DNA from: Dehalobacter sp. DCA
GTDB lineage: Bacteria; Bacillota; Desulfitobacteriia; Desulfitobacteriales; Syntrophobotulaceae
Assembly (NCBI RefSeq): GCF_000305775.1
Contig: NC_018866.1
Location: forward strand, 868,001 to 932,000
Reading direction: 5' to 3'
DNA length: 64,000 nt
Both the position numbers and the translations under genes were made by a program. The notes beneath the pieces were generated by a model. The model saw nothing but the letters and a program-made list of their open reading frames with translations. It was not told the DNA's origin and did not search any database. This document shows positions 1-64,000 of the stretch, piece by piece. The stretch's first letter is position 1; each line of letters opens with the position of its first letter.

Positions 1-1446
1 TTTCAGATAAGCGAATAGATTGCCTTTCCCACCATAGATACTGTCCGTCAGCCGCAGCATCTGTTCGAGGCAAATTTCAAATCCAAGTTGCTTGAGCGCA
101 GTCTGGTAAATATTATGCGCTTCATCAATGATAAGATTGCTGTATTCCGGCAGAATCTTATAATTCGTTTTGATGTCGGCAAGGAGCAAGGAGTGATTAA
201 TCACAAGAACATCAGCAGCCTCGGCTCTCTTCCTGGCATTATAAAGGTAACAACGTGAAGTAAAGGAACACTCTCCGGGTTGACAGGCCGGATTATCCGC
301 GCCAAATTTTCGATAAGTCGGAACGAAGCTTTGATTATTCGGCAGTTCTCCAAAATCCCCGGTTTTCGTTTCAGAAGCCCAGGAAAAGAATGCGGCCTGC
401 CGGAGTTGTTCATCATGGGTTGTATAATCCGTAAACAGCGATTCCTGATAAAGGCATTTCAGACATAAATAATTGCTCTTACCCTTAAGCAATGCTGTTT
501 CAAATGGGAAAGGCAGGATCTTCTGCAGCAGCGGAAGGTCTTTGCTGAAGAGCTGCTCCTGCAAAGTGATGGTGTGGGTCGCAACAATCACCTTCTGCTG
601 ATGCCTTTTGGACCACCAGAGTGCCGGAATCAGATAGGCAAGCGTTTTCCCTGTTCCTGTACCGGCTTCAATCACAACATCTGTCGCTTCGGTAAACCCT
701 TTCAGAATCTCAGCGGCCATGACGGTTTGAATCTCTCTGTTTTCAAACCCTGGAATATTGCTGGCGAGTAAGCCGTCCTGGCCGAAACACTGCACAGCCC
801 AAGCCGGCGAATCAGGAATCTCAGCCAAATCATCCATACCGGGGCTAAAAAGATTTTGTGCCGTCTCTCCCCGGTAAGGTGCAATACGGATGGGCCTGTC
901 CGGATACGTTCGCACGATTTCTTTTTTCAATTCGGTTAGTACAGGCTGACAGGAAAGACCTTTTGTATATTCTTCCAACTTACTCAAGAAACCCAAATCA
1001 GCCTTCATCCCCTTTTCCCAGCACTGCAGAAGCAGGTCATAGGTCAGCCGGACCCTTTTCTGGGCCGTTGATATAAACCTGTGATGTTTCTTTATCTTAA
1101 GTTTATCGGTTATTTCCTCTAAGCTTTGCTGGCTGACTGCTGGGAAAAAAACTGCGGCAAGTTCCTGAACCTCAATCACGTTCTGGTTCAGATTAATTTC
1201 AAAATATTTTTTCAAATCCGGCAGGATTTTCTTATGCTCATAAACAAATATAAGGGCATCATGGGTAAAATCTTCAAGGCTTTTTTTATGCTGCTCCATT
1301 CTGCTTGGGGCTTCACCTTCGCCCTGAAACGAAAATATCAGATATTTTGGGAATACCCCTTTTCCCAAGCGCAGAGCTGCCAGGTACCCGCGTTCTGAGG
1401 GAGTACCCGGATGTATTAGAGATAGGACTACACAAGCCTGATTCAA
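1..1446 (-). CDS. dinG: DinG-family ATP-dependent helicase, C-terminal part outside window
   Basis: This is an XPD/Rad3-like superfamily 2 DNA helicase, expected to unwind DNA in repair. The frame is open to the window edge, so about 482 codons are present and the C-terminal helicase half is missing. Visible motifs are Walker A (EAGTGTGKT, near residue 260), a cysteine cluster (NPACQPGECSFTSRCY, near 390) typical of the FeS domain, and LIIDEAHN near 443. The chosen start is TTG at 1446, preceded by AAGGGAG nine bases upstream; the in-frame stop just before it excludes a longer protein. The first 200 residues resemble a DnaQ-like exonuclease domain of the DinG type, but the expected DxE and HxxxxD residues appear to be replaced (for example HRFISTA). 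The family call is firm; the start and the inactive exonuclease domain are inferences. Confidence 0.85.
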   Translation of the reverse strand, partial: MNQACVVLSLIHPGTPSERGYLAALRLGKGVFPKYLIFSFQGEGEAPSRMEQHKKSLEDFTHDALIFVYEHKKILPDLKKYFEINLNQNVIEVQELAAVFFPAVSQQSLEEITDKLKIKKHHRFISTAQKRVRLTYDLLLQCWEKGMKADLGFLSKLEEYTKGLSCQPVLTELKKEIVRTYPDRPIRIAPYRGETAQNLFSPGMDDLAEIPDSPAWAVQCFGQDGLLASNIPGFENREIQTVMAAEILKGFTEATDVVIEAGTGTGKTLAYLIPALWWSKRHQQKVIVATHTITLQEQLFSKDLPLLQKILPFPFETALLKGKSNYLCLKCLYQESLFTDYTTHDEQLRQAAFFSWASETKTGDFGELPNNQSFVPTYRKFGADNPACQPGECSFTSRCYLYNARKRAEAADVLVINHSLLLADIKTNYKILPEYSNLIIDEAHNIYQTALKQLGFEICLEQMLRLTDSIYGGKGNLFAYLK

Positions 1447-1588
1447 TCAGCCAAGCTCCCTTCAAAAAAAATATACGCACTTAACAATAAATCATAACAT
1501 TCCTAATAAACTAAATACAGAGAAGATCATAAAGAAAACTTGACTGGTGCCAAATCGATCAAATCATACGAATTTCAGGAGGAAAAGG

Positions 1589-1903
1589 ATGAAGCCAATC
1601 TATTTGCGAACGGATTTCCCCGACGGCCGCTCTCACATCCTAATCAGGGATCTCACCTCAGCGAATACGGAACTGCATCACTTTATTTTATTTTTGACCA
1701 ATAAGGGGAAGCTCTGGATCGATGTTTTTTGGCCGTATGACGAGGAATCCGAAAAGTATACGGTCAGTATCTCCGAAGAAAAATTCTGGCATACTTTCCG
1801 GGAATGGCGTCTGCATGGACTTGTGCTGGGCAGCAATGAACGCGTGGCTGAAATATTTGCCCAGAGGCATTTGAATAAAAGGACTAAACCAAAATCAGTT
1901 TAA
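1589..1903 (+). CDS. Small conserved-looking protein of unknown function
   Basis: This encodes a 104-residue soluble protein with no family I recognise. ATG at 1589 is chosen because AGGAGG lies immediately upstream at good spacing; an upstream in-frame start at 1547 has no such site. The sequence is rich in aromatic residues (FLTNKGKLWIDVFWPYD, FWHTFREWRLHG) and ends in a basic tail (NKRTKPKSV). It has no signal peptide, transmembrane segment or cysteine pair. It is transcribed divergently from the helicase gene, and its stop codon overlaps the stop of the convergent FlhB-like gene within the shared bases TTAA. The good ribosome binding site and coding character support a real gene; no function can be given. 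Confidence 0.7.
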   Translation: MKPIYLRTDFPDGRSHILIRDLTSANTELHHFILFLTNKGKLWIDVFWPYDEESEKYTVSISEEKFWHTFREWRLHGLVLGSNERVAEIFAQRHLNKRTKPKSV

Positions 1904-2202
1904 GGCGTATCCTTCTTCGTCCCCTTCATTTTATCCAAGCGATAAATAAAAGCCAGTACTTCAGCAACCGCCTGATAGAGCTCAGGCGGTATTTCTTTGG
2001 ACATCTCTACCTGCATCAAGGCTTCTACAAGGGTGTCGTCATTTTGGACCGGAATGCCCTGCTCTTCGGCCAATTCGATTATTTTTTGGGCCATATGCCC
2101 TTCCCCTTTGGCGACAATCCTTGGAGCACCAACATGATCATAGGCCAGGGCAGCAGCTTTTTTCATATTTTGTTTTTTACTATTTGGACTTTCCCTTTTC
2201 AT
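1900..2202 (-). CDS. FlhB C-terminal-domain-like small protein
   Basis: This 100-residue protein matches the cytoplasmic C-terminal domain of the flagellar export switch protein FlhB (type III secretion EscU/YscU family) without the membrane part. Typical stretches are AALAYDHVGAPRIVAKG, AQKIIELAEEQGIPV, and EMSKEIPPELYQAVAEVLAFIY. The canonical NPTH autocleavage motif is not seen, as in other stand-alone versions such as Bacillus YlqH. The start codon overlaps the stop of the upstream FliK-like gene by four bases (ATGA), so the two are translationally coupled. Pairing with an FliK-like protein suggests a role around substrate-specificity switching of flagellar export, but no other flagellar genes are nearby, so this is an inference. 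Confidence 0.8.
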   Translation of the reverse strand: MKRESPNSKKQNMKKAAALAYDHVGAPRIVAKGEGHMAQKIIELAEEQGIPVQNDDTLVEALMQVEMSKEIPPELYQAVAEVLAFIYRLDKMKGTKKDTP

Positions 2203-3629
2203 CCTTTGATATCCACCCCTGAAAAGTTTTTTCCGGCCAGGAAATGCGCAAACTGGGGGAATTCATCGTAGGTCTTCAGCGATAGTTTTTCTAAAGATAA
2301 GCCAATATCCGCGAAGTTCTGCTTGATTTGATCATAGAGATCTTCAATGAGCGGATTCAACTCCTCGGGATGATCGTTTAAGAGGCAGATATGCAGTTTG
2401 TTGTCGTAAAGCGTAAGGTCGGCTCCGAGCTGGTCAAGGTGTTCCGTCTCGACCTGCAGCGCCAGATGGCAGTGTTCAATATCCACTTTATGGCCTTTGC
2501 GGGAACTCTCCACTGCAAGCGAACAATCATAGATTTCACTGTTATTCTGCAGCGGGATATGCATAAGCAAATATGCGGCATTTTCTTTATTCCCGGTCTG
2601 GATCCAGATCTGCTGTCCGGTAATCTCATCCAGAAAACCCTTCAGCGCGCTTTTTTCCGGAGAGGCAGAATCTTCAGCCAGCGCGTTTAAGAGCATTGTT
2701 TTTACATTTTCCGTTTGTTCTGCTTCCTGACCGGCATTATTCTTTAATTTGAGCAGCAGCTGATTCTCGTGCTCAAGACCGAGGCTTTTGAAATAATGCA
2801 GGATGTTTTCAAACTGCTCGCCGCTGGTATCCTCCCACTTCGGGATGATCTTCCAGAGCAGGTCTGCAAGCGTATTGAGCGGAGATTTCTGGTCTACCGG
2901 ACTTTGACTCGCTGAACTTTGATTTGTTAAGTTCTGATTTGCAGCATTCTGATCCGCTAGCATCGTTTTAAGAACACCGCTATTTTGCTGATTCAGATAT
3001 TTTGCCAGGATGACGGAGATCTCAGGAGTCAGGTTGATTCCCCTGTTTAGGATCGTTGTGATCTGCTCCGAGGTCAACCGAAGAGCTTGTCCGGCTGCCT
3101 GGCTGGATACCCGCCCTGCGCCGGCATTTGTCTCCTGCGGCGCTGTCCCAAAAGCCGTCTTGCTCAATAAATTACCCTGGTTCTTTCCTTCCCGCAAAAT
3201 CGTCCACAGCTTACCAGCGACCTGGTATAGTATTTCAGGCGGAGCACTCTTGCTGCCTGCTGCCGTGTTCTGATTGACCATGCTATTGACCAGAAAGTCC
3301 GCTTCCTCGGCTGAAAGGCCAAATCCTTTGGTTATCATTGAAGACAGCTGTTCCGCAGACAAGCTGCTCAACTGGCCGGTGCTCTGGCTAACCCGGCTCA
3401 AAACAACGCCTTCCGTATTGACCTCTTTGACAACCGCCAGAAATCTTTCACCTTCCAGAAACTGCGGTTCCAGCTGGGCTTTAATTTTTTGCCCGGCAAT
3501 GGAGATCATCCCCTCCTGATTCCCATTTCTGCTGATAATTTCCACCGGAAGAAGCTGTCCGGTTTTCAATTGTGTAAAATCTATCAAAGGAGAAATCTTG
3601 CCAATACTCTGGATATTGTTTATGATCAT
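2199..3629 (-). CDS. FliK-like (hook-length-control-type) protein, YlqG-like
   Basis: This 476-residue protein lacks a signal peptide. The N-terminal 80 residues (LKTGQLLPVEIISRNGNQEG) are followed by a Gln/Asn/Ser-rich, low-complexity middle of about residues 130-250 (repeated NQS, ASQS, DQN runs). The C-terminal part (QQIWIQTGNKENAAYLLMH, AVESSRKGHKVDIEHCHLAL) resembles the FliK C-terminal domain. The start ATG has GAGGGAG upstream. It overlaps the FlhB-like gene by four bases, the same order as ylqG-ylqH in Bacillus. FliK measures hook length and signals to FlhB; whether this remote pair does so is unknown. The family assignment rests on domain pattern and neighbour and is moderately certain. 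Confidence 0.65.
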   Translation of the reverse strand: MIINNIQSIGKISPLIDFTQLKTGQLLPVEIISRNGNQEGMISIAGQKIKAQLEPQFLEGERFLAVVKEVNTEGVVLSRVSQSTGQLSSLSAEQLSSMITKGFGLSAEEADFLVNSMVNQNTAAGSKSAPPEILYQVAGKLWTILREGKNQGNLLSKTAFGTAPQETNAGAGRVSSQAAGQALRLTSEQITTILNRGINLTPEISVILAKYLNQQNSGVLKTMLADQNAANQNLTNQSSASQSPVDQKSPLNTLADLLWKIIPKWEDTSGEQFENILHYFKSLGLEHENQLLLKLKNNAGQEAEQTENVKTMLLNALAEDSASPEKSALKGFLDEITGQQIWIQTGNKENAAYLLMHIPLQNNSEIYDCSLAVESSRKGHKVDIEHCHLALQVETEHLDQLGADLTLYDNKLHICLLNDHPEELNPLIEDLYDQIKQNFADIGLSLEKLSLKTYDEFPQFAHFLAGKNFSGVDIKG

Positions 3630-3708
3630 TAGAGACTCCCTCGCAGAAAAATCTGCCGTAATAATGATAACAAAAATTATTTATAATAGAATTAAAGGAA
3701 TGATTGCG

Positions 3709-3981
3709 TTGAGTATTTTTGAAACGATTATGCTGTTATGTTTTGGTTCGGCCTGGCCTTTTTCGATCTACTCGTCCTACAAAGCCGGAACTGCGAAAGG
3801 AAAAAGCCTGTTTTTTCTGGTTGTATTGCTTATCGGCTATTTATCCGGCATCCTGCACAAGATGATTTATTCGTTTGATTATGTCATTATACTATATATC
3901 CTGAATTTTTGCCTGATTGCAGTTGATACAGGGCTTTATTTCCGGAATAAACGGTTGGATACTTTAAGAAATATTGAATAA
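3709..3981 (+). CDS. Small multi-pass membrane protein, PQ-loop/SemiSWEET-like
   Basis: This encodes about 90 residues with three hydrophobic helices: IFETIMLLCFGSAWPFSIY, SLFFLVVLLIGYLSGILH, and YVIILYILNFCLIAVDTGLYF, ending in a basic tail. The GxxWPxSIYxSYKxxTxKGKS pattern is that of a widespread family of short clostridial membrane proteins with PQ-loop character. TTG at 3709 is chosen because AAAGGA sits nine bases upstream; the ATG at 3700 is too close to that site. The gene is divergent from the FliK-like gene, and a structured repeat element begins 14 bases after its stop. The substrate or role is unknown. Confidence 0.6.
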   Translation: MSIFETIMLLCFGSAWPFSIYSSYKAGTAKGKSLFFLVVLLIGYLSGILHKMIYSFDYVIILYILNFCLIAVDTGLYFRNKRLDTLRNIE

Positions 3982-3995
3982 TCCGTCCGGGGGAA

Positions 3996-4084
3996 GTCTG
4001 CATGCCACAATACCCGCGTGCCATGGATGGCACAATCCTTAAAAAGTCCGTGCTTCGCTCGCAGCGGAACTGTGGCACGCAGAC
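3996..4084 (-). repeat. Structured intergenic repeat, copy 1 (89 bp, short form)
   Basis: Terminal inverted repeats GTCTGCATGCCACA and TGTGGCACGCAGAC pair with one wobble. Read on the minus strand, it carries the shared core (GTTCCGCTG, then AGCGAAGCACGG), a single internal hairpin TGCCATGGATGGCA, and the shared right part GGTATTGTGG. It lies between a membrane protein gene and the flavin reductase gene. It is the shortest full copy, with one internal hairpin where copies 2 and 4 have three. Confidence 0.8.
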
Positions 4085-4222
4085 TGATCTCATGCTTAAA
4101 GCACGTTTGTTATGTAATATTCCGTTCATTTATGTAGTAGAATATTGAATGTCTTAATTGTAGGTTACCAACGTCTTATTTGGATAATAAGACAAAAATA
4201 AATATCAATAGGAGATATTGTG

Positions 4223-4735
4223 ATGAATAATGAATTTAAGTTAGTGGAACCTGAGCAGTTAACGGATAACTCCTTTAAACTGGTCGGAAAGGACTGGATG
4301 CTGATTACAGCGGGAAATATGGAAAAATATAATACGATGACGGCCAGTTGGGGTGGATTCGGAGTCTTGTGGAATAAAAAGGTATGCTTCTGTTTTGTCC
4401 GGCCTTCGCGTTATACCTATCAGTTTATGGAAGAAAATGATACTTTCACGCTTTCGTTTTTTGAAGAAGACTATCGAAAGGCTTTATCTTTCTGCGGATC
4501 GAATTCCGGCAGAGATGTGGATAAAACTGCCGCTACCGGGATTACACCCGCTGAAAGTATGTCCGGATCCGTGTATTTTGAAGAAGCTAGACTGGTTATG
4601 GAATGTAAAAAGCTCTATTATCAGGATTTAGACCCAAGTCATTTCCTTGATTCTGCGATAGAAAGCAATTATAAGCAGAATGATTATCACCGTGTTTATG
4701 TTGGTGAAATCATTCAGTGCTATACTAAAAATTGA
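4223..4735 (+). CDS. Flavin reductase family (FMN-binding) protein
   Basis: This 170-residue soluble protein belongs to the flavin reductase-like, FMN-binding split-barrel fold. Typical stretches are DWMLITAGNMEKYNTMTASWGGFGVLW (the flavin-binding strand and loop), CFCFVRPSRYTYQFM and FTLSFFEEDYRKALSFCGSNSGRD. Such proteins reduce flavins with NAD(P)H or bind FMN for redox work in the cytoplasm; the partner is unknown here. ATG at 4223 follows AGGAG by eight bases; the GTG one codon earlier is less well spaced. It is a single-gene unit, convergent with thioredoxin, and separated from it by a strong inverted repeat. Confidence 0.85.
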   Translation: MNNEFKLVEPEQLTDNSFKLVGKDWMLITAGNMEKYNTMTASWGGFGVLWNKKVCFCFVRPSRYTYQFMEENDTFTLSFFEEDYRKALSFCGSNSGRDVDKTAATGITPAESMSGSVYFEEARLVMECKKLYYQDLDPSHFLDSAIESNYKQNDYHRVYVGEIIQCYTKN

Positions 4736-4766
4736 GTTTAACTCCATGAGACGCTTTAATAATGAT

Positions 4767-4819
4767 GAAGTGCACCTCCAAATGCTAGATTTTTTTGTCC
4801 AACATTTGGGGTGCACTTC
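4767..4819. repeat. Near-perfect inverted repeat, IS3-end-like; also a plausible two-way terminator
   Basis: The arms GAAGTGCACCTCCAAATG and CATTTGGGGTGCACTTC pair over about 17 bp with one extra T, around a loop containing seven T. On the minus strand it begins GAAGTGCACCCCAAATG followed by TTGGACAAAAA, which resembles the ends of IS3/IS150-group insertion sequences. It sits between two convergent genes, where a bidirectional terminator is expected. It could be a tiny non-autonomous IS relic used as a terminator. Confidence 0.55.
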
Positions 4820-4861
4820 AATTGAGACGTCTTACATCATACAATCTTAAGATTAATTTGC

Positions 4862-5191
4862 TTACATTTTCGCTTCAATAGCTTTCACAAGATCCGATTT
4901 TCCTCTGAAACCGACGATTTTATCAACGATTTCACCGTTTTTAATCAGCAGCAGTGTCGGGATACTCATTACGCCGTATTTCTGGGAGATTTCCCCCTGC
5001 TCATCGACGTTTAATTTGCCGACGGTTACTTTACCTGCATATTCATCTGCCAGTTCTTCCACTACAGGAGCTATCATTCTGCAAGGTCCGCACCAGGCAG
5101 CCCAAAAATCGACCAATACCAGCTGGCTTGAACTGAGTACGTCACTTTGCCAATTCTCAGCAGTAAATGTTTTGACATTAACACCTGCCAT
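4862..5191 (-). CDS. trxA: Thioredoxin
   Basis: This 109-residue thioredoxin has the canonical active site WCGPC ([16 protein letters not shown]) and the cis-proline loop MSIPTLLL. It reduces disulfides in cytoplasmic proteins using electrons from thioredoxin reductase. Length and motifs are fully typical. It is downstream of and co-directional with the csoR-like regulator with a 59-base gap, so the two probably form a small operon controlled by the operator upstream of csoR. That would link this thioredoxin copy to metal or thiol stress, which is an inference. AGGGATTTAAG precedes the ATG. Confidence 0.95.
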
Positions 5192-5250
5192 CTTAAATCC
5201 CTCCGTTTCTTAACGTCACCATAGAAAAAGACTTTTGTTTGTCCGCAAGA

Positions 5251-5526
5251 TTAATGGACAAACCGGTTCAACAGAACAATCAGATCATCCAGGGCTTTAT
5301 CATTTTCCGTTACGAGCGCATCTTTCAAACAGGTTCTGGAGTGCTCTTCAAAAATCATAATGCCAACTTTATTGATTGCTGCCTTGACTGCCGCAACCTG
5401 AACCAGAATATCAGAACAGCATTTTTCTTCATCAAGCATACGCTGCAACCCTTTGACCTGTCCCTCAATCCGTTTCAATCGGATCATGATATCGTTTCCC
5501 GGCCCACTTTTTTTCTTTGGTTCCAT
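5251..5526 (-). CDS. csoR: CsoR/RcnR-family metal-sensing repressor
   Basis: This 91-residue all-helical DNA-binding repressor (DUF156) has the family signature RLKRIEGQVKGLQRML. The ligand set Cys37-His62-Cys66 has the 25- and 4-residue spacing of the Cu(I) sensor CsoR; a second cysteine at 36 makes a CC pair. Binding of Cu(I), or modification of the thiols, releases the repressor from its operator. A perfect palindrome of the CsoR operator type lies just upstream of the start, so autoregulation is likely. GAGGGG precedes the ATG. No copper ATPase or chaperone is adjacent; thioredoxin is the only downstream gene, so the actual signal (copper or sulfane sulfur) is open. Confidence 0.85.
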   Translation of the reverse strand: MEPKKKSGPGNDIMIRLKRIEGQVKGLQRMLDEEKCCSDILVQVAAVKAAINKVGIMIFEEHSRTCLKDALVTENDKALDDLIVLLNRFVH

Positions 5527-5542
5527 CTTACCCCTCGCCTAT

Positions 5543-5559
5543 ATACCCCATAGGGGTAT
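5543..5559. promoter_or_regulatory. CsoR-type operator palindrome
   Basis: ATACCCCATAGGGGTAT is a perfect 7-3-7 palindrome of the kind bound by CsoR-family repressors (a GC-rich centre flanked by ATA/TAT). It lies 17 bases upstream of the csoR start codon, where binding would block transcription of csoR-trxA. Confidence 0.75.
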
Positions 5560-5737
5560 GTTCTAAGATTATTATATGGCCAGTCTGGTTATTCTGTCAA
5601 GAGGATTTGCCGGATATGAAATATATTATGCCTGTTTTTTATGAATAATAAACCGGCAAAGCCCTTATCGAAAGTTCTATTAATGAGATAAGATGAATTA
5701 AATTAAATTGAATTGATGGGGAATTGTTGATGAATGA

Positions 5738-7519
5738 TTAATTAGAAGGCTGTTTTGCTTTCAGGTCCAGTTTAATATGAAGCTCTTTGAGTTGGCTGTC
5801 CACGACCGGTGAAGGCGCCTGGGTCAGCAGACATGAAGCACTCTGGGTCTTCGGAAATGCGATGACATCGCGGATATTATCCCGTCCGGAAAGAATCATC
5901 GTAAGTCTATCCAGCCCAAACGCAATTCCCCCATGGGGTGGTGTGCCATATTCGAACGCTTCAAGCAGATAGCCAAATTTTTCTTTGGCCTCTTCACTGC
6001 TCAAACCAATCAGGTCAAAGATTTTTTCCTGAACATCCCTTTGGTGAATCCGGATGCTTCCTCCGCCGAGTTCCATTCCGTTCAGGACCATGTCATAAGC
6101 CTTTGCTCTTACCTTCAGTGGATCGGAATCCAGGAGGGCAATATCTTCATTCATCGGACTGGTAAACATATGGTGAATCGCCACATAGCGTTTTTCTTCT
6201 TCATCATATTCAAAGAGCGGGAATTCCGTAACCCAAAGACAGTTAATCATATCTTCCCGAATAAGCTCCATTCGTTTAGCCAGCTCTAGTCTTAAGTTTC
6301 CAAGCGCATTATGAACGACGGATTCCTTATCGGCAACGAAAAATAGGATGTCTCCGGTTTCTGCTCCCATCGCAGCCAACAGTGCGTTAATCTCCAGTTC
6401 GGTGAAGAACTTCAGAATCGGTGATTTCATTCCTTCGGAATCCATCACGATGTAGGCAAGCCCTTTTGCACCGTAAATGCTAACAAATTTGGTTAGCGCG
6501 TCAATTTCCCTCCGTGGCATACCGGCACAGCCTTTGGCGCAGATTCCTTTAACCCTGCCGCCCTTCGCGACAACGTCGGCAAATACTTTAAATCCGGAAT
6601 CTTTGACAACCGGAGCCACATCAATCAGTTCCATGGTAAAGCGGGTATCCGGCTTGTCCGAACCATAGCGTTCCATTGCCTCCTGATAGGTCAGCCGCGG
6701 AATTGGAAGCGGAATTTCAATACCTTTGACTTCCCTGAAGATCTTGGCAATCAGGTTCTCCATCATCGGCAGAAGGTCTTCAATCTCAATAAAGGACATC
6801 TCCAAATCGAGCTGGGTAAATTCCGGCTGGCGGTCCGCGCGCAAGTCTTCATCACGGAAACAGCGGGCGATCTGAAAATATTTTTCCATGCCAGCGACCA
6901 TCAACAACTGTTTAAAGATCTGCGGTGATTGGGGCAATCCATAAAATGTTCCCTGATTCACGCGGCTGGGCACGAGATAGTCTCTGGCCCCTTCCGGTGT
7001 TGACTTAGCCAGAATTGGCGTTTCAATTTCCAGGAATCCCTCACTGTCCAGAAAATCACGCATGATTTTCGTGACCCGGTGTCTGATCTTAAATATGTTC
7101 TGCATTTCGGTCCGGCGGAGGTCGAGATAGCGGTGTTTCAGCCTGACACTTTCATCGACATCCACATTGTCCTGGATATAGAAAGGCGGAGTTTTCGCTT
7201 TATTGAGTATTTCCAAGTTTTCGATCACAACTTCAATTTCTCCGGTAACCATGTTCGGATTTTCTGAACCTTCAGGTCTCACCCGGACGAGACCTTCGGC
7301 CTTTATCACATACTCCGAGCGGAGTTTTTCAGCCTGATTAAAAGCGTTTGCAGGCATATCCGGATTGAAGACAATCTGGACAATGCCGGACCTGTCGCGC
7401 AAATCAACGAAAATAACGCCTCCATGGTCTCTTCTGGTCTGAACCCAACCCAACAACTTTACTTTTTCGCCTGCGTTTTTCCTGTTCAGCGTACCCGCTC
7501 CGATTCTTTCTGCTAACAT
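5738..7519 (-). CDS. aspS: Aspartyl-tRNA synthetase
   Basis: This 593-residue class II synthetase charges tRNA-Asp (or tRNA-Asp/Asn) with aspartate. It has an N-terminal OB-fold anticodon domain ([21 protein letters not shown]), motif 2 ([18 protein letters not shown]), the bacterial GAD insertion in the middle, and motif 3 ([13 protein letters not shown]). Length is typical. ATG at 7519 is chosen because AGGAGG lies six bases upstream; earlier in-frame codons overlap the end of hisS. It follows hisS by ten bases, the usual hisS-aspS pair. No T-box is seen ahead of hisS. Confidence 0.97.
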
Positions 7520-7529
7520 GGACATCCTC

Positions 7530-8801
7530 CTACATTTCACATTTCGTATGATTCAACAAAAAAGCTTTGATTTGATCCAGCGGGATTTCCTGCTGTTCTC
7601 CCAACCGCATATCGCGGACGATCACCATTTTCCGGGCAAGCTCATCGTCACCCAATATTAGTACATAGCGGGCTTGTTCCCTGTCTGCATATTTAAGCTG
7701 ACCTTTAAGCCCTTTTCCAAGAAGGTCCATGACTGCCGGCAGCCCGGCCTGCCGCAGATCACCTAAAAGTCTGAATCCTTCCTGTCTGGCCGCCTCACCC
7801 AGAGCTGCAATCACGACCGGCGCTTCAACCTCAGGCATCATTTCAACACTCTGCTTTTCCATGACACTCAGGATACGTTCCAGTCCCATGGCAAAACCAA
7901 TTCCCGGTGTGGCCGGCCCGCCAATTTCCTGGACAAGACCATCATAACGCCCGCCACCACAAATCGCGTTCTGGGCGCCGATACCTTCAGCTGTGACTTC
8001 AAAGGCTGTTTTTTGATAATAATCCAGCCCGCGAACCATTCTGGGATTAATCCGGTAGGCAATCCCAGCGATATTTAAATATTCCTGAGTCTTCGCGAAA
8101 TGTTCCGCACAGTCTACGCAGAGCGTATCCAGGGTCGTCGGAGCATTTTCCGTCAGCTTTTGACAGGAACTGTTCTTACAGTCTAAAATCCGCATCGGAT
8201 TTTTGGTAAAGCGGTTCTGGCAATCCGGACAAAGATCATCCTTGCGTTCCTGCAGAAACTCCTGCAGCCTAATCCTATGCTCAGCCCGGCACGTCGGACA
8301 GCCCACGGAATTGATCTCAACCACGAGTCCCTTAAGGCCGATTCTACCAAAAAAATCCCAGATCAGACAGATGATTTCGGCATCGACAAGCGGATCTTCT
8401 CCACCGAGCACCTCTGCTCCGAACTGGTGGAATTGCCGAAAGCGTCCGGCCTGGGACTTCTCATAGCGGAACATCGGGCCGAGGTAATACATTTTGACCG
8501 GCTGCTGCAGCGCATAAAGCTTGTTCTCTGTATACGCCCTGCAGACGGAAGCCGTCCCTTCAGGGCGCAGCGTGATGGATCTCTGCCCTTTATCTATAAA
8601 GGTATACATCTCTTTATTGACAATATCCGTTGTCTCTCCGACGCCACGCTGAAAAAGTTCGGTCGCTTCAAAGACCGGTGTTCTGATTTCTTTATATCCA
8701 TACTCGGAACAAATCTTCCGGATTTGTTCTTCGAGAAATTGCCACTTTTCTACGGTACCCGGAATGATATCCTGTGTACCTTTCGGCCGCTGAATCGACA
8801 T
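7530..8801 (-). CDS. hisS: Histidyl-tRNA synthetase
   Basis: This 423-residue class II synthetase charges tRNA-His. It begins with [12 protein letters not shown] and shows [14 protein letters not shown] (motif 2 region), the histidine-A signature [14 protein letters not shown] and GGGRYDGL, motif 3 ([12 protein letters not shown]), and a C-terminal anticodon-binding domain ([14 protein letters not shown]). A Cys4 insertion (CPTCRAEH to CPDCQNRF) is present, as in many Gram-positive versions. ATG at 8801 has GGAGGAAG upstream and is preferred over a longer start at 8852. It is the first gene of a hisS-aspS unit; the 118-base spacer before it shows no recognisable leader. Confidence 0.97.
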
Positions 8802-8919
8802 GATACTTCCTCCTGCACAACGGTAGATCAACGGATCATCCGGCGTGTCCAATCTAAAAAATAAGCTTATCTATTATAACACAATTATCCTTCAGACTCA
8901 TCAGGGTTCCTATATTTTT

Positions 8920-10548
8920 TCATAAAACAGGCAAAAAATCTGTTAAAGATTGCTTTATTTTTTGATGAACCTGCATCAGTTGGTTCTCATAGCACTGTAG
9001 GTCAACCGGATGATAAATATTCTCGTGGCCTGAATCCTTCTTCCGTATTTTGCTGACACTGCCTGCGCCTAGCCCCATGATATTTTGCTGTTCTTCGATC
9101 ACCGCAATATTATAGCGGCATTCTTTGCCCTGCAGGGCATAGCCGATATTCTCAAGGTTACCGGCAATATACTTTTGTCGGTACAGATAATACGGAATAT
9201 ATCCGCGCTGTTGAATCCTGCGGTGGACTTCGCGCTGAATATCCTGCCAGTCTATAGCATCTTCACGGTTTGAAGCCGAATGGTTCTCCCAGGCCGCAGA
9301 GCCTCGTTTCAGCGCCAGGGCATGGACGGTAATGTTATCCGGTTGCAAAGCCAGTACTTTTTCCACACTGTCCAGGACTTCCTCAGATCCTTCACCTGGC
9401 AGTCCAAGGATCAAATCCATATTGATCACCCAGTCGGAAACATCTCTGGCTAGAAGAAAACACTCCCGGATATCGGCGGCCGTATGCCTACGTCCAATCA
9501 CGGGCAGGGTTGCCTCCTGCATGGTCTGAGGGTTAACGCTTATCCGGTTCACCCCAAAATTCTTCATCACTGTCAGTCTTGTATGATCAATCGTATCCGG
9601 TCTACCGGCCTCAACAGAATATTCACACCGCTCAGCCTGTGGAATCTCATCACGGATGGTTTCCAGCAGCATCTGCAGGTCGGCGGCGCTTAGCACCGTC
9701 GGTGTACCACCGCCGATATAAAGGCTGTCGGCCTTCATACCCAGTCCCCGCATCATTTCCCCAGTTAGTTTTACTTCCTTCTTCAGGGCTTCCAGATAGC
9801 GGCAAAGCTGTCCGGTTTGTTTACCGGTCAGGGTGTTGGAAGGAAACGAGCAGTAGAAACAGCGGGACGGACAGAACGGTATCGCAAGATAAACGCCGGC
9901 AAAATGCTCGGCTTCTTTCATCGTTTGGCGGAAAGGCTGTTGAACCTGCTCGAGCTGGTGAAGCAGGCTCACCTTTTCCTGGTCAACGAGGTAAAGTTCT
10001 CGCAGGACTTTATTCTTTTGTTCTTCGTCATATCCGAGATCGGTCATTTTGCCAATGATTTTACCAGGCCGTATCCCGGTCAGACTTCCCCACGGAAGTT
10101 TTTTTCCGGTATATTCGGATAAAAATGTACATAATCCTCTTTTTAAAATGATCTGGGACAGCGGTTCTTTGCCAGGAAGCTTCAGTCTGTAGAAATCATC
10201 CGCTGATCCCGTCTGCACTGTCTTCGCATATTTTTTTCCGGTCGTTCTGTCGGTTAGGCAGATTTCATAAACCTTTTCCGAGGCAGTATTCACGGACTCT
10301 ATGTTCATGCAAAAACCTTCAGCATCAGACCGTTCATTATCAGCGGCAGACCGCATTATTCCAGCATCGGATCGAACGGCAGCTGATGGCATGTCATCCG
10401 GTAGTACGTCGGAAGATAACTCTCCTGCCATAAAATTTCTGCATGTTCTAAATTTTTTACCCGGAAAAAAAGCTGCTATAATTTGTGAGCAGCTGGCCAG
10501 CATTTTCGGATCGATTGTGGAACTACAAAGAAGAATGCTTTCCTCCAT
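8920..10548 (-). CDS. hemZ: HemZ-like radical SAM coproporphyrinogen III dehydrogenase
   Basis: This 542-residue protein of the HemN/HemZ class carries the radical SAM cluster motif CPSRCFYC (CX3CX2C) near residue 230, followed by SLYIGGGTPTVLSAADL and NMDLILGLPGEG. The long N-terminal part ending in LPWGSLTGIRPGKI is characteristic of HemZ. The family performs, or is proposed to perform, oxygen-independent decarboxylation of coproporphyrinogen III in haem synthesis; some members instead act in haem trafficking. Cytochrome b of the formate dehydrogenase in this window would need haem. Its ATG overlaps the stop of the upstream MBL gene by one base (TGATG), so the two are coupled. Confidence 0.85.
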   Translation of the reverse strand: MEESILLCSSTIDPKMLASCSQIIAAFFPGKKFRTCRNFMAGELSSDVLPDDMPSAAVRSDAGIMRSAADNERSDAEGFCMNIESVNTASEKVYEICLTDRTTGKKYAKTVQTGSADDFYRLKLPGKEPLSQIILKRGLCTFLSEYTGKKLPWGSLTGIRPGKIIGKMTDLGYDEEQKNKVLRELYLVDQEKVSLLHQLEQVQQPFRQTMKEAEHFAGVYLAIPFCPSRCFYCSFPSNTLTGKQTGQLCRYLEALKKEVKLTGEMMRGLGMKADSLYIGGGTPTVLSAADLQMLLETIRDEIPQAERCEYSVEAGRPDTIDHTRLTVMKNFGVNRISVNPQTMQEATLPVIGRRHTAADIRECFLLARDVSDWVINMDLILGLPGEGSEEVLDSVEKVLALQPDNITVHALALKRGSAAWENHSASNREDAIDWQDIQREVHRRIQQRGYIPYYLYRQKYIAGNLENIGYALQGKECRYNIAVIEEQQNIMGLGAGSVSKIRKKDSGHENIYHPVDLQCYENQLMQVHQKIKQSLTDFLPVL

Positions 10549-11177
10549 CAGGCCAGGTCTCCACTGATATATGGATTTCTGACCCTTTCCCGGCCAATGG
10601 ATGAAAAAGATTCATGTCCGGGATAGACCAGGATTTGGTCGTCCAAAACCATCAGCTTATCATGGATGCTGCTGAGTAGTTTATGAAAATCCCCCCCTGG
10701 AAAATCCGCTCTGCCGATGGAACAGTCAAAGAGCGTGTCCCCGCTGAACAGCACACCGTCCGTCAACAGGCAGATGCCGCCCGGTGTATGTCCCGGTGTG
10801 TGGATAACTTTCATTTGAACTTCACCAATAAAGAATTCCTGACCGTCTTCCAGCAGTATTTCAGCCGGAGACATCACGTAGTCCCTGCTGAACATTCTGG
10901 AAAGGTTTTTCTGAGGATCCGTCAGCATCCCTGCATCCTCCCTGTGAACAGCGACTTCAGCATGCAGGGTTTTTCTCAATTCTTCAGCTGCCCCGATATG
11001 GTCATAATGTCCGTGCGTCAAGATAATCCGTTCAACCTCGAGGTTATGCCTCCTCAGCAAATCCTTGATCATCGCACTGCCCGATCCGGGATCGATGATT
11101 GCAGCCTTTTTGGTCTTGTCACAAGCCAGTACGTAGCAGTTTACTCCCAAGACAGGTGTAATTATTCTTTCAATCAC
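10548..11177 (-). CDS. MBL-fold hydrolase, glyoxalase II-like (YqgX type)
   Basis: This 209-residue metallo-beta-lactamase-fold hydrolase has the metal motif THGHYDHIG near residue 55, then HTPGHTPGG and FSGDTLF with a final YPGHE, the complete two-metal ligand set of the glyoxalase II-like subgroup. The substrate is unknown; related proteins hydrolyse thioesters such as hydroxyacylglutathione or analogues. The start is GTG at 11177. It lies between relA and hemZ and is coupled to hemZ by overlap, a common order in clostridia. Confidence 0.9.
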   Translation of the reverse strand: MIERIITPVLGVNCYVLACDKTKKAAIIDPGSGSAMIKDLLRRHNLEVERIILTHGHYDHIGAAEELRKTLHAEVAVHREDAGMLTDPQKNLSRMFSRDYVMSPAEILLEDGQEFFIGEVQMKVIHTPGHTPGGICLLTDGVLFSGDTLFDCSIGRADFPGGDFHKLLSSIHDKLMVLDDQILVYPGHESFSSIGRERVRNPYISGDLA

Positions 11178-11204
11178 GCGATATCGCCACCTCTAAATAA
11201 TATT

Positions 11205-13373
11205 TTAATTATTTCCTCCGCCCTGAATCCTTTCGACCACGGTAACATCTTTGACTTTGCGGAACTTGTTAAGAACAAAGTTTAAATGGTCGAGGTTTTT
11301 CACTTCGATTCTCAGACGGATATGGGAGACGCGGTCTTTGCCTACCCGGGCACTCATTCCGAGCATATGGGTCCGTGTTTCGGTGATCACGTTCATGATG
11401 TCGCTGACCAAACCCACGCGATCCAGACCGATAATCTCGATGTCTACAGGATAGATTGACTCGACAGCGGCTTCCCATTCAACCTCAACGATCCGCTCCT
11501 GCTCTTCTGCCGTAAGGCCAACGAGCTCCGAGCAGTCCGCCCTGTGGATTGATACGCCGCGGCCTCTCGTTATATAGCCGATGATCGAATCTCCGGGAAG
11601 CGGATTGCAGCACCGGGAAAACCGGATCAGGATATTGTTTACCCCCTTGACCGATACTCCCTGGGAATGCTTCACCAGGTGCTTGTGTTCTGCCTGAATC
11701 GGGAGAAGCGGTGTTTTCAGCTCTTCTTTCAGGATTTCTTCCTTCAAACGGCCCAGGGCCTTTTTAAAAGTAATCGCACCATCACCCATTGCTGCATATA
11801 GATCATCAATGTTGTTAAAACTGAAGCTCTTGGCTAATTTGATCATGTTTTCTGATTTTAAGGCTGTTGACGGTTCAAGACCAAGTTTCCTGGCTTCACG
11901 CTCGAGGCCTTCACGTCCTCTGATAATATTCTCTTCTCTTTTTTCTTTCTTAAACCACTGGCGGATCCTGTTTTTGGCCTGAGAGGTCTTTACAAGACAA
12001 ACCCAGTCTCTACTCGGTCCGGTGGGTGTCTTGGTTGTCAGAATCTCAACAATATCCCCGTTTTTCAATTTGGTGTCAAGTGGAACGATTCTTCCGTTGA
12101 TTTTAGCACCGATACAGCTATGTCCGACATCCGTATGAACCCGGTACGCAAAATCAATCGGACAGGAATCGGCAGGCAATTCAACGACATCGCCTTTGGG
12201 TGTAAATACAAATACAGTATCCGCAAACAAGTCTATTTTCAGCGATTCCATAAATTCGCCGGCATCATCCTTAGAGTCATGCTGTACCTCCAGGAGCTGG
12301 CGAATCCAGGATAGTTTCTGTTCGAAATTACTCTCAATTTTTTTGCCTTCTTTGTATTTCCAGTGGGCAGCAATCCCGTATTCAGCCGTCCGGTGCATTT
12401 CCCAGGTCCGGATCTGGATTTCAAACGGGTCCCCGTGGTTTCCGATTAATGTCGTATGCAGGGACTGGTACATATTCGGTTTCGGCATCGCAATATAATC
12501 TTTAAACCTTCCGGGAATAGGCTTCCATAGGGTGTGAATAACCCCCAGTGCTCCGTAGCAGTCATTGACGGTTTTGACAATGACCCGGACTGCCGTCAAA
12601 TCAAATATTTCACTCAGATCTTTGTTCTGATCGAGCATCTTTTTATAGATACTAAAGAAATGCTTCGGACGGCCGGCAATATCGGCTTCAATTCCGACTT
12701 CATCGAGCCTGATTTTAAGCTGTTCGATCACCTCATCGATCTGTTCCTGTCTTTCTTTTCTCTTCAAAGAAATACCTTCAACTAAATCGTAGTATTCCTG
12801 CGAATGCAAATAGCGAAAAGCGAGATCTTCCAGCTCCCACTTGATCCGGAATATCCCGAGCCTATTGGCTAAGGGCGCATAGATCTCGATCGTCTCCTGC
12901 GCAATTTCCTTTTGTTTAGATTCAGACTGATATTTCAGGGTCCGCATATTGTGCAGGCGGTCAGCCAGCTTGATTAAAATAACCCGAATATCCTTGGCCA
13001 TCGCCAGAAACATTTTCCTTAAGTTTTCAACCTGAACTTCAACCTTGCTCTTGTACGAAATTTTGCCGAGTTTGGTTACCCCATCGACGAGCCCCGCAAC
13101 TTCATCGCCAAAATTCTTACGGATATCTCCAAGCGTTCTGTTCGTATCTTCAGCGACATCATGAAGCAACGCAGCAATGATCGTCGAATCGTCCATCTCC
13201 AATTCGGCAAGAATCGAGGCGACTTCCAGCGGATGATAGATATACTTTTCTCCGGAATTGCGGAGTTGGCCGCGATGGGCAAGTTCCGCATATTCATAGG
13301 CCTCTTCAATTTTTTCAAGGTTGTATTGCGCGTTATTGGAAATCAATGTTTCCTTCAGTTGTTGAAAATTCAT
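11205..13373 (-). CDS. relA: Bifunctional (p)ppGpp synthetase/hydrolase, RelA/SpoT family
   Basis: This 722-residue stringent-response enzyme makes and degrades (p)ppGpp. Domains in order are the HD hydrolase (HDVAEDT near residue 70, with HRGQLRNSGEKYIYHPLEVA), the synthetase (GRPKHFFSIYKKM, AMPKPNMYQSLHTTLIG), TGS (VFVFTPKGDVVELPADSCPIDFAYRVHT), a helical and Cys-containing region (RFSRCCNPLPGD), and a C-terminal ACT domain. Length and motifs are typical of the Gram-positive bifunctional form. GAGGTGG precedes the ATG. It follows recJ by 18 bases; the apt gene often found between recJ and relA is absent. Confidence 0.97.
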   Translation of the reverse strand: MNFQQLKETLISNNAQYNLEKIEEAYEYAELAHRGQLRNSGEKYIYHPLEVASILAELEMDDSTIIAALLHDVAEDTNRTLGDIRKNFGDEVAGLVDGVTKLGKISYKSKVEVQVENLRKMFLAMAKDIRVILIKLADRLHNMRTLKYQSESKQKEIAQETIEIYAPLANRLGIFRIKWELEDLAFRYLHSQEYYDLVEGISLKRKERQEQIDEVIEQLKIRLDEVGIEADIAGRPKHFFSIYKKMLDQNKDLSEIFDLTAVRVIVKTVNDCYGALGVIHTLWKPIPGRFKDYIAMPKPNMYQSLHTTLIGNHGDPFEIQIRTWEMHRTAEYGIAAHWKYKEGKKIESNFEQKLSWIRQLLEVQHDSKDDAGEFMESLKIDLFADTVFVFTPKGDVVELPADSCPIDFAYRVHTDVGHSCIGAKINGRIVPLDTKLKNGDIVEILTTKTPTGPSRDWVCLVKTSQAKNRIRQWFKKEKREENIIRGREGLEREARKLGLEPSTALKSENMIKLAKSFSFNNIDDLYAAMGDGAITFKKALGRLKEEILKEELKTPLLPIQAEHKHLVKHSQGVSVKGVNNILIRFSRCCNPLPGDSIIGYITRGRGVSIHRADCSELVGLTAEEQERIVEVEWEAAVESIYPVDIEIIGLDRVGLVSDIMNVITETRTHMLGMSARVGKDRVSHIRLRIEVKNLDHLNFVLNKFRKVKDVTVVERIQGGGNN

Positions 13374-13391
13374 TACGCCACCTCTGGGTTC

Positions 13392-15449
13392 CTATTCGCT
13401 CCAGACTCTGAAACGCAAAGAAGTCTGCAAGTAGGTTTTCTCGATATTGTTTAATTTAAATAAATACGGGCCTGTTCCGCCATACCAGCTGATGATGCCA
13501 AGTTCCTCAAATATTTTCATGATGTTGAGCTGCATTTCAGGTTTTTCCGCAGACCGTTCCCATCGAATAAAACCGCGTTCATCCATTACGCTCTTAAGGT
13601 TTCGATAGAAATCCGCCAGCATCTTTCTGGAAAGACGCGGTGCCAGAATCTTTTCTTCGAAGGCGGCAGTCTCGAAATCCGGCAGGCTCCCGCTAATGGC
13701 CAGCTCCGGTTCGGAATATCCCTCAGCCGTACAGGCGATTTCCTGCTTGGCTCCGACACCGGAAGGACGGAAATCCTTGACGACGGCCTGGATAGTTTCG
13801 ACATTACCGTAGCTGTTCAGCTCAAGATTATAAATGATATCGATCATATCGATGTTTTTGACCAGATCAAATTCTTGTCCCTTTTTAAACGCCATAGCTT
13901 CCCGTTTAAGCTTTGCGGCTGCGAGCGTCATTTTTAAATGTTCCCGGCCTTTACCGACAATAGAAACGTTTTGGACGGCAAGGCCGTCCGTTCTTAAGAC
14001 AGGTGCTGGATTTCCTGCCCCAAACGGAGCCATCTGTTCCAGCTCTTCCAATAACTGAACATTCAATTCATCCCACGATATAATAGAATCGATCTGAAAA
14101 CGTTCCTTAAAGATGATCCCAAGTTCAAGAAAACTGTTGTTAAGCCCTTCCCGGAGCTGCGGGATCTGGTCAACAGGAACCGTAAATCCGGCCGCCTGCT
14201 TATGACCGCCAAATTTGCTTAAAGCGTCCGCTTGTTTTTTTAATTCGTCGAGAACATGATAGTCCGAGATTCCTCTGGCTGAGCCTTTCCCCGTATCTCC
14301 TTCCTCGGCAATTAGGAAGACCGGCCGCTTGTAGCGCTCCACGAGTCGCGAAGCGACAATGCCAATCACTCCGTGATGCCAGTTCGGTGAGGACAAGACA
14401 ATGACATTGGGTATTGGGCCTTCAGCCAGTATGCGTTCAGCATCACAAAGGAGCTCCTTTTCGGTAAGCTGTCTCAGATTGTTTTCCTTGCTAAGTTCCC
14501 TGGCCATCTCCAACGCATCACCATAGGTCTCTTCAAGCAGTAAGTTCAGTGCCAGCCTCGCCGTATCCATCCTCCCGGCGGCATTGATTCTCGGAGCGAC
14601 AATAAACGAGATCTGACCTGCCTTAAGCTTCTTGCCGAGAAGGCCGCATTCCTCCAGCATCGCCCTGATCCCGGAGTGCCTAGTATTTTCCATCACGGTC
14701 AGCCCGTTTTTGACAAGGATTCTGTTTTCCCCGACGAGTGGGACAATATCCGCAATCGTTCCGAGTGCGACCAAATCAAGATAATCGTTCTCCGAGCCAA
14801 ATGCCGCCTCAGAATAACCTAAACGGGCGTATAAGGCCTGCAGGAGTTTAAAGGCTACCCCGACACCGGCCAAATGCGGAAACGGATAACCTGAATCTGC
14901 TATTTTGGGATTTAATATTCCAACTGCGCAAGGCAGTTCGTCCGGCGGTTCATGGTGGTCCGTGACAATGATGTCGATGCCGCAAGTTTTAGCAAAGGTT
15001 ATTTCCTGGACAGCTGAGATTCCGCAGTCAACAGTGATAATCAGCGAGACATTGTTTTGGCTTGCTTTTTCGATTGCTTCCGAATGCAGGCCATAGCCTT
15101 CTTCCCGGCTCGGGATATGGACAACGACCTGATACCCAAGACTGATCAGGCCCTTATACAGTAAGGCTGTTCCAGTTACACCATCGGCATCGTAATCCCC
15201 GTAGATCAAAATCTTTTCCTGATCTGTCCTAGCCTTGGCAAGCCTTTGCAAGATGACCTCCATATCTTTAAACAAGAACGGAGAGTGCAAGTCCAGCAGC
15301 GACGGCTTCAGAAATTCCAAAACACTGTCTCTCGAAGAATAACCCCGGTTATGAAGAATACTCAAGGTACTGCGGGAGAGTCCCGCCTTTTCTAAAAATG
15401 CTTCACCCGAATACGTTTTTTGTGACAAAACCCACAAGTTGTTTTCCAT
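13392..15449 (-). CDS. recJ: Single-stranded-DNA-specific exonuclease RecJ
   Basis: This 685-residue DHH-family 5'-3' exonuclease acts in recombination and mismatch repair. Visible motifs are ILIYGDYDADGVTGTALLY (motif I), TVDCGIS, IVTDHHEPPDELP (DHH), NPKIADSGYPFPHLAGVGVAFKL, and the DHHA1 region with GKGSARGISDYHVLDEL and KFGGHKQAAGFTV. An OB-fold and an extra C-terminal domain of about 120 residues follow, as in Firmicute RecJ. AGGAATGATTT precedes the ATG at 15449. It is co-directional with the LapA-domain gene just upstream and with relA downstream. Confidence 0.96.
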   Translation of the reverse strand: MENNLWVLSQKTYSGEAFLEKAGLSRSTLSILHNRGYSSRDSVLEFLKPSLLDLHSPFLFKDMEVILQRLAKARTDQEKILIYGDYDADGVTGTALLYKGLISLGYQVVVHIPSREEGYGLHSEAIEKASQNNVSLIITVDCGISAVQEITFAKTCGIDIIVTDHHEPPDELPCAVGILNPKIADSGYPFPHLAGVGVAFKLLQALYARLGYSEAAFGSENDYLDLVALGTIADIVPLVGENRILVKNGLTVMENTRHSGIRAMLEECGLLGKKLKAGQISFIVAPRINAAGRMDTARLALNLLLEETYGDALEMARELSKENNLRQLTEKELLCDAERILAEGPIPNVIVLSSPNWHHGVIGIVASRLVERYKRPVFLIAEEGDTGKGSARGISDYHVLDELKKQADALSKFGGHKQAAGFTVPVDQIPQLREGLNNSFLELGIIFKERFQIDSIISWDELNVQLLEELEQMAPFGAGNPAPVLRTDGLAVQNVSIVGKGREHLKMTLAAAKLKREAMAFKKGQEFDLVKNIDMIDIIYNLELNSYGNVETIQAVVKDFRPSGVGAKQEIACTAEGYSEPELAISGSLPDFETAAFEEKILAPRLSRKMLADFYRNLKSVMDERGFIRWERSAEKPEMQLNIMKIFEELGIISWYGGTGPYLFKLNNIEKTYLQTSLRFRVWSE

Positions 15450-15458
15450 AAATCATTC

Positions 15459-15806
15459 CTATTTCTGATATTCAGAAGCGCCATCAGTATTTTCTTTGGC
15501 AACAGTTTGACTGTCTTTATTCTGACTATCCCTCTGCGGTATATCAATCGGATCAGCATCCGAAGCTGGAGCCCTTTTGCTGGTAAATCGTTTATTGACT
15601 TTGGTTTCTTTCCTGCACTTCAATTCCCGGCGGAGTGCAAGGCAGAACATCAGTAAGGCACCGGCAAAGACCGAACAGAAAATAACGAGAACCAGCGGCA
15701 AATCTGCTGTCCAGAATAAGAAATGGATTGGAACAACTGCTGCATTTTGAACCGCAAAAATCACCACAATGAGCGCAATAATGATTGAAACTAACAAAAT
15801 GACCAT
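15459..15806 (-). CDS. LapA-domain (DUF1049) small membrane protein
   Basis: This 115-residue protein has two N-terminal transmembrane helices (ILLVSIIIALIVVIFAVQNAAVV and LPLVLVIFCSVFAGALLMFCLAL), separated by PIHFLFWTAD, which is the LapA/DUF1049 pattern (FAxQN then a second helix). The C-terminal 45 residues are hydrophilic and probably disordered. The domain was named from lipopolysaccharide assembly in Gram-negatives; its role in Gram-positives is unknown. AAAGGAGGG precedes the ATG at good spacing. The gene ends ten bases before recJ and is probably co-transcribed with it. Confidence 0.85.
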   Translation of the reverse strand: MVILLVSIIIALIVVIFAVQNAAVVPIHFLFWTADLPLVLVIFCSVFAGALLMFCLALRRELKCRKETKVNKRFTSKRAPASDADPIDIPQRDSQNKDSQTVAKENTDGASEYQK

Positions 15807-15840
15807 ACTTTTCCCTCCTTTGTATCATTAATTCGTATCA

Positions 15841-16428
15841 TTAATATAGTATATTTCCTATAATAAGCCAACCTGTGCAAAAAATAAACTTAAAAATTGC
15901 TTGAAGCACAATCGCTCTGGAAATACTCCGATAGTTGAAAACGAGCGGGATGCCTATAATAGCAGTCCAAATCAGGATCGCCGGTATAAACGGCAGCAGC
16001 ATACCAAACAGGAACAGCGAAGTAACACTTCCGCCAGCTACCTTGAGGACACGAAAATTGTGTGTTTTCCTATTCAACAGATACGCCGTAATTAATCCAA
16101 AACACATATAGGCAAGAATGATGATTTCCCAGAACAGAATACTTCCTGGTTCATTCACCACAAAATTGACTGCAGATACAATTAGGCCCGCAATCACGAG
16201 ACCGGAGTAATTACCAAGAAGCGTTATACCCGCCGCACAAATCAGGATTGATTCCAAACCCAGCAGATTCCAAAACAACAATCCGTCACCCTGCTTTTTG
16301 TCAATGTCTAGTACCTTCACAACCCTATCATATATCTCAGCAGAATATAAAGGCCTTAGGGCTGATATGGTACTGTTCCTGTATAGTATTGCCCCGTTCG
16401 CACTGGAATAATTATACACTCCGGCCAA
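15841..16428 (-). CDS. Multi-pass membrane protein of unknown function
   Basis: This 195-codon frame encodes about five hydrophobic helices, for example LLGLESILICAAGITLLG, YSGLVIAGLIVSAVNFVV, ILFWEIIILAYMCFGLITAYLL, and two more before the C-terminal IFKFIFCTGWLIIGNILY. I do not recognise the family. The start is uncertain: TTG at 16428 opens the frame but no good ribosome binding site is visible, and no ATG follows until well inside. It precedes the LapA-domain gene by 34 bases on the same strand. Codon character and helix pattern support a real protein. Confidence 0.6.
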   Translation of the reverse strand: MAGVYNYSSANGAILYRNSTISALRPLYSAEIYDRVVKVLDIDKKQGDGLLFWNLLGLESILICAAGITLLGNYSGLVIAGLIVSAVNFVVNEPGSILFWEIIILAYMCFGLITAYLLNRKTHNFRVLKVAGGSVTSLFLFGMLLPFIPAILIWTAIIGIPLVFNYRSISRAIVLQAIFKFIFCTGWLIIGNILY

Positions 16429-16564
16429 ATCTTATAACCCTTGATGAAAAAATAGTCCCTGCCACTATTCGAGCAAGAACTACATTAATTTAGAAATCAA
16501 TTTAAAACTTTAGATAATGAGCTGCATTCCGACATGCAGACCTGCTTCAATAACCCTGTGATTA

Positions 16565-16719
16565 GTCTGGGGGACACAGTTCCGCTGTGAGCGGAGCACG
16601 ATGCGGAGCGCGGCTTTTTGACGGCCACGGATGGCCTAATGTCGCGATGCCATGGAGGGCAAGGAGCGACTCGCCAAGGATGGCGCAACAGCCGAAAAGC
16701 GGTATTGTGACCCACAGAC
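16565..16719 (+). repeat. Structured intergenic repeat, copy 2 (155 bp, long form)
   Basis: It is flanked by ATTAGTCTG on the left and CAGACTTACCC on the right. Ends GTCTGGGGGACACA and TGTGACCCACAGAC are inverted with two mismatches. Inside are the hairpin TCCGCTGTGAGCGGA, the core AGCACGATGCGGAGCGCGGC, and three spaced palindromes of the GCCAYGGATGGC type. It is about 85-90% identical by eye to copy 4. It fills most of the 332-base gap between two minus-strand membrane protein genes; nothing else is seen there. Confidence 0.85.
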
Positions 16720-16760
16720 TTACCCGATAAAATTAAAAAATATTTTAGGGATACCCTGTC

Positions 16761-18632
16761 TTACTTCTCTTTCAGGTACAACTCATCAAGGTTAAGCCAA
16801 TAATTGATCCGATCTTCACGGGGGTCCAAGCTGATATCAATATTGCTGAAAACAAGCAGCACGCTTATTTCCGGTGTCTCCAGTTTCAGGCACATATCAT
16901 CCAAAGCTGCCTGATAGGTCTCCGCCTTACCCGGCGGGAACTTCGCAGCAATCTGGTCGAGATAACTGTTCATATCCTGTTCGAGAATCACACGGTCATC
17001 TTTCATAATCTTTAAAGACGGGATATTGTTATTGGCAGGGTACGTCCAATAGATGCGATAGGTGCCTTTGTCGCCGTCAATCGTGATATATTCCTTCCCA
17101 TTTACATTTCCCATCTGCTTTACAGATTCCATCTGCATATTAATAGCCCAGCGGTAACCGCTGATATCTACGGGTTCGGCCGGTAACATCAGGGATGTTG
17201 CGATATAATTGTCTTTTCCCGGCATATCCTCAGGTTCTGGCCAGGTTTTATCAAAACCTAGTTTGTCTTTGAAGACATCGCTCTGGGCAAGACGTCGATC
17301 AAACCAGGACGGCAGCTTTGCCTCACTGGCACTGGCCAGATAGTCCACTGCATCGGTAATGGATTCGCGTACGGCGCGTTCCGGCTGGACAGCGGAAGGA
17401 ATCAGCTGGTTATCCTGTAGTATTCCCTGGCTAGCCAGTATCTTTTCCAGTCGGTTCACCTGAGCAGTAACCGGCAAATCCTGATAACCGACAATCGGCA
17501 ATACTGAGAATACCGCAAGCACACAAGTCAGGACAGCAATTACAGCATGTGATCTGGCCTTTCGTATCATCAGCAGGACAGCCGCTGCTAAGGCCACAAT
17601 CCAGATCAGTATGAAGGAATATTCAATCGTTTTAAGTCCTGACTTGCCCAGCTGGATCACGACTGCCCAGGCTTCGAAGGCGAGAATCACCAGGGCGGCG
17701 ATCGGATAAACGCGGCGATAGAATTTTGCCAGTGCGGATTCGTAATTCGTGACCATCATATGGAGCCAAATCCCGCCGATGGTATAAGCTGAGGCAATGC
17801 CGGAAAGCTGGACGAAAGACGATGCGCCTATGCCGCTCATAGTCGTTTTGCCCGCCCAAAGAAGCAGAACTGCGGTCAACGCCAGGATAATCGGAATCAT
17901 GATGCTGCCAAACAGAATTTCAATAAACCGCGGCTGTTTCTGGGCAACTTCACGGTGTTCGTCAACTTCTCCTTTGCGGAAATCCGGAAAATAACCCACA
18001 AAAATTGTAAAGACCAAAAAACCGGTCAGGGTCCCGATAACCATATAAACCTTGCTGCTCATGCCGTGATACAATAGGGCCTGGACAGCACCTGCCACGC
18101 CGGAAGCCCCGCCCATAATCACTGCTCCGTAAATGATAGCGATAAAGAAGGTCTTTTGCGTCATGAATAAGGACCTGGAGAAATCAGACTGGTCTTTGGG
18201 ATATCCGGCCAGGATGATAAAAACCAGGAAACTGACCAGCATAGCCATACTCACCCGGGCAGCAGCCAGGACTGTAACTACAGCATAGTGGGATCCCTCC
18301 GGGGTCGTTCCTCCAAACTGGTAAAGTGCGAGGAAGGTTACAGCTGCGGCCATGACACCGAGCAGGTTGGCAGCCAGAAAAGCTTTTTTCTGGTTGATCC
18401 GGCTTTGAGCAGCCGTAATTACGGTCAGACTGAATACCGCACCCATTGCAAAGGCCCAATGCAGACAGTTAAACAGAAAGTTATAAGGTTCTTGTTGCGG
18501 CCAGTCAAGCTGAATCCTGATCAACGTTACGACGGCAAAACCGAAAGCACAGGCGATTGCAGCTGGAAAGGTTTGAAAGGCCTTCGCTGACCCACGAAAA
18601 ACCTGAACAATCGACCGGGTAAAAGCATTCAT
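16761..18632 (-). CDS. DUF4153-type multi-pass membrane protein
   Basis: This 623-residue integral membrane protein has about a dozen helices in the first 400 residues (e.g. AIACAFGFAVVTLIRIQL, ALTAVLLLWAGKTTMSGIG, LVILAFEAWAVVIQLG). Arrangement and stretches such as YTIGGIWLHMMVTNYESALAKFYRRVYPIAALVILA fit the DUF4153 family. The last 220 residues are a hydrophilic domain expected on one face of the membrane. Function is unknown; some relatives sit near two-component or stress genes. AAGGAGG precedes the ATG at 18632. It is monocistronic by spacing (175 bases downstream of ilvN's end). Confidence 0.7.
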   Translation of the reverse strand: MNAFTRSIVQVFRGSAKAFQTFPAAIACAFGFAVVTLIRIQLDWPQQEPYNFLFNCLHWAFAMGAVFSLTVITAAQSRINQKKAFLAANLLGVMAAAVTFLALYQFGGTTPEGSHYAVVTVLAAARVSMAMLVSFLVFIILAGYPKDQSDFSRSLFMTQKTFFIAIIYGAVIMGGASGVAGAVQALLYHGMSSKVYMVIGTLTGFLVFTIFVGYFPDFRKGEVDEHREVAQKQPRFIEILFGSIMIPIILALTAVLLLWAGKTTMSGIGASSFVQLSGIASAYTIGGIWLHMMVTNYESALAKFYRRVYPIAALVILAFEAWAVVIQLGKSGLKTIEYSFILIWIVALAAAVLLMIRKARSHAVIAVLTCVLAVFSVLPIVGYQDLPVTAQVNRLEKILASQGILQDNQLIPSAVQPERAVRESITDAVDYLASASEAKLPSWFDRRLAQSDVFKDKLGFDKTWPEPEDMPGKDNYIATSLMLPAEPVDISGYRWAINMQMESVKQMGNVNGKEYITIDGDKGTYRIYWTYPANNNIPSLKIMKDDRVILEQDMNSYLDQIAAKFPPGKAETYQAALDDMCLKLETPEISVLLVFSNIDISLDPREDRINYWLNLDELYLKEK

Positions 18633-18808
18633 CCGTATACCTCCTTGCGAAAAATTCTATTCCAAAGTAACAAATCAATTTTGAGTTAGTCTTAACAAAT
18701 TTTCGACATACATACGATTATCCCTTCTTCATCGCTGGGTCCTGGTTTATTACAAATATACGCAACTGTGGAGCATCTGGAATCCGCAGTTACACTTCAA
18801 ATATTATG

Positions 18809-19306
18809 TTAGACATCTTTGGCAGCCTTGGGTCCCCGGCAAATCGCTATCTTGCCGGTCCTGACAATTTCGATGATTCCGTAGTCATCAAGCAGTTCGC
18901 AAATCGCATCAATTTTGACATCTTCACCGGTCAGCTCAATGATCATGGTCTCTTTATTGACATCGACAATATGGGCCCGGAAAATTTCGGCGAGGTTTAC
19001 AATTTCCGCCCTGTTTTCCGGCGAAGCCTTCACCTTGATTAAGGCCAGGTCTCTGTGTACCCTGTCCTTTCCTGTAAGATCAATGATTTTGATCACATTA
19101 ATCAGCTTGGAGAGCTGATTGACAACCTGTTCCAATTCATATTCATCATCGGCATCAACCACAATGGTGATTCTGGACATGTCGGCTTCCTCGGTATAGC
19201 CGGCGTTAATGCTTTCAATATTAAAATTCCTCCGACTGATCAACCCGGAAACATGGGTCAAAACACCCGGTTTATTTTCCACCAATACGACTAAGGTATG
19301 TTTCAT
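18809..19306 (-). CDS. ilvN: Acetolactate synthase small (regulatory) subunit
   Basis: This 165-residue regulatory subunit of acetohydroxyacid synthase has an N-terminal ACT domain (TLVVLVENKPGVLTHVSGLISRRNFNIESI) and a C-terminal half (RDLALIKVKA, FRAHIVDVNKETMIIELTG). It binds the large subunit and confers valine feedback inhibition in branched-chain amino acid synthesis. The ATG lies two bases after the ilvB stop with GGGGGG just upstream, so ilvB-ilvN is an operon. Length and motifs are typical. Confidence 0.95.
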   Translation of the reverse strand: MKHTLVVLVENKPGVLTHVSGLISRRNFNIESINAGYTEEADMSRITIVVDADDEYELEQVVNQLSKLINVIKIIDLTGKDRVHRDLALIKVKASPENRAEIVNLAEIFRAHIVDVNKETMIIELTGEDVKIDAICELLDDYGIIEIVRTGKIAICRGPKAAKDV

Positions 19307-19308
19307 TT

Positions 19309-21000
19309 TCAGCCCCCCAATATCATTTGGTTTAGACCGGCCCCGGTCGGAACCATCGGCAAAACATCCTCTTCTTCAGGAATGCGGATATCTACCAGGA
19401 ATGGGCCTTCCGAGAAGATTGCTTTTTTTAGTACAGCTTCAATTTCTTCTTTCTTATCAAGACGGACGGCAGGAACGCCCATCGCTTTGGCGATCTCGAC
19501 GAAATCTGCTTTCGTTCTCATACAGGAATGTGCATAATGGCTGTTGTAAAATTCCCGCTGCCATTGGGCAACCATTCCCAAAGATTGGTTATTCAAGATC
19601 ATGACTTTGACAGGCAAATTTAAGTCGGCAATCGTCATCAGCTCCTGGCAATTCATCATAAAGCCTCCATCGCCGCATATGCAAATGACCTTCTTATTTG
19701 GTTCCCCGACCTGGGCTCCCATGGAAGCCGGAAGGCCGTAACCCATCGTTCCAAGTCCTCCGGAAGTCAGCAGCGACCTTGGGTGTTTAAAACCGTAGAA
19801 CTGGGCGGTCCACATTTGATTTTGTCCTACATCCGTAACAATAACTGCATTTCCTTCTGTGATTTCACAGATCTTTTCAATCACAGGCTGCGGCAGTATT
19901 TCATCCGTATCTTTTTTATACGTGAGCGGCTTTTCCTTTTTCCAGCCAGACAGCTTTTTCAGCCACGGTTTAAACTGATCCTGCCATTCTTGGGCGGGTT
20001 TCTCCTGCAGTTTTTGATAGAACTTCTCGAGTGTCCAACGCAGATCGCCAATCACCCGGATATTTGCCCGGACATTTTTATTGATTTCAGCCGGATCAAT
20101 ATCAAAATGCACGATTTTAGCGTTAGAAGCAAACTGATCCAGCCGTCCTGTGACCCGGTCATCAAAACGCACGCCAATTCCAATCAGCAGGTCGGTCTCG
20201 GTGGTGGACATATTCCCGGCATACGTGCCGTGCATCCCAATCATGCCAAAAAAATGAGGATCATCACTCGAGATGCAGCCCAGCCCCATCAGGCTCGAGA
20301 CAGTTGGCATCCCGGTATAGGCTATTATTTTTTGCATGATTTCAGAAGTGTCCGACAGATTCAGACCGCCCCCGACAAAAAATAAAGGCTTTTTGGCGAG
20401 TTTAAGCTCGTCAAATACGGCATTCATCGTCTGGCTGTCTCCCTCGCAGATCGGGGTATAGCCTCTTAGATTAACCTCTGCGGGATACTCAAAATCTATT
20501 TCTTCCGCAAAGATATTTTTCGGAATATCAATTAAAACAGGACCCGGACGGCCCGTACGTGCAATATAAAAAGCTTCTTTCACGGTCTTCGGCAAATCCC
20601 TGACATCCCTAACCAGATAATTATGTTTGGTAATCGGGGTTGTAATCCCGCGGATATCCGCTTCTTGAAAGGAATCCCGCCCTAAAAAAGGTACGGCAAC
20701 CTGACCGGTAATCAGCACCAGCGGGACAGAATCCATATAAGCTGTCGCAATTCCAGTGATAAGATTCGTGGCCCCGGGGCCGGAAGTCGCCATACACACA
20801 CCGACCTTGCCGGTTGCCCTGGCATAGCCGTCGGCAGCATGGATTGCGCCCTGTTCATGTCTTGGCAGAACATGAGGAAATCCGGACATATACAGCGCAT
20901 CATACAAAGTTAAGACCGATCCGCCGGGATAGCCAAAAACGACTTGTACATCTTCCTTTTTAAGACATTCAATGATTGCTTGTGCTCCGGTCATTTTCAT
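19309..21000 (-). CDS. ilvB: Acetolactate synthase large subunit
   Basis: This 563-residue thiamine diphosphate enzyme condenses pyruvate (or pyruvate and 2-oxobutyrate) in valine, leucine and isoleucine synthesis. It shows the N-terminal GYPGGSVLTLYDAL with the catalytic glutamate region HEQGAIHAADGYARATGKVG, the central FAD domain (RFDDRVTGRLDQFA), and the ThDP motif GDGGFMMNCQELMTIADLNLPVKVMILNN. ATG at 21000 follows GGAGAG; the longer frame to 21057 lacks a site. A TATAAT-like -10 box is present about 40 bases upstream, but no T-box is seen in the 130-base leader. Confidence 0.96.
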   Translation of the reverse strand: MKMTGAQAIIECLKKEDVQVVFGYPGGSVLTLYDALYMSGFPHVLPRHEQGAIHAADGYARATGKVGVCMATSGPGATNLITGIATAYMDSVPLVLITGQVAVPFLGRDSFQEADIRGITTPITKHNYLVRDVRDLPKTVKEAFYIARTGRPGPVLIDIPKNIFAEEIDFEYPAEVNLRGYTPICEGDSQTMNAVFDELKLAKKPLFFVGGGLNLSDTSEIMQKIIAYTGMPTVSSLMGLGCISSDDPHFFGMIGMHGTYAGNMSTTETDLLIGIGVRFDDRVTGRLDQFASNAKIVHFDIDPAEINKNVRANIRVIGDLRWTLEKFYQKLQEKPAQEWQDQFKPWLKKLSGWKKEKPLTYKKDTDEILPQPVIEKICEITEGNAVIVTDVGQNQMWTAQFYGFKHPRSLLTSGGLGTMGYGLPASMGAQVGEPNKKVICICGDGGFMMNCQELMTIADLNLPVKVMILNNQSLGMVAQWQREFYNSHYAHSCMRTKADFVEIAKAMGVPAVRLDKKEEIEAVLKKAIFSEGPFLVDIRIPEEEDVLPMVPTGAGLNQMILGG

Positions 21001-21131
21001 TCTGCTATCTCTCCTCTCTCTTGTATGTATTATAGTACAGAACGCAAATAAATGCACGAACTATATCAGTTCAGTCTATTCATTGTTCTTGTTATTTATT
21101 AACTTAATTGAAAGTCACACACTGTTTCCAA

Positions 21132-21863
21132 TTAAAATTCTACTGTAAGATTGGTTTTCGCCAGATAAATTTTGCCGGCATAATACTGGGAAGCTTCATC
21201 TGCCAACTTTGCTGTTTCACCAATATGTGGGAAATGGGTCAGAAGAAGTGCTTTTGCGTCGATACGTCTGGCCAGGGCCGCAGCTTCGGTAGAGGTCAGA
21301 TGCCCCTGGAATAAGCCGGTTTCATGGGCATACAGGCTTGATTCAGTAATCAACAGATCTGCTCCGCCCTCAAACCGGCTTAAATCAGATGCAGGCCCAA
21401 GATCACCGGTATAGACCAGGACTTTGCCGGCATATTCAAACTTCATTGCCAGGTTGTAGGCATCATGGACGGTTGGAGCAAAGGATATTTTTAAGCCGTC
21501 AAGATCGAGAACCGCATCCGGCTTTATTTCTATACCGCTGCTGTATTCACCGAAGGTCAATTCCTCAAAATGTCCCGGATGATTGCTTGCATAAACAGGA
21601 AGCGGCTGCGTTCTTTTCTTAAACGCAAACGCAAATTTGCTCGCATACAGAAGGCATCCGAGGTCTGCCGTATGGTCATGGTGAAAATGGGAGATAAAAA
21701 CCGCGTCGATCTGCTCGTGGGAAACATGCTTCCATAAATTTGCCAATACCCCGCTGCCGCAATCCAACAGGACCGTATGCCTGCCTGTCTGCAAAAGATA
21801 CCCTGATGTTGCCTCTCCTGCTTCGGGATATGCTCCCCAGCAGCCTAGTACTGTTAGCCTCAT
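21132..21863 (-). CDS. MBL-fold metallo-hydrolase, RNase Z-like subgroup
   Basis: This 243-residue metallo-beta-lactamase-fold protein begins MRLTVLGCWGAYPEAGEATSGYLL and carries SHFHHDHTADLG (HxHxDH), TVHDAYNLAMKFEY, VYTGDLG and LLLTHFPHIGE, the ligand pattern of the RNase Z/phosphodiesterase-like branch. The substrate is unknown. ATG at 21863 is chosen because GGACGAGGAAA lies just upstream; the in-frame extension to 22004 runs through a structured repeat and is not considered coding. Repeat copy 3 ends 44 bases before this start in the same orientation, so it would be in the 5' leader of this gene. Confidence 0.85.
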   Translation of the reverse strand: MRLTVLGCWGAYPEAGEATSGYLLQTGRHTVLLDCGSGVLANLWKHVSHEQIDAVFISHFHHDHTADLGCLLYASKFAFAFKKRTQPLPVYASNHPGHFEELTFGEYSSGIEIKPDAVLDLDGLKISFAPTVHDAYNLAMKFEYAGKVLVYTGDLGPASDLSRFEGGADLLITESSLYAHETGLFQGHLTSTEAAALARRIDAKALLLTHFPHIGETAKLADEASQYYAGKIYLAKTNLTVEF

Positions 21864-21907
21864 TTTCCTCGTCCTTTCTAAGCGTATGTGGTATCTTACT
21901 TGGGCTG

Positions 21908-22013
21908 GTCTCCATAATGTATAGCCGCTTTCGGCAAGTTGCGCCCTCCGTGGCGCAAAAAGCCGCGCTGCGCACTCCATGCTCCGCTTACGCTGTCTAT
22001 ACATTATGGAGAC
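21908..22013 (-). repeat. Structured intergenic repeat, copy 3 (106 bp)
   Basis: Perfect 17-bp terminal arms GTCTCCATAATGTATAG and CTATACATTATGGAGAC enclose, on the minus strand, the core AGCGGAGCATGGAGTGCG then CAGCGCGGC, an internal hairpin TTGCGCC/GGCGCAA, and GCCGAAAGCGG. Flanking ATTAGTCT and AGACCAGCCC match other copies. It lies 44 bases upstream of the MBL gene start in the same orientation. Confidence 0.85.
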
Positions 22014-22135
22014 TAATTGTTAGTTATCAATGTATGATATATATCAGTAAGTAGCGCTGCCCTTTGCCAGCTGTAGTCCCTTCATATGAGATGTTAAATA
22101 TAAGCAGGCCACGCGATTTTGATTTCTCCATGAAT

Positions 22136-22173
22136 GTCAAAAAGAACCCCGAAAAATCCGGGGTTCTTTGATA
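22136..22173 (-). terminator. Rho-independent terminator of the secDF operon
   Basis: On the minus strand, AAGAACCCCG and CGGGGTTCTT form a 10-bp GC-rich stem with a short loop, followed by a T run. It lies about a dozen bases past the secF stop. Confidence 0.85.
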
Positions 22174-22184
22174 ATAGTACAAAT

Positions 22185-23183
22185 TTAGCTTTCGACCGGA
22201 TTATCTTTCTTATTGTCTCCGCTTGTTCTCTTTTTGATCTCAACGACAAGCTGGCTGGCAATGCAAATGGATGAATAGGCACCGAAGAATACACCGATAA
22301 TCATTGCCAGGGAGAATGATCTGGTCGATTCTCCGCCCAGGAGGAATATCGCAAGCAGTGCGATCAGTACGGTGCAGACAGTCTTTACGGAACGACCCAT
22401 CGTCTGCCAGACAGATTTGTCCACCATATCCTCGAAGCTGTCTTTCTTTTTCATGCGTCTTTCATTCTCTCTGATACGGTCATAGATGACAACGGTATCA
22501 TTAATCGAATAACCAAAAATGGTGAGAATCGCCGCGATAAACGCTGCATCAATTTCCCACTGGAATAACGAGAATAGGCCCAGCGTAATAACAATATCAT
22601 GTAGAAGTGCAATAACACCGGACAATGCATACACAAAGCGGAAACGAAACGATACATAAATCAGGATCAAAACAGACGCAACAGCCAGCGACTTCATCGC
22701 TCCCGATTTCAGTTCATTGCCGATAGCAGGCTGAACAAGCTGTTCTTCTACATTTTTCATATCGAACGAACCAGCCTGTTTCTGAATAGCATCTAGAAGC
22801 TCATCTCTTTTGGCTTGATCTAAGGCATCCGTTCTGACGATGGCCGATGTGTCTCCATCAGCCAGTTGTACCGTTCCAGTAAGCCCGACGGATTCCATCG
22901 CCTGGTTGATCTCTTCCTGTGTTACCTTCTCGTTAAACTGAATATCGAACATCGAACCGCCTTTATAGTCGATGCTCAGATTCAGCCCCTGCGTGAAAAG
23001 CGAAATAATACCAGGAATCAGAAGAATCAAAGATAAGACAAACCAGATATAGCGTTTTTTTACAATATTAAAATACAGTCTATGTTCATGTTTGACATCA
23101 TCATAACTGGCCTCACTGGCGGCAGGGGTAACGACTGGGGCCGTATTTTTGAGTGCTTTTTTATCTTTATATTTGTCAGCCAC
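22185..23183 (-). CDS. secF: Protein translocase subunit SecF
   Basis: This 332-residue inner-membrane subunit of the SecDF complex uses the proton gradient to help pull proteins through SecYEG. It has six helices, an external loop after the first (LSIDYKGGSMFDIQFNE), and the family motifs ALLHDIVITLGLFSLF and IFGYSINDTVVIYDRIRENERRM. The start is GTG at 23183, with AAAGGAGGT upstream, immediately after the secD stop. The N-terminal 35 residues are Lys-rich, and the protein ends in NKKDNPVES. Confidence 0.95.
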   Translation of the reverse strand: MADKYKDKKALKNTAPVVTPAASEASYDDVKHEHRLYFNIVKKRYIWFVLSLILLIPGIISLFTQGLNLSIDYKGGSMFDIQFNEKVTQEEINQAMESVGLTGTVQLADGDTSAIVRTDALDQAKRDELLDAIQKQAGSFDMKNVEEQLVQPAIGNELKSGAMKSLAVASVLILIYVSFRFRFVYALSGVIALLHDIVITLGLFSLFQWEIDAAFIAAILTIFGYSINDTVVIYDRIRENERRMKKKDSFEDMVDKSVWQTMGRSVKTVCTVLIALLAIFLLGGESTRSFSLAMIIGVFFGAYSSICIASQLVVEIKKRTSGDNKKDNPVES

Positions 23184-24425
23184 TTATTTTACCTCCTTTA
23201 TGCCAAACAGCCATTTGCTCATACGCGGGTTAATGCCAACAATCCAGCGCATAACCCAGCGGGTAAACGTGATGGCCGTAAACAGGCTCGCAACAATACC
23301 GACGATCAGCGTAATTGCAAAACCCTGGATCGAAGCAGACCCGAGCAGGAATAAAGCCAGAGCAGCAAAAATGGTTGTAATATTGGAGTCAAACACCGTA
23401 ATAAAAGCCCGGCTGAATCCGGCATCCACAGCAGCCCGCAGCGATTTGCCAAGCTTTAGTTCTTCCTTGATTCTTTCGTAGACAATAATATTCAAATCGA
23501 CGGCCATTCCAATAGATAGGACGAACCCTGCGATGCCTGGCAAAGTAAGAACCGTCCCGATTCCGTATAAGACCCAGAGTACAATCACCGAAAAAACGAC
23601 AAGCGAAAAGTCGGCGACCAGCCCCGGTAAACGATAGAGCACCAGCATGAATAAGAAAATAAAAATAAGCGCAATGACGCACGCATTTAAACTCTTATTC
23701 AAAGAATCCGCACCTAGAAGCGCACCCACCTGGTTTTTTTCAACAATGCTCATGCTGACCGGCAATGCACCGGAACGGAACATAACAGCATACTGAGCTG
23801 CTTCTTCCAGCGATGAATATCCCTGGATCTGACCTTGCCCGTCCACAATCGGCACTGAAACTTCCGGATCTTGGATCTTCCTCTCATCCATATAGATACC
23901 AATCTTTTGACCGAGATATTTCGTTGTGATATCCGCAAACTTTGAGGTACCCTCAGAAGTAAACGATATTTGCACGACATAATCCGTGCGGCCGCTGGAA
24001 GTATCGACCGCTGCCTGGGCATTCTTCAGCAGGGAGCCGTCCATCAAGATATTTCCATCCGGATCCCGGAAAGTCAGCTTAGCGGTTGTCTGCAGAACTT
24101 TAACAGCCTCATCGGGATCATTGACTCCGGCCAGCTCGATAATAATTCTCTTTTTATCATAGTTCGTCTGAATATAGGGTTCGGATACTCCGAGCCCGTT
24201 AACACGTTCTTCAATGACAGCCCTTGCTTTATCCATATCGTCGTTGGTAATCGCTGCGCCATCTTTGCCCGTTTCCGCCTGTAAAACCAGATGAACACCA
24301 CCGCGTAAATCAAGTCCTAACGGAATCCCGGTTTCAGAATTCGTCAGCGGCTGAATCGAAAAGAAAACTACAACAGCAACTAGAATTACGGCTATTGCAA
24401 GTTTTAAAGTATTTCCCCGTTTCAT
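23184..24425 (-). CDS. secD: Protein translocase subunit SecD
   Basis: This 413-residue partner of SecF has an N-terminal helix (LAIAVILVAVVVFFSIQPL), the motif GLDLRGGVHLVLQAE, a long extracytoplasmic domain, and C-terminal helices with ALIFIFLFMLVLYRLPGLVADFSL and GIAGFVLSIGMAVDLNIIVYERIKEEL. ATG at 24425 is chosen for the AGGAGG site seven bases upstream, rather than the longer frame to 24470. It is in an operon with yajC upstream and secF directly downstream. Confidence 0.95.
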   Translation of the reverse strand: MKRGNTLKLAIAVILVAVVVFFSIQPLTNSETGIPLGLDLRGGVHLVLQAETGKDGAAITNDDMDKARAVIEERVNGLGVSEPYIQTNYDKKRIIIELAGVNDPDEAVKVLQTTAKLTFRDPDGNILMDGSLLKNAQAAVDTSSGRTDYVVQISFTSEGTSKFADITTKYLGQKIGIYMDERKIQDPEVSVPIVDGQGQIQGYSSLEEAAQYAVMFRSGALPVSMSIVEKNQVGALLGADSLNKSLNACVIALIFIFLFMLVLYRLPGLVADFSLVVFSVIVLWVLYGIGTVLTLPGIAGFVLSIGMAVDLNIIVYERIKEELKLGKSLRAAVDAGFSRAFITVFDSNITTIFAALALFLLGSASIQGFAITLIVGIVASLFTAITFTRWVMRWIVGINPRMSKWLFGIKEVK

Positions 24426-24618
24426 CCTTTTTCCTCCTAATAGAATAAAGGGACTCGCCCATACAAGCATTATTATATCCCTTTTGCATTTGAGGTGTCA
24501 ATTTCAAAGCAATAAGCAAGTGTTACGGCACTTGCTTATATTTGGATTATATGCAATAGATTTCAAACTTCGCCAATAACAAATTTCCGTAATCAGAACT
24601 GTTGTTTAACGCAGTTTA

Positions 24619-24984
24619 TTATTTAACCTCGGCATCGTTGTCTTCATCGATTACTTCGGTCTCTTCAACCTCTTCTTCAGGTTCAGGCTTATTCTTCTTA
24701 TTACTCTTGACAGGTGTATCTTTGCCGCCTTCAGCACTTTTGATCGCGGACTTCAGTATTTCAATTTCAACGTTATTGGCAATCTTGATGACAACCGTAT
24801 CTTCTTTTATTTTGGTAATGGTGCCCAATATTCCGCCGATCGTTATGACTTTAGCTTTCATCTTAATGGACTCCATCAGTTTCTGCCGCTCTTTTTTCTG
24901 CTTTCTGCTCGGCAAAACAAACATAAAGATAATCATAACTACAAATAGTACAAAATACATCATCGTTGTAGTGCTTTGATCCAT
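24619..24984 (-). CDS. yajC: Preprotein translocase accessory protein YajC
   Basis: This 121-residue protein has one N-terminal transmembrane helix (MMYFVLFVVMIIFMFVLPSRKQKKE) and the YajC domain (VITIGGILGTITKIKEDTVVIKIANNVEIEILKSAI). The last 40 residues are highly acidic (EPEEEVEETEVIDEDNDAE). YajC associates with SecDF. GGGGGATTC lies upstream of the ATG. The tgt-yajC-secDF order is widespread and supports the call. The spacers on both sides (about 185 bases) show no clear signal. Confidence 0.95.
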   Translation of the reverse strand: MDQSTTTMMYFVLFVVMIIFMFVLPSRKQKKERQKLMESIKMKAKVITIGGILGTITKIKEDTVVIKIANNVEIEILKSAIKSAEGGKDTPVKSNKKNKPEPEEEVEETEVIDEDNDAEVK

Positions 24985-25169
24985 AAGTAAAGAATCCCCC
25001 TTAATTGTAAATTACCTAAATATGCATACTTCATTTCATTATATCATCTTTATTCCGCAAATTCAGCATGTATTTAGATTATTTTTCTATTAAATTTTTC
25101 TATTTTAACTTAATTTCTAAGCTAGTTTTCAGAACTTTATTATCTATACATACATTTCATATTATTGTC

Positions 25170-26318
<1,149 letters not shown>

Positions 26319-26383
26319 TTAACCTGGAAACATGGCCTTCCCCATGTGTTAACAGGAACTAGAATACGTGCATTTTTCCCATG

Positions 26384-27424
26384 TTAAACTAAAAACATGG
26401 CGTCCCCAAAACTGAAGAAACGATATTCCCCACGGACTGCGGTCTGATACGCTTCCAAAATCAATTCCCGGCCTGCAAAAGCACTGACCAGCATCAGCAG
26501 TGTCGAGCGCGGAAAATGGAAATTCGTGATTAAGGCATCGACAATTTTGAATTGATATCCGGGGTAGATAAAAATATCCGTCCAGCCTTCGGTCTCGGAC
26601 AGCACATTCCCGGAAGCGTCCTGACAAAGTCCCGCTGCGGATTCCAGCGTCCGGACTACGGTTGTCCCAACCGCAATCACCCTGTGGCCTTCTTTTTTGG
26701 CCAGAGAGATTCTGGCGGCAGTCTCAGAATCTATGCTGAAATACTCCGTGTGCATTTGGTGTTCGGTGATTTCTTCCGTCTTCACCGGCCGAAACGTTCC
26801 CAGCCCGACATGCAGCAGGACTTCAAGAACCTCGACTCCGTTGTCCCTAATCCTCTGCAGCAGCTCTTCCGTAAAATGCAGGCCTGCAGTAGGCGCCGCG
26901 GCCGAACCGTTTTCTTTGGCATAAACAGTCTGATACCGCTCTTTATCGTTTAATTTTGCTGTGATATATGGAGGCAGAGGCATCTCGCCGAGACTGTCCA
27001 GGACTTCCTCAAACAAGCCGGAATACGTAAAATGAATGATCCTGTTTCCGTCGTCAAGAATTCCGATCAGTTCCCCGCGCAAAAGTCCTCCACCGAAAAC
27101 AACGGTTTGACCCTGTTTTAACCTTTTGCCGGGCTTAACCAGGACTTCCCAGCGTTCCCTGTCTATTCTCTTCAGCAGGAGCACCTCAATTTTTGCTCCG
27201 GTACCTTCTTTTTGCCCAATTAATCTGGCCGGAATCACCCTGGTCTTGTTCAGGACAAGTACGTCTCCCGCATTGAAGAGTTGTACAATATCCTGGAATA
27301 AGTAATGAAATATTTCACCTTTGGCTTTATCCACCAGCATCAGCCTTGATGAATCCCGCGGTTCTGCCGGTGTTTGGGCAATCAGCCTTTCCGGCAAGTT
27401 GTAATCAAAATCCTCCAACCTCAT
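26384..27424 (-). CDS. queA: S-adenosylmethionine:tRNA ribosyltransferase-isomerase
   Basis: This 346-residue enzyme transfers and isomerises the ribosyl part of SAM onto preQ1-tRNA to make epoxyqueuosine. It starts [32 protein letters not shown], with [45 protein letters not shown] and [17 protein letters not shown], all signature stretches. Length is typical. It lies between spoIID and tgt on the same strand, six bases after the spoIID stop, so it is probably co-transcribed. Confidence 0.96.
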
Positions 27425-27430
27425 TCTCTG

Positions 27431-28789
27431 CTACTCCATTTTCACCAAATCAATATTTTTGTAGTAATAGTTTAGGATATCCTGATAAGAATAACCTTGC
27501 ATTGCCATATCATAGGCACCCCATTGGGACATCCCGACGCCGTGTCCCCAGCCCCTGCCGTTGAAAACAAATACACCGTATACTCCAGGTTTTTCTGCTA
27601 TACCGTCATTGGAGCTCTTGATCCTGGAGAGCAGCGGACCAGTGCCTTCTTCCACAGACATCCCTGCCAAAGAATTCCCAGTCAAAGAAATCTCCGGAGT
27701 CTCCGGGGTGTTTTTCTGAAGTACAGGCATGATATATTCTACCTGAAATAGTCTTCCAAGGAAAGAATCATTTGAAAGAGGTCCTTCAGGATAAAACTTG
27801 CGGACAAAGTCCCCGCCAGATACCAATTTTTCGTTGCCTAACCAGTCTTGAAGCACGACACGGTATACGCGGCCCGATACATATTTCGCCAGCTTCACCT
27901 GTCTTACCGGGGCGAGATCAAAAGCTTCTCCAAGAACATCCGCGGCAATTACAAACCTCCAGTGATCGGTATAGCCTCCAATGCCGTTGGAAAACGGATC
28001 TGGAGTGGACGTATAATGAGCGTCCTGATTCTGCCAGACATTCTGGGGGACCTCCATATAACCACCGTTATGCGAAGAGTAGAAAATTGAAATGGGTCTG
28101 CCGGTATCCTGATCAGTCAGGACCTCTCCCGTCGTTGCTGTCACCGCCTGGCTGGCTTCCCCTTCCACTGATCTGCCGAGGTAAGCCTGATGGATATCGG
28201 GTGAATCCGTGATAACACCACCGTTTATATTTTTCAGCAAATATGTCCTTGCGGCGACTGCCTGCGCTTTCAAGGCTTCAAAACCCTTTGCTGCCCAGGC
28301 ATTGCTCATCTCTATCGGAACGACTCCTTTCAAGTAGTCTTCCTGCTCAAGTGAATTATACAGCTTCCAGCAACCGTTTTCTTTCACAATAGAAAGATTT
28401 CCGCGGTAGCTGATCCAATCCTTTTCGGGTTCTCTGACCCGAAAAACGCCCTGATTCTCGGAAGTAAGCTTAACTTTATTTTTTTCCAGAGTCACGAACC
28501 GGTCACCCACAGCCAGGAAATCTGCCATACTGCTCTGGCCGATCTGGCAGCGGTCCCCGGCTGTTAAACTGACGCTGAAATCATTATAGTCAAGGGTATA
28601 ACTGCCCTGTCTGACTTCGATTTCCAACCAGCCGGTTTCAGGGAACTGCCAGACAAGCTTCACAGTTACCTCCCTTGCAAGCGCTGCATTCGGTGTCAGG
28701 GTAACCAAAAACAGTGCTGCAACCAAACATAGGCAAAAGACTTTAAATAAAAAAGCGCTCTGATTAACACCGCGGCCATGAAAAACCAT
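27431..28789 (-). CDS. SpoIID/LytB-domain protein
   Basis: This 452-residue exported protein has an N-terminal signal helix (FKVFCLCLVAALFLVTLTPNAALA). The SpoIID domain is clear: GCWKLYNSLEQEDYLKGVVPIEMSN with an essential-type glutamate, QAVAARTYLLKN, FYSSHNGGYME, and C-terminal GRGWGHGVGMSQWGAYDMAMQGYSYQDILNYYY. SpoIID is a lytic transglycosylase that cuts peptidoglycan during engulfment of the forespore. Here it lies in the ruvB-queA interval, where a SpoIID-like paralogue is commonly found in clostridia, so it may not be the sporulation spoIID itself. The start is uncertain because GAGG is too close to the ATG at 28789. Confidence 0.88.
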   Translation of the reverse strand: MVFHGRGVNQSAFLFKVFCLCLVAALFLVTLTPNAALAREVTVKLVWQFPETGWLEIEVRQGSYTLDYNDFSVSLTAGDRCQIGQSSMADFLAVGDRFVTLEKNKVKLTSENQGVFRVREPEKDWISYRGNLSIVKENGCWKLYNSLEQEDYLKGVVPIEMSNAWAAKGFEALKAQAVAARTYLLKNINGGVITDSPDIHQAYLGRSVEGEASQAVTATTGEVLTDQDTGRPISIFYSSHNGGYMEVPQNVWQNQDAHYTSTPDPFSNGIGGYTDHWRFVIAADVLGEAFDLAPVRQVKLAKYVSGRVYRVVLQDWLGNEKLVSGGDFVRKFYPEGPLSNDSFLGRLFQVEYIMPVLQKNTPETPEISLTGNSLAGMSVEEGTGPLLSRIKSSNDGIAEKPGVYGVFVFNGRGWGHGVGMSQWGAYDMAMQGYSYQDILNYYYKNIDLVKME

Positions 28790-28870
28790 CCTCGGATCAG
28801 CTCTCCTTCATTATCCGGCTGTTCAACAGATTGCCCAACTATCGTTCAGTATATTCAATTATTTTCCTGT

Positions 28871-28899
28871 AGAAAACTTGGCTTACGCCAAGCCTTTAG
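28871..28899. repeat. Short palindromic repeat, also found at 54666
   Basis: GAAAACTTGGCTTACGCCAAG followed by CCTTTAGC contains the stem CTTGGC/GCCAAG. A closely similar stretch occurs upstream of the hydrogenase operon. The rest of the 150-base spoIID-ruvB spacer holds a hairpin formed by GAATCAGAAAG and CTTTCTGATTC over the ruvB stop codon (28930-28958), possibly a weak terminator. Confidence 0.4.
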
Positions 28900-28940
28900 C
28901 ACTGGTGAAAGCCTTAGTTGCCCTTAAATGAATCAGAAAG

Positions 28941-29972
28941 CTATTTACTTTCTGATTCACAAAACAGTCCCGGCTGTACATTCGCCGGAAGATCCAGTCC
29001 AAAATAGCTGTAGACCTGGTTCGTTACCATTCTGCCTCTTGGTGTCCGCTGCAGAAAACCTCTCTGCAGCAAAAATGGTTCCACAACATCTTCCAGGGTC
29101 TCGGACTCTTCACCTACAGTAGCAGCCAGCGTTTCCAGACCGACCGGTCCTCCGTCAAAATTCCGGATAATGGCCAGCAGAATTTTCTGGTCCAAACTGT
29201 CCAGGCCCATCGGATCAACTTCAAGCTTATCCATTGCTTTAGCTGCCGTCTGAGAATCAACAATCCTGCTTCCCCAGAACTGCGCATAGTCCCTTACCCT
29301 TTTGAGCAACCTGTTGGCGACCCGCGGTGTCCCTCTGGAACGCTTGGCGATCTCCTCCGCTCCGTCCGGCGACAAATCCACTTTCAGGATCCGGGAAGCC
29401 CTGACGACGATCTGCAGCAGTTCCTCCGTCGTATAAAATTCCAGCCGGCTGATGACCCCGAACCTGTCCCTCAAAGGAGACGTCAGCTGCCCGGCTCTGG
29501 TCGTCGCACCAATCAGCGTAAACGGAGATAGGGACAGCCTGATGGAACGAGCGCTCGGTCCTTTACCAATCACGATATCCAGACAGTTATCTTCCATCGC
29601 GGAATACAGGACTTCTTCCGCTGTCCTGCTCAGACGGTGGATCTCATCTATAAACAGCACATCGCGCGGTTCGAGTGAAGTCAAAAGTGCCGCCAAATCT
29701 CCCGGCCTTTCAATCGCCGGTCCGGAAGTCGTCCGGATATTGACTCCCATCTCGGCCGCAATAATATTGGCTAGTGTGGTCTTTCCGAGTCCGGGCGGAC
29801 CATAAAGAAGGACATGATCGAGAGCCTCTCCCCTGTTCTGGGCCGCCTGAATAAAGACGCTTAAGTTTTCTTTGATACTTGCCTGTCCGATATATTCCAT
29901 CAGCCTGCCCGGTCTTAAGGCTTCGAATTCCCGGTCTTCAGGACGCTCCAGGGAAGTGATGACTCTTTCCAA
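28941..29972 (-). CDS. ruvB: Holliday junction branch migration ATPase RuvB
   Basis: This 343-residue AAA+ motor drives branch migration together with RuvA. It has [23 protein letters not shown], Walker A ([12 protein letters not shown]), Walker B ([12 protein letters not shown]), sensor 1 ([19 protein letters not shown]) and the C-terminal winged helix (FLQRTPRGR). TTG at 29972 is chosen because AAAGGAGG lies seven bases upstream and the resulting length is normal. The longer ATG frame reads back through a structured repeat and adds 49 atypical residues, so it is rejected. Repeat copy 5 ends 49 bases before this start. Confidence 0.95.
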
Positions 29973-30021
29973 GTTGGTTCCTCCTTTAGTGAATGAAGTT
30001 ACTATCGACTTGCTCGGGCTT

Positions 30022-30128
30022 GTCTCTGTAATGGATGACCGCTTTCGGCAGATAGCGCCCTCCATGGCGCTAACAGCCGCGCTGCGCAATCCATGCTCCG
30101 CTTGGCGCTGGCCATCCATTACAGAGAC
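30022..30128 (-). repeat. Structured intergenic repeat, copy 5 (107 bp)
   Basis: Ends GTCTCTGTAATGGATGACC and GGCCATCCATTACAGAGAC pair over 19 bp with one mismatch. On the minus strand it has AGCGGAGCATGGATTGCG then CAGCGCGGC, an internal hairpin TAGCGCC/GGCGCTA, and GCCGAAAGCGG. Relative to copy 3, both the outer and the inner stem differ at paired positions but stay complementary. It lies in the ruvB leader. Confidence 0.85.
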
Positions 30129-30264
30129 TTAGTCTGGAGCCGGTAAAAGCTTAATTTCAAAATTTATGCTTCTGAATCGTTGTAGTAGTCAAATGTTATT
30201 TTACACAGGAATGAGCTTCATTCTGACTTTCCAACATGCCAACCTGCTTGAAAACCTAAGATTA

Positions 30265-30420
30265 GTCTGGGGGCCACAGTTCCGCTGTGAGCGGAGCACG
30301 ATGCGGAGCGCAGCCTTTTCAACGGCCATGGATGGCCTAGTGTCGCGATGCCATGGATGGCAAGGAGCGACGTGCCACGGATGGCACAACGGCCGAAAAG
30401 CGGTATTGTGGCCCCCAGAC
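30265..30420 (+). repeat. Structured intergenic repeat, copy 4 (156 bp, long form)
   Basis: Perfect 14-bp ends GTCTGGGGGCCACA and TGTGGCCCCCAGAC enclose TCCGCTGTGAGCGGA, the core AGCACGATGCGGAGCGCAGC, and three successive hairpins GGCCATGGATGGCC, GCCATGGATGGC and GTGCCACGGATGGCAC, then GCCGAAAAGCGG. It lies in the ruvA-ruvB gap in the orientation opposite to copy 5. Together the two copies account for most of this 470-base spacer; the rest shows nothing. Confidence 0.88.
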
Positions 30421-30441
30421 CTGCCCAAAATCGTTTTTATA

Positions 30442-31044
30442 TCACATATGCTCGGACGGTCCTGCGAGCAGACGCAGGGCTTCTTTGAGCTTATCCTCCA
30501 TGGAGGATAAGCCTTTCTTTTCCGCCCTGACCAGTGCGTCGCGGGCCTCATAGCGGGAAAAGCCTAAAGCCAGCAGGGTTTCCAGTGTATCGTCTGCCGG
30601 AATGAAGGACCTCATATCTTCTTCCGTTCCGGCTTTAATATCGACATCCTTGATCTTTTCTTTCAGTTCCAGAATGATTCTCTTCGCAGTTTTGCCGCCG
30701 ATTCCGGGGACTTCGGTCAATAAAGAAACGTCCTCACAGACGATCGCCGTCTTGATCTTACTGACAGAAAAAGCCGACAAAATACTCAGTGCTGCCTTTG
30801 GACCAATCCCGGTTACGCTAAGGAGCTGCAGAAACAAATTTTTCTCATCCCGGGTTAAAAAACCGTACAAAGACACATCATCTTCCCGCATGATTAAATG
30901 GGTATGCAGGGTAGTCTCTTCCCCCTGACTGATCTTTACCATTGAACTTACCGGAACATGGAGCAAATAGCCTACGCCGCCGACATCAAGCACCAGGCGG
31001 TCCGCTTCGGCTGTCCACACAGTCCCCCGCAGCATTCCGATCAT
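30442..31044 (-). CDS. ruvA: Holliday junction branch migration subunit RuvA
   Basis: This 200-residue tetrameric subunit binds the four-way junction and loads RuvB. It has the OB-fold start MIGMLRGTVW, DVGGVGYLLHVPVSS, the two helix-hairpin-helix motifs (LLSVTGIGPKAALSIL and LTEVPGIGGKTAKRIILELKEK), and the C-terminal RuvB-binding domain (TLLALGFSRYEARDALV). The ATG overlaps the ruvC stop (ATGA) and has GGAGG upstream, so it is coupled to ruvC. It is separated from ruvB by an unusually long spacer filled with repeats. Confidence 0.95.
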   Translation of the reverse strand: MIGMLRGTVWTAEADRLVLDVGGVGYLLHVPVSSMVKISQGEETTLHTHLIMREDDVSLYGFLTRDEKNLFLQLLSVTGIGPKAALSILSAFSVSKIKTAIVCEDVSLLTEVPGIGGKTAKRIILELKEKIKDVDIKAGTEEDMRSFIPADDTLETLLALGFSRYEARDALVRAEKKGLSSMEDKLKEALRLLAGPSEHM

Positions 31045-31538
31045 TTGAACATTCCTCCATTTATCCGGCGTCCCATGCTGTGCGCATGGCATATGGCGAT
31101 GGCCAGCGCATCAGCCGTGTCATCAGGCTTAGGCGTTTCCTGCAGCGACAGGATGGCCTTGACCATATACTGTATCTGCTTTTTATCTGCTTTACCGTAT
31201 CCGACCACAGCCTGCTTGACCTGCAAGGGTGTATATTCGAATACTTCAATATTTCGGCGGGCAGCGCTTAGCAGAATGACTCCCCTGGCCTGTCCGACCG
31301 TAATCGCCGTCGTAGTGTTGCGGTTAAAAAACAATTCTTCGACAGCCATCACATCAGGTGAATATTCTCCCAAGAAATCCTCCAGAGATTCATAAAGCAT
31401 TCTGAGCCTATCCGGCATCGGCAAGTCAGACGGAGTCCGCCAGCAGGAATAAGTGACCGGGGAAAGCTTTTGGCCATTTTTTTCGATTAATCCGTACCCC
31501 ATAATGGCGGTTCCCGGGTCAATGCCAAGAATTAACAT
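31041..31538 (-). CDS. ruvC: Crossover junction endodeoxyribonuclease RuvC
   Basis: This 165-residue Holliday junction resolvase has an RNase H-like fold with catalytic acidic residues in MLILGIDPGTAIMGYGLIE (Asp7), VAVEELFF-type MAVEELFFNRNTT (Glu pair), and KPDDTADALAIAICHAH (Asp pair). Length is typical. It is the first gene of a ruvC-ruvA unit overlapping by four bases. GGAGCAAGAAG lies before the ATG. Confidence 0.96.
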   Translation of the reverse strand: MLILGIDPGTAIMGYGLIEKNGQKLSPVTYSCWRTPSDLPMPDRLRMLYESLEDFLGEYSPDVMAVEELFFNRNTTTAITVGQARGVILLSAARRNIEVFEYTPLQVKQAVVGYGKADKKQIQYMVKAILSLQETPKPDDTADALAIAICHAHSMGRRINGGMFK

Positions 31539-31654
31539 CTTCTTGCTCCTTCTGTGATCCGCATTTCATTATTTCAGTATCTTGTCAAGCTTATCATCCT
31601 AAACTTATACCATGTTCAATTCTAAATCTTATCTATCGAGGCGGAAGATACGCT

Positions 31655-32410
31655 TTAGAGATCAGCATCTTCCAGTGACTCGGCAAGATCAAAGTTTGTA
31701 TAGACCTTCTGAACATCATCATGGCTCTCCAACGAATCAATCAACTTAATGATCTTTTTCGCTTGTTCGATATCGGCGATCTCGACGCGGTTGACCGGAA
31801 TCAGATTGATGGCCGCATTTTCAATCGGTATCTTACTATCCAGCAGCACTTGTCTGACTTCCTGCATGCTATCCGGCTCGGTGAAGATTTCGTAGCTCTC
31901 ATCTTCAGACGCGACATCCTCTGCCCCTGCCTCAAGCGCCAGAAGCATGATTTCATCTTCATCCATTTTTAAATCTTCTTTCGGTACATCAAGCTGTCCT
32001 TTTTCCGTGAACATCCAGCTGACACTGCCGGTTTCTCCAAGGTTGCCGCCGTTTTTCGAGAAAAGATGACGCATCTCTGATGCTGTCCGGTTCCTGTTGT
32101 CCGTCATCAGCTCCACCATGATCGCAACTCCGCCGGGACCATAGCCTTCGTAACGCAGTTCTTCATAATTGGCGCCTTCTCCCGCTCCGGCACCTTTTTG
32201 GATCGCCCGCTGAATATTGTCATTCGGCAGGTTGGCTGCCTTGGCATTATCGATCGCAATTTTTAACCTAAAGTTCCCGTTCGGGTCTGCACCGCCCGCA
32301 CGTGCGGCCACCATGATCTCTCTGGCTAATTTTGTGAAAATCCGGCCTTTGATAGCATCGGTTTTGGCTTTCTTATGTTTAATATTTGCCCATTTGGAAT
32401 GACCTGACAC
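31655..32410 (-). CDS. yebC: YebC/PmpR-family protein
   Basis: This 251-residue protein begins [31 protein letters not shown], the diagnostic YebC start, with [32 protein letters not shown] and [11 protein letters not shown]. The family was described as transcriptional regulators, and more recently as factors that help ribosomes through polyproline-type stalls. GTG at 32410 is chosen because GGGAGG lies seven bases upstream. It lies upstream of ruvC, as in many bacteria. Confidence 0.95.
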
Positions 32411-32581
32411 AATGATTCCTCCCTGATACATTATAGCCTATATATTTTACCATGTAGCGGATGCTCAGGCAAAAAAAGATTGTTATTGTCAGATTATTTG
32501 TTCTATATATCAAGCAGGGACTGCCTAACTGTAATAATACGCATGTATTTTCTTATCAATACGTTCTGCGTTAAAATCCAG

Positions 32582-32637
32582 CAATGCCCCAGTAAAATAG
32601 ATGAAGATTGCTTCACACTGACGTTTTACTGGGGCAT
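32582..32637. terminator. Inverted repeat at the end of the truncated receptor gene
   Basis: ATGCCCCAGTAAAA and TTTTACTGGGGCAT are perfect 14-bp arms separated by 28 bases. The left arm in mRNA sense contains the stop codon of the receptor fragment. It could be a terminator for either strand or the ends of a small mobile relic. Nothing else is seen in the 215-base gap to yebC. Confidence 0.45.
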
Positions 32638-33558
32638 CAGGAGATTACGTTTTTCGGGAAGTCTGTGACTGTATTTTGCCGCTTCATCAATAATCGTCAT
32701 TATAACAGCCATAATTTCATTTGGATCCAATGTATTGAACAATACGTGGCCAAATGAAATATAAATCTTACACTTGCATTGATCCAAACAAATCTTGGGC
32801 AAGTTTGGAAAGTTTTTTACTCGATGAAGATAATTCTCCATAAATGCCAACTGTTCCTGAGTCGCTGCGGAAACCGTTTGGATTTCCTCTGACGTGTTCC
32901 GGCTTGCATTTTCAATCCTGGCAACAGAATCAAAGATCAATTGATTGCCGCTGAGGGCCTGCTGCAAGATAGAAGATACTTCATTAATCTGAATAAAAAC
33001 CCGATTAATCATTTCCTCAATTTTGGTAAACGCTTCACCACTGTTATTGACTGTTTCAGTGCCATGCTTTACTTCTTCATTCACAACATCTATCGCCGAA
33101 GAAGCAATATGCGAATCTGTTTGTATCGCATTGACAATAGATGTAATTTGTTTTGCAGCTTCTTGGGATTGGTCCGCCAATATTCGCACCTCTTCCGCAA
33201 CCACCGCAAACCCTTTCCCTTGTGCTCCTGCACGTGCCGCTTCAATCGCTGCATTTAAGGCCAACATATTCGTTTGATCGGCAATCCCGGAAATATCATT
33301 CACAAAGTGTTCAATTTCTTTTGACCTTTCTCCGAGTTGCCTGATAATCGCAGCAAAACTCATGACCGATTGATCTATACTGTTCATCTGGCTGACTGAT
33401 TTCTCAACCGTATCCTGACCTTCTTTCGCTATCTCTACCGCTTGGGAAGATTGACTGACCACTTTCTCCGTATCAAAGGCATAGACAAACCTTTTAAGTA
33501 TAAATTGCACTGCCAAGGATAAACTAAATAAAAAATCAGAGCTAGGATACAATAACAA
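32626..33558 (-). pseudogene. Methyl-accepting chemotaxis protein signalling domain, N-terminally truncated
   Basis: About 230 residues match the cytoplasmic signalling hairpin of chemotaxis receptors, including the near-invariant tip [35 protein letters not shown], which binds CheA and CheW. No sensor domain, HAMP or membrane helices precede it. The frame opens with about 30 unrelated residues and begins directly beside the start of gerXA, with no intergenic space and no ribosome binding site. The tail after the hairpin ([18 protein letters not shown] to the end) is a further unrecognised 65 residues. This looks like a receptor gene cut by rearrangement. A short soluble receptor is an alternative if a start exists inside. 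Confidence 0.6.
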
Positions 33559-35166
33559 ATGATTAAGGAACTGTTAACTAAGATACTTAGCAATTCACCC
33601 CAGATAACATTTAAGACACCTCAAAATGATTCTGAAGAAACCAAAAAATTAACTTCTGAAATTGATATAAATCTAGAAATATTGCAAGCGTTTTTCCATC
33701 TTTGTGAAGACATTGTAAGCAAGGAATTTTTGCTTGATCTTCCGACTCCAACAAGAGCTTTTATCATTTACGCCGAAAGTCTCTGCGATCCGGTTATGGT
33801 TAACGAATCAATACTTAAATCATTAATGCAGAAAAACTTTTTTCAGACACTCGAAATATCAACAACCAAAGCCAATCTGCCTGAAATCATTCTTCAGAGG
33901 CTGTTGCCTAATCACCAAACACAACTCGTATCAGACATTCAACAATTAAGCAACTTTTTGCTTAGCGGTCATCTTATTTTAGTGATCGACGGTTATTCTA
34001 CAGCTATTGCTACAGCAGTTCAAGGGTACGAACAAAGAGCCGTCAATGAACCCTCCACAGAACAGAGCATAAGGGGTCCAAGAGACAGTTTTGTTGAAAA
34101 CCTGTCCACAAATGTTAGCTTATTGCGAAGACGAATCTCTTCCAACCGCCTGAAATATCAATCGATAACCCTTGGGAAACTTACTCATACCAAAGTAGGA
34201 ATCTGTTATATTCAAGGAATTGCGAATGATAAAATCGTGGAGGAAGTAAAGGTACGCCTTAACAGAATTGACATTGACAGTATTTTAGACAGCGGTTATA
34301 TAGAAGAGTTAATCGCCGATGAATCCTTTACGCTTTTTCCACTTGTCCAAAATACTGAACGTCCAGACCGAACAGCAGCATCTTTGTGCGAAGGAAGAAT
34401 CGCTATTATTGTGAATAATACCCCATCGGTATTAATCGTTCCATGTACAATTGTTTCTCTTTTGCAGGCATCTGAAGATTATTATAATAACAACCTTTTC
34501 GCCACTTTAATCAGAATCGGCCGTTTTATTGCGATCAATATTGCATTATTAGCTCCTGCCATTACCATTGCTGTCTTTTCCAATAATGCCGAGCTGATTC
34601 CCTTGACCTTTCTCACCACAGTAGCCGGAGCACGTAGTGATTTGCCTTTTCCCATTTCAATTGAAATTATCTTGATGGAACTCACTTTTGAATTGTTACG
34701 TGAGGCTGGTGTCCGATTACCAAAGACCGTGGGTCAGGCGATAAGTACCGTAGGCGGCTTGGTCATAGGCCAAGCCGCGGTTACCGCCGGCATTGTCAGC
34801 CCTATTACGGTTATTGTGGTCAGTATAACAGCAATTGCTTCTTTTGTTTTTCCGGATTATTCCATAGGCACCAGTATTAGAATTCTACGCTTTGTGCTAA
34901 TCATTTTATCCAGTATACTGGGCATATTCGGAATAGTCTCGGGTCTGATGGTTATTTTATACCATCTCTGTGGTCTACGTTCCTTTGGCGTGCCTTATTT
35001 ATCGCCGATTGCTCCCCTAAGCGTGTCTGATTTAAAAGATACCTTTTTCCGTGCCCCCTGGTGGGCTATGTCTACCAGACCACGCCTTACCGGTGCTGAA
35101 GAGCCCATACGTCAAGCCTCCAAGCAAGGTCCTACTAAACCGGATAAGGAGGTGCATGACCCATAG
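33559..35166 (+). CDS. Spore germination protein, GerA family A subunit
   Basis: This 535-residue membrane protein of the GerXA type has an N-terminal soluble domain ([68 protein letters not shown]) and five or so C-terminal helices ([33 protein letters not shown]). With B and C subunits it forms the nutrient receptor and ion channel of the spore inner membrane. ATG at 33559 has only a weak AGGA eleven bases upstream. It is the first gene of a gerXA-XB-XC operon. The nutrient is unknown. Confidence 0.92.
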
Positions 35167-36251
35167 ACAAAGAAAAAATATCCGGTACACAAACTGGTAT
35201 GCTGCTGTTTACGCTGATTACTGCTACCTCTATTCTCTTTGTCCCAGGAATCATTGTACAGAGGACAGGACAATCGGCTTGGCTTGTTACCACATTCTCT
35301 TGCTTGACAGGCATAATCTCGCTGCTGATTATTTTAAAATTAAGTCAGCGTTTTCCACGTACCATTTTATCTAAGTACAGCGAGATTGTTCTTGGGAAAG
35401 TAATGGGTAAGGTTTTCTGCCTTGCCTATGTCCTGTTTTTTTTTACAACCAATACCCTTACAATTAGGGAATTTTCAGAGTTCCTGAGTTACAGTCTATC
35501 ATTCGGAAGTTCGATACTACTCCTTATCATTGTTATTGTAGCAGTAACAGGGTTTGGAGCCTATAAAGGAATTGAGGTCATCGTTCGGGCCAACCAATTT
35601 GTGTTGCCTCTTTTTGTTATCAGCTTCGTATGTTTATTTGGCCTGGCGCTGTTCAAAGTCGACTACGAAAGAGTGCTGCCTCTTTTGGAAAAAGGAATCC
35701 AGCCCCTTTTACCGGATTCGGCAGTTGCTGCCTCCCTTTTCGGAGAGATCGTCGTACTTATTATGCTGCTACCAATTGTCAACAAACCTCAGGAGATCTG
35801 GAGCAAAAGTCTTTGGGCGATTCTGGCGTCTATGGGTTTTATAACCCTATGTACCCTAATTATTATTACGGTAGTCGGTCCAAATCTTTCCGGTCATTTG
35901 CTCATTCCTTTTTGGAATTTTGTTAAATCAATAGAATACGGGAACTATGTCCAACGGATTGAAGGTATTATTTTCTTTTTTTGGCTAACCATAATCATGA
36001 TTAAAACAACTTTGTTATACTATTTGACCTGTCTCATAACCGCACAAGTTTTCGGTTTGAAGTCCTATTACCCCGTCATCTGTTATTTAGCCCCGTTACA
36101 AGTAACAGCTGCAACTTTTATGAGTAGCAACACGATTCAGTTACAGGACATTTTTAGAAAGTACTGGCCACCTTTCGCACTATTTTTTGAAATAGCACTA
36201 CCTTTGTTTCTTCTCACTGTTGCGGTAATAAGAAAAAAAAGAGGAAGTTAA
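35163..36251 (+). CDS. Spore germination protein, GerB-type permease subunit, apparent ATA start
   Basis: This APC-superfamily permease subunit of the germinant receptor has about ten helices (GMLLFTLITATSILFVPGIIV, LIVIVAVTGFGAYKGIEVIV, and others). Family members usually begin with a short M-D/E-K-xKISGxQ leader. Here the codons for [12 protein letters not shown] lie just before the first ATG (35199), in frame, preceded by AAGGAGG ten bases upstream of ATA at 35163 and by an in-frame TGA. No NTG codon occurs between. Either ATA serves as start, or translation begins at 35199 (350 residues) without a good site. The ATA overlaps the gerXA stop (ATAG). Function is sure, the start is not. Confidence 0.88.
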   Translation: MDKEKISGTQTGMLLFTLITATSILFVPGIIVQRTGQSAWLVTTFSCLTGIISLLIILKLSQRFPRTILSKYSEIVLGKVMGKVFCLAYVLFFFTTNTLTIREFSEFLSYSLSFGSSILLLIIVIVAVTGFGAYKGIEVIVRANQFVLPLFVISFVCLFGLALFKVDYERVLPLLEKGIQPLLPDSAVAASLFGEIVVLIMLLPIVNKPQEIWSKSLWAILASMGFITLCTLIIITVVGPNLSGHLLIPFWNFVKSIEYGNYVQRIEGIIFFFWLTIIMIKTTLLYYLTCLITAQVFGLKSYYPVICYLAPLQVTAATFMSSNTIQLQDIFRKYWPPFALFFEIALPLFLLTVAVIRKKRGS

Positions 36252-36256
36252 TTAAG

Positions 36257-37426
36257 ATGAAACGTAAATTTACGCACGTTGCCCTATTGCTCCTCCTCTT
36301 AACGACTATTCTTATGTCGGGATGTAAAAAGGAAGTTGAGGAGCTTGCGGTGGCTACTATGTTTGGTGGAGACTATGTCAATATAAATGGAGTTGACCAA
36401 TATCAAATTTGGGCCAGGATGATGCGCCCCTCCAGTATGGAAGATAACCAAAAAAAAGAGGGCGCTTCTTCCGACTACTTGATCAGCGCTTCAAGTACGT
36501 CACTGATAGAAATAATAAGTAACTTGATGGTGCGGTTGCCGAAGACGCCTTTTTATGGACATACTTATATTTATGTTTTTGGGGCACGTGGTGCTCAGGA
36601 AAAAATCCTGCCTCAAATTGAAGCTACGATGAGTAACCCGGATTCACGTCCGGCTGTTTTTGCGTTAGTTACCAAAGGATTAGCTTCACAGATTATGCAG
36701 CTGCAACCTTCAGGAACTACCACCCTCACCCAACAAATTAAAAACCAGTCGGAGAAAATAGCAATCGATAAAGGCGTAGCGTGTGGAATTACAATGAATG
36801 AGTTCTCAGAATGGCTGCTCAGTCCTGATCGGGACGCGTTACTTCCTGAGATAGAATCGATTTCTCCAGTAGAAGGCGAGACTGTTCCTGATTCTGTCAT
36901 TGTTCAGGGATTTGGTGTTTTTCGTCAAGCCAAACTTGTGGGTTGGCTAGATAAAGAAGAATCCTTGGGGTACCTGCTAATTTCCAAAAAACTCAGGAAT
37001 GTTCATATTTCTATCCCATTTACGATAGATAATCAATCTTTAGCCTATTATCTGTCAGGCTCAAAAAATAAGATTAACTTTAAAATAATAGACGGCAAAC
37101 CTTATTTTAAGATCAAAATTCAAACGGTAGGATTAGTTGCTGAAACTGACGGATTTGACATCACTCCAGATCAAATCAAACCACTAGAAAAAATCATTTC
37201 TGACAAAATCCGTGAATATCCGTTAAAATCAATTGCCTGCGCCAAAAAATATGATGCGGATTATTTTGGCCTTATGCAGAAAATACACCGTTACAACCCT
37301 TCTTACTGGCAGGAGATTGCCCCGAACTGGAGGGATATTTTCCAGCAAGCTGACGTAGAAGTAGAAATAGAGGCAAAAATAGTAGGTAGTGGTTTTGTAT
37401 CAAAATCGTTTAGTCTGAAACCCTGA
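36257..37426 (+). CDS. Spore germination lipoprotein, Ger(x)C family
   Basis: This 389-residue lipoprotein has the signal sequence HVALLLLLLTTILMSGCKKE with lipobox LMSGC, followed by EVEELAVATMFGGDY and FYGHTYIYVFGARGAQEK, as in GerC proteins. It is the third subunit of the nutrient receptor, anchored on the outer face of the spore inner membrane. It starts five bases after gerXB and completes the operon. The C-terminal domain (YNPSYWQEIAPNWRDIFQQADVEVEIEAKI) is the typical conserved end. Confidence 0.92.
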   Translation: MKRKFTHVALLLLLLTTILMSGCKKEVEELAVATMFGGDYVNINGVDQYQIWARMMRPSSMEDNQKKEGASSDYLISASSTSLIEIISNLMVRLPKTPFYGHTYIYVFGARGAQEKILPQIEATMSNPDSRPAVFALVTKGLASQIMQLQPSGTTTLTQQIKNQSEKIAIDKGVACGITMNEFSEWLLSPDRDALLPEIESISPVEGETVPDSVIVQGFGVFRQAKLVGWLDKEESLGYLLISKKLRNVHISIPFTIDNQSLAYYLSGSKNKINFKIIDGKPYFKIKIQTVGLVAETDGFDITPDQIKPLEKIISDKIREYPLKSIACAKKYDADYFGLMQKIHRYNPSYWQEIAPNWRDIFQQADVEVEIEAKIVGSGFVSKSFSLKP

Positions 37427-37434
37427 AAATGTAA

Positions 37435-38082
37435 TTAAAAATCATTAGGAGTGAACAACGGCTTCCCCAGAGGAAGCACTTGTTTCTGCATCATATCATT
37501 CAGCAAGATTGCTATGCCTGAATAGATTAGCCACAACGCAACAAGCAATAATAAGCAAGAGCCTATTATCCCAAGATATGGCATAGAGGCAAAACAGGAT
37601 ATCGAACTCAGAATGAATCCTGCGGCAGCCAACCAGATGAAGAAGGCCATTAATCTGCTCTTAAATCCACCTAGGTATCCTACAAATAAAAGTATAATAC
37701 CCGTGCATATAAAACCTATTCCTTCAATATGATTACTTCCACTGATCATTTCTGCGGAATATACAGATCCATTAAGGAAAAACATCAGGTCAATCATTCC
37801 TCTTACAAGAAAATGTCCCAAAACGATTATACCCAATATACTGTTCGCTGTTGCCCCCACTAAATCCCCCATTTTCAACTGAATGACAACAACGATGACC
37901 AACACGACTGTTCCCATAAAAATCCAGGGAATTAAGAAAATTGTCGTTAAAGGGACCGCTAGTCCTAGCATCAAAAAAGCTTGTACCAATATGAGCAACC
38001 CGTTCGTCAAGTTTCCTATTGCGCTAGGGTCTGCCCATTTGCTCTCATCATTAGATCTCGACATTGTAATTGTTTCACTCAT
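37435..38082 (-). CDS. GPR1/FUN34/YaaH-type (acetate uptake) membrane protein
   Basis: This 215-residue membrane protein has six helices. The N-terminal ADPSAIGNLTNGLLILVQAFLMLGL recalls the NPAPLGL motif of the AceTr/SatP acetate-succinate transporter family, and later helices (GTVVLVIVVVIQLKMGDLVGATANSILG) fit the pattern. It would move acetate or related small acids across the membrane. ATG at 38082 is the first plausible start, with AGAAAGG directly adjacent; the frame extends to 38199 without a better site. It is convergent with the germination operon. Confidence 0.7.
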   Translation of the reverse strand: MSETITMSRSNDESKWADPSAIGNLTNGLLILVQAFLMLGLAVPLTTIFLIPWIFMGTVVLVIVVVIQLKMGDLVGATANSILGIIVLGHFLVRGMIDLMFFLNGSVYSAEMISGSNHIEGIGFICTGIILLFVGYLGGFKSRLMAFFIWLAAAGFILSSISCFASMPYLGIIGSCLLLLVALWLIYSGIAILLNDMMQKQVLPLGKPLFTPNDF

Positions 38083-38290
38083 CCTTTCTAATTGATAATT
38101 CTTTAAAAATTCATAAAAAAACGGTTCGCCGTCTCCAGGTTGATTATAATAGCTGCTTTGACTTTTTTTACGTATCAGATAATACATTTTTAAATACATT
38201 TATATTTCTATTTTTATGTAACCTGTCAGAAGTTTTTATTTTACATTTGCAGCTATGCCTAGCTCAGAATGCACTGGGTGGATAAAAGGA

Positions 38291-38322
38291 AAGACAGGGT
38301 GTCTTTCCTGACACCCTGTCTT
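38291..38322 (-). terminator. Terminator of the formate dehydrogenase operon
   Basis: AAGACAGGGTGTC and GACACCCTGTCTT form a perfect 13-bp stem with a six-base loop, followed on the minus strand by a T-rich tract. It lies 21 bases past the fdhE stop. Confidence 0.85.
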
Positions 38323-38342
38323 CCTCTTATCTGTCTCATTAT

Positions 38343-39080
38343 TCAGTTTAAGCTCATTATCGGTCTGTTCTTTAAAATCCATTGTTCGGCTGCGTAATTA
38401 AGGGGCAGTGTACGTATATTCTCCCAATCTAAATCCTCAACTCTCCGTTCGCGCAAATCGATTTCTTTAAAATATTGGCCGCAATCTAAACAGACAACAA
38501 CCTCCACTCCAGGAAACTCGGCAGAATTGAGATACGTTTGCTGAGAAGAATTTTCACTGCCGCAGTGTATGCAGCCCGATATTTTTATTGGCCTCTCGCT
38601 GCCGCAGACAAGACAATGTGTAAAGCGTTTTCCATTCAACGCATCCAATGTTGTCATAAGATTATCTTCACCACAAACCGGACATGGGCACATTGGCTGA
38701 TCATCCATACTTGTTGAGATAGGCAGTTGCCGGTATACCGCCTGAGCTACCCCAGCTATTGCTAAGCTCAGACGGCTGAAAAGAGGTTCGTTTCCTTGAA
38801 TACGACCTGCGCTGAACTCATCTTGGAGAACGGCAAGTTTGGAGTGGTCTATCTTTTCTTCCGCAACAATGTTCAACCTGTCCCATAAATCAATGATGGC
38901 GTTTTCCGGCAGATCATTGATGGTGAATAATGGATACTGCCCGGATTTCGACGGTAATTTCAAATCCTTCAGGTCGTTTTCTCTTTGCCAGGCAGTGATC
39001 TCTGCTCTCATTTTTGAATAGTTCTCTTTGACAGCAGACAAACTTGTTGCTTGTCCTCCATCGGTCTTTTCAGTACACAA
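38343..39080 (-). CDS. fdhE: Formate dehydrogenase accessory protein FdhE-like
   Basis: This roughly 245-residue cytoplasmic protein has four CxxC pairs in its C-terminal half (CPVCGEDN, CLVCGSE, CIHCGSE, CLDCGQ), the rubredoxin-like metal site of FdhE. FdhE is needed for maturation or Tat-coupled assembly of respiratory formate dehydrogenases. It is the last gene of fdhA-fdhB-fdhI-fdhE, 65 bases after fdhI. TTG at 39080 sits seven bases after GGGAGG; an ATG two codons upstream is too close to that site, so the exact start is unsettled. Confidence 0.88.
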   Translation of the reverse strand: MCTEKTDGGQATSLSAVKENYSKMRAEITAWQRENDLKDLKLPSKSGQYPLFTINDLPENAIIDLWDRLNIVAEEKIDHSKLAVLQDEFSAGRIQGNEPLFSRLSLAIAGVAQAVYRQLPISTSMDDQPMCPCPVCGEDNLMTTLDALNGKRFTHCLVCGSERPIKISGCIHCGSENSSQQTYLNSAEFPGVEVVVCLDCGQYFKEIDLRERRVEDLDWENIRTLPLNYAAEQWILKNRPIMSLN

Positions 39081-39145
39081 GTACATCCCTCCCAAAGGTT
39101 AAGACAGTGTCAAAATGATTTCACCGTACCGGTTCTGGCTTTCGA

Positions 39146-39826
39146 CTATTTCTCTTGGTCCTTGACCTCTTTATACCAGGCAGCGTGATGCGCCTTCGCA
39201 AATTTTTCCGAGACGTATCCCTTTAACATGCCCGGCAGAGCAGCCCTTGATTCAGGATGAAGCAAAGATAAATAGAGATGTCCCATCAACGCTGCAACCA
39301 TCATAAACATCGACATATCGTGAACGGGATAAGCTATCCGGACCAACTGATCTGGGAAAACATGAGGGGACCACATGATAAATCCGCTCAAGGTGATGAA
39401 TACGGAACCCAGGATCGTAATCAAAGAGTTGATCTTTTCTCCGCCGTTAAACTTGCCCTGAGCCGGGTAGTTGCCGTGTCCTCCAAAAAATTCCTTGGGA
39501 AAAGCCATGATATGCGCGATATCCGCTTTCGTAAATCGAAAAGCAGAACGCAGCCATTCCCAGTGATATTTTGGATCCTTGATAAAGAACATCGCTACAA
39601 CGACCACAACAAAAATCACGGCAAAAATCCTGTGAAGGATGCGGGAAACGTCAACTCCCCCAAAAATCATGAGTACCGGCCGGCTGAATTCGGATAGTAT
39701 GCCCCACCCTGTGAGGAGGAGAACAAAAAAGCTTACAGCATGAACCCAATGGCTCAATCTTTCCCCTTTGGTAAAACGGAGTATTTTGCCGGGAACTTGA
39801 TTCGAGCCTGATTTTTTTTCATTCAT
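39146..39826 (-). CDS. fdhI: Formate dehydrogenase cytochrome b subunit
   Basis: This 226-residue membrane subunit has four helices and is of the FdnI/NarI-like cytochrome b type. It shows GERLSHWVHAVSFFVLLLTGWG and MMVAALMGHLYLSLLHPESR, with histidines placed for two b haems. It would pass electrons from the iron-sulfur subunit to menaquinone. Its start codon shares one base with the fdhB stop (TAATG). It depends on haem, which links it to hemZ elsewhere in the window only by function. Confidence 0.93.
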   Translation of the reverse strand: MNEKKSGSNQVPGKILRFTKGERLSHWVHAVSFFVLLLTGWGILSEFSRPVLMIFGGVDVSRILHRIFAVIFVVVVVAMFFIKDPKYHWEWLRSAFRFTKADIAHIMAFPKEFFGGHGNYPAQGKFNGGEKINSLITILGSVFITLSGFIMWSPHVFPDQLVRIAYPVHDMSMFMMVAALMGHLYLSLLHPESRAALPGMLKGYVSEKFAKAHHAAWYKEVKDQEK

Positions 39827-40641
39827 TACATCTCCTCCTCTCTCTTTATCGGATGCTGATCTTGATCAGAATCTTTTTTGTAGTTTCCCTTTAGCGCATT
39901 AATCGCCACTCCCACAACGACTGCCGCAGCAGCACCGCCTATTGCAATTTTGCCGATAGGCCGGATAATATCTTTCCATAGATAAAGTGTTAAATCAGTC
40001 GATGGATTTTCAGGCAGACCATAGGCAGCAGGCGTATCGAGCAAAATATAGCGGTAGGTTGTACCTGACTGCCCATTCTGACCATAAAGATTAGCGTTGG
40101 GGAATTTCTTTTTTACCTCGGCCAACCGTGCTTGGGCAATCCCCAGCATGGTATCGTAATCACCGAATGACAGCGCTCCTGGCTGGCAGATTTTTACGCA
40201 GGCAGGCTCAAGACCGTTTTCCACTCTCCCTACGCAACCGGTGCATTTGTTAGCCTTCTCTGTGGTTTTATCAATCTTAGGCACATGAAACGGACAAAAC
40301 TGGGCACAGTATCCGCATCCAATACATTTATCTTGATCAATGACCACAAACCCTGAATCTGTTTTGGATATGGCACTTGAGGAACACGCTTTCAGGCAGG
40401 AGGGATCATCACAGTGAAAACACTGCGCCTTGCGCATCAGCCAGTGCATGTTATTATTTTCATATTTTTCCTCAAATGTTACATACGTATAGGTGTTTGG
40501 TGTAAAATCGGCCATACTCTGATAACTTTTGACGAGAGAGGTTTTTTCAGTCGGAAGATCATTCCATTCCTTGCAGGCTGCTGAACAGGCTTTGCAGCCG
40601 GTACATTTGGATCCGTCCACTAAAATCATTTTTTTTGCCAT
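39826..40641 (-). CDS. fdhB: Formate dehydrogenase iron-sulfur subunit
   Basis: This 271-residue electron-transfer subunit has four [4Fe-4S] motifs: CTGCKACSAAC, CFHCDDPSCLKAC, CIGCGYCAQFC and CTGCVGRVENGLEPAC. A C-terminal helix (IGKIAIGGAAAAVVVGVAI) anchors it to the membrane, as in FdnH. ATG at 40641 is chosen for the AAGGAGGG site ahead of it. It lies two bases after the fdhA stop and overlaps fdhI, so the three subunits are tightly coupled. Confidence 0.95.
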   Translation of the reverse strand: MAKKMILVDGSKCTGCKACSAACKEWNDLPTEKTSLVKSYQSMADFTPNTYTYVTFEEKYENNNMHWLMRKAQCFHCDDPSCLKACSSSAISKTDSGFVVIDQDKCIGCGYCAQFCPFHVPKIDKTTEKANKCTGCVGRVENGLEPACVKICQPGALSFGDYDTMLGIAQARLAEVKKKFPNANLYGQNGQSGTTYRYILLDTPAAYGLPENPSTDLTLYLWKDIIRPIGKIAIGGAAAAVVVGVAINALKGNYKKDSDQDQHPIKREEEM

Positions 40642-40643
40642 CT

Positions 40644-43600
40644 CTAAACCCTCCTTATATTGACCAGACAACATTTATATTCGGGTGTTCCTGCTGTCGG
40701 GTCAATTACGCCGATGGTCACTTCATTGATGCTCGATCCAGGATTTAAAGATGCAAAACCCCAACTCCAAGGTACACCGATCGTTTCGGTCGGCTGTCCA
40801 TGTACCTCATACGACTGAATGCGGTCTGTGACAAGACAACGGATCTCAACCTTGCCGCGTGCCGAGGATATTTCAACGCGGTCTCCATCTTGTACGCCAA
40901 TTTTCGCTGCAAGGTTTTTGCTGATTTCTGCAAAAGGTTCCGGCATCAGTTCGTTCAGCATCGGAATGTTGCGGGTGATACCGCCGGCACAGAAGTGTTC
41001 GCTGACGCCATATGTCGTCAACACATAAGGATAATCTTTACGGTTACCAACCTTCTGAACATCGGGCAATGTTTTGGGCATTGCCACAATGGGATTGCTT
41101 GATACATTTGGATGGAAGATATTTTCCGCAGGGCTTTCCACCGGCTCGTAAAACTCCGGTAGCGGACCATCGTTGCAGATCCCTCCTACATTCACACCGC
41201 CGGCCGGTTTGCCGTCTGCTGAAGGCGTTGTTGGTATCCCGCTTGTATATTTGCCTGCAAACAAACGTCCTACTCCTTCCGGATTCATACGGAAAGCCAG
41301 CTTTCCTTCCGGAGTGTCAGGCCCTTTCGTCTTGTCGACTACGTCAGCACCGTCATTGCCGGCCCAAACATTTTTGGCCGCATCCCACCAAATTAATTTG
41401 CGTTTGGGATCCACAGGCTGTCCCTGGGCATCACAGGATGCACGATTGTATAAAATACGGATATTTCCCGGCCAAGCAAAGCTCCATTCGCGGAACAATC
41501 CGAGTCCGGAAGGATCTGCATTTCCTCGGCGTGCAGCCAAATTGCCTTTCCCGGTAACACCGGCATAAATCCAGCATCCGGTAGATACTGACCCGACCGG
41601 TGCTTTGAGATAATCGGCTAACGTTGGCAATAATTCGCCGTTTGTTTCATCATAGCCGTTTAATTCCTGCAACACCTTAAGCGCTTTCGGCTCATGGCCG
41701 TAATCCCAGCGTGCATCAAGAATCGGTCTGTCTTTAGGATCAGTACTGCCTCCATATAAGCTTTTCACCCGCTTATACAACAGATCGAGCATATCCAAAT
41801 CCGGCTTGCATTCGCCCAGAGGCTTGAGTGCTGCATCCTTCCACTGAACCCAGCGGCCTGAGTTCGTCAGCGTCCCGTCTTTTTCATAGACAAAGGCAGC
41901 CGGAAAAAAGATTACTTCCGTCATAATTTTAGACGGATCAACACCGGGCTCCCGCCAGAACTGGGCAGTCTCGATTTCAAATAAATCGGAGACAACCAAC
42001 ATCTCTAGTTTAGGCAAAGCTTGGCGGACCACTTCGAGGTTCGGTACGGATACCAGTGAATTGGAGCCAATATTCAGCATCATCTGGAATTGGCCTTTAT
42101 TCACCGCATCCCAAATTCGAACCAAACTTGAATTGACATTGGAATCGTACTTTGGCAGATAATTAAAACAATAGTCGTTTTCCTTGGTCGCTTTTTCTCC
42201 AAACCAGGCCTTCAATAACGATACGAGATGTTTTTCCCGGTTGGAGCCGTTTCGTACCAAATAATCTTTGAGTGTCTTGTCGGAATGGGAGGGGGCCGGA
42301 AGATAACCTGGCAGATTATTATAGAGATTGGCCATATCTGTGGAACCCTGGACATTCGGCTCGCCGCGCAAAGCGTTGATACCGCCTCCCGCTTTGCCGA
42401 TATTGCCCATCAACAGTTGGATAATGCCATAACACCGGATGCCTTGTACAGCCGTTGTGTGATGGGTCATCCCCAATGCATAAAGGATAGACGCAGGTTT
42501 GGCGCTACAGAAAGCATCGGCAATTTCCTTAATTTTTGATGCAGGTATCCCTGTAATATTCTCAGCAGTTTTCATATCATAACGGGAATAATGCTCTTTT
42601 AATTTGCTGAAGACGCTGTCAGGATCAGTAAGGATCAGAGCTTTAACCGGTTTGTTAGATTCGTCTAATTGATAACCCCAACTATCGGTTTTGTATTTTT
42701 TCTTTTCGGGGTCAAATCCGGAAAATAGTCCATCCTTGAATTGAAAATCCTTGCTTATTTTGTACAGAGCATTTGTGTAGTTAAGGACATAATCGTGATC
42801 ATAGAGCTCATTTTCCAATATATAATTGATGATTGCCCCCAGATAGGCAATATCTGTACCCGGGCGAATCTGAGCAAATATATCTGCCTGCGAGGCTGTC
42901 CGTGTAAAACGAGGATCAACCACAATTACTTTTGCACCGCGCTCCTTGGCCTTATTGATCCACCGCATAGCAACGGGATGGTTTTCGGCACAATTTGAGC
43001 CTGCAATTAAGAATAGTTCAGCATTCATCAGATCCGGCCAGGAATTGGTCATGGCACCACGGCCAAATGAAGGTGACAAACTTGCCACCGTGGGCGCGTG
43101 TCATATCCGGGCCTGATGTTCGTTATAGGGCGTGCCTAAAAGCATTGATAGTTTTTTAACTAAGTAGGATTCTTCATTGTCGATTTCAGCGGATCCTAAA
43201 ACAGCAATCCCCTCAGCCCTGTTGACAGCAAGTTTCTCGGTCTTCCCTGTAGCTGCATTAATGACATCGGCATCAGCTTTCCAGGTTTTCTCCCTGACAT
43301 CTTTGACTTTATTGGCTACTCTGTCGATAGCCTCGTCCCAGGATATTTCCTGCCATTCATTTGCCCCCGGAGCACGATACATCGGTTTCGTGATCCGAGC
43401 CTCAGAATAGGCAACTTCTCTTAAGCTGGCTGCCTTAGAACAAAGTGCCCCGTTATTGGTTGGATGATCGGGATCCCCGGCTAAATACACCAGCTTTTCA
43501 TCTTTGATATAGAGAAGCAAGCCGCACCCTCCGGAACAAAAATGACAAATGCTCGGAATTTTTTTTGTGCCTTCAATCTTAAGTGCATATCCCTGAGCCT

Positions 43601-43691
43601 GAGCGAGGTCGGGATCAAAACCAAGGCCAAGCGCCAGCGAAGCCAAGGAAGCTCCTGATAATTTCAGGAAATTACGTCTTGATAAATCCAT
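40644..43691 (-). CDS. fdhA: Formate dehydrogenase catalytic subunit, selenocysteine-containing, Tat-exported
   Basis: This molybdenum/tungsten bis-MGD formate dehydrogenase oxidises formate to CO2. One reading frame of 1015 codons is interrupted only by an in-frame TGA at codon 197, in the context EHQARI-U-HAPTVASL, exactly where selenocysteine sits in FdhA. The N-terminus carries a Tat signal (SRRNFLKLSG, then an Ala-rich segment), so the enzyme works outside the membrane. A [4Fe-4S] motif follows (CHFCSGGCGLLLY). After the TGA come FGRGAMTNSW and later GNIGKAGGGINALRGEPNVQG and the C-terminal MopB domain (GVSEHFCAGGITRNIP). AAAGGAGG precedes the ATG. It heads the fdhABIE operon. Confidence 0.95.
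43072..43089 (-). promoter_or_regulatory. Candidate bacterial SECIS hairpin
   Basis: In the mRNA, eleven bases after the UGA, GGUGGC and GUCACC form a 6-bp stem (one G-U pair) with loop AAGUUU. Position, size and a GU in the loop match bacterial SECIS elements bound by SelB. The fold was judged by eye only. Confidence 0.6.
43101..43103 (-). other. Selenocysteine UGA codon in fdhA
   Basis: The TGA lies in frame between ARI and HAPT. The protein is homologous to FdhA on both sides, the frame is unbroken otherwise, and the position equals the active-site Sec/Cys of formate dehydrogenases. It implies that selA, selB, selD and tRNA-Sec exist elsewhere in the genome. Confidence 0.93.
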
Positions 43692-43780
43692 TTTTCTCCT
43701 CCTTTACTTTTTTTAAACAACAATTTTTACTTTTTGCAAGTTTTTAAATTTTCTGAATATTCTAACCTGCAATGTCATTA

Positions 43781-43809
43781 ATATTAAACTGACATAGGAA
43801 ATTAATCAA
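43781..43809 (-). promoter_or_regulatory. Promoter of the fdh operon
   Basis: TTGATT and TAATAT are separated by exactly 17 bases on the minus strand, about 90 bases upstream of the fdhA start. It is a sigma-A-type promoter in the only spacer ahead of the operon. Confidence 0.6.
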
Positions 43810-43812
43810 GTA

Positions 43813-43830
43813 TTGTTAATTACTTAACAG
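43813..43830. promoter_or_regulatory. Candidate Rex operator upstream of fdhA
   Basis: TTGTTAATTACTTAACAG differs from the clostridial Rex palindrome TTGTTAA-N4-TTAACAA at one end base. It lies three bases upstream of the -35 box. Rex senses the NADH/NAD+ ratio and represses fermentation and hydrogen or formate genes. Function here is inferred from sequence only. Confidence 0.6.
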
Positions 43831-43866
43831 AATTGGGCTTTTTTTGCGAATACTTGTTCAAACCTA

Positions 43867-46347
43867 TTAACATTTTTGATTCACGGCATTTGCAATCAGC
43901 ACCTGACCGAAGGCAAGACCGCCGTCCCCGGACGGGAGCTTCTGCGGGTAAAGGATCTCTACCCCGATCCCTTCCGCCAAGAACATCAAAATCTCGGTCA
44001 ACAGCTTATTTTGAAAAACACCGCCTGCAATCGGCAGTTTTTTGTTTTCAAGACCAATAAGCATCGCCGTTTCTAGCATCTGACACGCTAAAGAATAGTG
44101 AAATCTAAGCGCAGCTTCCCCAGGATTTTTCTGAAGCAGCACATCGTTGGCGATCTCTTTCAAGAGGCTCCCCACTTTTACGTGAAGAACACCGGGCTGC
44201 GGTTCACCTGAAATCTCCAGACAGGCTGGATATAAAGCAGGATATAAGCCCGGACAGAAACTTCCATCTGTCTTGCCGGCAATTTCGTTATATTGCTCAA
44301 TAAGTTTTAGGCGTTTTTCTGCAATTGTCTGACCAGATATTCCGTGTTGATCCAAGAGAGCAGCCGACGCCTTGACCCTCATTGATGCCTGCAGTCTTAT
44401 TTTTTGGAATTCGTTCAGGTTTTTTTGAATGTCCTTGTTTCCGTCCTCCAGCCATTTCTCGGCCACACTCTCCAGTTCAATCGCTGCCTGTCCCTCGTAT
44501 GTCACTTCTGTACAGACCCCGAGCATACCGCTGACCGCGTCAAAGAGGCGTCCTGCGCTGGAAGTTTCAAACAGCTGAAATCCGCTTCGAAGCTGGCCAT
44601 CCAGGATATTCTTTTCCTGAGAAGATAATTTAGTCCAAAGCGGTTCCGTCCGCTGCCATTCTTCTTGTGTCATAAGTTTCTTCAAGTAAGCATAGGCAAT
44701 CCTGAGCGGATATTTAGCTCCGGCATCGCCGCCGGGCAAGGGCAGATATTCAAGGTATGCTTTGCGCTCATAGCCTTCCTGATTTCCGAAAAGATACTCA
44801 AAGCCCCAAATTCTGCCGTCCTCGCCATAACCTGTTCCGTCGCAAATCAGGCCGAGCATCGGCTCATCCATCCCATGTTCTGCCATCACGCTGACGAGAT
44901 GGGCATGATGGTGCTGAATCCGAATTTTTGGGCGATCCATCGACCGGGCAATCCGGGTCGTCGAATATTCCGGATGCATATCATAAGCAGTTTTTTGCGG
45001 AGCAATGTTTGTTACCTTCTGAAAGGAGTATAACTCCTGTTCAAAACGTTCCAAATTTTCATATCCATGCATATCTCCAATATACTGGCTCATGAAAGCC
45101 ATCTTTCCGGAAGCAAGGCAGAAAGCATTTTTCATTTCTCCGCCCAGACCGACAATCGGTGTTTTGATCTCCTGTTTTAAAAATAGCGGCAGCGGTACAT
45201 AGCCCCTGGCCCTACGGATAAAGGTCATTTGATCCCCAATCATCTGCATGACTGAGTCATCACACGGATGATAAATATCTCTGTTGTTTAGAAGAAAATA
45301 ATCAGCAATTCCGCTTAAACCTGCCAAAGCTTCCTGATTGTCATATATTAAAGGCTGTCCACTCAGGTTTGCGCTGGTCATCACGAGATAATCATAGGTC
45401 CCCTGAAAGAGCAGATGATGAACCGGTGTATACGGCAGCATGATGCCAAGTGATTGAAGGCCGGGTGCTGTTTTCGGAGAAATCCGGCTATTTTCATTCT
45501 TCTTGCGCGGCAGCAGGACAATCGGTGCAGAGGGACCGGCAAGCGTCGATTTTTCGAGCTCCGTTATCGTCACCTCTTTGAGGGCGGTTTCGATATTCCT
45601 GGCCATGACAGCAAATGGTTTTGCTCCGCGCTCTTTGACCCGGCGCAATCTGCTGACCGCCTCATGATTGCAGGCATCACAGACGAGATGAAAGCCGCCA
45701 AGACCTTTGACGGCCAGGATCGCGCCTTCCTGCAGCAAGTCAATGCCGATCCCGTTGCCGCTAATTTCATTGCCTGTACGATCCAGTAATTTAAGTGCAG
45801 GCCCGCAAACCGCACAAGCAGTCGGCTGGGCATGAAACCGCCTGTCCAGCGGATCCAAATATTCCTGATGACATTCCGGGCACATCTGAAAACCCGCCAT
45901 GGTCGTTTTCTTGCGGTCATAAGGCTGATCCTTGATGATCGTATAGCGCGGACCGCAATTGGTACAATTGATAAACGGATAGAGGTAGCGCCGGTCCTTA
46001 CTGTGAAGCATTTCCTGCAAGCAGTCCCTGCATACTGCAACATCCGGAGAGATCAAAACATCCTTGTCTTCGGACTCCCTGCTTTCTGTGATCGTGAACT
46101 CCCGGTAATGCTGAACCGGGATCTCGGTTATCTCCAGCGATACAATCACAGCCAAAGTTGGCCGGTCTGTTCTGATTCTGCGAATAAAATCCTCTACCCG
46201 TTCCCCTTCAGCCTGAATCTCGACTCCGCCGCTGAAATTATTTACCCAGCCTTTAATGTCCAGTTCCCGGGCAAGTTTAAAAATAAACGGCCTGAAGCCG
46301 ACTCCCTGAACAATGCCGTTGATCCGAATTCTTACAGCTCTTGTCAC
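43867..46347 (-). CDS. hypF: Carbamoyltransferase HypF
   Basis: This 826-residue maturation factor makes the thiocarbamate on HypE that becomes the CN ligands of [NiFe]-hydrogenase. Domains in order are acylphosphatase (RIRINGIVQGVGFRPFIFKLA), the two zinc-finger-like motifs (CRDCLQEML, NCTNCGPRYTII, MCPECHQEYLDP and CAVCGP), the YrdC-like domain (AVKGLGGFHLVCDA) and the Kae1-like carbamoyltransferase with HHHAHLVSVMAEHG. All are present and full length. No other hyp gene or [NiFe]-hydrogenase is in the window; the hydrogenase here is of the [FeFe] type and does not need HypF, so its client must lie elsewhere. Confidence 0.96.
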   Translation of the reverse strand: MTRAVRIRINGIVQGVGFRPFIFKLARELDIKGWVNNFSGGVEIQAEGERVEDFIRRIRTDRPTLAVIVSLEITEIPVQHYREFTITESRESEDKDVLISPDVAVCRDCLQEMLHSKDRRYLYPFINCTNCGPRYTIIKDQPYDRKKTTMAGFQMCPECHQEYLDPLDRRFHAQPTACAVCGPALKLLDRTGNEISGNGIGIDLLQEGAILAVKGLGGFHLVCDACNHEAVSRLRRVKERGAKPFAVMARNIETALKEVTITELEKSTLAGPSAPIVLLPRKKNENSRISPKTAPGLQSLGIMLPYTPVHHLLFQGTYDYLVMTSANLSGQPLIYDNQEALAGLSGIADYFLLNNRDIYHPCDDSVMQMIGDQMTFIRRARGYVPLPLFLKQEIKTPIVGLGGEMKNAFCLASGKMAFMSQYIGDMHGYENLERFEQELYSFQKVTNIAPQKTAYDMHPEYSTTRIARSMDRPKIRIQHHHAHLVSVMAEHGMDEPMLGLICDGTGYGEDGRIWGFEYLFGNQEGYERKAYLEYLPLPGGDAGAKYPLRIAYAYLKKLMTQEEWQRTEPLWTKLSSQEKNILDGQLRSGFQLFETSSAGRLFDAVSGMLGVCTEVTYEGQAAIELESVAEKWLEDGNKDIQKNLNEFQKIRLQASMRVKASAALLDQHGISGQTIAEKRLKLIEQYNEIAGKTDGSFCPGLYPALYPACLEISGEPQPGVLHVKVGSLLKEIANDVLLQKNPGEAALRFHYSLACQMLETAMLIGLENKKLPIAGGVFQNKLLTEILMFLAEGIGVEILYPQKLPSGDGGLAFGQVLIANAVNQKC

Positions 46348-46426
46348 GTTTTTACCACTCTTCTGTTTGTAATATCATCCTTATTTTTTCATGTGATTAA
46401 ACTTACATCGGGTTTTTCTCTAATGG

Positions 46427-47419
46427 TTATTTTGGAAGATATGAGGTATCGACCAGACGGTTAACCAGCTCGTCAGGATCAACATCGGACTTGATAAAAC
46501 CATTCGCTTTCAGAAATTCAGCCGATTCTTTAAGTTTTACAATGTCCTGACTGTCAATCGGCATTGTAAAATCAAATTTCGGATATAAAGCAGTTACCGC
46601 TTTAAACTCCATTCCATTGGTGTCAGCCGTCATTCGCAAAGCTTCATCCTGATTTTCCTGTATCCAGGCCAATATTTGCTGATGGATCTCCAGAAAATGC
46701 TTTGTTGTTTCAGGGTACTTCTGAATAAACTCTGTTCGCGCGGCGATTACAGCCTGACCAAGGATAAGGCCTTCAGCATTCCGGATCAGGGTGATTTTTT
46801 GGGAAGCAATCCCTTTGGTCAGCAGTGGATCAGGGATGACCGCAGCATCCACTTGTTTTTGCAGCAGCGCGTTTAGCGCGTCAGCTGAGGCCATGCTGAT
46901 TATTTCTACGTCATTCGCAGACATGCCTGCCTCGGCAAGCGCTTTGATCAGCATTTCATGCAGCATTGTTCCCTTCTGCAGGGCGATCTTTTTTCCCTTC
47001 AGATCCGCTACGGATGCAATTTCGCCACCTTTGGCTGCAACCAGGCCGATCCCCTTCGGAAACTTGGAATAGCTCGAAAGAATCTTAATATCGTTGCCGT
47101 TCGCATTCGAGATAATGGCCGAAACATAATTCAGTGATGTGGCAAAATCAATCGATTTGGCAGCAAGGGCTTCCGTTGTTGCCGGACCTTCCAATTCGTA
47201 CCACTTCACCTGAATTTTATCCTTCGCAAATTCGTCTTCAAACATCTTTTTCTCCAGTGCTACAATTGCCGGAGCGTTCAAAGGCTTCGTCGAATACGAT
47301 ATGTTAATAACTTTCGGATTTTCCTGCTGTTTGGCTATATTGGGCTGACAGCCTGTCACCGAAATCAGCAGCAATAATGACAATAATACAGTGAAAGAAA
47401 CTTTAAGGTAATTCTTCAT
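46427..47419 (-). CDS. ABC transporter substrate-binding lipoprotein, SsuA/TauA/NrtA type
   Basis: This 330-residue lipoprotein has the signal FTVLLSLLLLISVTGCQ, with lipobox SVTGC. The mature part (NISYSTKPLNAPAIVALEKKMFEDEF, ATSLNYVSAIISNANGNDIKILSSYS, GKKIALQKGTMLHEML) belongs to the NMT1/OpuAC-like family that binds sulfonates, nitrate, taurine or thiamine precursors. ATG at 47419 follows GGGGG by seven bases. It is the last gene of a permease-ATPase-binding protein unit. No desulfonation genes are near, so the substrate is open. Confidence 0.88.
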   Translation of the reverse strand: MKNYLKVSFTVLLSLLLLISVTGCQPNIAKQQENPKVINISYSTKPLNAPAIVALEKKMFEDEFAKDKIQVKWYELEGPATTEALAAKSIDFATSLNYVSAIISNANGNDIKILSSYSKFPKGIGLVAAKGGEIASVADLKGKKIALQKGTMLHEMLIKALAEAGMSANDVEIISMASADALNALLQKQVDAAVIPDPLLTKGIASQKITLIRNAEGLILGQAVIAARTEFIQKYPETTKHFLEIHQQILAWIQENQDEALRMTADTNGMEFKAVTALYPKFDFTMPIDSQDIVKLKESAEFLKANGFIKSDVDPDELVNRLVDTSYLPK

Positions 47420-47462
47420 CAATAAACCCCCTCGTAATACTTATCGAAAACATTTGATTCGC

Positions 47463-48206
47463 TTAGCGAATGGCCTCAAGTATAGTTTTCCTCATGTTGA
47501 TAAATTCTAACCCATCAGGATTTCTTGGATAAGCAAACGGTACTTCCAGTACCTCTTTGATCGTACCGGGAGACGGCGACATAATCATGATTTTTTGACT
47601 GACGGTAAGTGCTTCTTCGATATCATGGGTGACAAGGATAACGGTTTTTTCGGTTTTCTGCCAAAGATCAATGATTTCTTCCTGCATTCTGGCCCTGGTC
47701 TGGGCATCAAGGGCCGAAAACGGCTCATCCATCAAGAATACTTTCGGTTTAAAAGTGAGCGCTCGCGCCAAAGAGACCCTTTGGGCCATTCCTCCGGACA
47801 GTTCGTAAGGATACGCTTTGCTGAACTGTGTTAACCCTACTAACTGAAGCGAGCTGGCCACAATTTTCTCAACTTCGTCTTGTTTCTGTACTCCTTGGAT
47901 ACCCAGCGCGGTATTTTTTTCAACGGTCAGCCACGGAAAGAGCCGCGGTTCCTGAAATACGACGGCACGCCCATAACCGGGCCCGTCAATGTTTTCTCCA
48001 TCAATCAGCACTTCTCCGCTGCTCGGGGGTTCCAAGCCGGCAATAATCCGGAGTAACGTAGTTTTGCCGCACCCGCTGGCTCCGACAATACTGACAAATT
48101 CTGATTGGTTGCACCGGAAATTGACTTCTTTCAGGGCTTCAATACTTCCCCAGTCGCTATGGAAAACCTTACCGACATCACGGACTTCGACTAAAACCTT
48201 ATTCAT
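47463..48206 (-). CDS. ABC transporter ATP-binding protein, SsuB/TauB type
   Basis: This 247-residue ATPase has Walker A (VGASGCGKTTLLRI), the Q-loop (AVVFQEPRLFPWL), the signature LSGGMAQRVSLARAL, Walker B (VFLMDEPFSALD) and the H-loop (ILVTHDIEEAL). The subgroup is that of sulfonate/nitrate importers. Its start overlaps the permease stop by four bases (ATGA), and the binding protein gene follows after 43 bases. Confidence 0.93.
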   Translation of the reverse strand: MNKVLVEVRDVGKVFHSDWGSIEALKEVNFRCNQSEFVSIVGASGCGKTTLLRIIAGLEPPSSGEVLIDGENIDGPGYGRAVVFQEPRLFPWLTVEKNTALGIQGVQKQDEVEKIVASSLQLVGLTQFSKAYPYELSGGMAQRVSLARALTFKPKVFLMDEPFSALDAQTRARMQEEIIDLWQKTEKTVILVTHDIEEALTVSQKIMIMSPSPGTIKEVLEVPFAYPRNPDGLEFINMRKTILEAIR

Positions 48207-49039
48207 TTGCGCTCACCTGCTTGATACATCTTTTTCCACGGCATTAGCTTATTTTCAATTTTTCTGAGGAAAAGGTCGATAAGCATCCCGGCAGTTCCGA
48301 TGGTGACTATCGCAACAAAAATTTTATCGTATTGGGCTAATTGTCTGCCTTCAATGATCAGATAGCCTATTCCCGAAGATGCTCCCAGCATTTCCGCTCC
48401 GACCAGCGCCCGCCAGCAATTGCTTAACCCAAGCCTTAGACCCACAAAAATCGTCATAGCTGCTGAAGGAATATACACCTTTTTAATCATTGCCCATGGA
48501 GAAAGCATATAGGCATGACCAACTTCGATCAGCTTCGGATCAACACTGGTAACGCCCTGCACCGTATTCAGGAAAACCGGAAAAAATGAGGCATACACAA
48601 TCACTGCAACTTTGGAGGCTTCATCAATCCCGAGCAAAAGCATAAAAATCGGGATCCAAGCGATTGGCGGAATCTGCTGCAAAAAATGCAGTGTAGGATT
48701 CACCCAATGCCTGAACCCTCTGGCTTTGCCTACCAGAATACCCATCGGAACTGCAAAAACAACCGTCAAAAAGAACCCGTACACCAATCTCCGCAAACTT
48801 GCCAGCAGATGTTCTTCCCAAATCCCGGTTGCAAGCATATGCAGAAATGTTTTCAAGATCTCACTTGGCGGAGGCAAGATGTAGGTATTAACCAGACTGC
48901 TGCGTGCCGCTAATTCCCAAACTACAATCACAGCTAATGGGAAAACCGCCCCTCTGAGTATATTCAGGAGCTTTGTCCGGTTATGTGTATCCGGCTGCCC
49001 GTCAAACCCTTTTTTCGTTTTTCCTTGATTAATTTGCAT
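48203..49039 (-). CDS. ABC transporter permease, SsuC/TauC type
   Basis: This 278-residue permease has six helices and the ABC-coupling EAA loop LIEVGHAYMLSPWAMIKKVYIPSAAMTIFVGLRLGLSNCWRALVGAEMLG, typical of sulfonate/nitrate/taurine importers. ATG at 49039 lies after a distant AGGACAGG. It is the first gene of the three-gene importer operon, which reads away from the hydrogenase terminator. Confidence 0.93.
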   Translation of the reverse strand: MQINQGKTKKGFDGQPDTHNRTKLLNILRGAVFPLAVIVVWELAARSSLVNTYILPPPSEILKTFLHMLATGIWEEHLLASLRRLVYGFFLTVVFAVPMGILVGKARGFRHWVNPTLHFLQQIPPIAWIPIFMLLLGIDEASKVAVIVYASFFPVFLNTVQGVTSVDPKLIEVGHAYMLSPWAMIKKVYIPSAAMTIFVGLRLGLSNCWRALVGAEMLGASSGIGYLIIEGRQLAQYDKIFVAIVTIGTAGMLIDLFLRKIENKLMPWKKMYQAGERK

Positions 49040-49118
49040 CAAACGGTGTACCTGTCCTTAGTCTAAATTAAAGCTGCATTGTTTCCTTGGAAAATTAATA
49101 TTACAGCATTCCCGAAAA

Positions 49119-49159
49119 AAAAGAAAGAGCCTACAACTTTAACTGTTAGGCTCTTTCTT
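49119..49159 (-). terminator. Terminator of the hydrogenase operon
   Basis: AAGAAAGAGCCTA and TAGGCTCTTTCTT form a long stem, followed on the minus strand by a run of eight T. It begins ten bases past the hydrogenase stop. Confidence 0.92.
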
Positions 49160-49168
49160 GATTGTACC

Positions 49169-50953
49169 CTACTTGCAGAGATATTCGTTAAACTTTCCGC
49201 GCTGCGTATAATACGTGTGCAGCAGTTCATGCGATTTATGGCCATTGGGTTCTTTCAGAAACTCGGCATACAGTTTCATGACATCCTCATTCTCATGAGA
49301 TTTCCTAAGCTGCTTGCCTTCATCTTCCTTATAAATAGCCTGGAGACGTTTCTGACGAATCTCCGGTGTGGTCGGTCTGGGCTGGCCGCCGCCGCTGATG
49401 CAGCCGCCGGGGCATCCCATCACTTCGATAAAGTGATAGGGGGATTCACCTTTGGCAATTTGGTCCAGAAGGATCTTCGCTCCTGCCAGACCACTGGTTA
49501 CAGCAACTTTTACCGTAACTCCGTCGAGGAACTTATAAGCTTCAACAGGATTCTCGATGATCACATCCGCCGTCTTAATCTGTTCCAGGCCAACGATCGG
49601 AGTAACATGGAGCTTATCAAACGGCAGTTCCCGTCCCGTAACCACTTCGTAAACTGTACGCAGGGCAGCTTCCATAACACCGCCGGTAACGCCGAAGATA
49701 TCGGCAGCACCGGAGGAAAGACCCAGCGGATTGTCAAATTTGCTGTCTTCGAGGTTTACAAAATCAATGCCGGCTTCCTTAATCATCTTGGCAAGTTCTC
49801 TGGTCGTCAGTACGGCATCGACATTCGGTACGCCATTGTTCTGCATTTCCGGTCTGGAAACTTCGAACTTCTTGGCCGTACAGGGCATGATCGATACAAC
49901 ATACATGTCCTTCGGATCCACTTCAATCTTGTCGGCATAATAGGACTTCGCCAGCGCCCCAAGCATGGTATGCGGGGATTTACAGGTCGAGAGATGGTCA
50001 AGTTCTTCCGGATAGGCATGTTCAACATATTTGATCCATCCCGGGCTGCAGCTTGTAATCATCGGCAAGGTAGCCTGGCCGCCGGTCAGCGCATTTTTCA
50101 CCCTGGTCAAGAATTCGGTGCCTTCTTCCATAATGGTCAGGTCAGCCGTAAAGTTGGTGTCGAACACATCGTCGAAGCCGAGTTCTCTCAAAGCAGAAGC
50201 GAGTTTGCCGGTAACGAGTGTCCCGGGTTCCAGCCCGAACTCTTCGCCGATTGCAGCCCTAATCGCAGGGGCAACCTGAACAACAACGCGTTTATTGGGA
50301 TCATTGATCGCCTGCCAGACATCCTGGATCGCATCGGTTTCCTTCAGCGCGCCTACAGGACAGACCACCGTACACTGTCCGCAGTAAGCACAGTTTACGG
50401 AATTAATCGGCAGATCCATAGCCGGACCGACAACCGTCTTAAATCCGCGGTTTTGTGCATTCAGAATACCAACCTGCTGAATTTCGTTGCAGACAGTGAT
50501 ACATCTGCGGCAAAGAATGCATTTGGACATATCCCGGGTAATGGAAGGGGATTTGTCGATGCAGCCGGCTGAACGTTTTCCTTCGAAACGGGCTTCACTG
50601 ACGCCGAGCATATTGCCCATTTCCTGCAGCTCGCAGCTTTGATTGCGTTCGCAGTTTAGGCAGTCTTTCGGATGGTCGGACAGAATCAGTTCATAAAGGA
50701 CTTTCCGGGCCTTACGGACTTTTTCGGTGTTGGTTTTGACAACCATTCCTTCTCTGACCGTAACCATGCAGGAAGGCTGAAGGCTCTTGGCGCCTTCGAC
50801 TTCAACAACGCACAGTCTGCAGGAACCAAACTTATGAACGCCTTCCAAATAGCACAAGTTAGGAATATGAATATTGTTCTGTTTCGCGGCTTCCAGGATA
50901 GTCGCGCCCTCCAAAGCGGAAACACTTTTGTTATTAATTCTTAAATTTACCAT
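49169..50953 (-). CDS. NAD(P)-linked [FeFe]-hydrogenase catalytic subunit (HndD/HydA type)
   Basis: This 594-residue [FeFe]-hydrogenase of the multimeric, NAD-linked group has an N-terminal [2Fe-2S] domain (CYLEGVHKFGSCRLC), a His-ligated cluster (HPKDCLNCERNQSC), two [4Fe-4S] motifs (CILCRRCITVC, CAYCGQCTVVC), and the H-cluster motifs TSCSPGW, MPCTAKKFE and EVMGCPGGCISGGGQP. All cluster cysteines of an active enzyme are present. It ends with the small-subunit-like tail HTYYTQRGKFNEYL. It lies ten bases after the fused flavin subunit and would oxidise or evolve H2 in a complex with it, possibly with electron bifurcation. Confidence 0.95.
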   Translation of the reverse strand: MVNLRINNKSVSALEGATILEAAKQNNIHIPNLCYLEGVHKFGSCRLCVVEVEGAKSLQPSCMVTVREGMVVKTNTEKVRKARKVLYELILSDHPKDCLNCERNQSCELQEMGNMLGVSEARFEGKRSAGCIDKSPSITRDMSKCILCRRCITVCNEIQQVGILNAQNRGFKTVVGPAMDLPINSVNCAYCGQCTVVCPVGALKETDAIQDVWQAINDPNKRVVVQVAPAIRAAIGEEFGLEPGTLVTGKLASALRELGFDDVFDTNFTADLTIMEEGTEFLTRVKNALTGGQATLPMITSCSPGWIKYVEHAYPEELDHLSTCKSPHTMLGALAKSYYADKIEVDPKDMYVVSIMPCTAKKFEVSRPEMQNNGVPNVDAVLTTRELAKMIKEAGIDFVNLEDSKFDNPLGLSSGAADIFGVTGGVMEAALRTVYEVVTGRELPFDKLHVTPIVGLEQIKTADVIIENPVEAYKFLDGVTVKVAVTSGLAGAKILLDQIAKGESPYHFIEVMGCPGGCISGGGQPRPTTPEIRQKRLQAIYKEDEGKQLRKSHENEDVMKLYAEFLKEPNGHKSHELLHTYYTQRGKFNEYLCK

Positions 50954-50962
50954 GCCTTTACC

Positions 50963-53900
50963 CTACCTCCTGTCACAGCGTAAACAGCGCATAGATTCTG
51001 CAATTGCATTGAGCTTGTGGTACCCTTGAGCCACCTCGCAGAAGCAGTCTTTTCTCTTCTCAGGGTCAAGAACTTCCATTGGGAATCTGGCATGCTCAAC
51101 GAGTTCGTCCTGATCTGCCGGCGCAGGAATTTCGATCTTTTCGCCTTTATTCAGCACGCCTTTGCCACCCAGGTAGAGGTCAATGGAAGATGCAGCTTTC
51201 TTACCGTCTGCAATTGCCGTGATGGCCACATCGGAACCTCTGGCAACGTCACCGCCGGCAAATACGCCATCCATCGTGGTCATCAAGGTGTCTTTATCCG
51301 TAATAAAAGTTCCCCACTCTGTTAGTTCAACATCATCCATTCCGACAAACGGCAGATCCGAAGACTGGCTGACCGCCGGGATGACCATATCGACCTTCAG
51401 GGTGAAATTGGATCCTTCTTCAATTTTTGGTTTTCTTCTGCCGGCAGAATCAAAGCCGCTCACCTTCATTCTGACGCATTCAATTGCTTCGATTTTGTCT
51501 TTGCCAATAAAACGGGTCGGGGCAACCAGCGGAATAATCTCAATGCCTTCTTCAATCATATCGCAGATTTCTCTGGCATCAGCAGGCATATCTTGAATCG
51601 TTCTTCTATACAAAACATTGACTTTCTTAGCGCCTAACCTTAAAGCCGTTCTAGCTGCATCAATCGCAGTATTGCCGCCACCGATAATCGCCACGGTTTC
51701 ACCGATCTTCACATCCTGTCCGAGGTTCACATTGCGCAGGAAATTCAAGCCGTGAACGACCCCCTCGAGGTCTTCGCCCGGGATATTGATCTTGTTGGAC
51801 AGCTGGGTTCCTGTTGCAATATAAATGGAATGATGTTTTTTGCGCAGCCCGGCGAAGCTGACGTCATTGCCTACTTCGGTATTCAGATGGATCTTGACAC
51901 CGACTTGCTCAATCAGTTTGATTTCATGCTTAAGCACGTCTTTGGGCAGCCTGTATTCCGGAATACCAAATGCAAGTAGGCCTCCGGCCACAGGCGCTGC
52001 TTCATAAACATCGACCTCATAGCCAAGTCTTGCCAGGTAATAGCCGCAAGTCAAGCCTGAAGGACCTGCGCCAATAATGCCGACGCTCTTGCCGTTTTTC
52101 GGAAAGACAATGTCTTTCGTGGATTCTTCTTCATGCTTGAACGCATAATCCGCCACGAACCGTTTCAGATCGGAAATCGAGATCGCTTCGTCCAGCTGTG
52201 CCCTGCGGCATTTGCTTTCGCACGGATGCGTGCAAATTCTTCCGCAAATAGCCGGAAACGGATTTTCCTGTCTGATAAGGTTGTAAGCATCGATATATCT
52301 TCCTGCCGAGATCAAGCCCATATATCCGGGTACATTGACGCTTGCCGGGCAGGCATTCTCACACGGCGAAAGGAATAAATCCGAACATACGCCGGCGCGG
52401 CAGTATTTGTTCTTGATATGCTCTTCGTATTCGTCACGGAAATACCGGATGGTGCTTAAGACCGGATTGGGAGCCGTCTGACCCAAACCGCACATTGCGG
52501 TTTCTTTGATCTGAGCGCCGAGCTCTTCGAGAAGTTCGATATCGCCTTCCTGGCCTTCTCCCTTGGTAATGCGTTCCAGGATCTCGAGCATTCTCTTGGT
52601 TCCCACACGGCAAGGAACGCATTTTCCGCAGGATTCATCCTGGATGAAATCCATGAAGTACCTGGCGGTATCGACCATACAGGTATCCTCATTCATGACG
52701 ACCAGTCCGCCGGATCCCATAATGGCACCGATTTTGCTGATATTTTCATAATCCATCGGCGTATTCAGATATTCCTTCGTGATACAGCCGCCGGAAGGGC
52801 CTCCGGCCTGGGCAGCCTTGAAGTTTTTACCTCCGGGAATGCCCCCGCCAATATTGAACAAAATATTGCCAAGGCTCATGCCCATCGGGACTTCGACGAT
52901 ACCGGTATTGACGATATCTCCGGCCAGTGCGAAGACCTTGGTGCCTTTGCTCTTTTCAGTGCCAAACTGCGAATACCAGTGCGAACCCTTCAGAATGATC
53001 GGAGGAATGCATGCTAAGGTTTCTACGTTGTTGATAATGGTCGGTTTGCCAAACAAGCCGCGTTCGAATGGGAACGGTGGTTTTTGTTTGGGTTCTCCGC
53101 GTTTGCCTTCGATCGAAGCCATCAAAGATGTTTCTTCACCGCAGACAAAAGCGCCTGCACCAATCCGGATTTCCAGGTTAAACTCAAAATCCGAACCAAA
53201 CAGTTTCGCTCCGAGCAGGCCGCACTCGCGGGCTTCTTCAATCGCGGCACCCAGACGTTCAACGGCAATCGGATACTCCGCCCGGATATAAACATAGCCC
53301 ATGCTTGCACCAATCGCATAACCACCGAGCATCATCCCTTCAATGACACTGTGCGGGTCACCTTCGATGACGCTTCTGTCCATGAACGCACCAGGGTCTC
53401 CTTCGTCAGCATTGCAGACCATGAATTTCTGATCGCTCGTTGATTTCATTCCAGCTTCCCATTTGATGCCTGTCGGGAAACCTGCACCGCCGCGGCCTCT
53501 GATGCCGGACTTTTTAACTTCATCGACAACATCCTGCTGCTTCATGCCACCCACAGCTTTGGCAATCGCATAATAACCGTCTTTGGCTATATAAGCGTCA
53601 ATCGAAGCGTATTCGATCTGACCGCAGTTTCTGAGCGCAATTTTGACCTGGTCTTTGAAAAAACCAATATCCTTAATATTTGGAACGTGTTTGCCAAGCG
53701 TCTGATCGTAGAATGTATACTTTTCCAGCACCGTACCGTTGATAATGTGAGATTTTACGATCTCGGCCATTTTTTCGGGATTAACATCCGTATAAAAAGT
53801 TTCATCAGGTAGAATAAGAAGGACAGGACCGACCGCACAAGTCCCCATACAGCCTGTTTCACTAACTGCAACCTTGTCCTGAAGCTCGTATTCTTCCAGA

Positions 53901-54049
53901 TATTTCACAAGCGCAGCGGATACTTCACCGCAGTTGGAGGATACACAACCTGCGCCTCCGCATACAAGGATTTGATAATTATACTTGGACAGTTTTTCAC
54001 TGTATTCCTTTTTAATTTGATCCAAATCAGCAACACTATTGACTTTCAT
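50963..54049 (-). CDS. Fused NuoF/HndC-like flavin subunit plus GltD/NfnB-like NADPH module
   Basis: This 1028-residue fusion has a thioredoxin-like [2Fe-2S] domain at residues 1-110 (CGGAGCVSSNC, CMGTC), a NuoF domain with the FMN/NADH loop GIRGRGGAGFPTG near 184 and NADEGDPGAF, SLBB, and the [4Fe-4S] site SCGKCVPC near 475 with Cys520. From about residue 550 a second protein begins: a GltD-type cysteine-rich domain (CRAGVC, CENACP, CGRICTHPCESKC), FAD motif GAGPSG near 660, and NADPH motif GGGNTAIDAARTAL near 790. The joined enzyme could exchange electrons among H2, NADH, NADPH and ferredoxin. The frame is continuous, so it is not a sequencing artefact of two genes. Confidence 0.93.
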   Translation of the reverse strand: MKVNSVADLDQIKKEYSEKLSKYNYQILVCGGAGCVSSNCGEVSAALVKYLEEYELQDKVAVSETGCMGTCAVGPVLLILPDETFYTDVNPEKMAEIVKSHIINGTVLEKYTFYDQTLGKHVPNIKDIGFFKDQVKIALRNCGQIEYASIDAYIAKDGYYAIAKAVGGMKQQDVVDEVKKSGIRGRGGAGFPTGIKWEAGMKSTSDQKFMVCNADEGDPGAFMDRSVIEGDPHSVIEGMMLGGYAIGASMGYVYIRAEYPIAVERLGAAIEEARECGLLGAKLFGSDFEFNLEIRIGAGAFVCGEETSLMASIEGKRGEPKQKPPFPFERGLFGKPTIINNVETLACIPPIILKGSHWYSQFGTEKSKGTKVFALAGDIVNTGIVEVPMGMSLGNILFNIGGGIPGGKNFKAAQAGGPSGGCITKEYLNTPMDYENISKIGAIMGSGGLVVMNEDTCMVDTARYFMDFIQDESCGKCVPCRVGTKRMLEILERITKGEGQEGDIELLEELGAQIKETAMCGLGQTAPNPVLSTIRYFRDEYEEHIKNKYCRAGVCSDLFLSPCENACPASVNVPGYMGLISAGRYIDAYNLIRQENPFPAICGRICTHPCESKCRRAQLDEAISISDLKRFVADYAFKHEEESTKDIVFPKNGKSVGIIGAGPSGLTCGYYLARLGYEVDVYEAAPVAGGLLAFGIPEYRLPKDVLKHEIKLIEQVGVKIHLNTEVGNDVSFAGLRKKHHSIYIATGTQLSNKINIPGEDLEGVVHGLNFLRNVNLGQDVKIGETVAIIGGGNTAIDAARTALRLGAKKVNVLYRRTIQDMPADAREICDMIEEGIEIIPLVAPTRFIGKDKIEAIECVRMKVSGFDSAGRRKPKIEEGSNFTLKVDMVIPAVSQSSDLPFVGMDDVELTEWGTFITDKDTLMTTMDGVFAGGDVARGSDVAITAIADGKKAASSIDLYLGGKGVLNKGEKIEIPAPADQDELVEHARFPMEVLDPEKRKDCFCEVAQGYHKLNAIAESMRCLRCDRR

Positions 54050-54076
54050 ACGCTTTATTTCACCTCCAGCCCTACC

Positions 54077-54586
54077 CTAATTTCTATATTTATTCAGGAT
54101 ACTATCAAGCTTATCCGGGTTAACCTGCTTATACACGACATCGTCAATCATCATGGCTGGAGCCAGTCCGCAGGCGCCGATACAACGGGCTACCTCAAAA
54201 GTGAAGAGCCTGTCTTTCGTTGTTCCGCCAACTTCTATGTCCAGGATCTGTTCCAGACGGTCGATAATTTTCTTGCCGCCCCTGACGTAGCAAGCCGTAC
54301 CAAGGCAAACACGGATAATGTGCTTTCCTCTGGGCTGGGTCGAAAAGAAAGAGTAAAAAGTAACAACGCCCGATACCTCCGACAAAGGCTTGTTCAAGCT
54401 TTCTGCAATAAATCTCTGGATTTCCAGAGGCAAATATCCATAAATATTCTGAGCCATATGAAGAACTTGAATCAGGCTTCCTTCTCTATTCTTGTATTTT
54501 TCTATTACTTCAGCAATCATGTCCAATTTTTGTTGGTCAGTTTCTTCGCTACAGCAACATTGACAATTCTCAACTTTGTTGCTCAT
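54077..54586 (-). CDS. NuoE/HndA-like [2Fe-2S] hydrogenase subunit
   Basis: This 169-residue thioredoxin-fold subunit has four cluster ligands in CLGTACYVRGG and CIGACGLAP. The helical domain (GSLIQVLHMAQNIYGYLPLEIQRFIAESL) precedes it, as in NuoE. The N-terminus carries an unusual CQCCC cluster at residues 8-12. It opens the operon of three genes and is preceded by AAGGAGG at good spacing. It would relay electrons between the flavin subunit and the rest of the complex. Confidence 0.93.
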   Translation of the reverse strand: MSNKVENCQCCCSEETDQQKLDMIAEVIEKYKNREGSLIQVLHMAQNIYGYLPLEIQRFIAESLNKPLSEVSGVVTFYSFFSTQPRGKHIIRVCLGTACYVRGGKKIIDRLEQILDIEVGGTTKDRLFTFEVARCIGACGLAPAMMIDDVVYKQVNPDKLDSILNKYRN

Positions 54587-54609
54587 TGTTTACCTCCTTA
54601 GGTAACTTT

Positions 54610-54627
54610 TTGTGTTCAGATTCACAA
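54610..54627. promoter_or_regulatory. Candidate Rex-type operator ahead of the hydrogenase operon
   Basis: TTGTGTTCAGATTCACAA is an 18-bp imperfect palindrome (TTGTG-N8-CACAA) of the Rex kind, 24 bases upstream of the first start codon. NAD-linked hydrogenases are common Rex targets. The match is weaker than the one before fdhA. Confidence 0.4.
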
Positions 54628-55132
54628 CCAGTGTCCAAAAAAAAGAATCCCTCCCTACATTTTAAAGAAAACTTGGTTGACGTCGAGCCTTTGGCGGTCT
54701 AGATATATCAAAAAGTACGTATAACTTTTAATATATCCATACAAATTTGTTCCAAGTACTAACGATCACAAGCTAAAGAATAAAAAATATCGCCCCCTAT
54801 ATAGAAACTTATCTATGGTATTAACACACTGTGCTAACCCTCCAATGGAATCGTTCAGGTCTCATCCTTCACGCACGGATCATCAAACGGGTAAAAAGAA
54901 ATATCTCAAAGCCTTTCCGGTACATTAAAAAGTATGCAGCGATAACACAAATATTTAAAAACAACCGTCAATATTTATTTTAGAATCTTAAATGTTCATC
55001 AGAATAAATATAAAATATCTCTTGAAAAATTATAGCACCCGCCAGATTTGACCGCAATACAAAGATGTTACGGAGAATTCTATAAGCATTCGTACCAGAA
55101 CTTGAAAACATCTATATATTATTCCCTATTTG
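54628..55132. other. AT-rich non-coding stretch upstream of the hydrogenase operon
   Basis: About 500 bases with no convincing gene on either strand. It contains a copy of the short repeat GAAAACTTGGTTGACGTCGAG at 54666-54694 (compare 28871) and long AT-rich tracts. A hydrogenase promoter should lie at its left end, but I could not settle on boxes. Confidence 0.5.
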
Positions 55133-55202
55133 GTCTGCGTGCCACAAATCCAGCGTCAAGCGGAGCATGGAGTGCGAAGCGCGGCCTTTTGCATCATGGA
55201 TG
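55133..55202 (+). repeat. Structured intergenic repeat, copy 6 (right-truncated)
   Basis: It starts GTCTGCGTGCCACA like copy 1, carries the core AAGCGGAGCATGGAGTGCG then AAGCGCGGC and CTTTT, and a hairpin GCATCATGGATGC, then stops at the proA stop codon. The right terminal arm is missing. Confidence 0.75.
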
Positions 55203-56456
55203 CTATTCCACAATATGGCCGTTTCCATAAACAATATATTTGATCGTCGTCAGTTCCGGCAAAGCCATCGGACCGCGGGCATGCAGCTTTTGCGTGCTGA
55301 TGCCGATCTCGGCGCCAAAGCCGAATCTTCCGCCATCGGTAAAACGCGTTGAAGTGTTGACATAAACCGCGGCTGCATCGATTTCATTTAAAAAACGCTG
55401 GGAGGCCGTGTAATTTTCGGTAATGATCGTCTCAGAATGCTTCGTGCTATACGTATAAATATGATCCAGCGCTTCGTCAATACTGTTGACGACCTTAACG
55501 CTGATGATCAAATCAAGGTACTCCGTCGACCAATCTTCTTCCGTTGCCGGAACAGCATAATCCAAAATCTTTCTGACTCTTTCACAGCCGCGGATCTCAA
55601 CACCGTACGCTTTAAATTTCCTTCCAATCATCGGCAGGTACTCTTCCGCCACCGCCTCATGAACGAGCAAGGTTTCCAGCGCATTGCAGACGCCGGGTTT
55701 CTGAGTTTTGGCGTTAAAGACTACCGATACTGCCTTTTCATAATCAGCATCGAGATCAACATAAGCATGACAGACCCCTGTACCCGTCTCAATCACCGGA
55801 ACGGTGGAATTTTCAACCACTGTCTGGATCAGTCCTGCCCCGCCCCGCGGAATGATCACATCGATATATTTATTCATGCGCATCAGCTGCAGGGCATACT
55901 CTCTATCCGTCTTCGGTATAAGCTGAATCGCACCTTCCGGAATCCCACTTTGTTCAGCGGCTTCAGCGATCACCCTGGCCAGTACTTTATTGCTTTCAAT
56001 CGCTTCTGAGCCTCCGCGTAAGATGCAGGCATTGCCGGATTTTAAACACAGCGCCGCTGCGTCCACCGTCACATTCGGCCGGGCTTCATAAATCATCGCC
56101 ACGACACCGAGCGGAACCATCGTCTTCTGAATAACCAGACCGTTCGGCCTTTTCCACAGTTCTCCGCCGCCGACAGGGTCGGGCAGTCCGACCACTTCCT
56201 TGATCGCATTGCTGATATCTGAAATCCCGGCGCTGCTAAGACGAAGACGGTTGATCAAGCTTTTTTTAAGTCCTTTGTTCTCTGCTGCCGCAACATCCAG
56301 CACATTGGCTTCCAGAATTGCATCCTCGTTGTCAAGAAGCGCCTGGGCCATTGCGAGTAAGGCTTTATTCTTTGTTTCCGTGCCGGTGAAAGCCAGTTTG
56401 CGTGCCGCATTTTTGGCCCGCTGGCCAATCATGATAAGGTCTTTAGCAAAATCCAT
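55203..56456 (-). CDS. proA: Glutamate-5-semialdehyde dehydrogenase
   Basis: This 417-residue NADPH enzyme (gamma-glutamyl phosphate reductase) of proline synthesis begins LIMIGQRAKNAARKLAFTGTETKNKALLAMA and has IYEARPNVTVDAAALCLKSGNACILRGG, the active-site region QKPGVCNALETLLVH, and TRFTDGGRFGFGAEIGIST. Length and motifs are normal. It is the third gene of proC-proB-proA; the 131-base gap after proB shows no gene. Its stop codon abuts repeat copy 6. Confidence 0.97.
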   Translation of the reverse strand: MDFAKDLIMIGQRAKNAARKLAFTGTETKNKALLAMAQALLDNEDAILEANVLDVAAAENKGLKKSLINRLRLSSAGISDISNAIKEVVGLPDPVGGGELWKRPNGLVIQKTMVPLGVVAMIYEARPNVTVDAAALCLKSGNACILRGGSEAIESNKVLARVIAEAAEQSGIPEGAIQLIPKTDREYALQLMRMNKYIDVIIPRGGAGLIQTVVENSTVPVIETGTGVCHAYVDLDADYEKAVSVVFNAKTQKPGVCNALETLLVHEAVAEEYLPMIGRKFKAYGVEIRGCERVRKILDYAVPATEEDWSTEYLDLIISVKVVNSIDEALDHIYTYSTKHSETIITENYTASQRFLNEIDAAAVYVNTSTRFTDGGRFGFGAEIGISTQKLHARGPMALPELTTIKYIVYGNGHIVE

Positions 56457-56587
56457 GATTTAACAACCTCCCGTCAATCTCTCGAATAATTAATCATTAC
56501 TCGATTGCTAAACATATTTTTATGATCTTCTCGTAAATTTGATAATATCTTTTTCTGTCATAACAAAGAACTATCGAATATTCCTGA

Positions 56588-57703
56588 TCAGTATTCCTGC
56601 GTAATCGTCAAGTTATCCCTGTGAACCAGTTCCTCAGCTTTAATACCCGGAATCAGCCTGCGTATTTCCTCAGAATGACGTCCTTTGACTTTCTCCGTCT
56701 CTTCACTGCTGAATTCCACAATCCCGCGGGCAATTTCTTCTCCGCGGTTATTCACAATTTTAATCAGGTCTTTGCGCTCCCAAAATCCTTCGATCCCGGT
56801 TACTCCGGAAGCGAGCAGGCTCTTGCCGTCATGAAGCAGGGCTTTCTCGGCACCAGCGTCAATAATAACCGTCCCCATCGATAACGCTGCATAAGCCATC
56901 CAGCGTTTTTTTCCATTAAGCTTATGCTTCAACGGCGGGAAATAGGTCCCTAATGGATAGCTTCCTTCGGCAATGTCTTTGATTTGGGCAATTCTTGCCG
57001 CATTCATCAGAAATGTCGGCGTGCCGAACCGGGTTGCCATTTCAGCAGCCTTTAATTTGGTGACCATACCGCCGGTTCCAATCTCGGAACCTGTGCTATC
57101 GGCCAAACCTTTAACCTCCGCCACGTTTTCTACTTTCGTAATCAAAACGGCGTCAGGATGATGCACAGGGTTCGCTGTAAACAAACCGTCCACGTCCGTC
57201 AGCAGGACCAATAGATCAGCGTTGACCATTCCCGCCACCAGCGCGGATAACCTATCGTTATCCCCGAAACATAATTCTTCGAAGACCACGGTATCATTTT
57301 CATTGATGATCGGAACAACTCCGAAGTTCAGCAGTTTTTCCAAGGTATTCTTGGCATTCCGGTAATGTTCAGCTTCAACCAAGTCGATCCGGGAAAGAAG
57401 GACCTGGGCACAGCTCATACTATATTTCTCAAAATAGTACGAATACCTTTCAATCAATATTCCCTGCCCAACAGCCGCTGTGGCCTGCTTGCCGACAATA
57501 TCCTTCGGACGTTCCTTCAGCTTCATCTTGGCCATCCCGGCAGCAACAGCGCCAGAGGTAACCAGAATGCAGTCTGTTCCCTGCTTTCTCAGCTCAGCAA
57601 TGACCCAGGCTAGTTGATCGATGACCGTTTCATTAATGCCGCCTTCCGCGAGGCTTAAGCTATTGCTGCCTATTTTTAAAACTGCCCTTTTCAGGGTATT
57701 CAT
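56588..57703 (-). CDS. proB: Glutamate 5-kinase
   Basis: This 371-residue kinase phosphorylates glutamate in the first step of proline synthesis. It has the amino acid kinase domain (RAVLKIGSNSLS, VTSGAVAAGMAKM, NENDTVVFEELCFGDNDRLSALVAGMVNADLLVLLTDVDGL, GTGGMVTKLKAAEMA) and a C-terminal PUA domain (DAGAEKALLHDGKSLLASGVTGIEG). It follows proC directly, with no gap between stop and start, indicating co-translation. Confidence 0.97.
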   Translation of the reverse strand: MNTLKRAVLKIGSNSLSLAEGGINETVIDQLAWVIAELRKQGTDCILVTSGAVAAGMAKMKLKERPKDIVGKQATAAVGQGILIERYSYYFEKYSMSCAQVLLSRIDLVEAEHYRNAKNTLEKLLNFGVVPIINENDTVVFEELCFGDNDRLSALVAGMVNADLLVLLTDVDGLFTANPVHHPDAVLITKVENVAEVKGLADSTGSEIGTGGMVTKLKAAEMATRFGTPTFLMNAARIAQIKDIAEGSYPLGTYFPPLKHKLNGKKRWMAYAALSMGTVIIDAGAEKALLHDGKSLLASGVTGIEGFWERKDLIKIVNNRGEEIARGIVEFSSEETEKVKGRHSEEIRRLIPGIKAEELVHRDNLTITQEY

Positions 57704-58519
57704 TCAAACATACTCTCCTTCCATCTCTTCAGCCCGTTTAGCACAGGCCTCCATAGCCTGACCGACGATATCCGCCAGCCCGGCTTGCCGGAAGCTCTCC
57801 AGTGCCGCGTAGGTCGTTCCGTTCGGCGATGTAACAGCTTCTCTTAATTCCAGCGAAGTTTTGCCGCTCTCCGCAAGCATTTTCCCTGCGCCAACCATGG
57901 TCTCCGCGGCCAGAAATTCAGCTTCGTCTCTCGTCAGGCCAAGCTTTTCACCGGCCAGCGCCATCAGTTCCGTAAAGAAATAGAAATAGGCCGGGCCACT
58001 GCCGCTGACGGCAGTCAGCGCATTCATTTTACTGTCGTCAATCCACAGGAATTTTCCCAAAACAGCAAAGATCGTTTCAGCCATTTTTACCTGTCCGTCC
58101 GTGACACAGCGTCCTCTGGCCAACCCGGATACAGCCTGCAGAACCGCACTGGACGTGTTGGGCATGACCCTGATCACGGCAATGCCCGGAAGCGCCTGTT
58201 CGTAAACAGACAATCCTATTCCTGCTACTACCGTAATCATAAGCTTTCCTGTAAGATTGAACTGAGCGAGCTGGTCAAGAAGACCTTTGATATCTTTAGG
58301 CTTTACCGCCAGAAATATAACATCTGATCCCTGAATGGTTTCGGCAAAAGAAGCGCTTGTAACGGCATATGCTTTGGCCAGCGCTGCTGCTTTTTCCTGA
58401 AATACATCATAGGCCATGATCCTGAAATCTGTGTCCTGCTGAGATAACCCCTTAATCACGGACGAAGCCAGATTGCCTGTTCCAATAAATCCGATCGTTT
58501 GCATATTTACACGCCCCAT
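57704..58519 (-). CDS. proC: Pyrroline-5-carboxylate reductase
   Basis: This roughly 270-residue enzyme reduces pyrroline-5-carboxylate to proline. It has the Rossmann start TIGFIGTGNLASSVIKGL, FLAVKPKDI, VIRVMPNTSSAVLQAVSGLARG, the substrate region TAVSGSGPAYFYFFTELM, and VTSPNGTTYAALESF. ATG at 58519 (AGGA four bases before) or ATG at 58504 (GGGG nine bases before) could be the start. It is the first gene after the T-box leader, so the whole proCBA set appears to answer to proline tRNA charging. Confidence 0.96.
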   Translation of the reverse strand: MGRVNMQTIGFIGTGNLASSVIKGLSQQDTDFRIMAYDVFQEKAAALAKAYAVTSASFAETIQGSDVIFLAVKPKDIKGLLDQLAQFNLTGKLMITVVAGIGLSVYEQALPGIAVIRVMPNTSSAVLQAVSGLARGRCVTDGQVKMAETIFAVLGKFLWIDDSKMNALTAVSGSGPAYFYFFTELMALAGEKLGLTRDEAEFLAAETMVGAGKMLAESGKTSLELREAVTSPNGTTYAALESFRQAGLADIVGQAMEACAKRAEEMEGEYV

Positions 58520-58619
58520 TCTATCCTAAATTTCTTATTTTAATATTTTACCCATTTTTTCCTGTAAGTTTTTCCCTTGATATCTTCCAAATCATTTTGA
58601 TTCATTAAAGAATACTTTC

Positions 58620-58880
58620 TGCAGAAAAAAATAAATACTTCTCTGTCCATCTAAGGACGAAAGAAGTATATCTTCCGCGGTACCACCTTAATTGCGAATA
58701 CGCCGCTTCAAGCTCAGATAACGGTGAGATAGCCGTAGGATTATTCATTCTCACTTCACAACTGGGTTTCTGTTAACTATCAAGAGAACTTCCAGCTTTG
58801 TACACACGTGTACGCAGTTCCCCTCTCTGTATGACCCGTTAACATACTGGGTTGGTCATCAGCTTTAATTTTCCAATTCC
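58620..58880 (-). promoter_or_regulatory. T-box riboswitch leader, proline specifier
   Basis: The mRNA leader of proCBA has a Stem I with CAAC/GUUG at the base of the specifier loop and GUUAAC/GUUAAC above it. The left side of that loop reads CCAGUAU (the AGUA element), the right side AGAAACCCA, placing CCC (Pro) at 58764-58766 followed by the usual A. AGAGAG/CUCU lies above. The T-box sequence AAGGTGGTACCGCGG is at 58675-58689. A terminator stem follows (58635-58669: ATACTTCT with AGAAGTAT and GTCC with GGAC), then a T run. Uncharged tRNA-Pro would pair and allow read-through. Confidence 0.93.
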
Positions 58881-58885
58881 TATTT

Positions 58886-58914
58886 ATTCTAGCACAAAAA
58901 ATACCCGGAAACAA
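58886..58914 (-). promoter_or_regulatory. Promoter of the T-box proCBA transcript
   Basis: TTGTTT and TAGAAT are separated by exactly 17 bases, with transcription expected to start near 58879, just before Stem I of the T-box. Confidence 0.75.
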
Positions 58915-59009
58915 CTTGAATATTCAATGACAAATGTCCCAAAAAAACCGGCTGAATATTTGAAGGTCAGATAAACTTCAGAACTGATATTCGGATAAAA
59001 CAAGCTGAT

Positions 59010-59855
59010 TTAGAATAAACCAGCTACCCCGGCTGCCAGTACGAACGCGGCAAATATCATTCTGTAGATCGCAAAAATCCGCATCGGTTTTCTTTGTAAA
59101 TACGAAATGAATTTCTGGATGACAATCACTGCAACCAGGAAGGATACAATGAAGCCGACAGCCAAAGACAAAATTTCCTGCGAAGTAAGTATAGCCAGAC
59201 CGCCAATTTTAACAACCTTCAGCAGGCTCATCCCAATCATCACCGGAATCGCCAGGAAGAACGAAAATTCCGTGGCGGCCACAGTCGGCAGCCCGGCTAC
59301 CCATCCGCCAATAATCGTCGATGCCGAACGGGACATTCCTGGAATAACGGCCAAACATTGAAATAAACCAATCATGACCGCCTGTCTTGGAGAAACATTC
59401 AAGTCCCGTCCGACCGGGGCATTCTTTCTAAGCCTATTCTCGGCGTAGATCATCAAGATTGCACCGAGGAAAAGCGTTATTGCCACAGGAATCGGGGAAA
59501 ACAGGTATTTTTCCGCGGTATCGTCAAACAGAATCCCGATTGTAGCGCCCGGAATGCACGCCAGCACAATCATCAGCCAGAATTTCAGTCCGGATTCCTG
59601 GTAGCCGACTTTGGACGGGAAGAAATCCACCAGCGTCTGTTTGATCTTCTTCCAATAGAGTACAATGACCGCCAAAATCGCTCCAAGCTGAATGACATAG
59701 GTATACATTTCCACATAATGCGGATTGGTACCCTGAAAGTTGATTAAATTTTGAAAAATAATCAAATGGCCTGTCGATGAGACCGGCAGGAACTCCGTGA
59801 TCCCTTCCACGATGCCTAAAATAATGGATTGAAGAATAAATTGAATTGTTGCCAT
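59010..59855 (-). CDS. uppP: Undecaprenyl-diphosphate phosphatase
   Basis: This 281-residue BacA-type membrane enzyme recycles the lipid carrier of cell-wall synthesis and gives basal bacitracin resistance. It has the motif ILGIVEGITEFLPVSSTGHLIIFQNL and the second site VIPGMSRSASTIIGGWVAGL, with eight helices. Length and motifs are typical. AAGGAGAC precedes the ATG. It is a single gene between the T-box operon and the accessory zone. The 95-base spacer after it shows nothing further. Confidence 0.96.
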   Translation of the reverse strand: MATIQFILQSIILGIVEGITEFLPVSSTGHLIIFQNLINFQGTNPHYVEMYTYVIQLGAILAVIVLYWKKIKQTLVDFFPSKVGYQESGLKFWLMIVLACIPGATIGILFDDTAEKYLFSPIPVAITLFLGAILMIYAENRLRKNAPVGRDLNVSPRQAVMIGLFQCLAVIPGMSRSASTIIGGWVAGLPTVAATEFSFFLAIPVMIGMSLLKVVKIGGLAILTSQEILSLAVGFIVSFLVAVIVIQKFISYLQRKPMRIFAIYRMIFAAFVLAAGVAGLF

Positions 59856-59945
59856 ACGGTCTCCTTATCTGTCATTTTGATCGATGTATTCCCTTTTTTC
59901 TTACCTGGTCTATTTTGGCACTTGTACAGGCTGTCTGTCAACCTT

Positions 59946-60151
59946 AGGTTATAAAACTCCTTTAACTCACCTTTTACAGCTTCTGAAAGATCATACCATC
60001 TAATTCCCTGTATTGCTCCTTCTAAAGCATATAACCTATTGATACATGCAGCGTCATCAATTTCTTCTATTCTCAGCCAAGCTTGCTTACTACCAGCTTC
60101 AAGCAATTGTTTAATTGTTCTTATGCCAACTTCATTTAATGTATCCTCTAC
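59946..60151 (-). pseudogene. Remnant of a TfoX C-terminal-domain protein
   Basis: About 68 codons read VEDTLNEVGIRTIKQLL, SKQAWLRIEEIDDAACINRLYALEGAIQGIRWYDL and KGELKEFY, which is the TfoX/Sxy C-terminal domain. An in-frame TAG just upstream removes the expected start and the first LPNIG part, and the frame runs on past the natural end into the uppP leader. No ribosome binding site or normal stop is seen. It is best read as a decayed gene at the border of the accessory zone. Confidence 0.7.
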
Positions 60152-60217
60152 CTATCAATTTGTGCAAATTAATCTGAACCATTTCCTACTATAATCATAA
60201 ATAGTGGTATATGGAAA

Positions 60218-60249
60218 CAGCCGGAACACAATCAAAGGTGTTCCAGCTG
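60218..60249 (-). terminator. Hairpin after the DUF3102 gene
   Basis: CAGCTGGAACAC and GTGTTCCGGCTG pair on the minus strand around an eight-base loop, followed by a short T stretch. It is a likely terminator about 80 bases past the DUF3102 stop. Confidence 0.6.
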
Positions 60250-60327
60250 TTATTTCGTTACGGTCCGGAAATGCATATCCGATGGTGAAGCAGGCCAAAG
60301 CGACTCCCGGATAAAGGTGTTGGCATT

Positions 60328-61119
60328 TTACCACCTTTCATGAGTGGCGTACGTTTCAACCGTCGTCATATTCGTCTTGATAACAGGCGGCCACTCTTTA
60401 AGCCTTTCGACCATATTTTCTGCAAGCCGGCTCGCGTCTTTATTGCATTTTTCCTTTACCGCCGGATCAAGTCTGGCCAGTTGGCCGAGCGCTGTCAGCA
60501 GTTCGTAGAATGTATCGGCGATAGTTTTGCAGCAAGCGGCGCATTTTTCTTCATACTTTGTGGTAAAGGTTGAGGGGACTGCAGTTTTTGGCCCACTTTT
60601 TGGTTTGTCGGTTTTTTTGACGGTTATATATTCTATTTTGATATCCTGAGGATTATTTGGTATGGGGGTGACTTGAGCCTGCACTTTCTCCGGAGCAGTT
60701 TGGTTCCGTTCTTTGAGAGTCTGACCAAGCTCCCGGGAAGTCATATCTTTAACATCATGCTGCAGGATAAATTTCTCCCGCTCATCTTCCGGAATCCCCA
60801 GAAGAAGGAGGGCCTGATAGTAGGTCAAATTCGTCAGCGCTGACGAATTTGAGTTCCCCCCGTCATCGACGGAAACGAACAGTTTATCTCCATATTCTTC
60901 AAAGAGCTGCATTAGTCTGTTGGCTGTGCGCTGGGAATAGCTCACCGATTCGATCAACCATTTTCCCCATTCTCCATGCGGAAGCAGGGCCTTGGCCTCC
61001 TTCAGGCGCTTGCCAACCTCAATGGCATTGGTAAGCATGATTTTACATGTCTGTTGTTTGATCCTATTAATCTCAGCCGCGATAACAAGCGGCGTACGTT
61101 CAGTGATTGGTTCATTCAT
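60328..61119 (-). CDS. DUF3102 domain protein
   Basis: This 263-residue soluble protein has in its first 140 residues the DUF3102 pattern: EINRIKQQTCKIMLTNAIEVGKRLKEAKALLPHGEWGKWLIESVSYSQRTANRLMQLFEEY, then TYYQALLLLGIPEDEREKFI. The middle is Pro/Lys-rich and the last 90 residues (EEKCAACCKTIADTFYELLTALGQLARLD) are a helical domain with a CAACC motif. The family is frequent in phages, plasmids and integrative elements of Firmicutes and has no assigned role. AAAGGCGGG precedes the ATG. Confidence 0.85.
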   Translation of the reverse strand: MNEPITERTPLVIAAEINRIKQQTCKIMLTNAIEVGKRLKEAKALLPHGEWGKWLIESVSYSQRTANRLMQLFEEYGDKLFVSVDDGGNSNSSALTNLTYYQALLLLGIPEDEREKFILQHDVKDMTSRELGQTLKERNQTAPEKVQAQVTPIPNNPQDIKIEYITVKKTDKPKSGPKTAVPSTFTTKYEEKCAACCKTIADTFYELLTALGQLARLDPAVKEKCNKDASRLAENMVERLKEWPPVIKTNMTTVETYATHERW

Positions 61120-61244
61120 TTTGATTCCCGCCTTTTTGGTAGCTTTAATTACAGCATACGTAGACGGGCTTCGGATGGTGAAGGCTTGAGTATAAACGCT
61201 AGCGAATGAATTTACATACCGAATAAATACCGAATAAATTTACC

Positions 61245-61273
61245 TTGTCAAATTATATATTCTATGATATCAT
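61245..61273 (+). promoter_or_regulatory. Promoter of the small-ORF unit
   Basis: TTGTCA and TATCAT are separated by 17 bases in an AT-rich spacer. Just upstream, ACCGAATAAAT occurs twice in tandem (61218-61239), a possible regulator site. Confidence 0.55.
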
Positions 61274-61299
61274 TAGATTTTATGAAAGGTGGTGTGCAT

Positions 61300-61404
61300 T
61301 TGAGCAAGAAACAAATTAATATAATTGAAGAAATTCTCGCTTCAGTTGGGCTTGAATCTTTAAAAGCTTCTGAGTCAAAGAATGTCCTCAAAAAAATCTC
61401 CTAA
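61300..61404 (+). CDS. Putative 34-residue small protein
   Basis: TTG at 61300 follows AAAGGTGGT by six bases and opens 34 codons reading MSKKQINIIEEILASVGL then ESLKASESKNVLKKIS. An in-frame ATG at 61282 gives six more residues but lacks a site. The peptide is helical, charged and lacks a signal sequence. It is flanked by a promoter and a strong terminator, so it looks like its own transcription unit, lying between the divergent-side end of the DUF3102 gene and arr. I do not recognise it. It could equally be an RNA gene in which the frame is incidental. Confidence 0.4.
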   Translation: MSKKQINIIEEILASVGLESLKASESKNVLKKIS

Positions 61405-61415
61405 AAAGGGGCGTG

Positions 61416-61442
61416 ATGAAAAATGATGCTAATTTCATATAG
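61416..61442 (+). CDS. Possible 8-residue peptide after the small ORF
   Basis: ATGAAAAATGATGCTAATTT begins an eight-codon frame (MKNDANFI) ending in TAG, four bases after AAAGGGG. The site is good but the frame is so short that chance is likely. It lies in the same unit as the 34-residue frame. Confidence 0.2.
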   Translation: MKNDANFI

Positions 61443-61459
61443 CCAAACCTTAAGTGAGT

Positions 61460-61498
61460 AAAAACGAGTTCCTGATTAAAAATTAGGAGCTCGTTTTT
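61460..61498 (+). terminator. Strong terminator closing the small-ORF unit
   Basis: AAAAACGAG and CTCGTTTTT, extended by TCCT/AGGA, make a 13-14 bp stem around GATTAAAAATT, with a T run. The following 190 bases to arr hold nothing recognised. Confidence 0.85.
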
Positions 61499-61690
61499 TA
61501 TTATGTTACTCTGAAAGGAAAAAGGAAGGTTAGTTTGAGATAATTAAGGTACATATGTCTTTGGGAATTTGCTCACCTTATAAGGAAATCCACAAAAAAT
61601 GCCGATTTATCCATTGTTATTGGCCTCTAAGCAATTTCTTATTTGTAATTGACTTATGAATTTATCAGTATTTTTGACATCATCAATCTT

Positions 61691-62125
61691 TTATTCGTCG
61701 ATTGCCTCGATTCCGAGCCGTTTAAGCTTGTCAAGGTGATATCGCATGTTTTTGAGCTCCTCCGGAGAGTGCCCCTTCCAGTCTAAAACCTCGCCCATTA
61801 CTCGTAGTGGGCGTTGGGTTCGGTAGGATCTCGTTGGATTCCCTGGAAACTTCTTGTCTGTCAGATTAGGATCATCCTCGATGGGACCTGTGGGCTCTAC
61901 ACGATAGATTCGACCGGGTCCGTCGCCCACTGCCAGTTCCGCTCCCCACGTTGCCGCATCCAATGTCGCAGTCAGATAGACGTAGTTGGCCTTCTTTCTC
62001 TCGCCATAATTAGAGCTATAGCCAGGTTCCAGCATGTCTCTCGCCTTCAGGTCGGCTTTGGTGCCGTGGTAGAAAGGTCCGTGATCCATTGTTTTAGACG
62101 GTGTCCGTTCGTTCTGTATATTCAT
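61691..62125 (-). CDS. arr: Rifampin ADP-ribosyltransferase
   Basis: This 144-residue protein transfers ADP-ribose from NAD+ to rifampicin and inactivates it. It matches the Arr family end to end: GPFYHGTKADLK (NAD site with His20), EPGYSSNYGERKKANYVYLTATLDAATWGAELA, GRIYRVEPTGPIEDDPNLTDKKFPGNPT and GEVLDWKGHSPEELKNMRYHLDKLKRLGIEAI. AAGGA lies six bases before the ATG. It is a single gene in an accessory zone near an insertion sequence, consistent with transfer, although intrinsic chromosomal arr genes are also known. Resistance in this host is predicted, not shown. Confidence 0.93.
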   Translation of the reverse strand: MNIQNERTPSKTMDHGPFYHGTKADLKARDMLEPGYSSNYGERKKANYVYLTATLDAATWGAELAVGDGPGRIYRVEPTGPIEDDPNLTDKKFPGNPTRSYRTQRPLRVMGEVLDWKGHSPEELKNMRYHLDKLKRLGIEAIDE

Positions 62126-62347
62126 TTCCTATCCTTACCTCCCCGTGGTAAACAGGTTGTTTCCATTACCTACTCCTCGAATATCATTTTTTAATTTGAT
62201 CACGATTTATTCCGTTTTTATATGGCATAATTTTTCTCCTTATAACACCAAGCTTCTACTTAATTATACATATTTGTTCATTATCTCCTGTGTTTTTACA
62301 CAATCTGAGGATGGCGCGTCTTTGCATGATATTTCGTAGAACGTCTC

Positions 62348-62402
62348 GCGAAGTTCCGCAGCGTCTTAATACATTCATCTATTCTAAGTTGCGGAACTTC
62401 GC
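62348..62402. repeat. 13-bp perfect inverted repeat upstream of arr
   Basis: GCGAAGTTCCGCA and TGCGGAACTTCGC flank 29 AT-rich bases. GTTAGAC follows the right arm. It could be a terminator for the formylglycine-enzyme-like gene side, or a recombination relic. The remainder of the 387-base gap between arr and that gene shows nothing. Confidence 0.5.
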
Positions 62403-62512
62403 TGTTAGACGATGGACCATGCCCCCAAATTCAGAGACGACCAGGACGGGAGTCCCTTAAACGTCCCATCTAACTATATTTGATGTACTCAATAAGAATA
62501 ATGCGAAGAACT

Positions 62513-62844
62513 CTATATCAACTCTTTGTTCAATTGGATTTTGGTCCCTTGTTTTAGTGATTTGGCAAGTCGAAATCCAAGGTCATCTATTCGAAATGTT
62601 GGATGACCCCGACGACGATTTGTTGCTAAACAACCTCTTTCAGGGTCAAACCAACCGCCACCACGAAAAATTCGATAAGGACCATATACTTTCTCATCAT
62701 AGATATCCCAACACCATTCCCAGACATTTCCTAACATATCATACAATCCCCATGCATTCGGCTCTTTTGTCCCTACTTCATGTGTTCTACCTTCAGAATT
62801 TTCTTTATACCATGCAATCTTATTAACTGAAGTTTCGCACCCAT
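62513..62844 (-). pseudogene. Formylglycine-generating-enzyme (SUMF1)-domain protein, C-terminal fragment
   Basis: About 105 codons encode the C-terminal part of an FGE/SUMF1 sulfatase-modifying-factor fold: NKIAWYKENSEGRTHEVGTKEPNAWGLYDMLGNVWEWCWDIY, YRIFRGGGWFDPERGCLATNRR and DDLGFRLAKSL. The N-terminal half is absent. Upstream of codon GCETSVNK the sequence becomes the left flank of an insertion sequence. The catalytic second cysteine region of true FGEs is not evident, as in many bacterial relatives that bind metal or cofactors differently. The gene appears to have been broken by the IS. Confidence 0.8.
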
Positions 62845-64000
62845 AAAACAGCCGAAAATTCGGCTTAGAATAAGACGAAAAAACGATAAAAATCCGCATG
62901 AACACTAGGTTTTTGGTATAATAAGATGCTACTCCAAATCAACCAAAAATGAGGTGTTATCATGCGGAAACCTGTCAAAGAAATTGAAAACGTACTCCAA
63001 AATCACGGCTATTCGATTAACAATATTATATGTGAAGTTATGAAGACGTTCAAGCTTAAAACGCTTTGCCGCAAAGTTGGTTTTCTGAAACAGGATGGTT
63101 ACAGTTCCGCGGAAATCCTCTCACTAATGTTGATGTTGCCCCTAATGTTACTGAAAAGTGTCCACGCGTTATATAAAAGCGATTTCCAAAAGGTTACTAC
63201 TATGAAGAAAGATTCCATATATCGACTGAAGAACAATGAAAAAATGCCTTGGAGAGCATTGCTGATCGGTATATCCAAACAGTTTCAACGATTGGTTAAT
63301 CCTACGAACGAAGTGGATGAAAAGTCCGCTTTCATTCTAGATGATACAACTCTTGCTAAGACAGGTCGAAGAATTGAACAAATGACCCAGGTGTTTGACC
63401 ATGTTGCAGGGAAGAAAGGTAGCAAATTAGGCTTTAAAAATTTAACCCTTGGTTTCTTCGATGGTAAAAGCCTCACGCCTATAGACTTCACTTTACAAGT
63501 GGAAAAGCCCTTAAAAAAGGCAAGGCACCGTAAAGAACGGTTCAAAAAGCAACGAGACCCCAAATCTGCTGGGGCTAAACGGATCAGAGAATGCCATGTT
63601 AGCAAAATTTCGAACGGTCTGGATATGATAAAACGGGCGGTAAAACAGGGGTTTAAGGCTAAATATGTCCTGGTTGACAGCTGGTTCAGCAGTTACGAGT
63701 TCATTCAAACGATTCGAGGATTAGACAAAAAATCGATGCATTTGGTCTGTGGTGTTCGGCAAGATACGAGGAAGTATCGCTACAAAGAGACTTCCCTTAA
63801 TGCCAGCCAATTAAAATCGGTCCTCAAAAGTGAGGGAAACGAAAAACGCTGTAGGAAACGGAATATCCGTTATTTCGAAGTCCTTGTTGATTATGAAGGA
63901 ATCGGACAAATCAAACTGTATTTTTGCCGGTTTCCCTATCAAAAGAAATTTAGACTGTTCCTCTCGACGGATATATCTCTTAGTTTATTGAGTATGTTGG
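62842..64000 (+). mobile_element. IS4-type insertion sequence, right part outside window
   Basis: The left border is placed near 62842, where the SUMF1-like coding sequence stops. The first bases include the palindrome AGCCGAAAATTCGGCT and a TATAAT box at 62917. A transposase gene follows and runs off the window. The right end and the target duplication are not visible, so the borders are approximate. Confidence 0.75.
62962..64000 (+). CDS. IS4-family DDE transposase, partial
   Basis: At least 346 codons are open to the window edge. It begins MRKPVKEIENVLQNHGYS after GAGGTG. The first catalytic aspartate region is FILDDTTLAKTGRRIEQM and the second YVLVDSWFSSYEF; the glutamate of the DDE triad would lie beyond the window. 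The Lys/Arg-rich segment KARHRKERFKKQRDPKS and the layout are those of IS4-like enzymes. No frame defect is seen, so the element may be active. Confidence 0.85.
   Translation, partial: MRKPVKEIENVLQNHGYSINNIICEVMKTFKLKTLCRKVGFLKQDGYSSAEILSLMLMLPLMLLKSVHALYKSDFQKVTTMKKDSIYRLKNNEKMPWRALLIGISKQFQRLVNPTNEVDEKSAFILDDTTLAKTGRRIEQMTQVFDHVAGKKGSKLGFKNLTLGFFDGKSLTPIDFTLQVEKPLKKARHRKERFKKQRDPKSAGAKRIRECHVSKISNGLDMIKRAVKQGFKAKYVLVDSWFSSYEFIQTIRGLDKKSMHLVCGVRQDTRKYRYKETSLNASQLKSVLKSEGNEKRCRKRNIRYFEVLVDYEGIGQIKLYFCRFPYQKKFRLFLSTDISLSLLSML

What the first reader, a model, noticed from the sequence alone, without database searches (positions are those of the whole stretch)
61245..61498. Self-contained mini transcription unit with a 34-residue frame
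A TTGTCA-N17-TATCAT promoter, preceded by a tandem ACCGAATAAAT repeat, drives a region with a well-placed ribosome binding site, a 34-residue charged helical peptide, a possible 8-residue peptide, and a strong terminator. It lies in an accessory zone beside DUF3102 and arr. It could be a regulatory peptide, a toxin-type peptide, or a small RNA. The repeat could be an operator.
Basis: partly seen in the sequence, partly recalled or inferred. Interest (0 to 1): 0.5.

Follow-up and report, generated by a model that had tools for sequence, protein, structure and literature searches.

The report
Travelling mini-operon for two micropeptides
A stretch of about 270 bases with its own start and stop signals encodes a 34-residue mini-protein and probably a second 12-residue peptide; it belongs to a widespread, unnamed small-protein family and appears to have moved between distantly related bacteria as one compact unit.

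Summary
In detail: promoter, ribosome site, 34-aa TTG-start frame and terminator lie at 61245-61498. The DNA 61233-61502 recurs 88-98% identical in eight other genomes (82 of the class searched). The ten full copies sit in six unrelated flank settings. One copy in another bacterial family is 95% identical where ruvB is 70%, so a unit of about 270-290 bp appears to have moved horizontally; how is unknown.

The 34-aa peptide belongs to an unnamed small-protein family (core IL.S[VI]GLE) without a Pfam or NCBIfam model. It is found in 48 of 82 class genomes and, more weakly, in eight further families of the phylum. Chromosomal members are under purifying selection (pN/pS about 0.12).

A second micro-ORF follows. 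In 11 of 12 divergent representatives it ends 1-4 nt before the terminator stem. The tandem repeat is private to this genome, so it is unlikely to be an operator.

A structured RNA is weakly supported. An attenuator is disfavoured, because the nearest downstream ORF is convergent in 9 of 10 copies.

Best reading: a horizontally moving bicistronic micropeptide operon whose ORF1, a predicted two-helix peptide, regulates an unknown partner protein.

The parts
61233..61502 (+). whole conserved unit (cassette)
   Evidence: 88-98% DNA identity in 8 other genomes; 10 full copies in 6 unrelated flank settings
61218..61239 (+). tandem ACCGAATAAAT x2, private to this genome, mostly outside the conserved unit
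   Evidence: absent in the other 9 copies
61245..61250 (+). -35 box TTGTCA
61268..61273 (+). -10 box TATCAT; TAnnnT kept in 9 of 10 copies
61284..61292 (+). ribosome binding site of ORF1 (GAAAGGTGG; GAAAGGAGG-like in most relatives)
61300..61404 (+). ORF1, 34 aa, TTG start, member of an unnamed small-protein family
61405..61411 (+). ribosome binding site of ORF2 (AAAGGGG), invariant in the 10 full copies
61423..61461 (+). ORF2, 12 aa (MMLISYSQTLSE), stop overlaps the foot of the terminator
   Evidence: intact in 10 of 10 full copies; position rule in 11 of 12 representatives
61460..61498 (+). rho-independent terminator, 18 pairs
   Evidence: one compensatory change seen by eye in the partial copy L058

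Best explanation
The unit is a stand-alone bicistronic mini-operon. A sigma-A-type promoter makes an RNA of about 220 nt that is translated into a 34-aa helical peptide (ORF1) and then, from a second ribosome site just after the ORF1 stop, into a 12-aa peptide (ORF2) whose stop codon touches the terminator. Shown by comparison: conserved unit, coding selection on the ORF1 family, transfer between genera. Well supported but not proven: translation of ORF2. Inferred: ORF1 acts in trans as a small two-helix regulator that binds a partner protein through the conserved IL.S[VI]GLE core, with its variable tail giving specificity between paralogues; ORF2 is made from the same message as a second, clade-specific peptide. 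The whole unit travels horizontally as a compact piece of about 270-290 bp between the window's genus and Desulfosporosinus; its mover is unknown.
For: Conservation and transfer: 61233-61502 is 95% identical in G046, of another family, and 88% in congener G004, while ruvB is 70% and 93% identical; p-distance 0.04 against 0.12. Ten copies in six unrelated flank settings; with the G046 locus as query, four other copies match with ends at 1117-1123 and 1406-1410. Coding: ORF1 core in 27 chromosomal copies pS 0.58, pN 0.073; in the 10 cassette copies only 0.165 and 0.079. ORF2: intact in 10 of 10 cassettes (pS 0.28, pN 0.027, few changes) and in 27 of 27 Desulfosporosinus chromosomal copies, with lengths of 66 or 69 nt only while the spacer before it takes 8 different lengths (16-36 nt); SD-preceded ORF ending 1-4 nt before the terminator stem in 11 of 12 representatives, chance 0.03-0.11 each. 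Two-helix model of ORF1: mean pLDDT 90.9. Nearest downstream ORF convergent in 9 of 10 copies, so the product acts in trans.
Against: No expression data. No partner gene: contexts differ. ORF2 pN/pS is only 0.62 in the chromosomal set (0.91-0.94 in shifted frames). The 3' part of the cassette is more conserved than ORF1 itself (0.04-0.05 against 0.09 mean difference), which a coding role alone does not explain. ORF1 pTM is 0.44 from a single sequence. The 10-copy tree is unresolved: no starred branch, one origin in Dehalobacter-labelled rows not ruled out although seen in only 7% of bootstraps. One copy, L058, lacks ORF1 and has a frame-shifted ORF2. No clean empty site was shown.
Confidence: 0.6

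Rival explanations
1. A regulatory small RNA (or dual-function RNA) whose conserved 3' segment 61393-61465 base-pairs with targets; ORF1 is secondary or a bonus product.
For: The 3' segment is the most conserved part of the cassette; L058 keeps a promoter-like stretch and the 3' part without ORF1; the ORF1-stop-to-stem region folds better than shuffles in most cassettes, and the second SD is paired more than in 99% of shuffles in 5 of 10.
Against: No pair with changes on both sides among 67 predicted in the cassettes; in 12 chromosomal relatives the second SD is not unusually paired in any (0 of 12 below 0.1); no Rfam family at gathering score; ORF1 selection is protein-level in the family.
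Confidence: 0.15
2. A peptide signal or a toxin/antitoxin-type module: ORF2 (variable between clades) is a pheromone or toxin, ORF1 its partner.
For: ORF2 sequences differ between clades but are kept within them; two small genes in one unit.
Against: No receptor, exporter or partner gene is constant beside the unit; neither frame shows a signal peptide or membrane stretch by eye; many family members have ORF1 without ORF2.
Confidence: 0.12
3. A leader peptide / attenuator: a ribosome stopping at the ORF2 stop blocks the terminator and lets transcription run into the next gene.
For: The ORF2 stop sits on the foot of the terminator; in the Desulfosporosinus chromosomal copies the next genes run in the same direction.
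Against: In the cassette copies the nearest downstream ORF is convergent in 9 of 10 (window arr; the rest); downstream genes differ between settings.
Confidence: 0.07
4. Chance alignment of signals in an AT-rich intergenic region.
For: The promoter match alone is close to shuffles.
Against: Ten conserved full copies and a family with coding selection.
Confidence: 0.01

Closest known systems
Stand-alone bacterial small-protein (sORF) genes
   Same: own promoter, SD, short ORF under purifying selection, terminator
   Different: second micro-ORF ending on the terminator; nearly intact unit shared between families at 88-98% DNA identity
Dual-function RNA genes such as B. subtilis SR1/SR1P (recalled, no call)
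   Same: short RNA carrying a peptide of about 39 aa and a conserved 3' part
   Different: no sequence relation known to me; RNA function here not shown
Sda / Spo0E small inhibitors of sporulation signalling (recalled)
   Same: tiny helical soluble proteins in spore-forming Bacillota, several paralogues per genome
   Different: no Pfam match to either; Spo0E motif absent; no constant kinase neighbour
Leader-peptide attenuators (recalled)
   Same: short ORF ending at a terminator
   Different: no co-directional gene after most cassette copies
MITEs / small non-autonomous elements (recalled)
   Same: short unit with sharp ends in unrelated settings
   Different: one copy in most genomes, no clear terminal inverted repeat or target duplication seen by eye

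Membership tests
unnamed IL.S[VI]GLE small-protein family (defined here) | ORF of about 26-45 aa with core [IV]..IL.S[VI]GLE.[IL] and SD | tested here: met
   window E 6e-18 with a model that includes it, single-sequence search E<1e-9 to 9 places in 8 other genomes
unnamed IL.S[VI]GLE small-protein family (defined here) | purifying selection on the frame | tested here: met
   27 chromosomal copies pN/pS 0.125; weaker, 0.48, among the young cassette copies
any Pfam / NCBIfam / PHROG family | match above the curated cut-off | tested here: not met
   29 members against Pfam (best E 0.053) and NCBIfam (best 0.18); three members against PHROGs, best E 0.025 for one member
Sda / Spo0E | match to the Pfam models | tested here: not met
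   neither listed for any of 29 members at E<=1
leader-peptide attenuator | co-directional regulated gene downstream of the terminator | tested here: not met
   9 of 10 full copies have a convergent nearest downstream ORF; met in the chromosomal relatives
structured sRNA | covarying secondary structure | tested here: not met
   0 of 67 pairs with two-sided change, covariation term +0.37; chromosomal set covariation 0.75
type I toxin | short hydrophobic membrane peptide with antisense RNA | not tested
   by eye ORF1 has no membrane stretch; no antisense RNA search was made
mobile element (MITE-like) | terminal inverted repeats, target-site duplication, empty sites | tested here: inconclusive
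   sharp ends but no repeats seen by eye and no clean empty site

The most novel reading that the evidence does not exclude
A self-mobile-looking gene cassette of under 300 bp, with no recombinase of its own, that carries a complete two-micropeptide regulator and belongs to a so far unnamed small-protein family spread through the phylum, in which translation of a second, fast-changing peptide is always placed to end on the terminator.
Probability: 0.35. Interest if true: 0.7.

Novelty: new variant of a known kind. Interest (0 to 1): 0.48.

Why it matters
It turns an unannotated intergenic stretch into a member of a conserved small-protein family that three curated libraries do not name, and gives sequences to test. 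The position rule for the second micro-ORF is directly testable, and the near-identical copies in different families raise the question of how so small a unit moves.

Tried and rejected
Rfam scan of the window: nothing at gathering score. Plasmid and phage records: only short weak pieces (best E 0.3 in 9 plasmid records, 0.09 in 6 phage records). Viral contigs: no match to the 3' pattern and no confirmed relative of the peptide. Genome-contig pattern scan: 2 stretches, both copies already held; near records may be left out. Solved structures: a 16-residue match to retron Eco8 reverse transcriptase, E 0.0021, taken as a chance helix match. Operator role of the tandem repeat: rejected. Constant partner gene: looked for in the neighbours of 43 family loci, of the cassette copies and of four second-type paralogues; the largest shared sets are the orthologous Desulfosporosinus/g16 locus (GNAT, reductase, DegV, named by eye) and none is general. 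Several loci lie near sensor kinases (L105, L204, L206, by eye), not counted against a background. Link with sporulation: SpoIVA is found in 336 of 398 phylum genomes, too common to be informative. SD2 sequestration and translational coupling: not supported outside the cassettes. Cassette tree: unresolved. Literature: listings only, no paper opened; exact core strings gave 0 papers, and no listed title concerns such a peptide.

Full report
WHERE. The window is bases 868001-932000 of a single-contig genome of 3,069,953 bases. I recall that this is the size of Dehalobacter sp. DCA; no call names it. Two relatives, G025 and G044, are Desulfosporosinus acididurans M1 and Desulfosporosinus sp. FKB, by matching contig lengths, so group f2/g12 is Desulfosporosinus.

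THE UNIT. Promoter 61245-61273, SD 61284-61292, ORF1 61300-61404, second SD 61405-61411, ORF2 61423-61461 and terminator 61460-61498. The own genome has one copy. In all 82 genomes held for the class, a DNA search finds 10 genomes with a match: the own genome, 8 with full or nearly full copies at 88-98% identity, and one (G027) with a weak 72% stretch that is a chromosomal family member. G029 has two copies, so there are 10 full copies in 9 genomes; G003 also has a partial copy, L058, with a promoter-like stretch and the 3' part but no ORF1.

HORIZONTAL MOVEMENT. Between the own genome and G046 (another family) the unit is 95% identical; with congener G004 it is 88%. For ruvB the figures are 70% and 93% (one gene as yardstick). 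Comparing 600 nt on each side, the ten copies fall into six settings without similarity to each other: G000/G001/G002; G029a/G044/G025 (G025 on the upstream side only); G046; G004; G029b; G003. With the G046 locus as query the other Desulfosporosinus copies match from 1117-1123 to 1406-1410, and the gene after it in G046 (nrdJ by eye) is matched in all 28 other Desulfosporosinus genomes searched without the cassette beside it. No clean empty site, inverted repeat or recombinase was found. The short tree is unresolved.

THE FAMILY. The peptide alone finds close matches (E<1e-9) at 9 places in 8 of 60 other genomes, and a weak tail of 33-45 aa frames. With 17 of these as a profile, 55 of 82 class genomes have a match at E<=1, and 48 at E<=1e-3 by my count of the table (the profile's rows come from these genomes). 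In 398 genomes drawn from the phylum, the class-only profile finds 15 genomes outside the class with E<=1e-3 in short frames, in eight families. One of these families, f14, rests there on a near-copy of an f18 locus, so transfer or contamination is possible. Sequences are listed. Each Desulfosporosinus genome tends to have several paralogues. No Pfam, NCBIfam or PHROG model reaches its cut-off.

CODING EVIDENCE. In 27 Desulfosporosinus chromosomal copies the ORF1 core has pS 0.584 and pN 0.073. In the cassette copies the pooled values are 0.165 and 0.079, so the cassette by itself shows only mild constraint. ORF2: the 12-aa frame is open in 10 of 10 cassettes, with pS 0.280 and pN 0.027 on few changes; in the chromosomal set pS 0.274 and pN 0.169, against ratios of 0.94 and 0.91 in the two shifted frames, which also hold 1-6 stops each. 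All 27 chromosomal copies have an SD-preceded ORF2 of 66 (7) or 69 (20) nt, while the distance from the ORF1 stop to its start takes the values 16, 21, 24, 25, 26, 32, 35 and 36. Among 12 representatives of different clades, 11 have such an ORF ending 1-4 nt before the stem; with the last six bases fixed, shuffles give 0.033-0.113 per case. These clades share ancestry, so the figures must not be multiplied as if independent. Copies in more distant families end with ORF1 and a terminator, and so does a second Desulfosporosinus paralogue.

RNA EVIDENCE. RNAalifold on the cassettes gives 67 pairs, none with two-sided change. The chromosomal 3' region has one possible two-sided change in one sequence. 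The second SD is paired more than in 99% of shuffles in 5 of 10 cassettes and below 5% in one more; in 4 cassettes and 12 of 12 relatives it is not unusual. I therefore read the strong 3' conservation mainly as coding plus translation signals, and mark the excess conservation as unexplained.

FUNCTION. ORF1 is predicted as two helices, residues 3-16 and 23-33, joined at GLES (single sequence, pTM 0.44). With a stand-alone promoter, convergent neighbours in 9 of 10 copies and no constant partner, a trans-acting small regulator is the most economical reading; the target is not known. This last step is inference.

Noticed in passing
window 30010-30119 (5' end of the ruvB-like ORF 28941-30119, minus strand): This stretch is a dispersed repeat: 38-48 matches per genome in the four congeners G001-G004, 73-110 bp, about 75-96% identical (candidates capped at 40, list cut). 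The long ORF start there is probably too far upstream.
   Followed up: no
window 60328-61188: The DUF3102 gene (PF11300) and a 43-bp stretch upstream of it have many close DNA relatives in the two genera. The ORF1-less copy L058 in G003 also lies beside a DUF3102-like gene (by eye), as does the G002 copy.
   Followed up: partly
window 61691-62125, minus strand: Arr-type rifampin ADP-ribosyltransferase gene (PF12120, E 4.8e-49), convergent with the unit; in G001 it lies directly after the unit, in G002 it is absent from the neighbouring ORFs.
   Followed up: no
window 62513-64000: Remnant of an FGE-sulfatase-like gene (profile positions 157-255 only) next to a transposase-like region at about 62960-64000 (by eye).
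   Followed up: no
L105:3-1349, L204:3963-5999, L206:3603-6001: Sensor-kinase-like genes lie near family members in several unrelated settings (by eye); no background was computed.
   Followed up: partly
upstream of the unit in L049, L051, L053-L056: Most other copies carry ACTTGTCTGG or a close variant about 20 nt before the -35 box, where the window has its tandem repeat.
   Followed up: no
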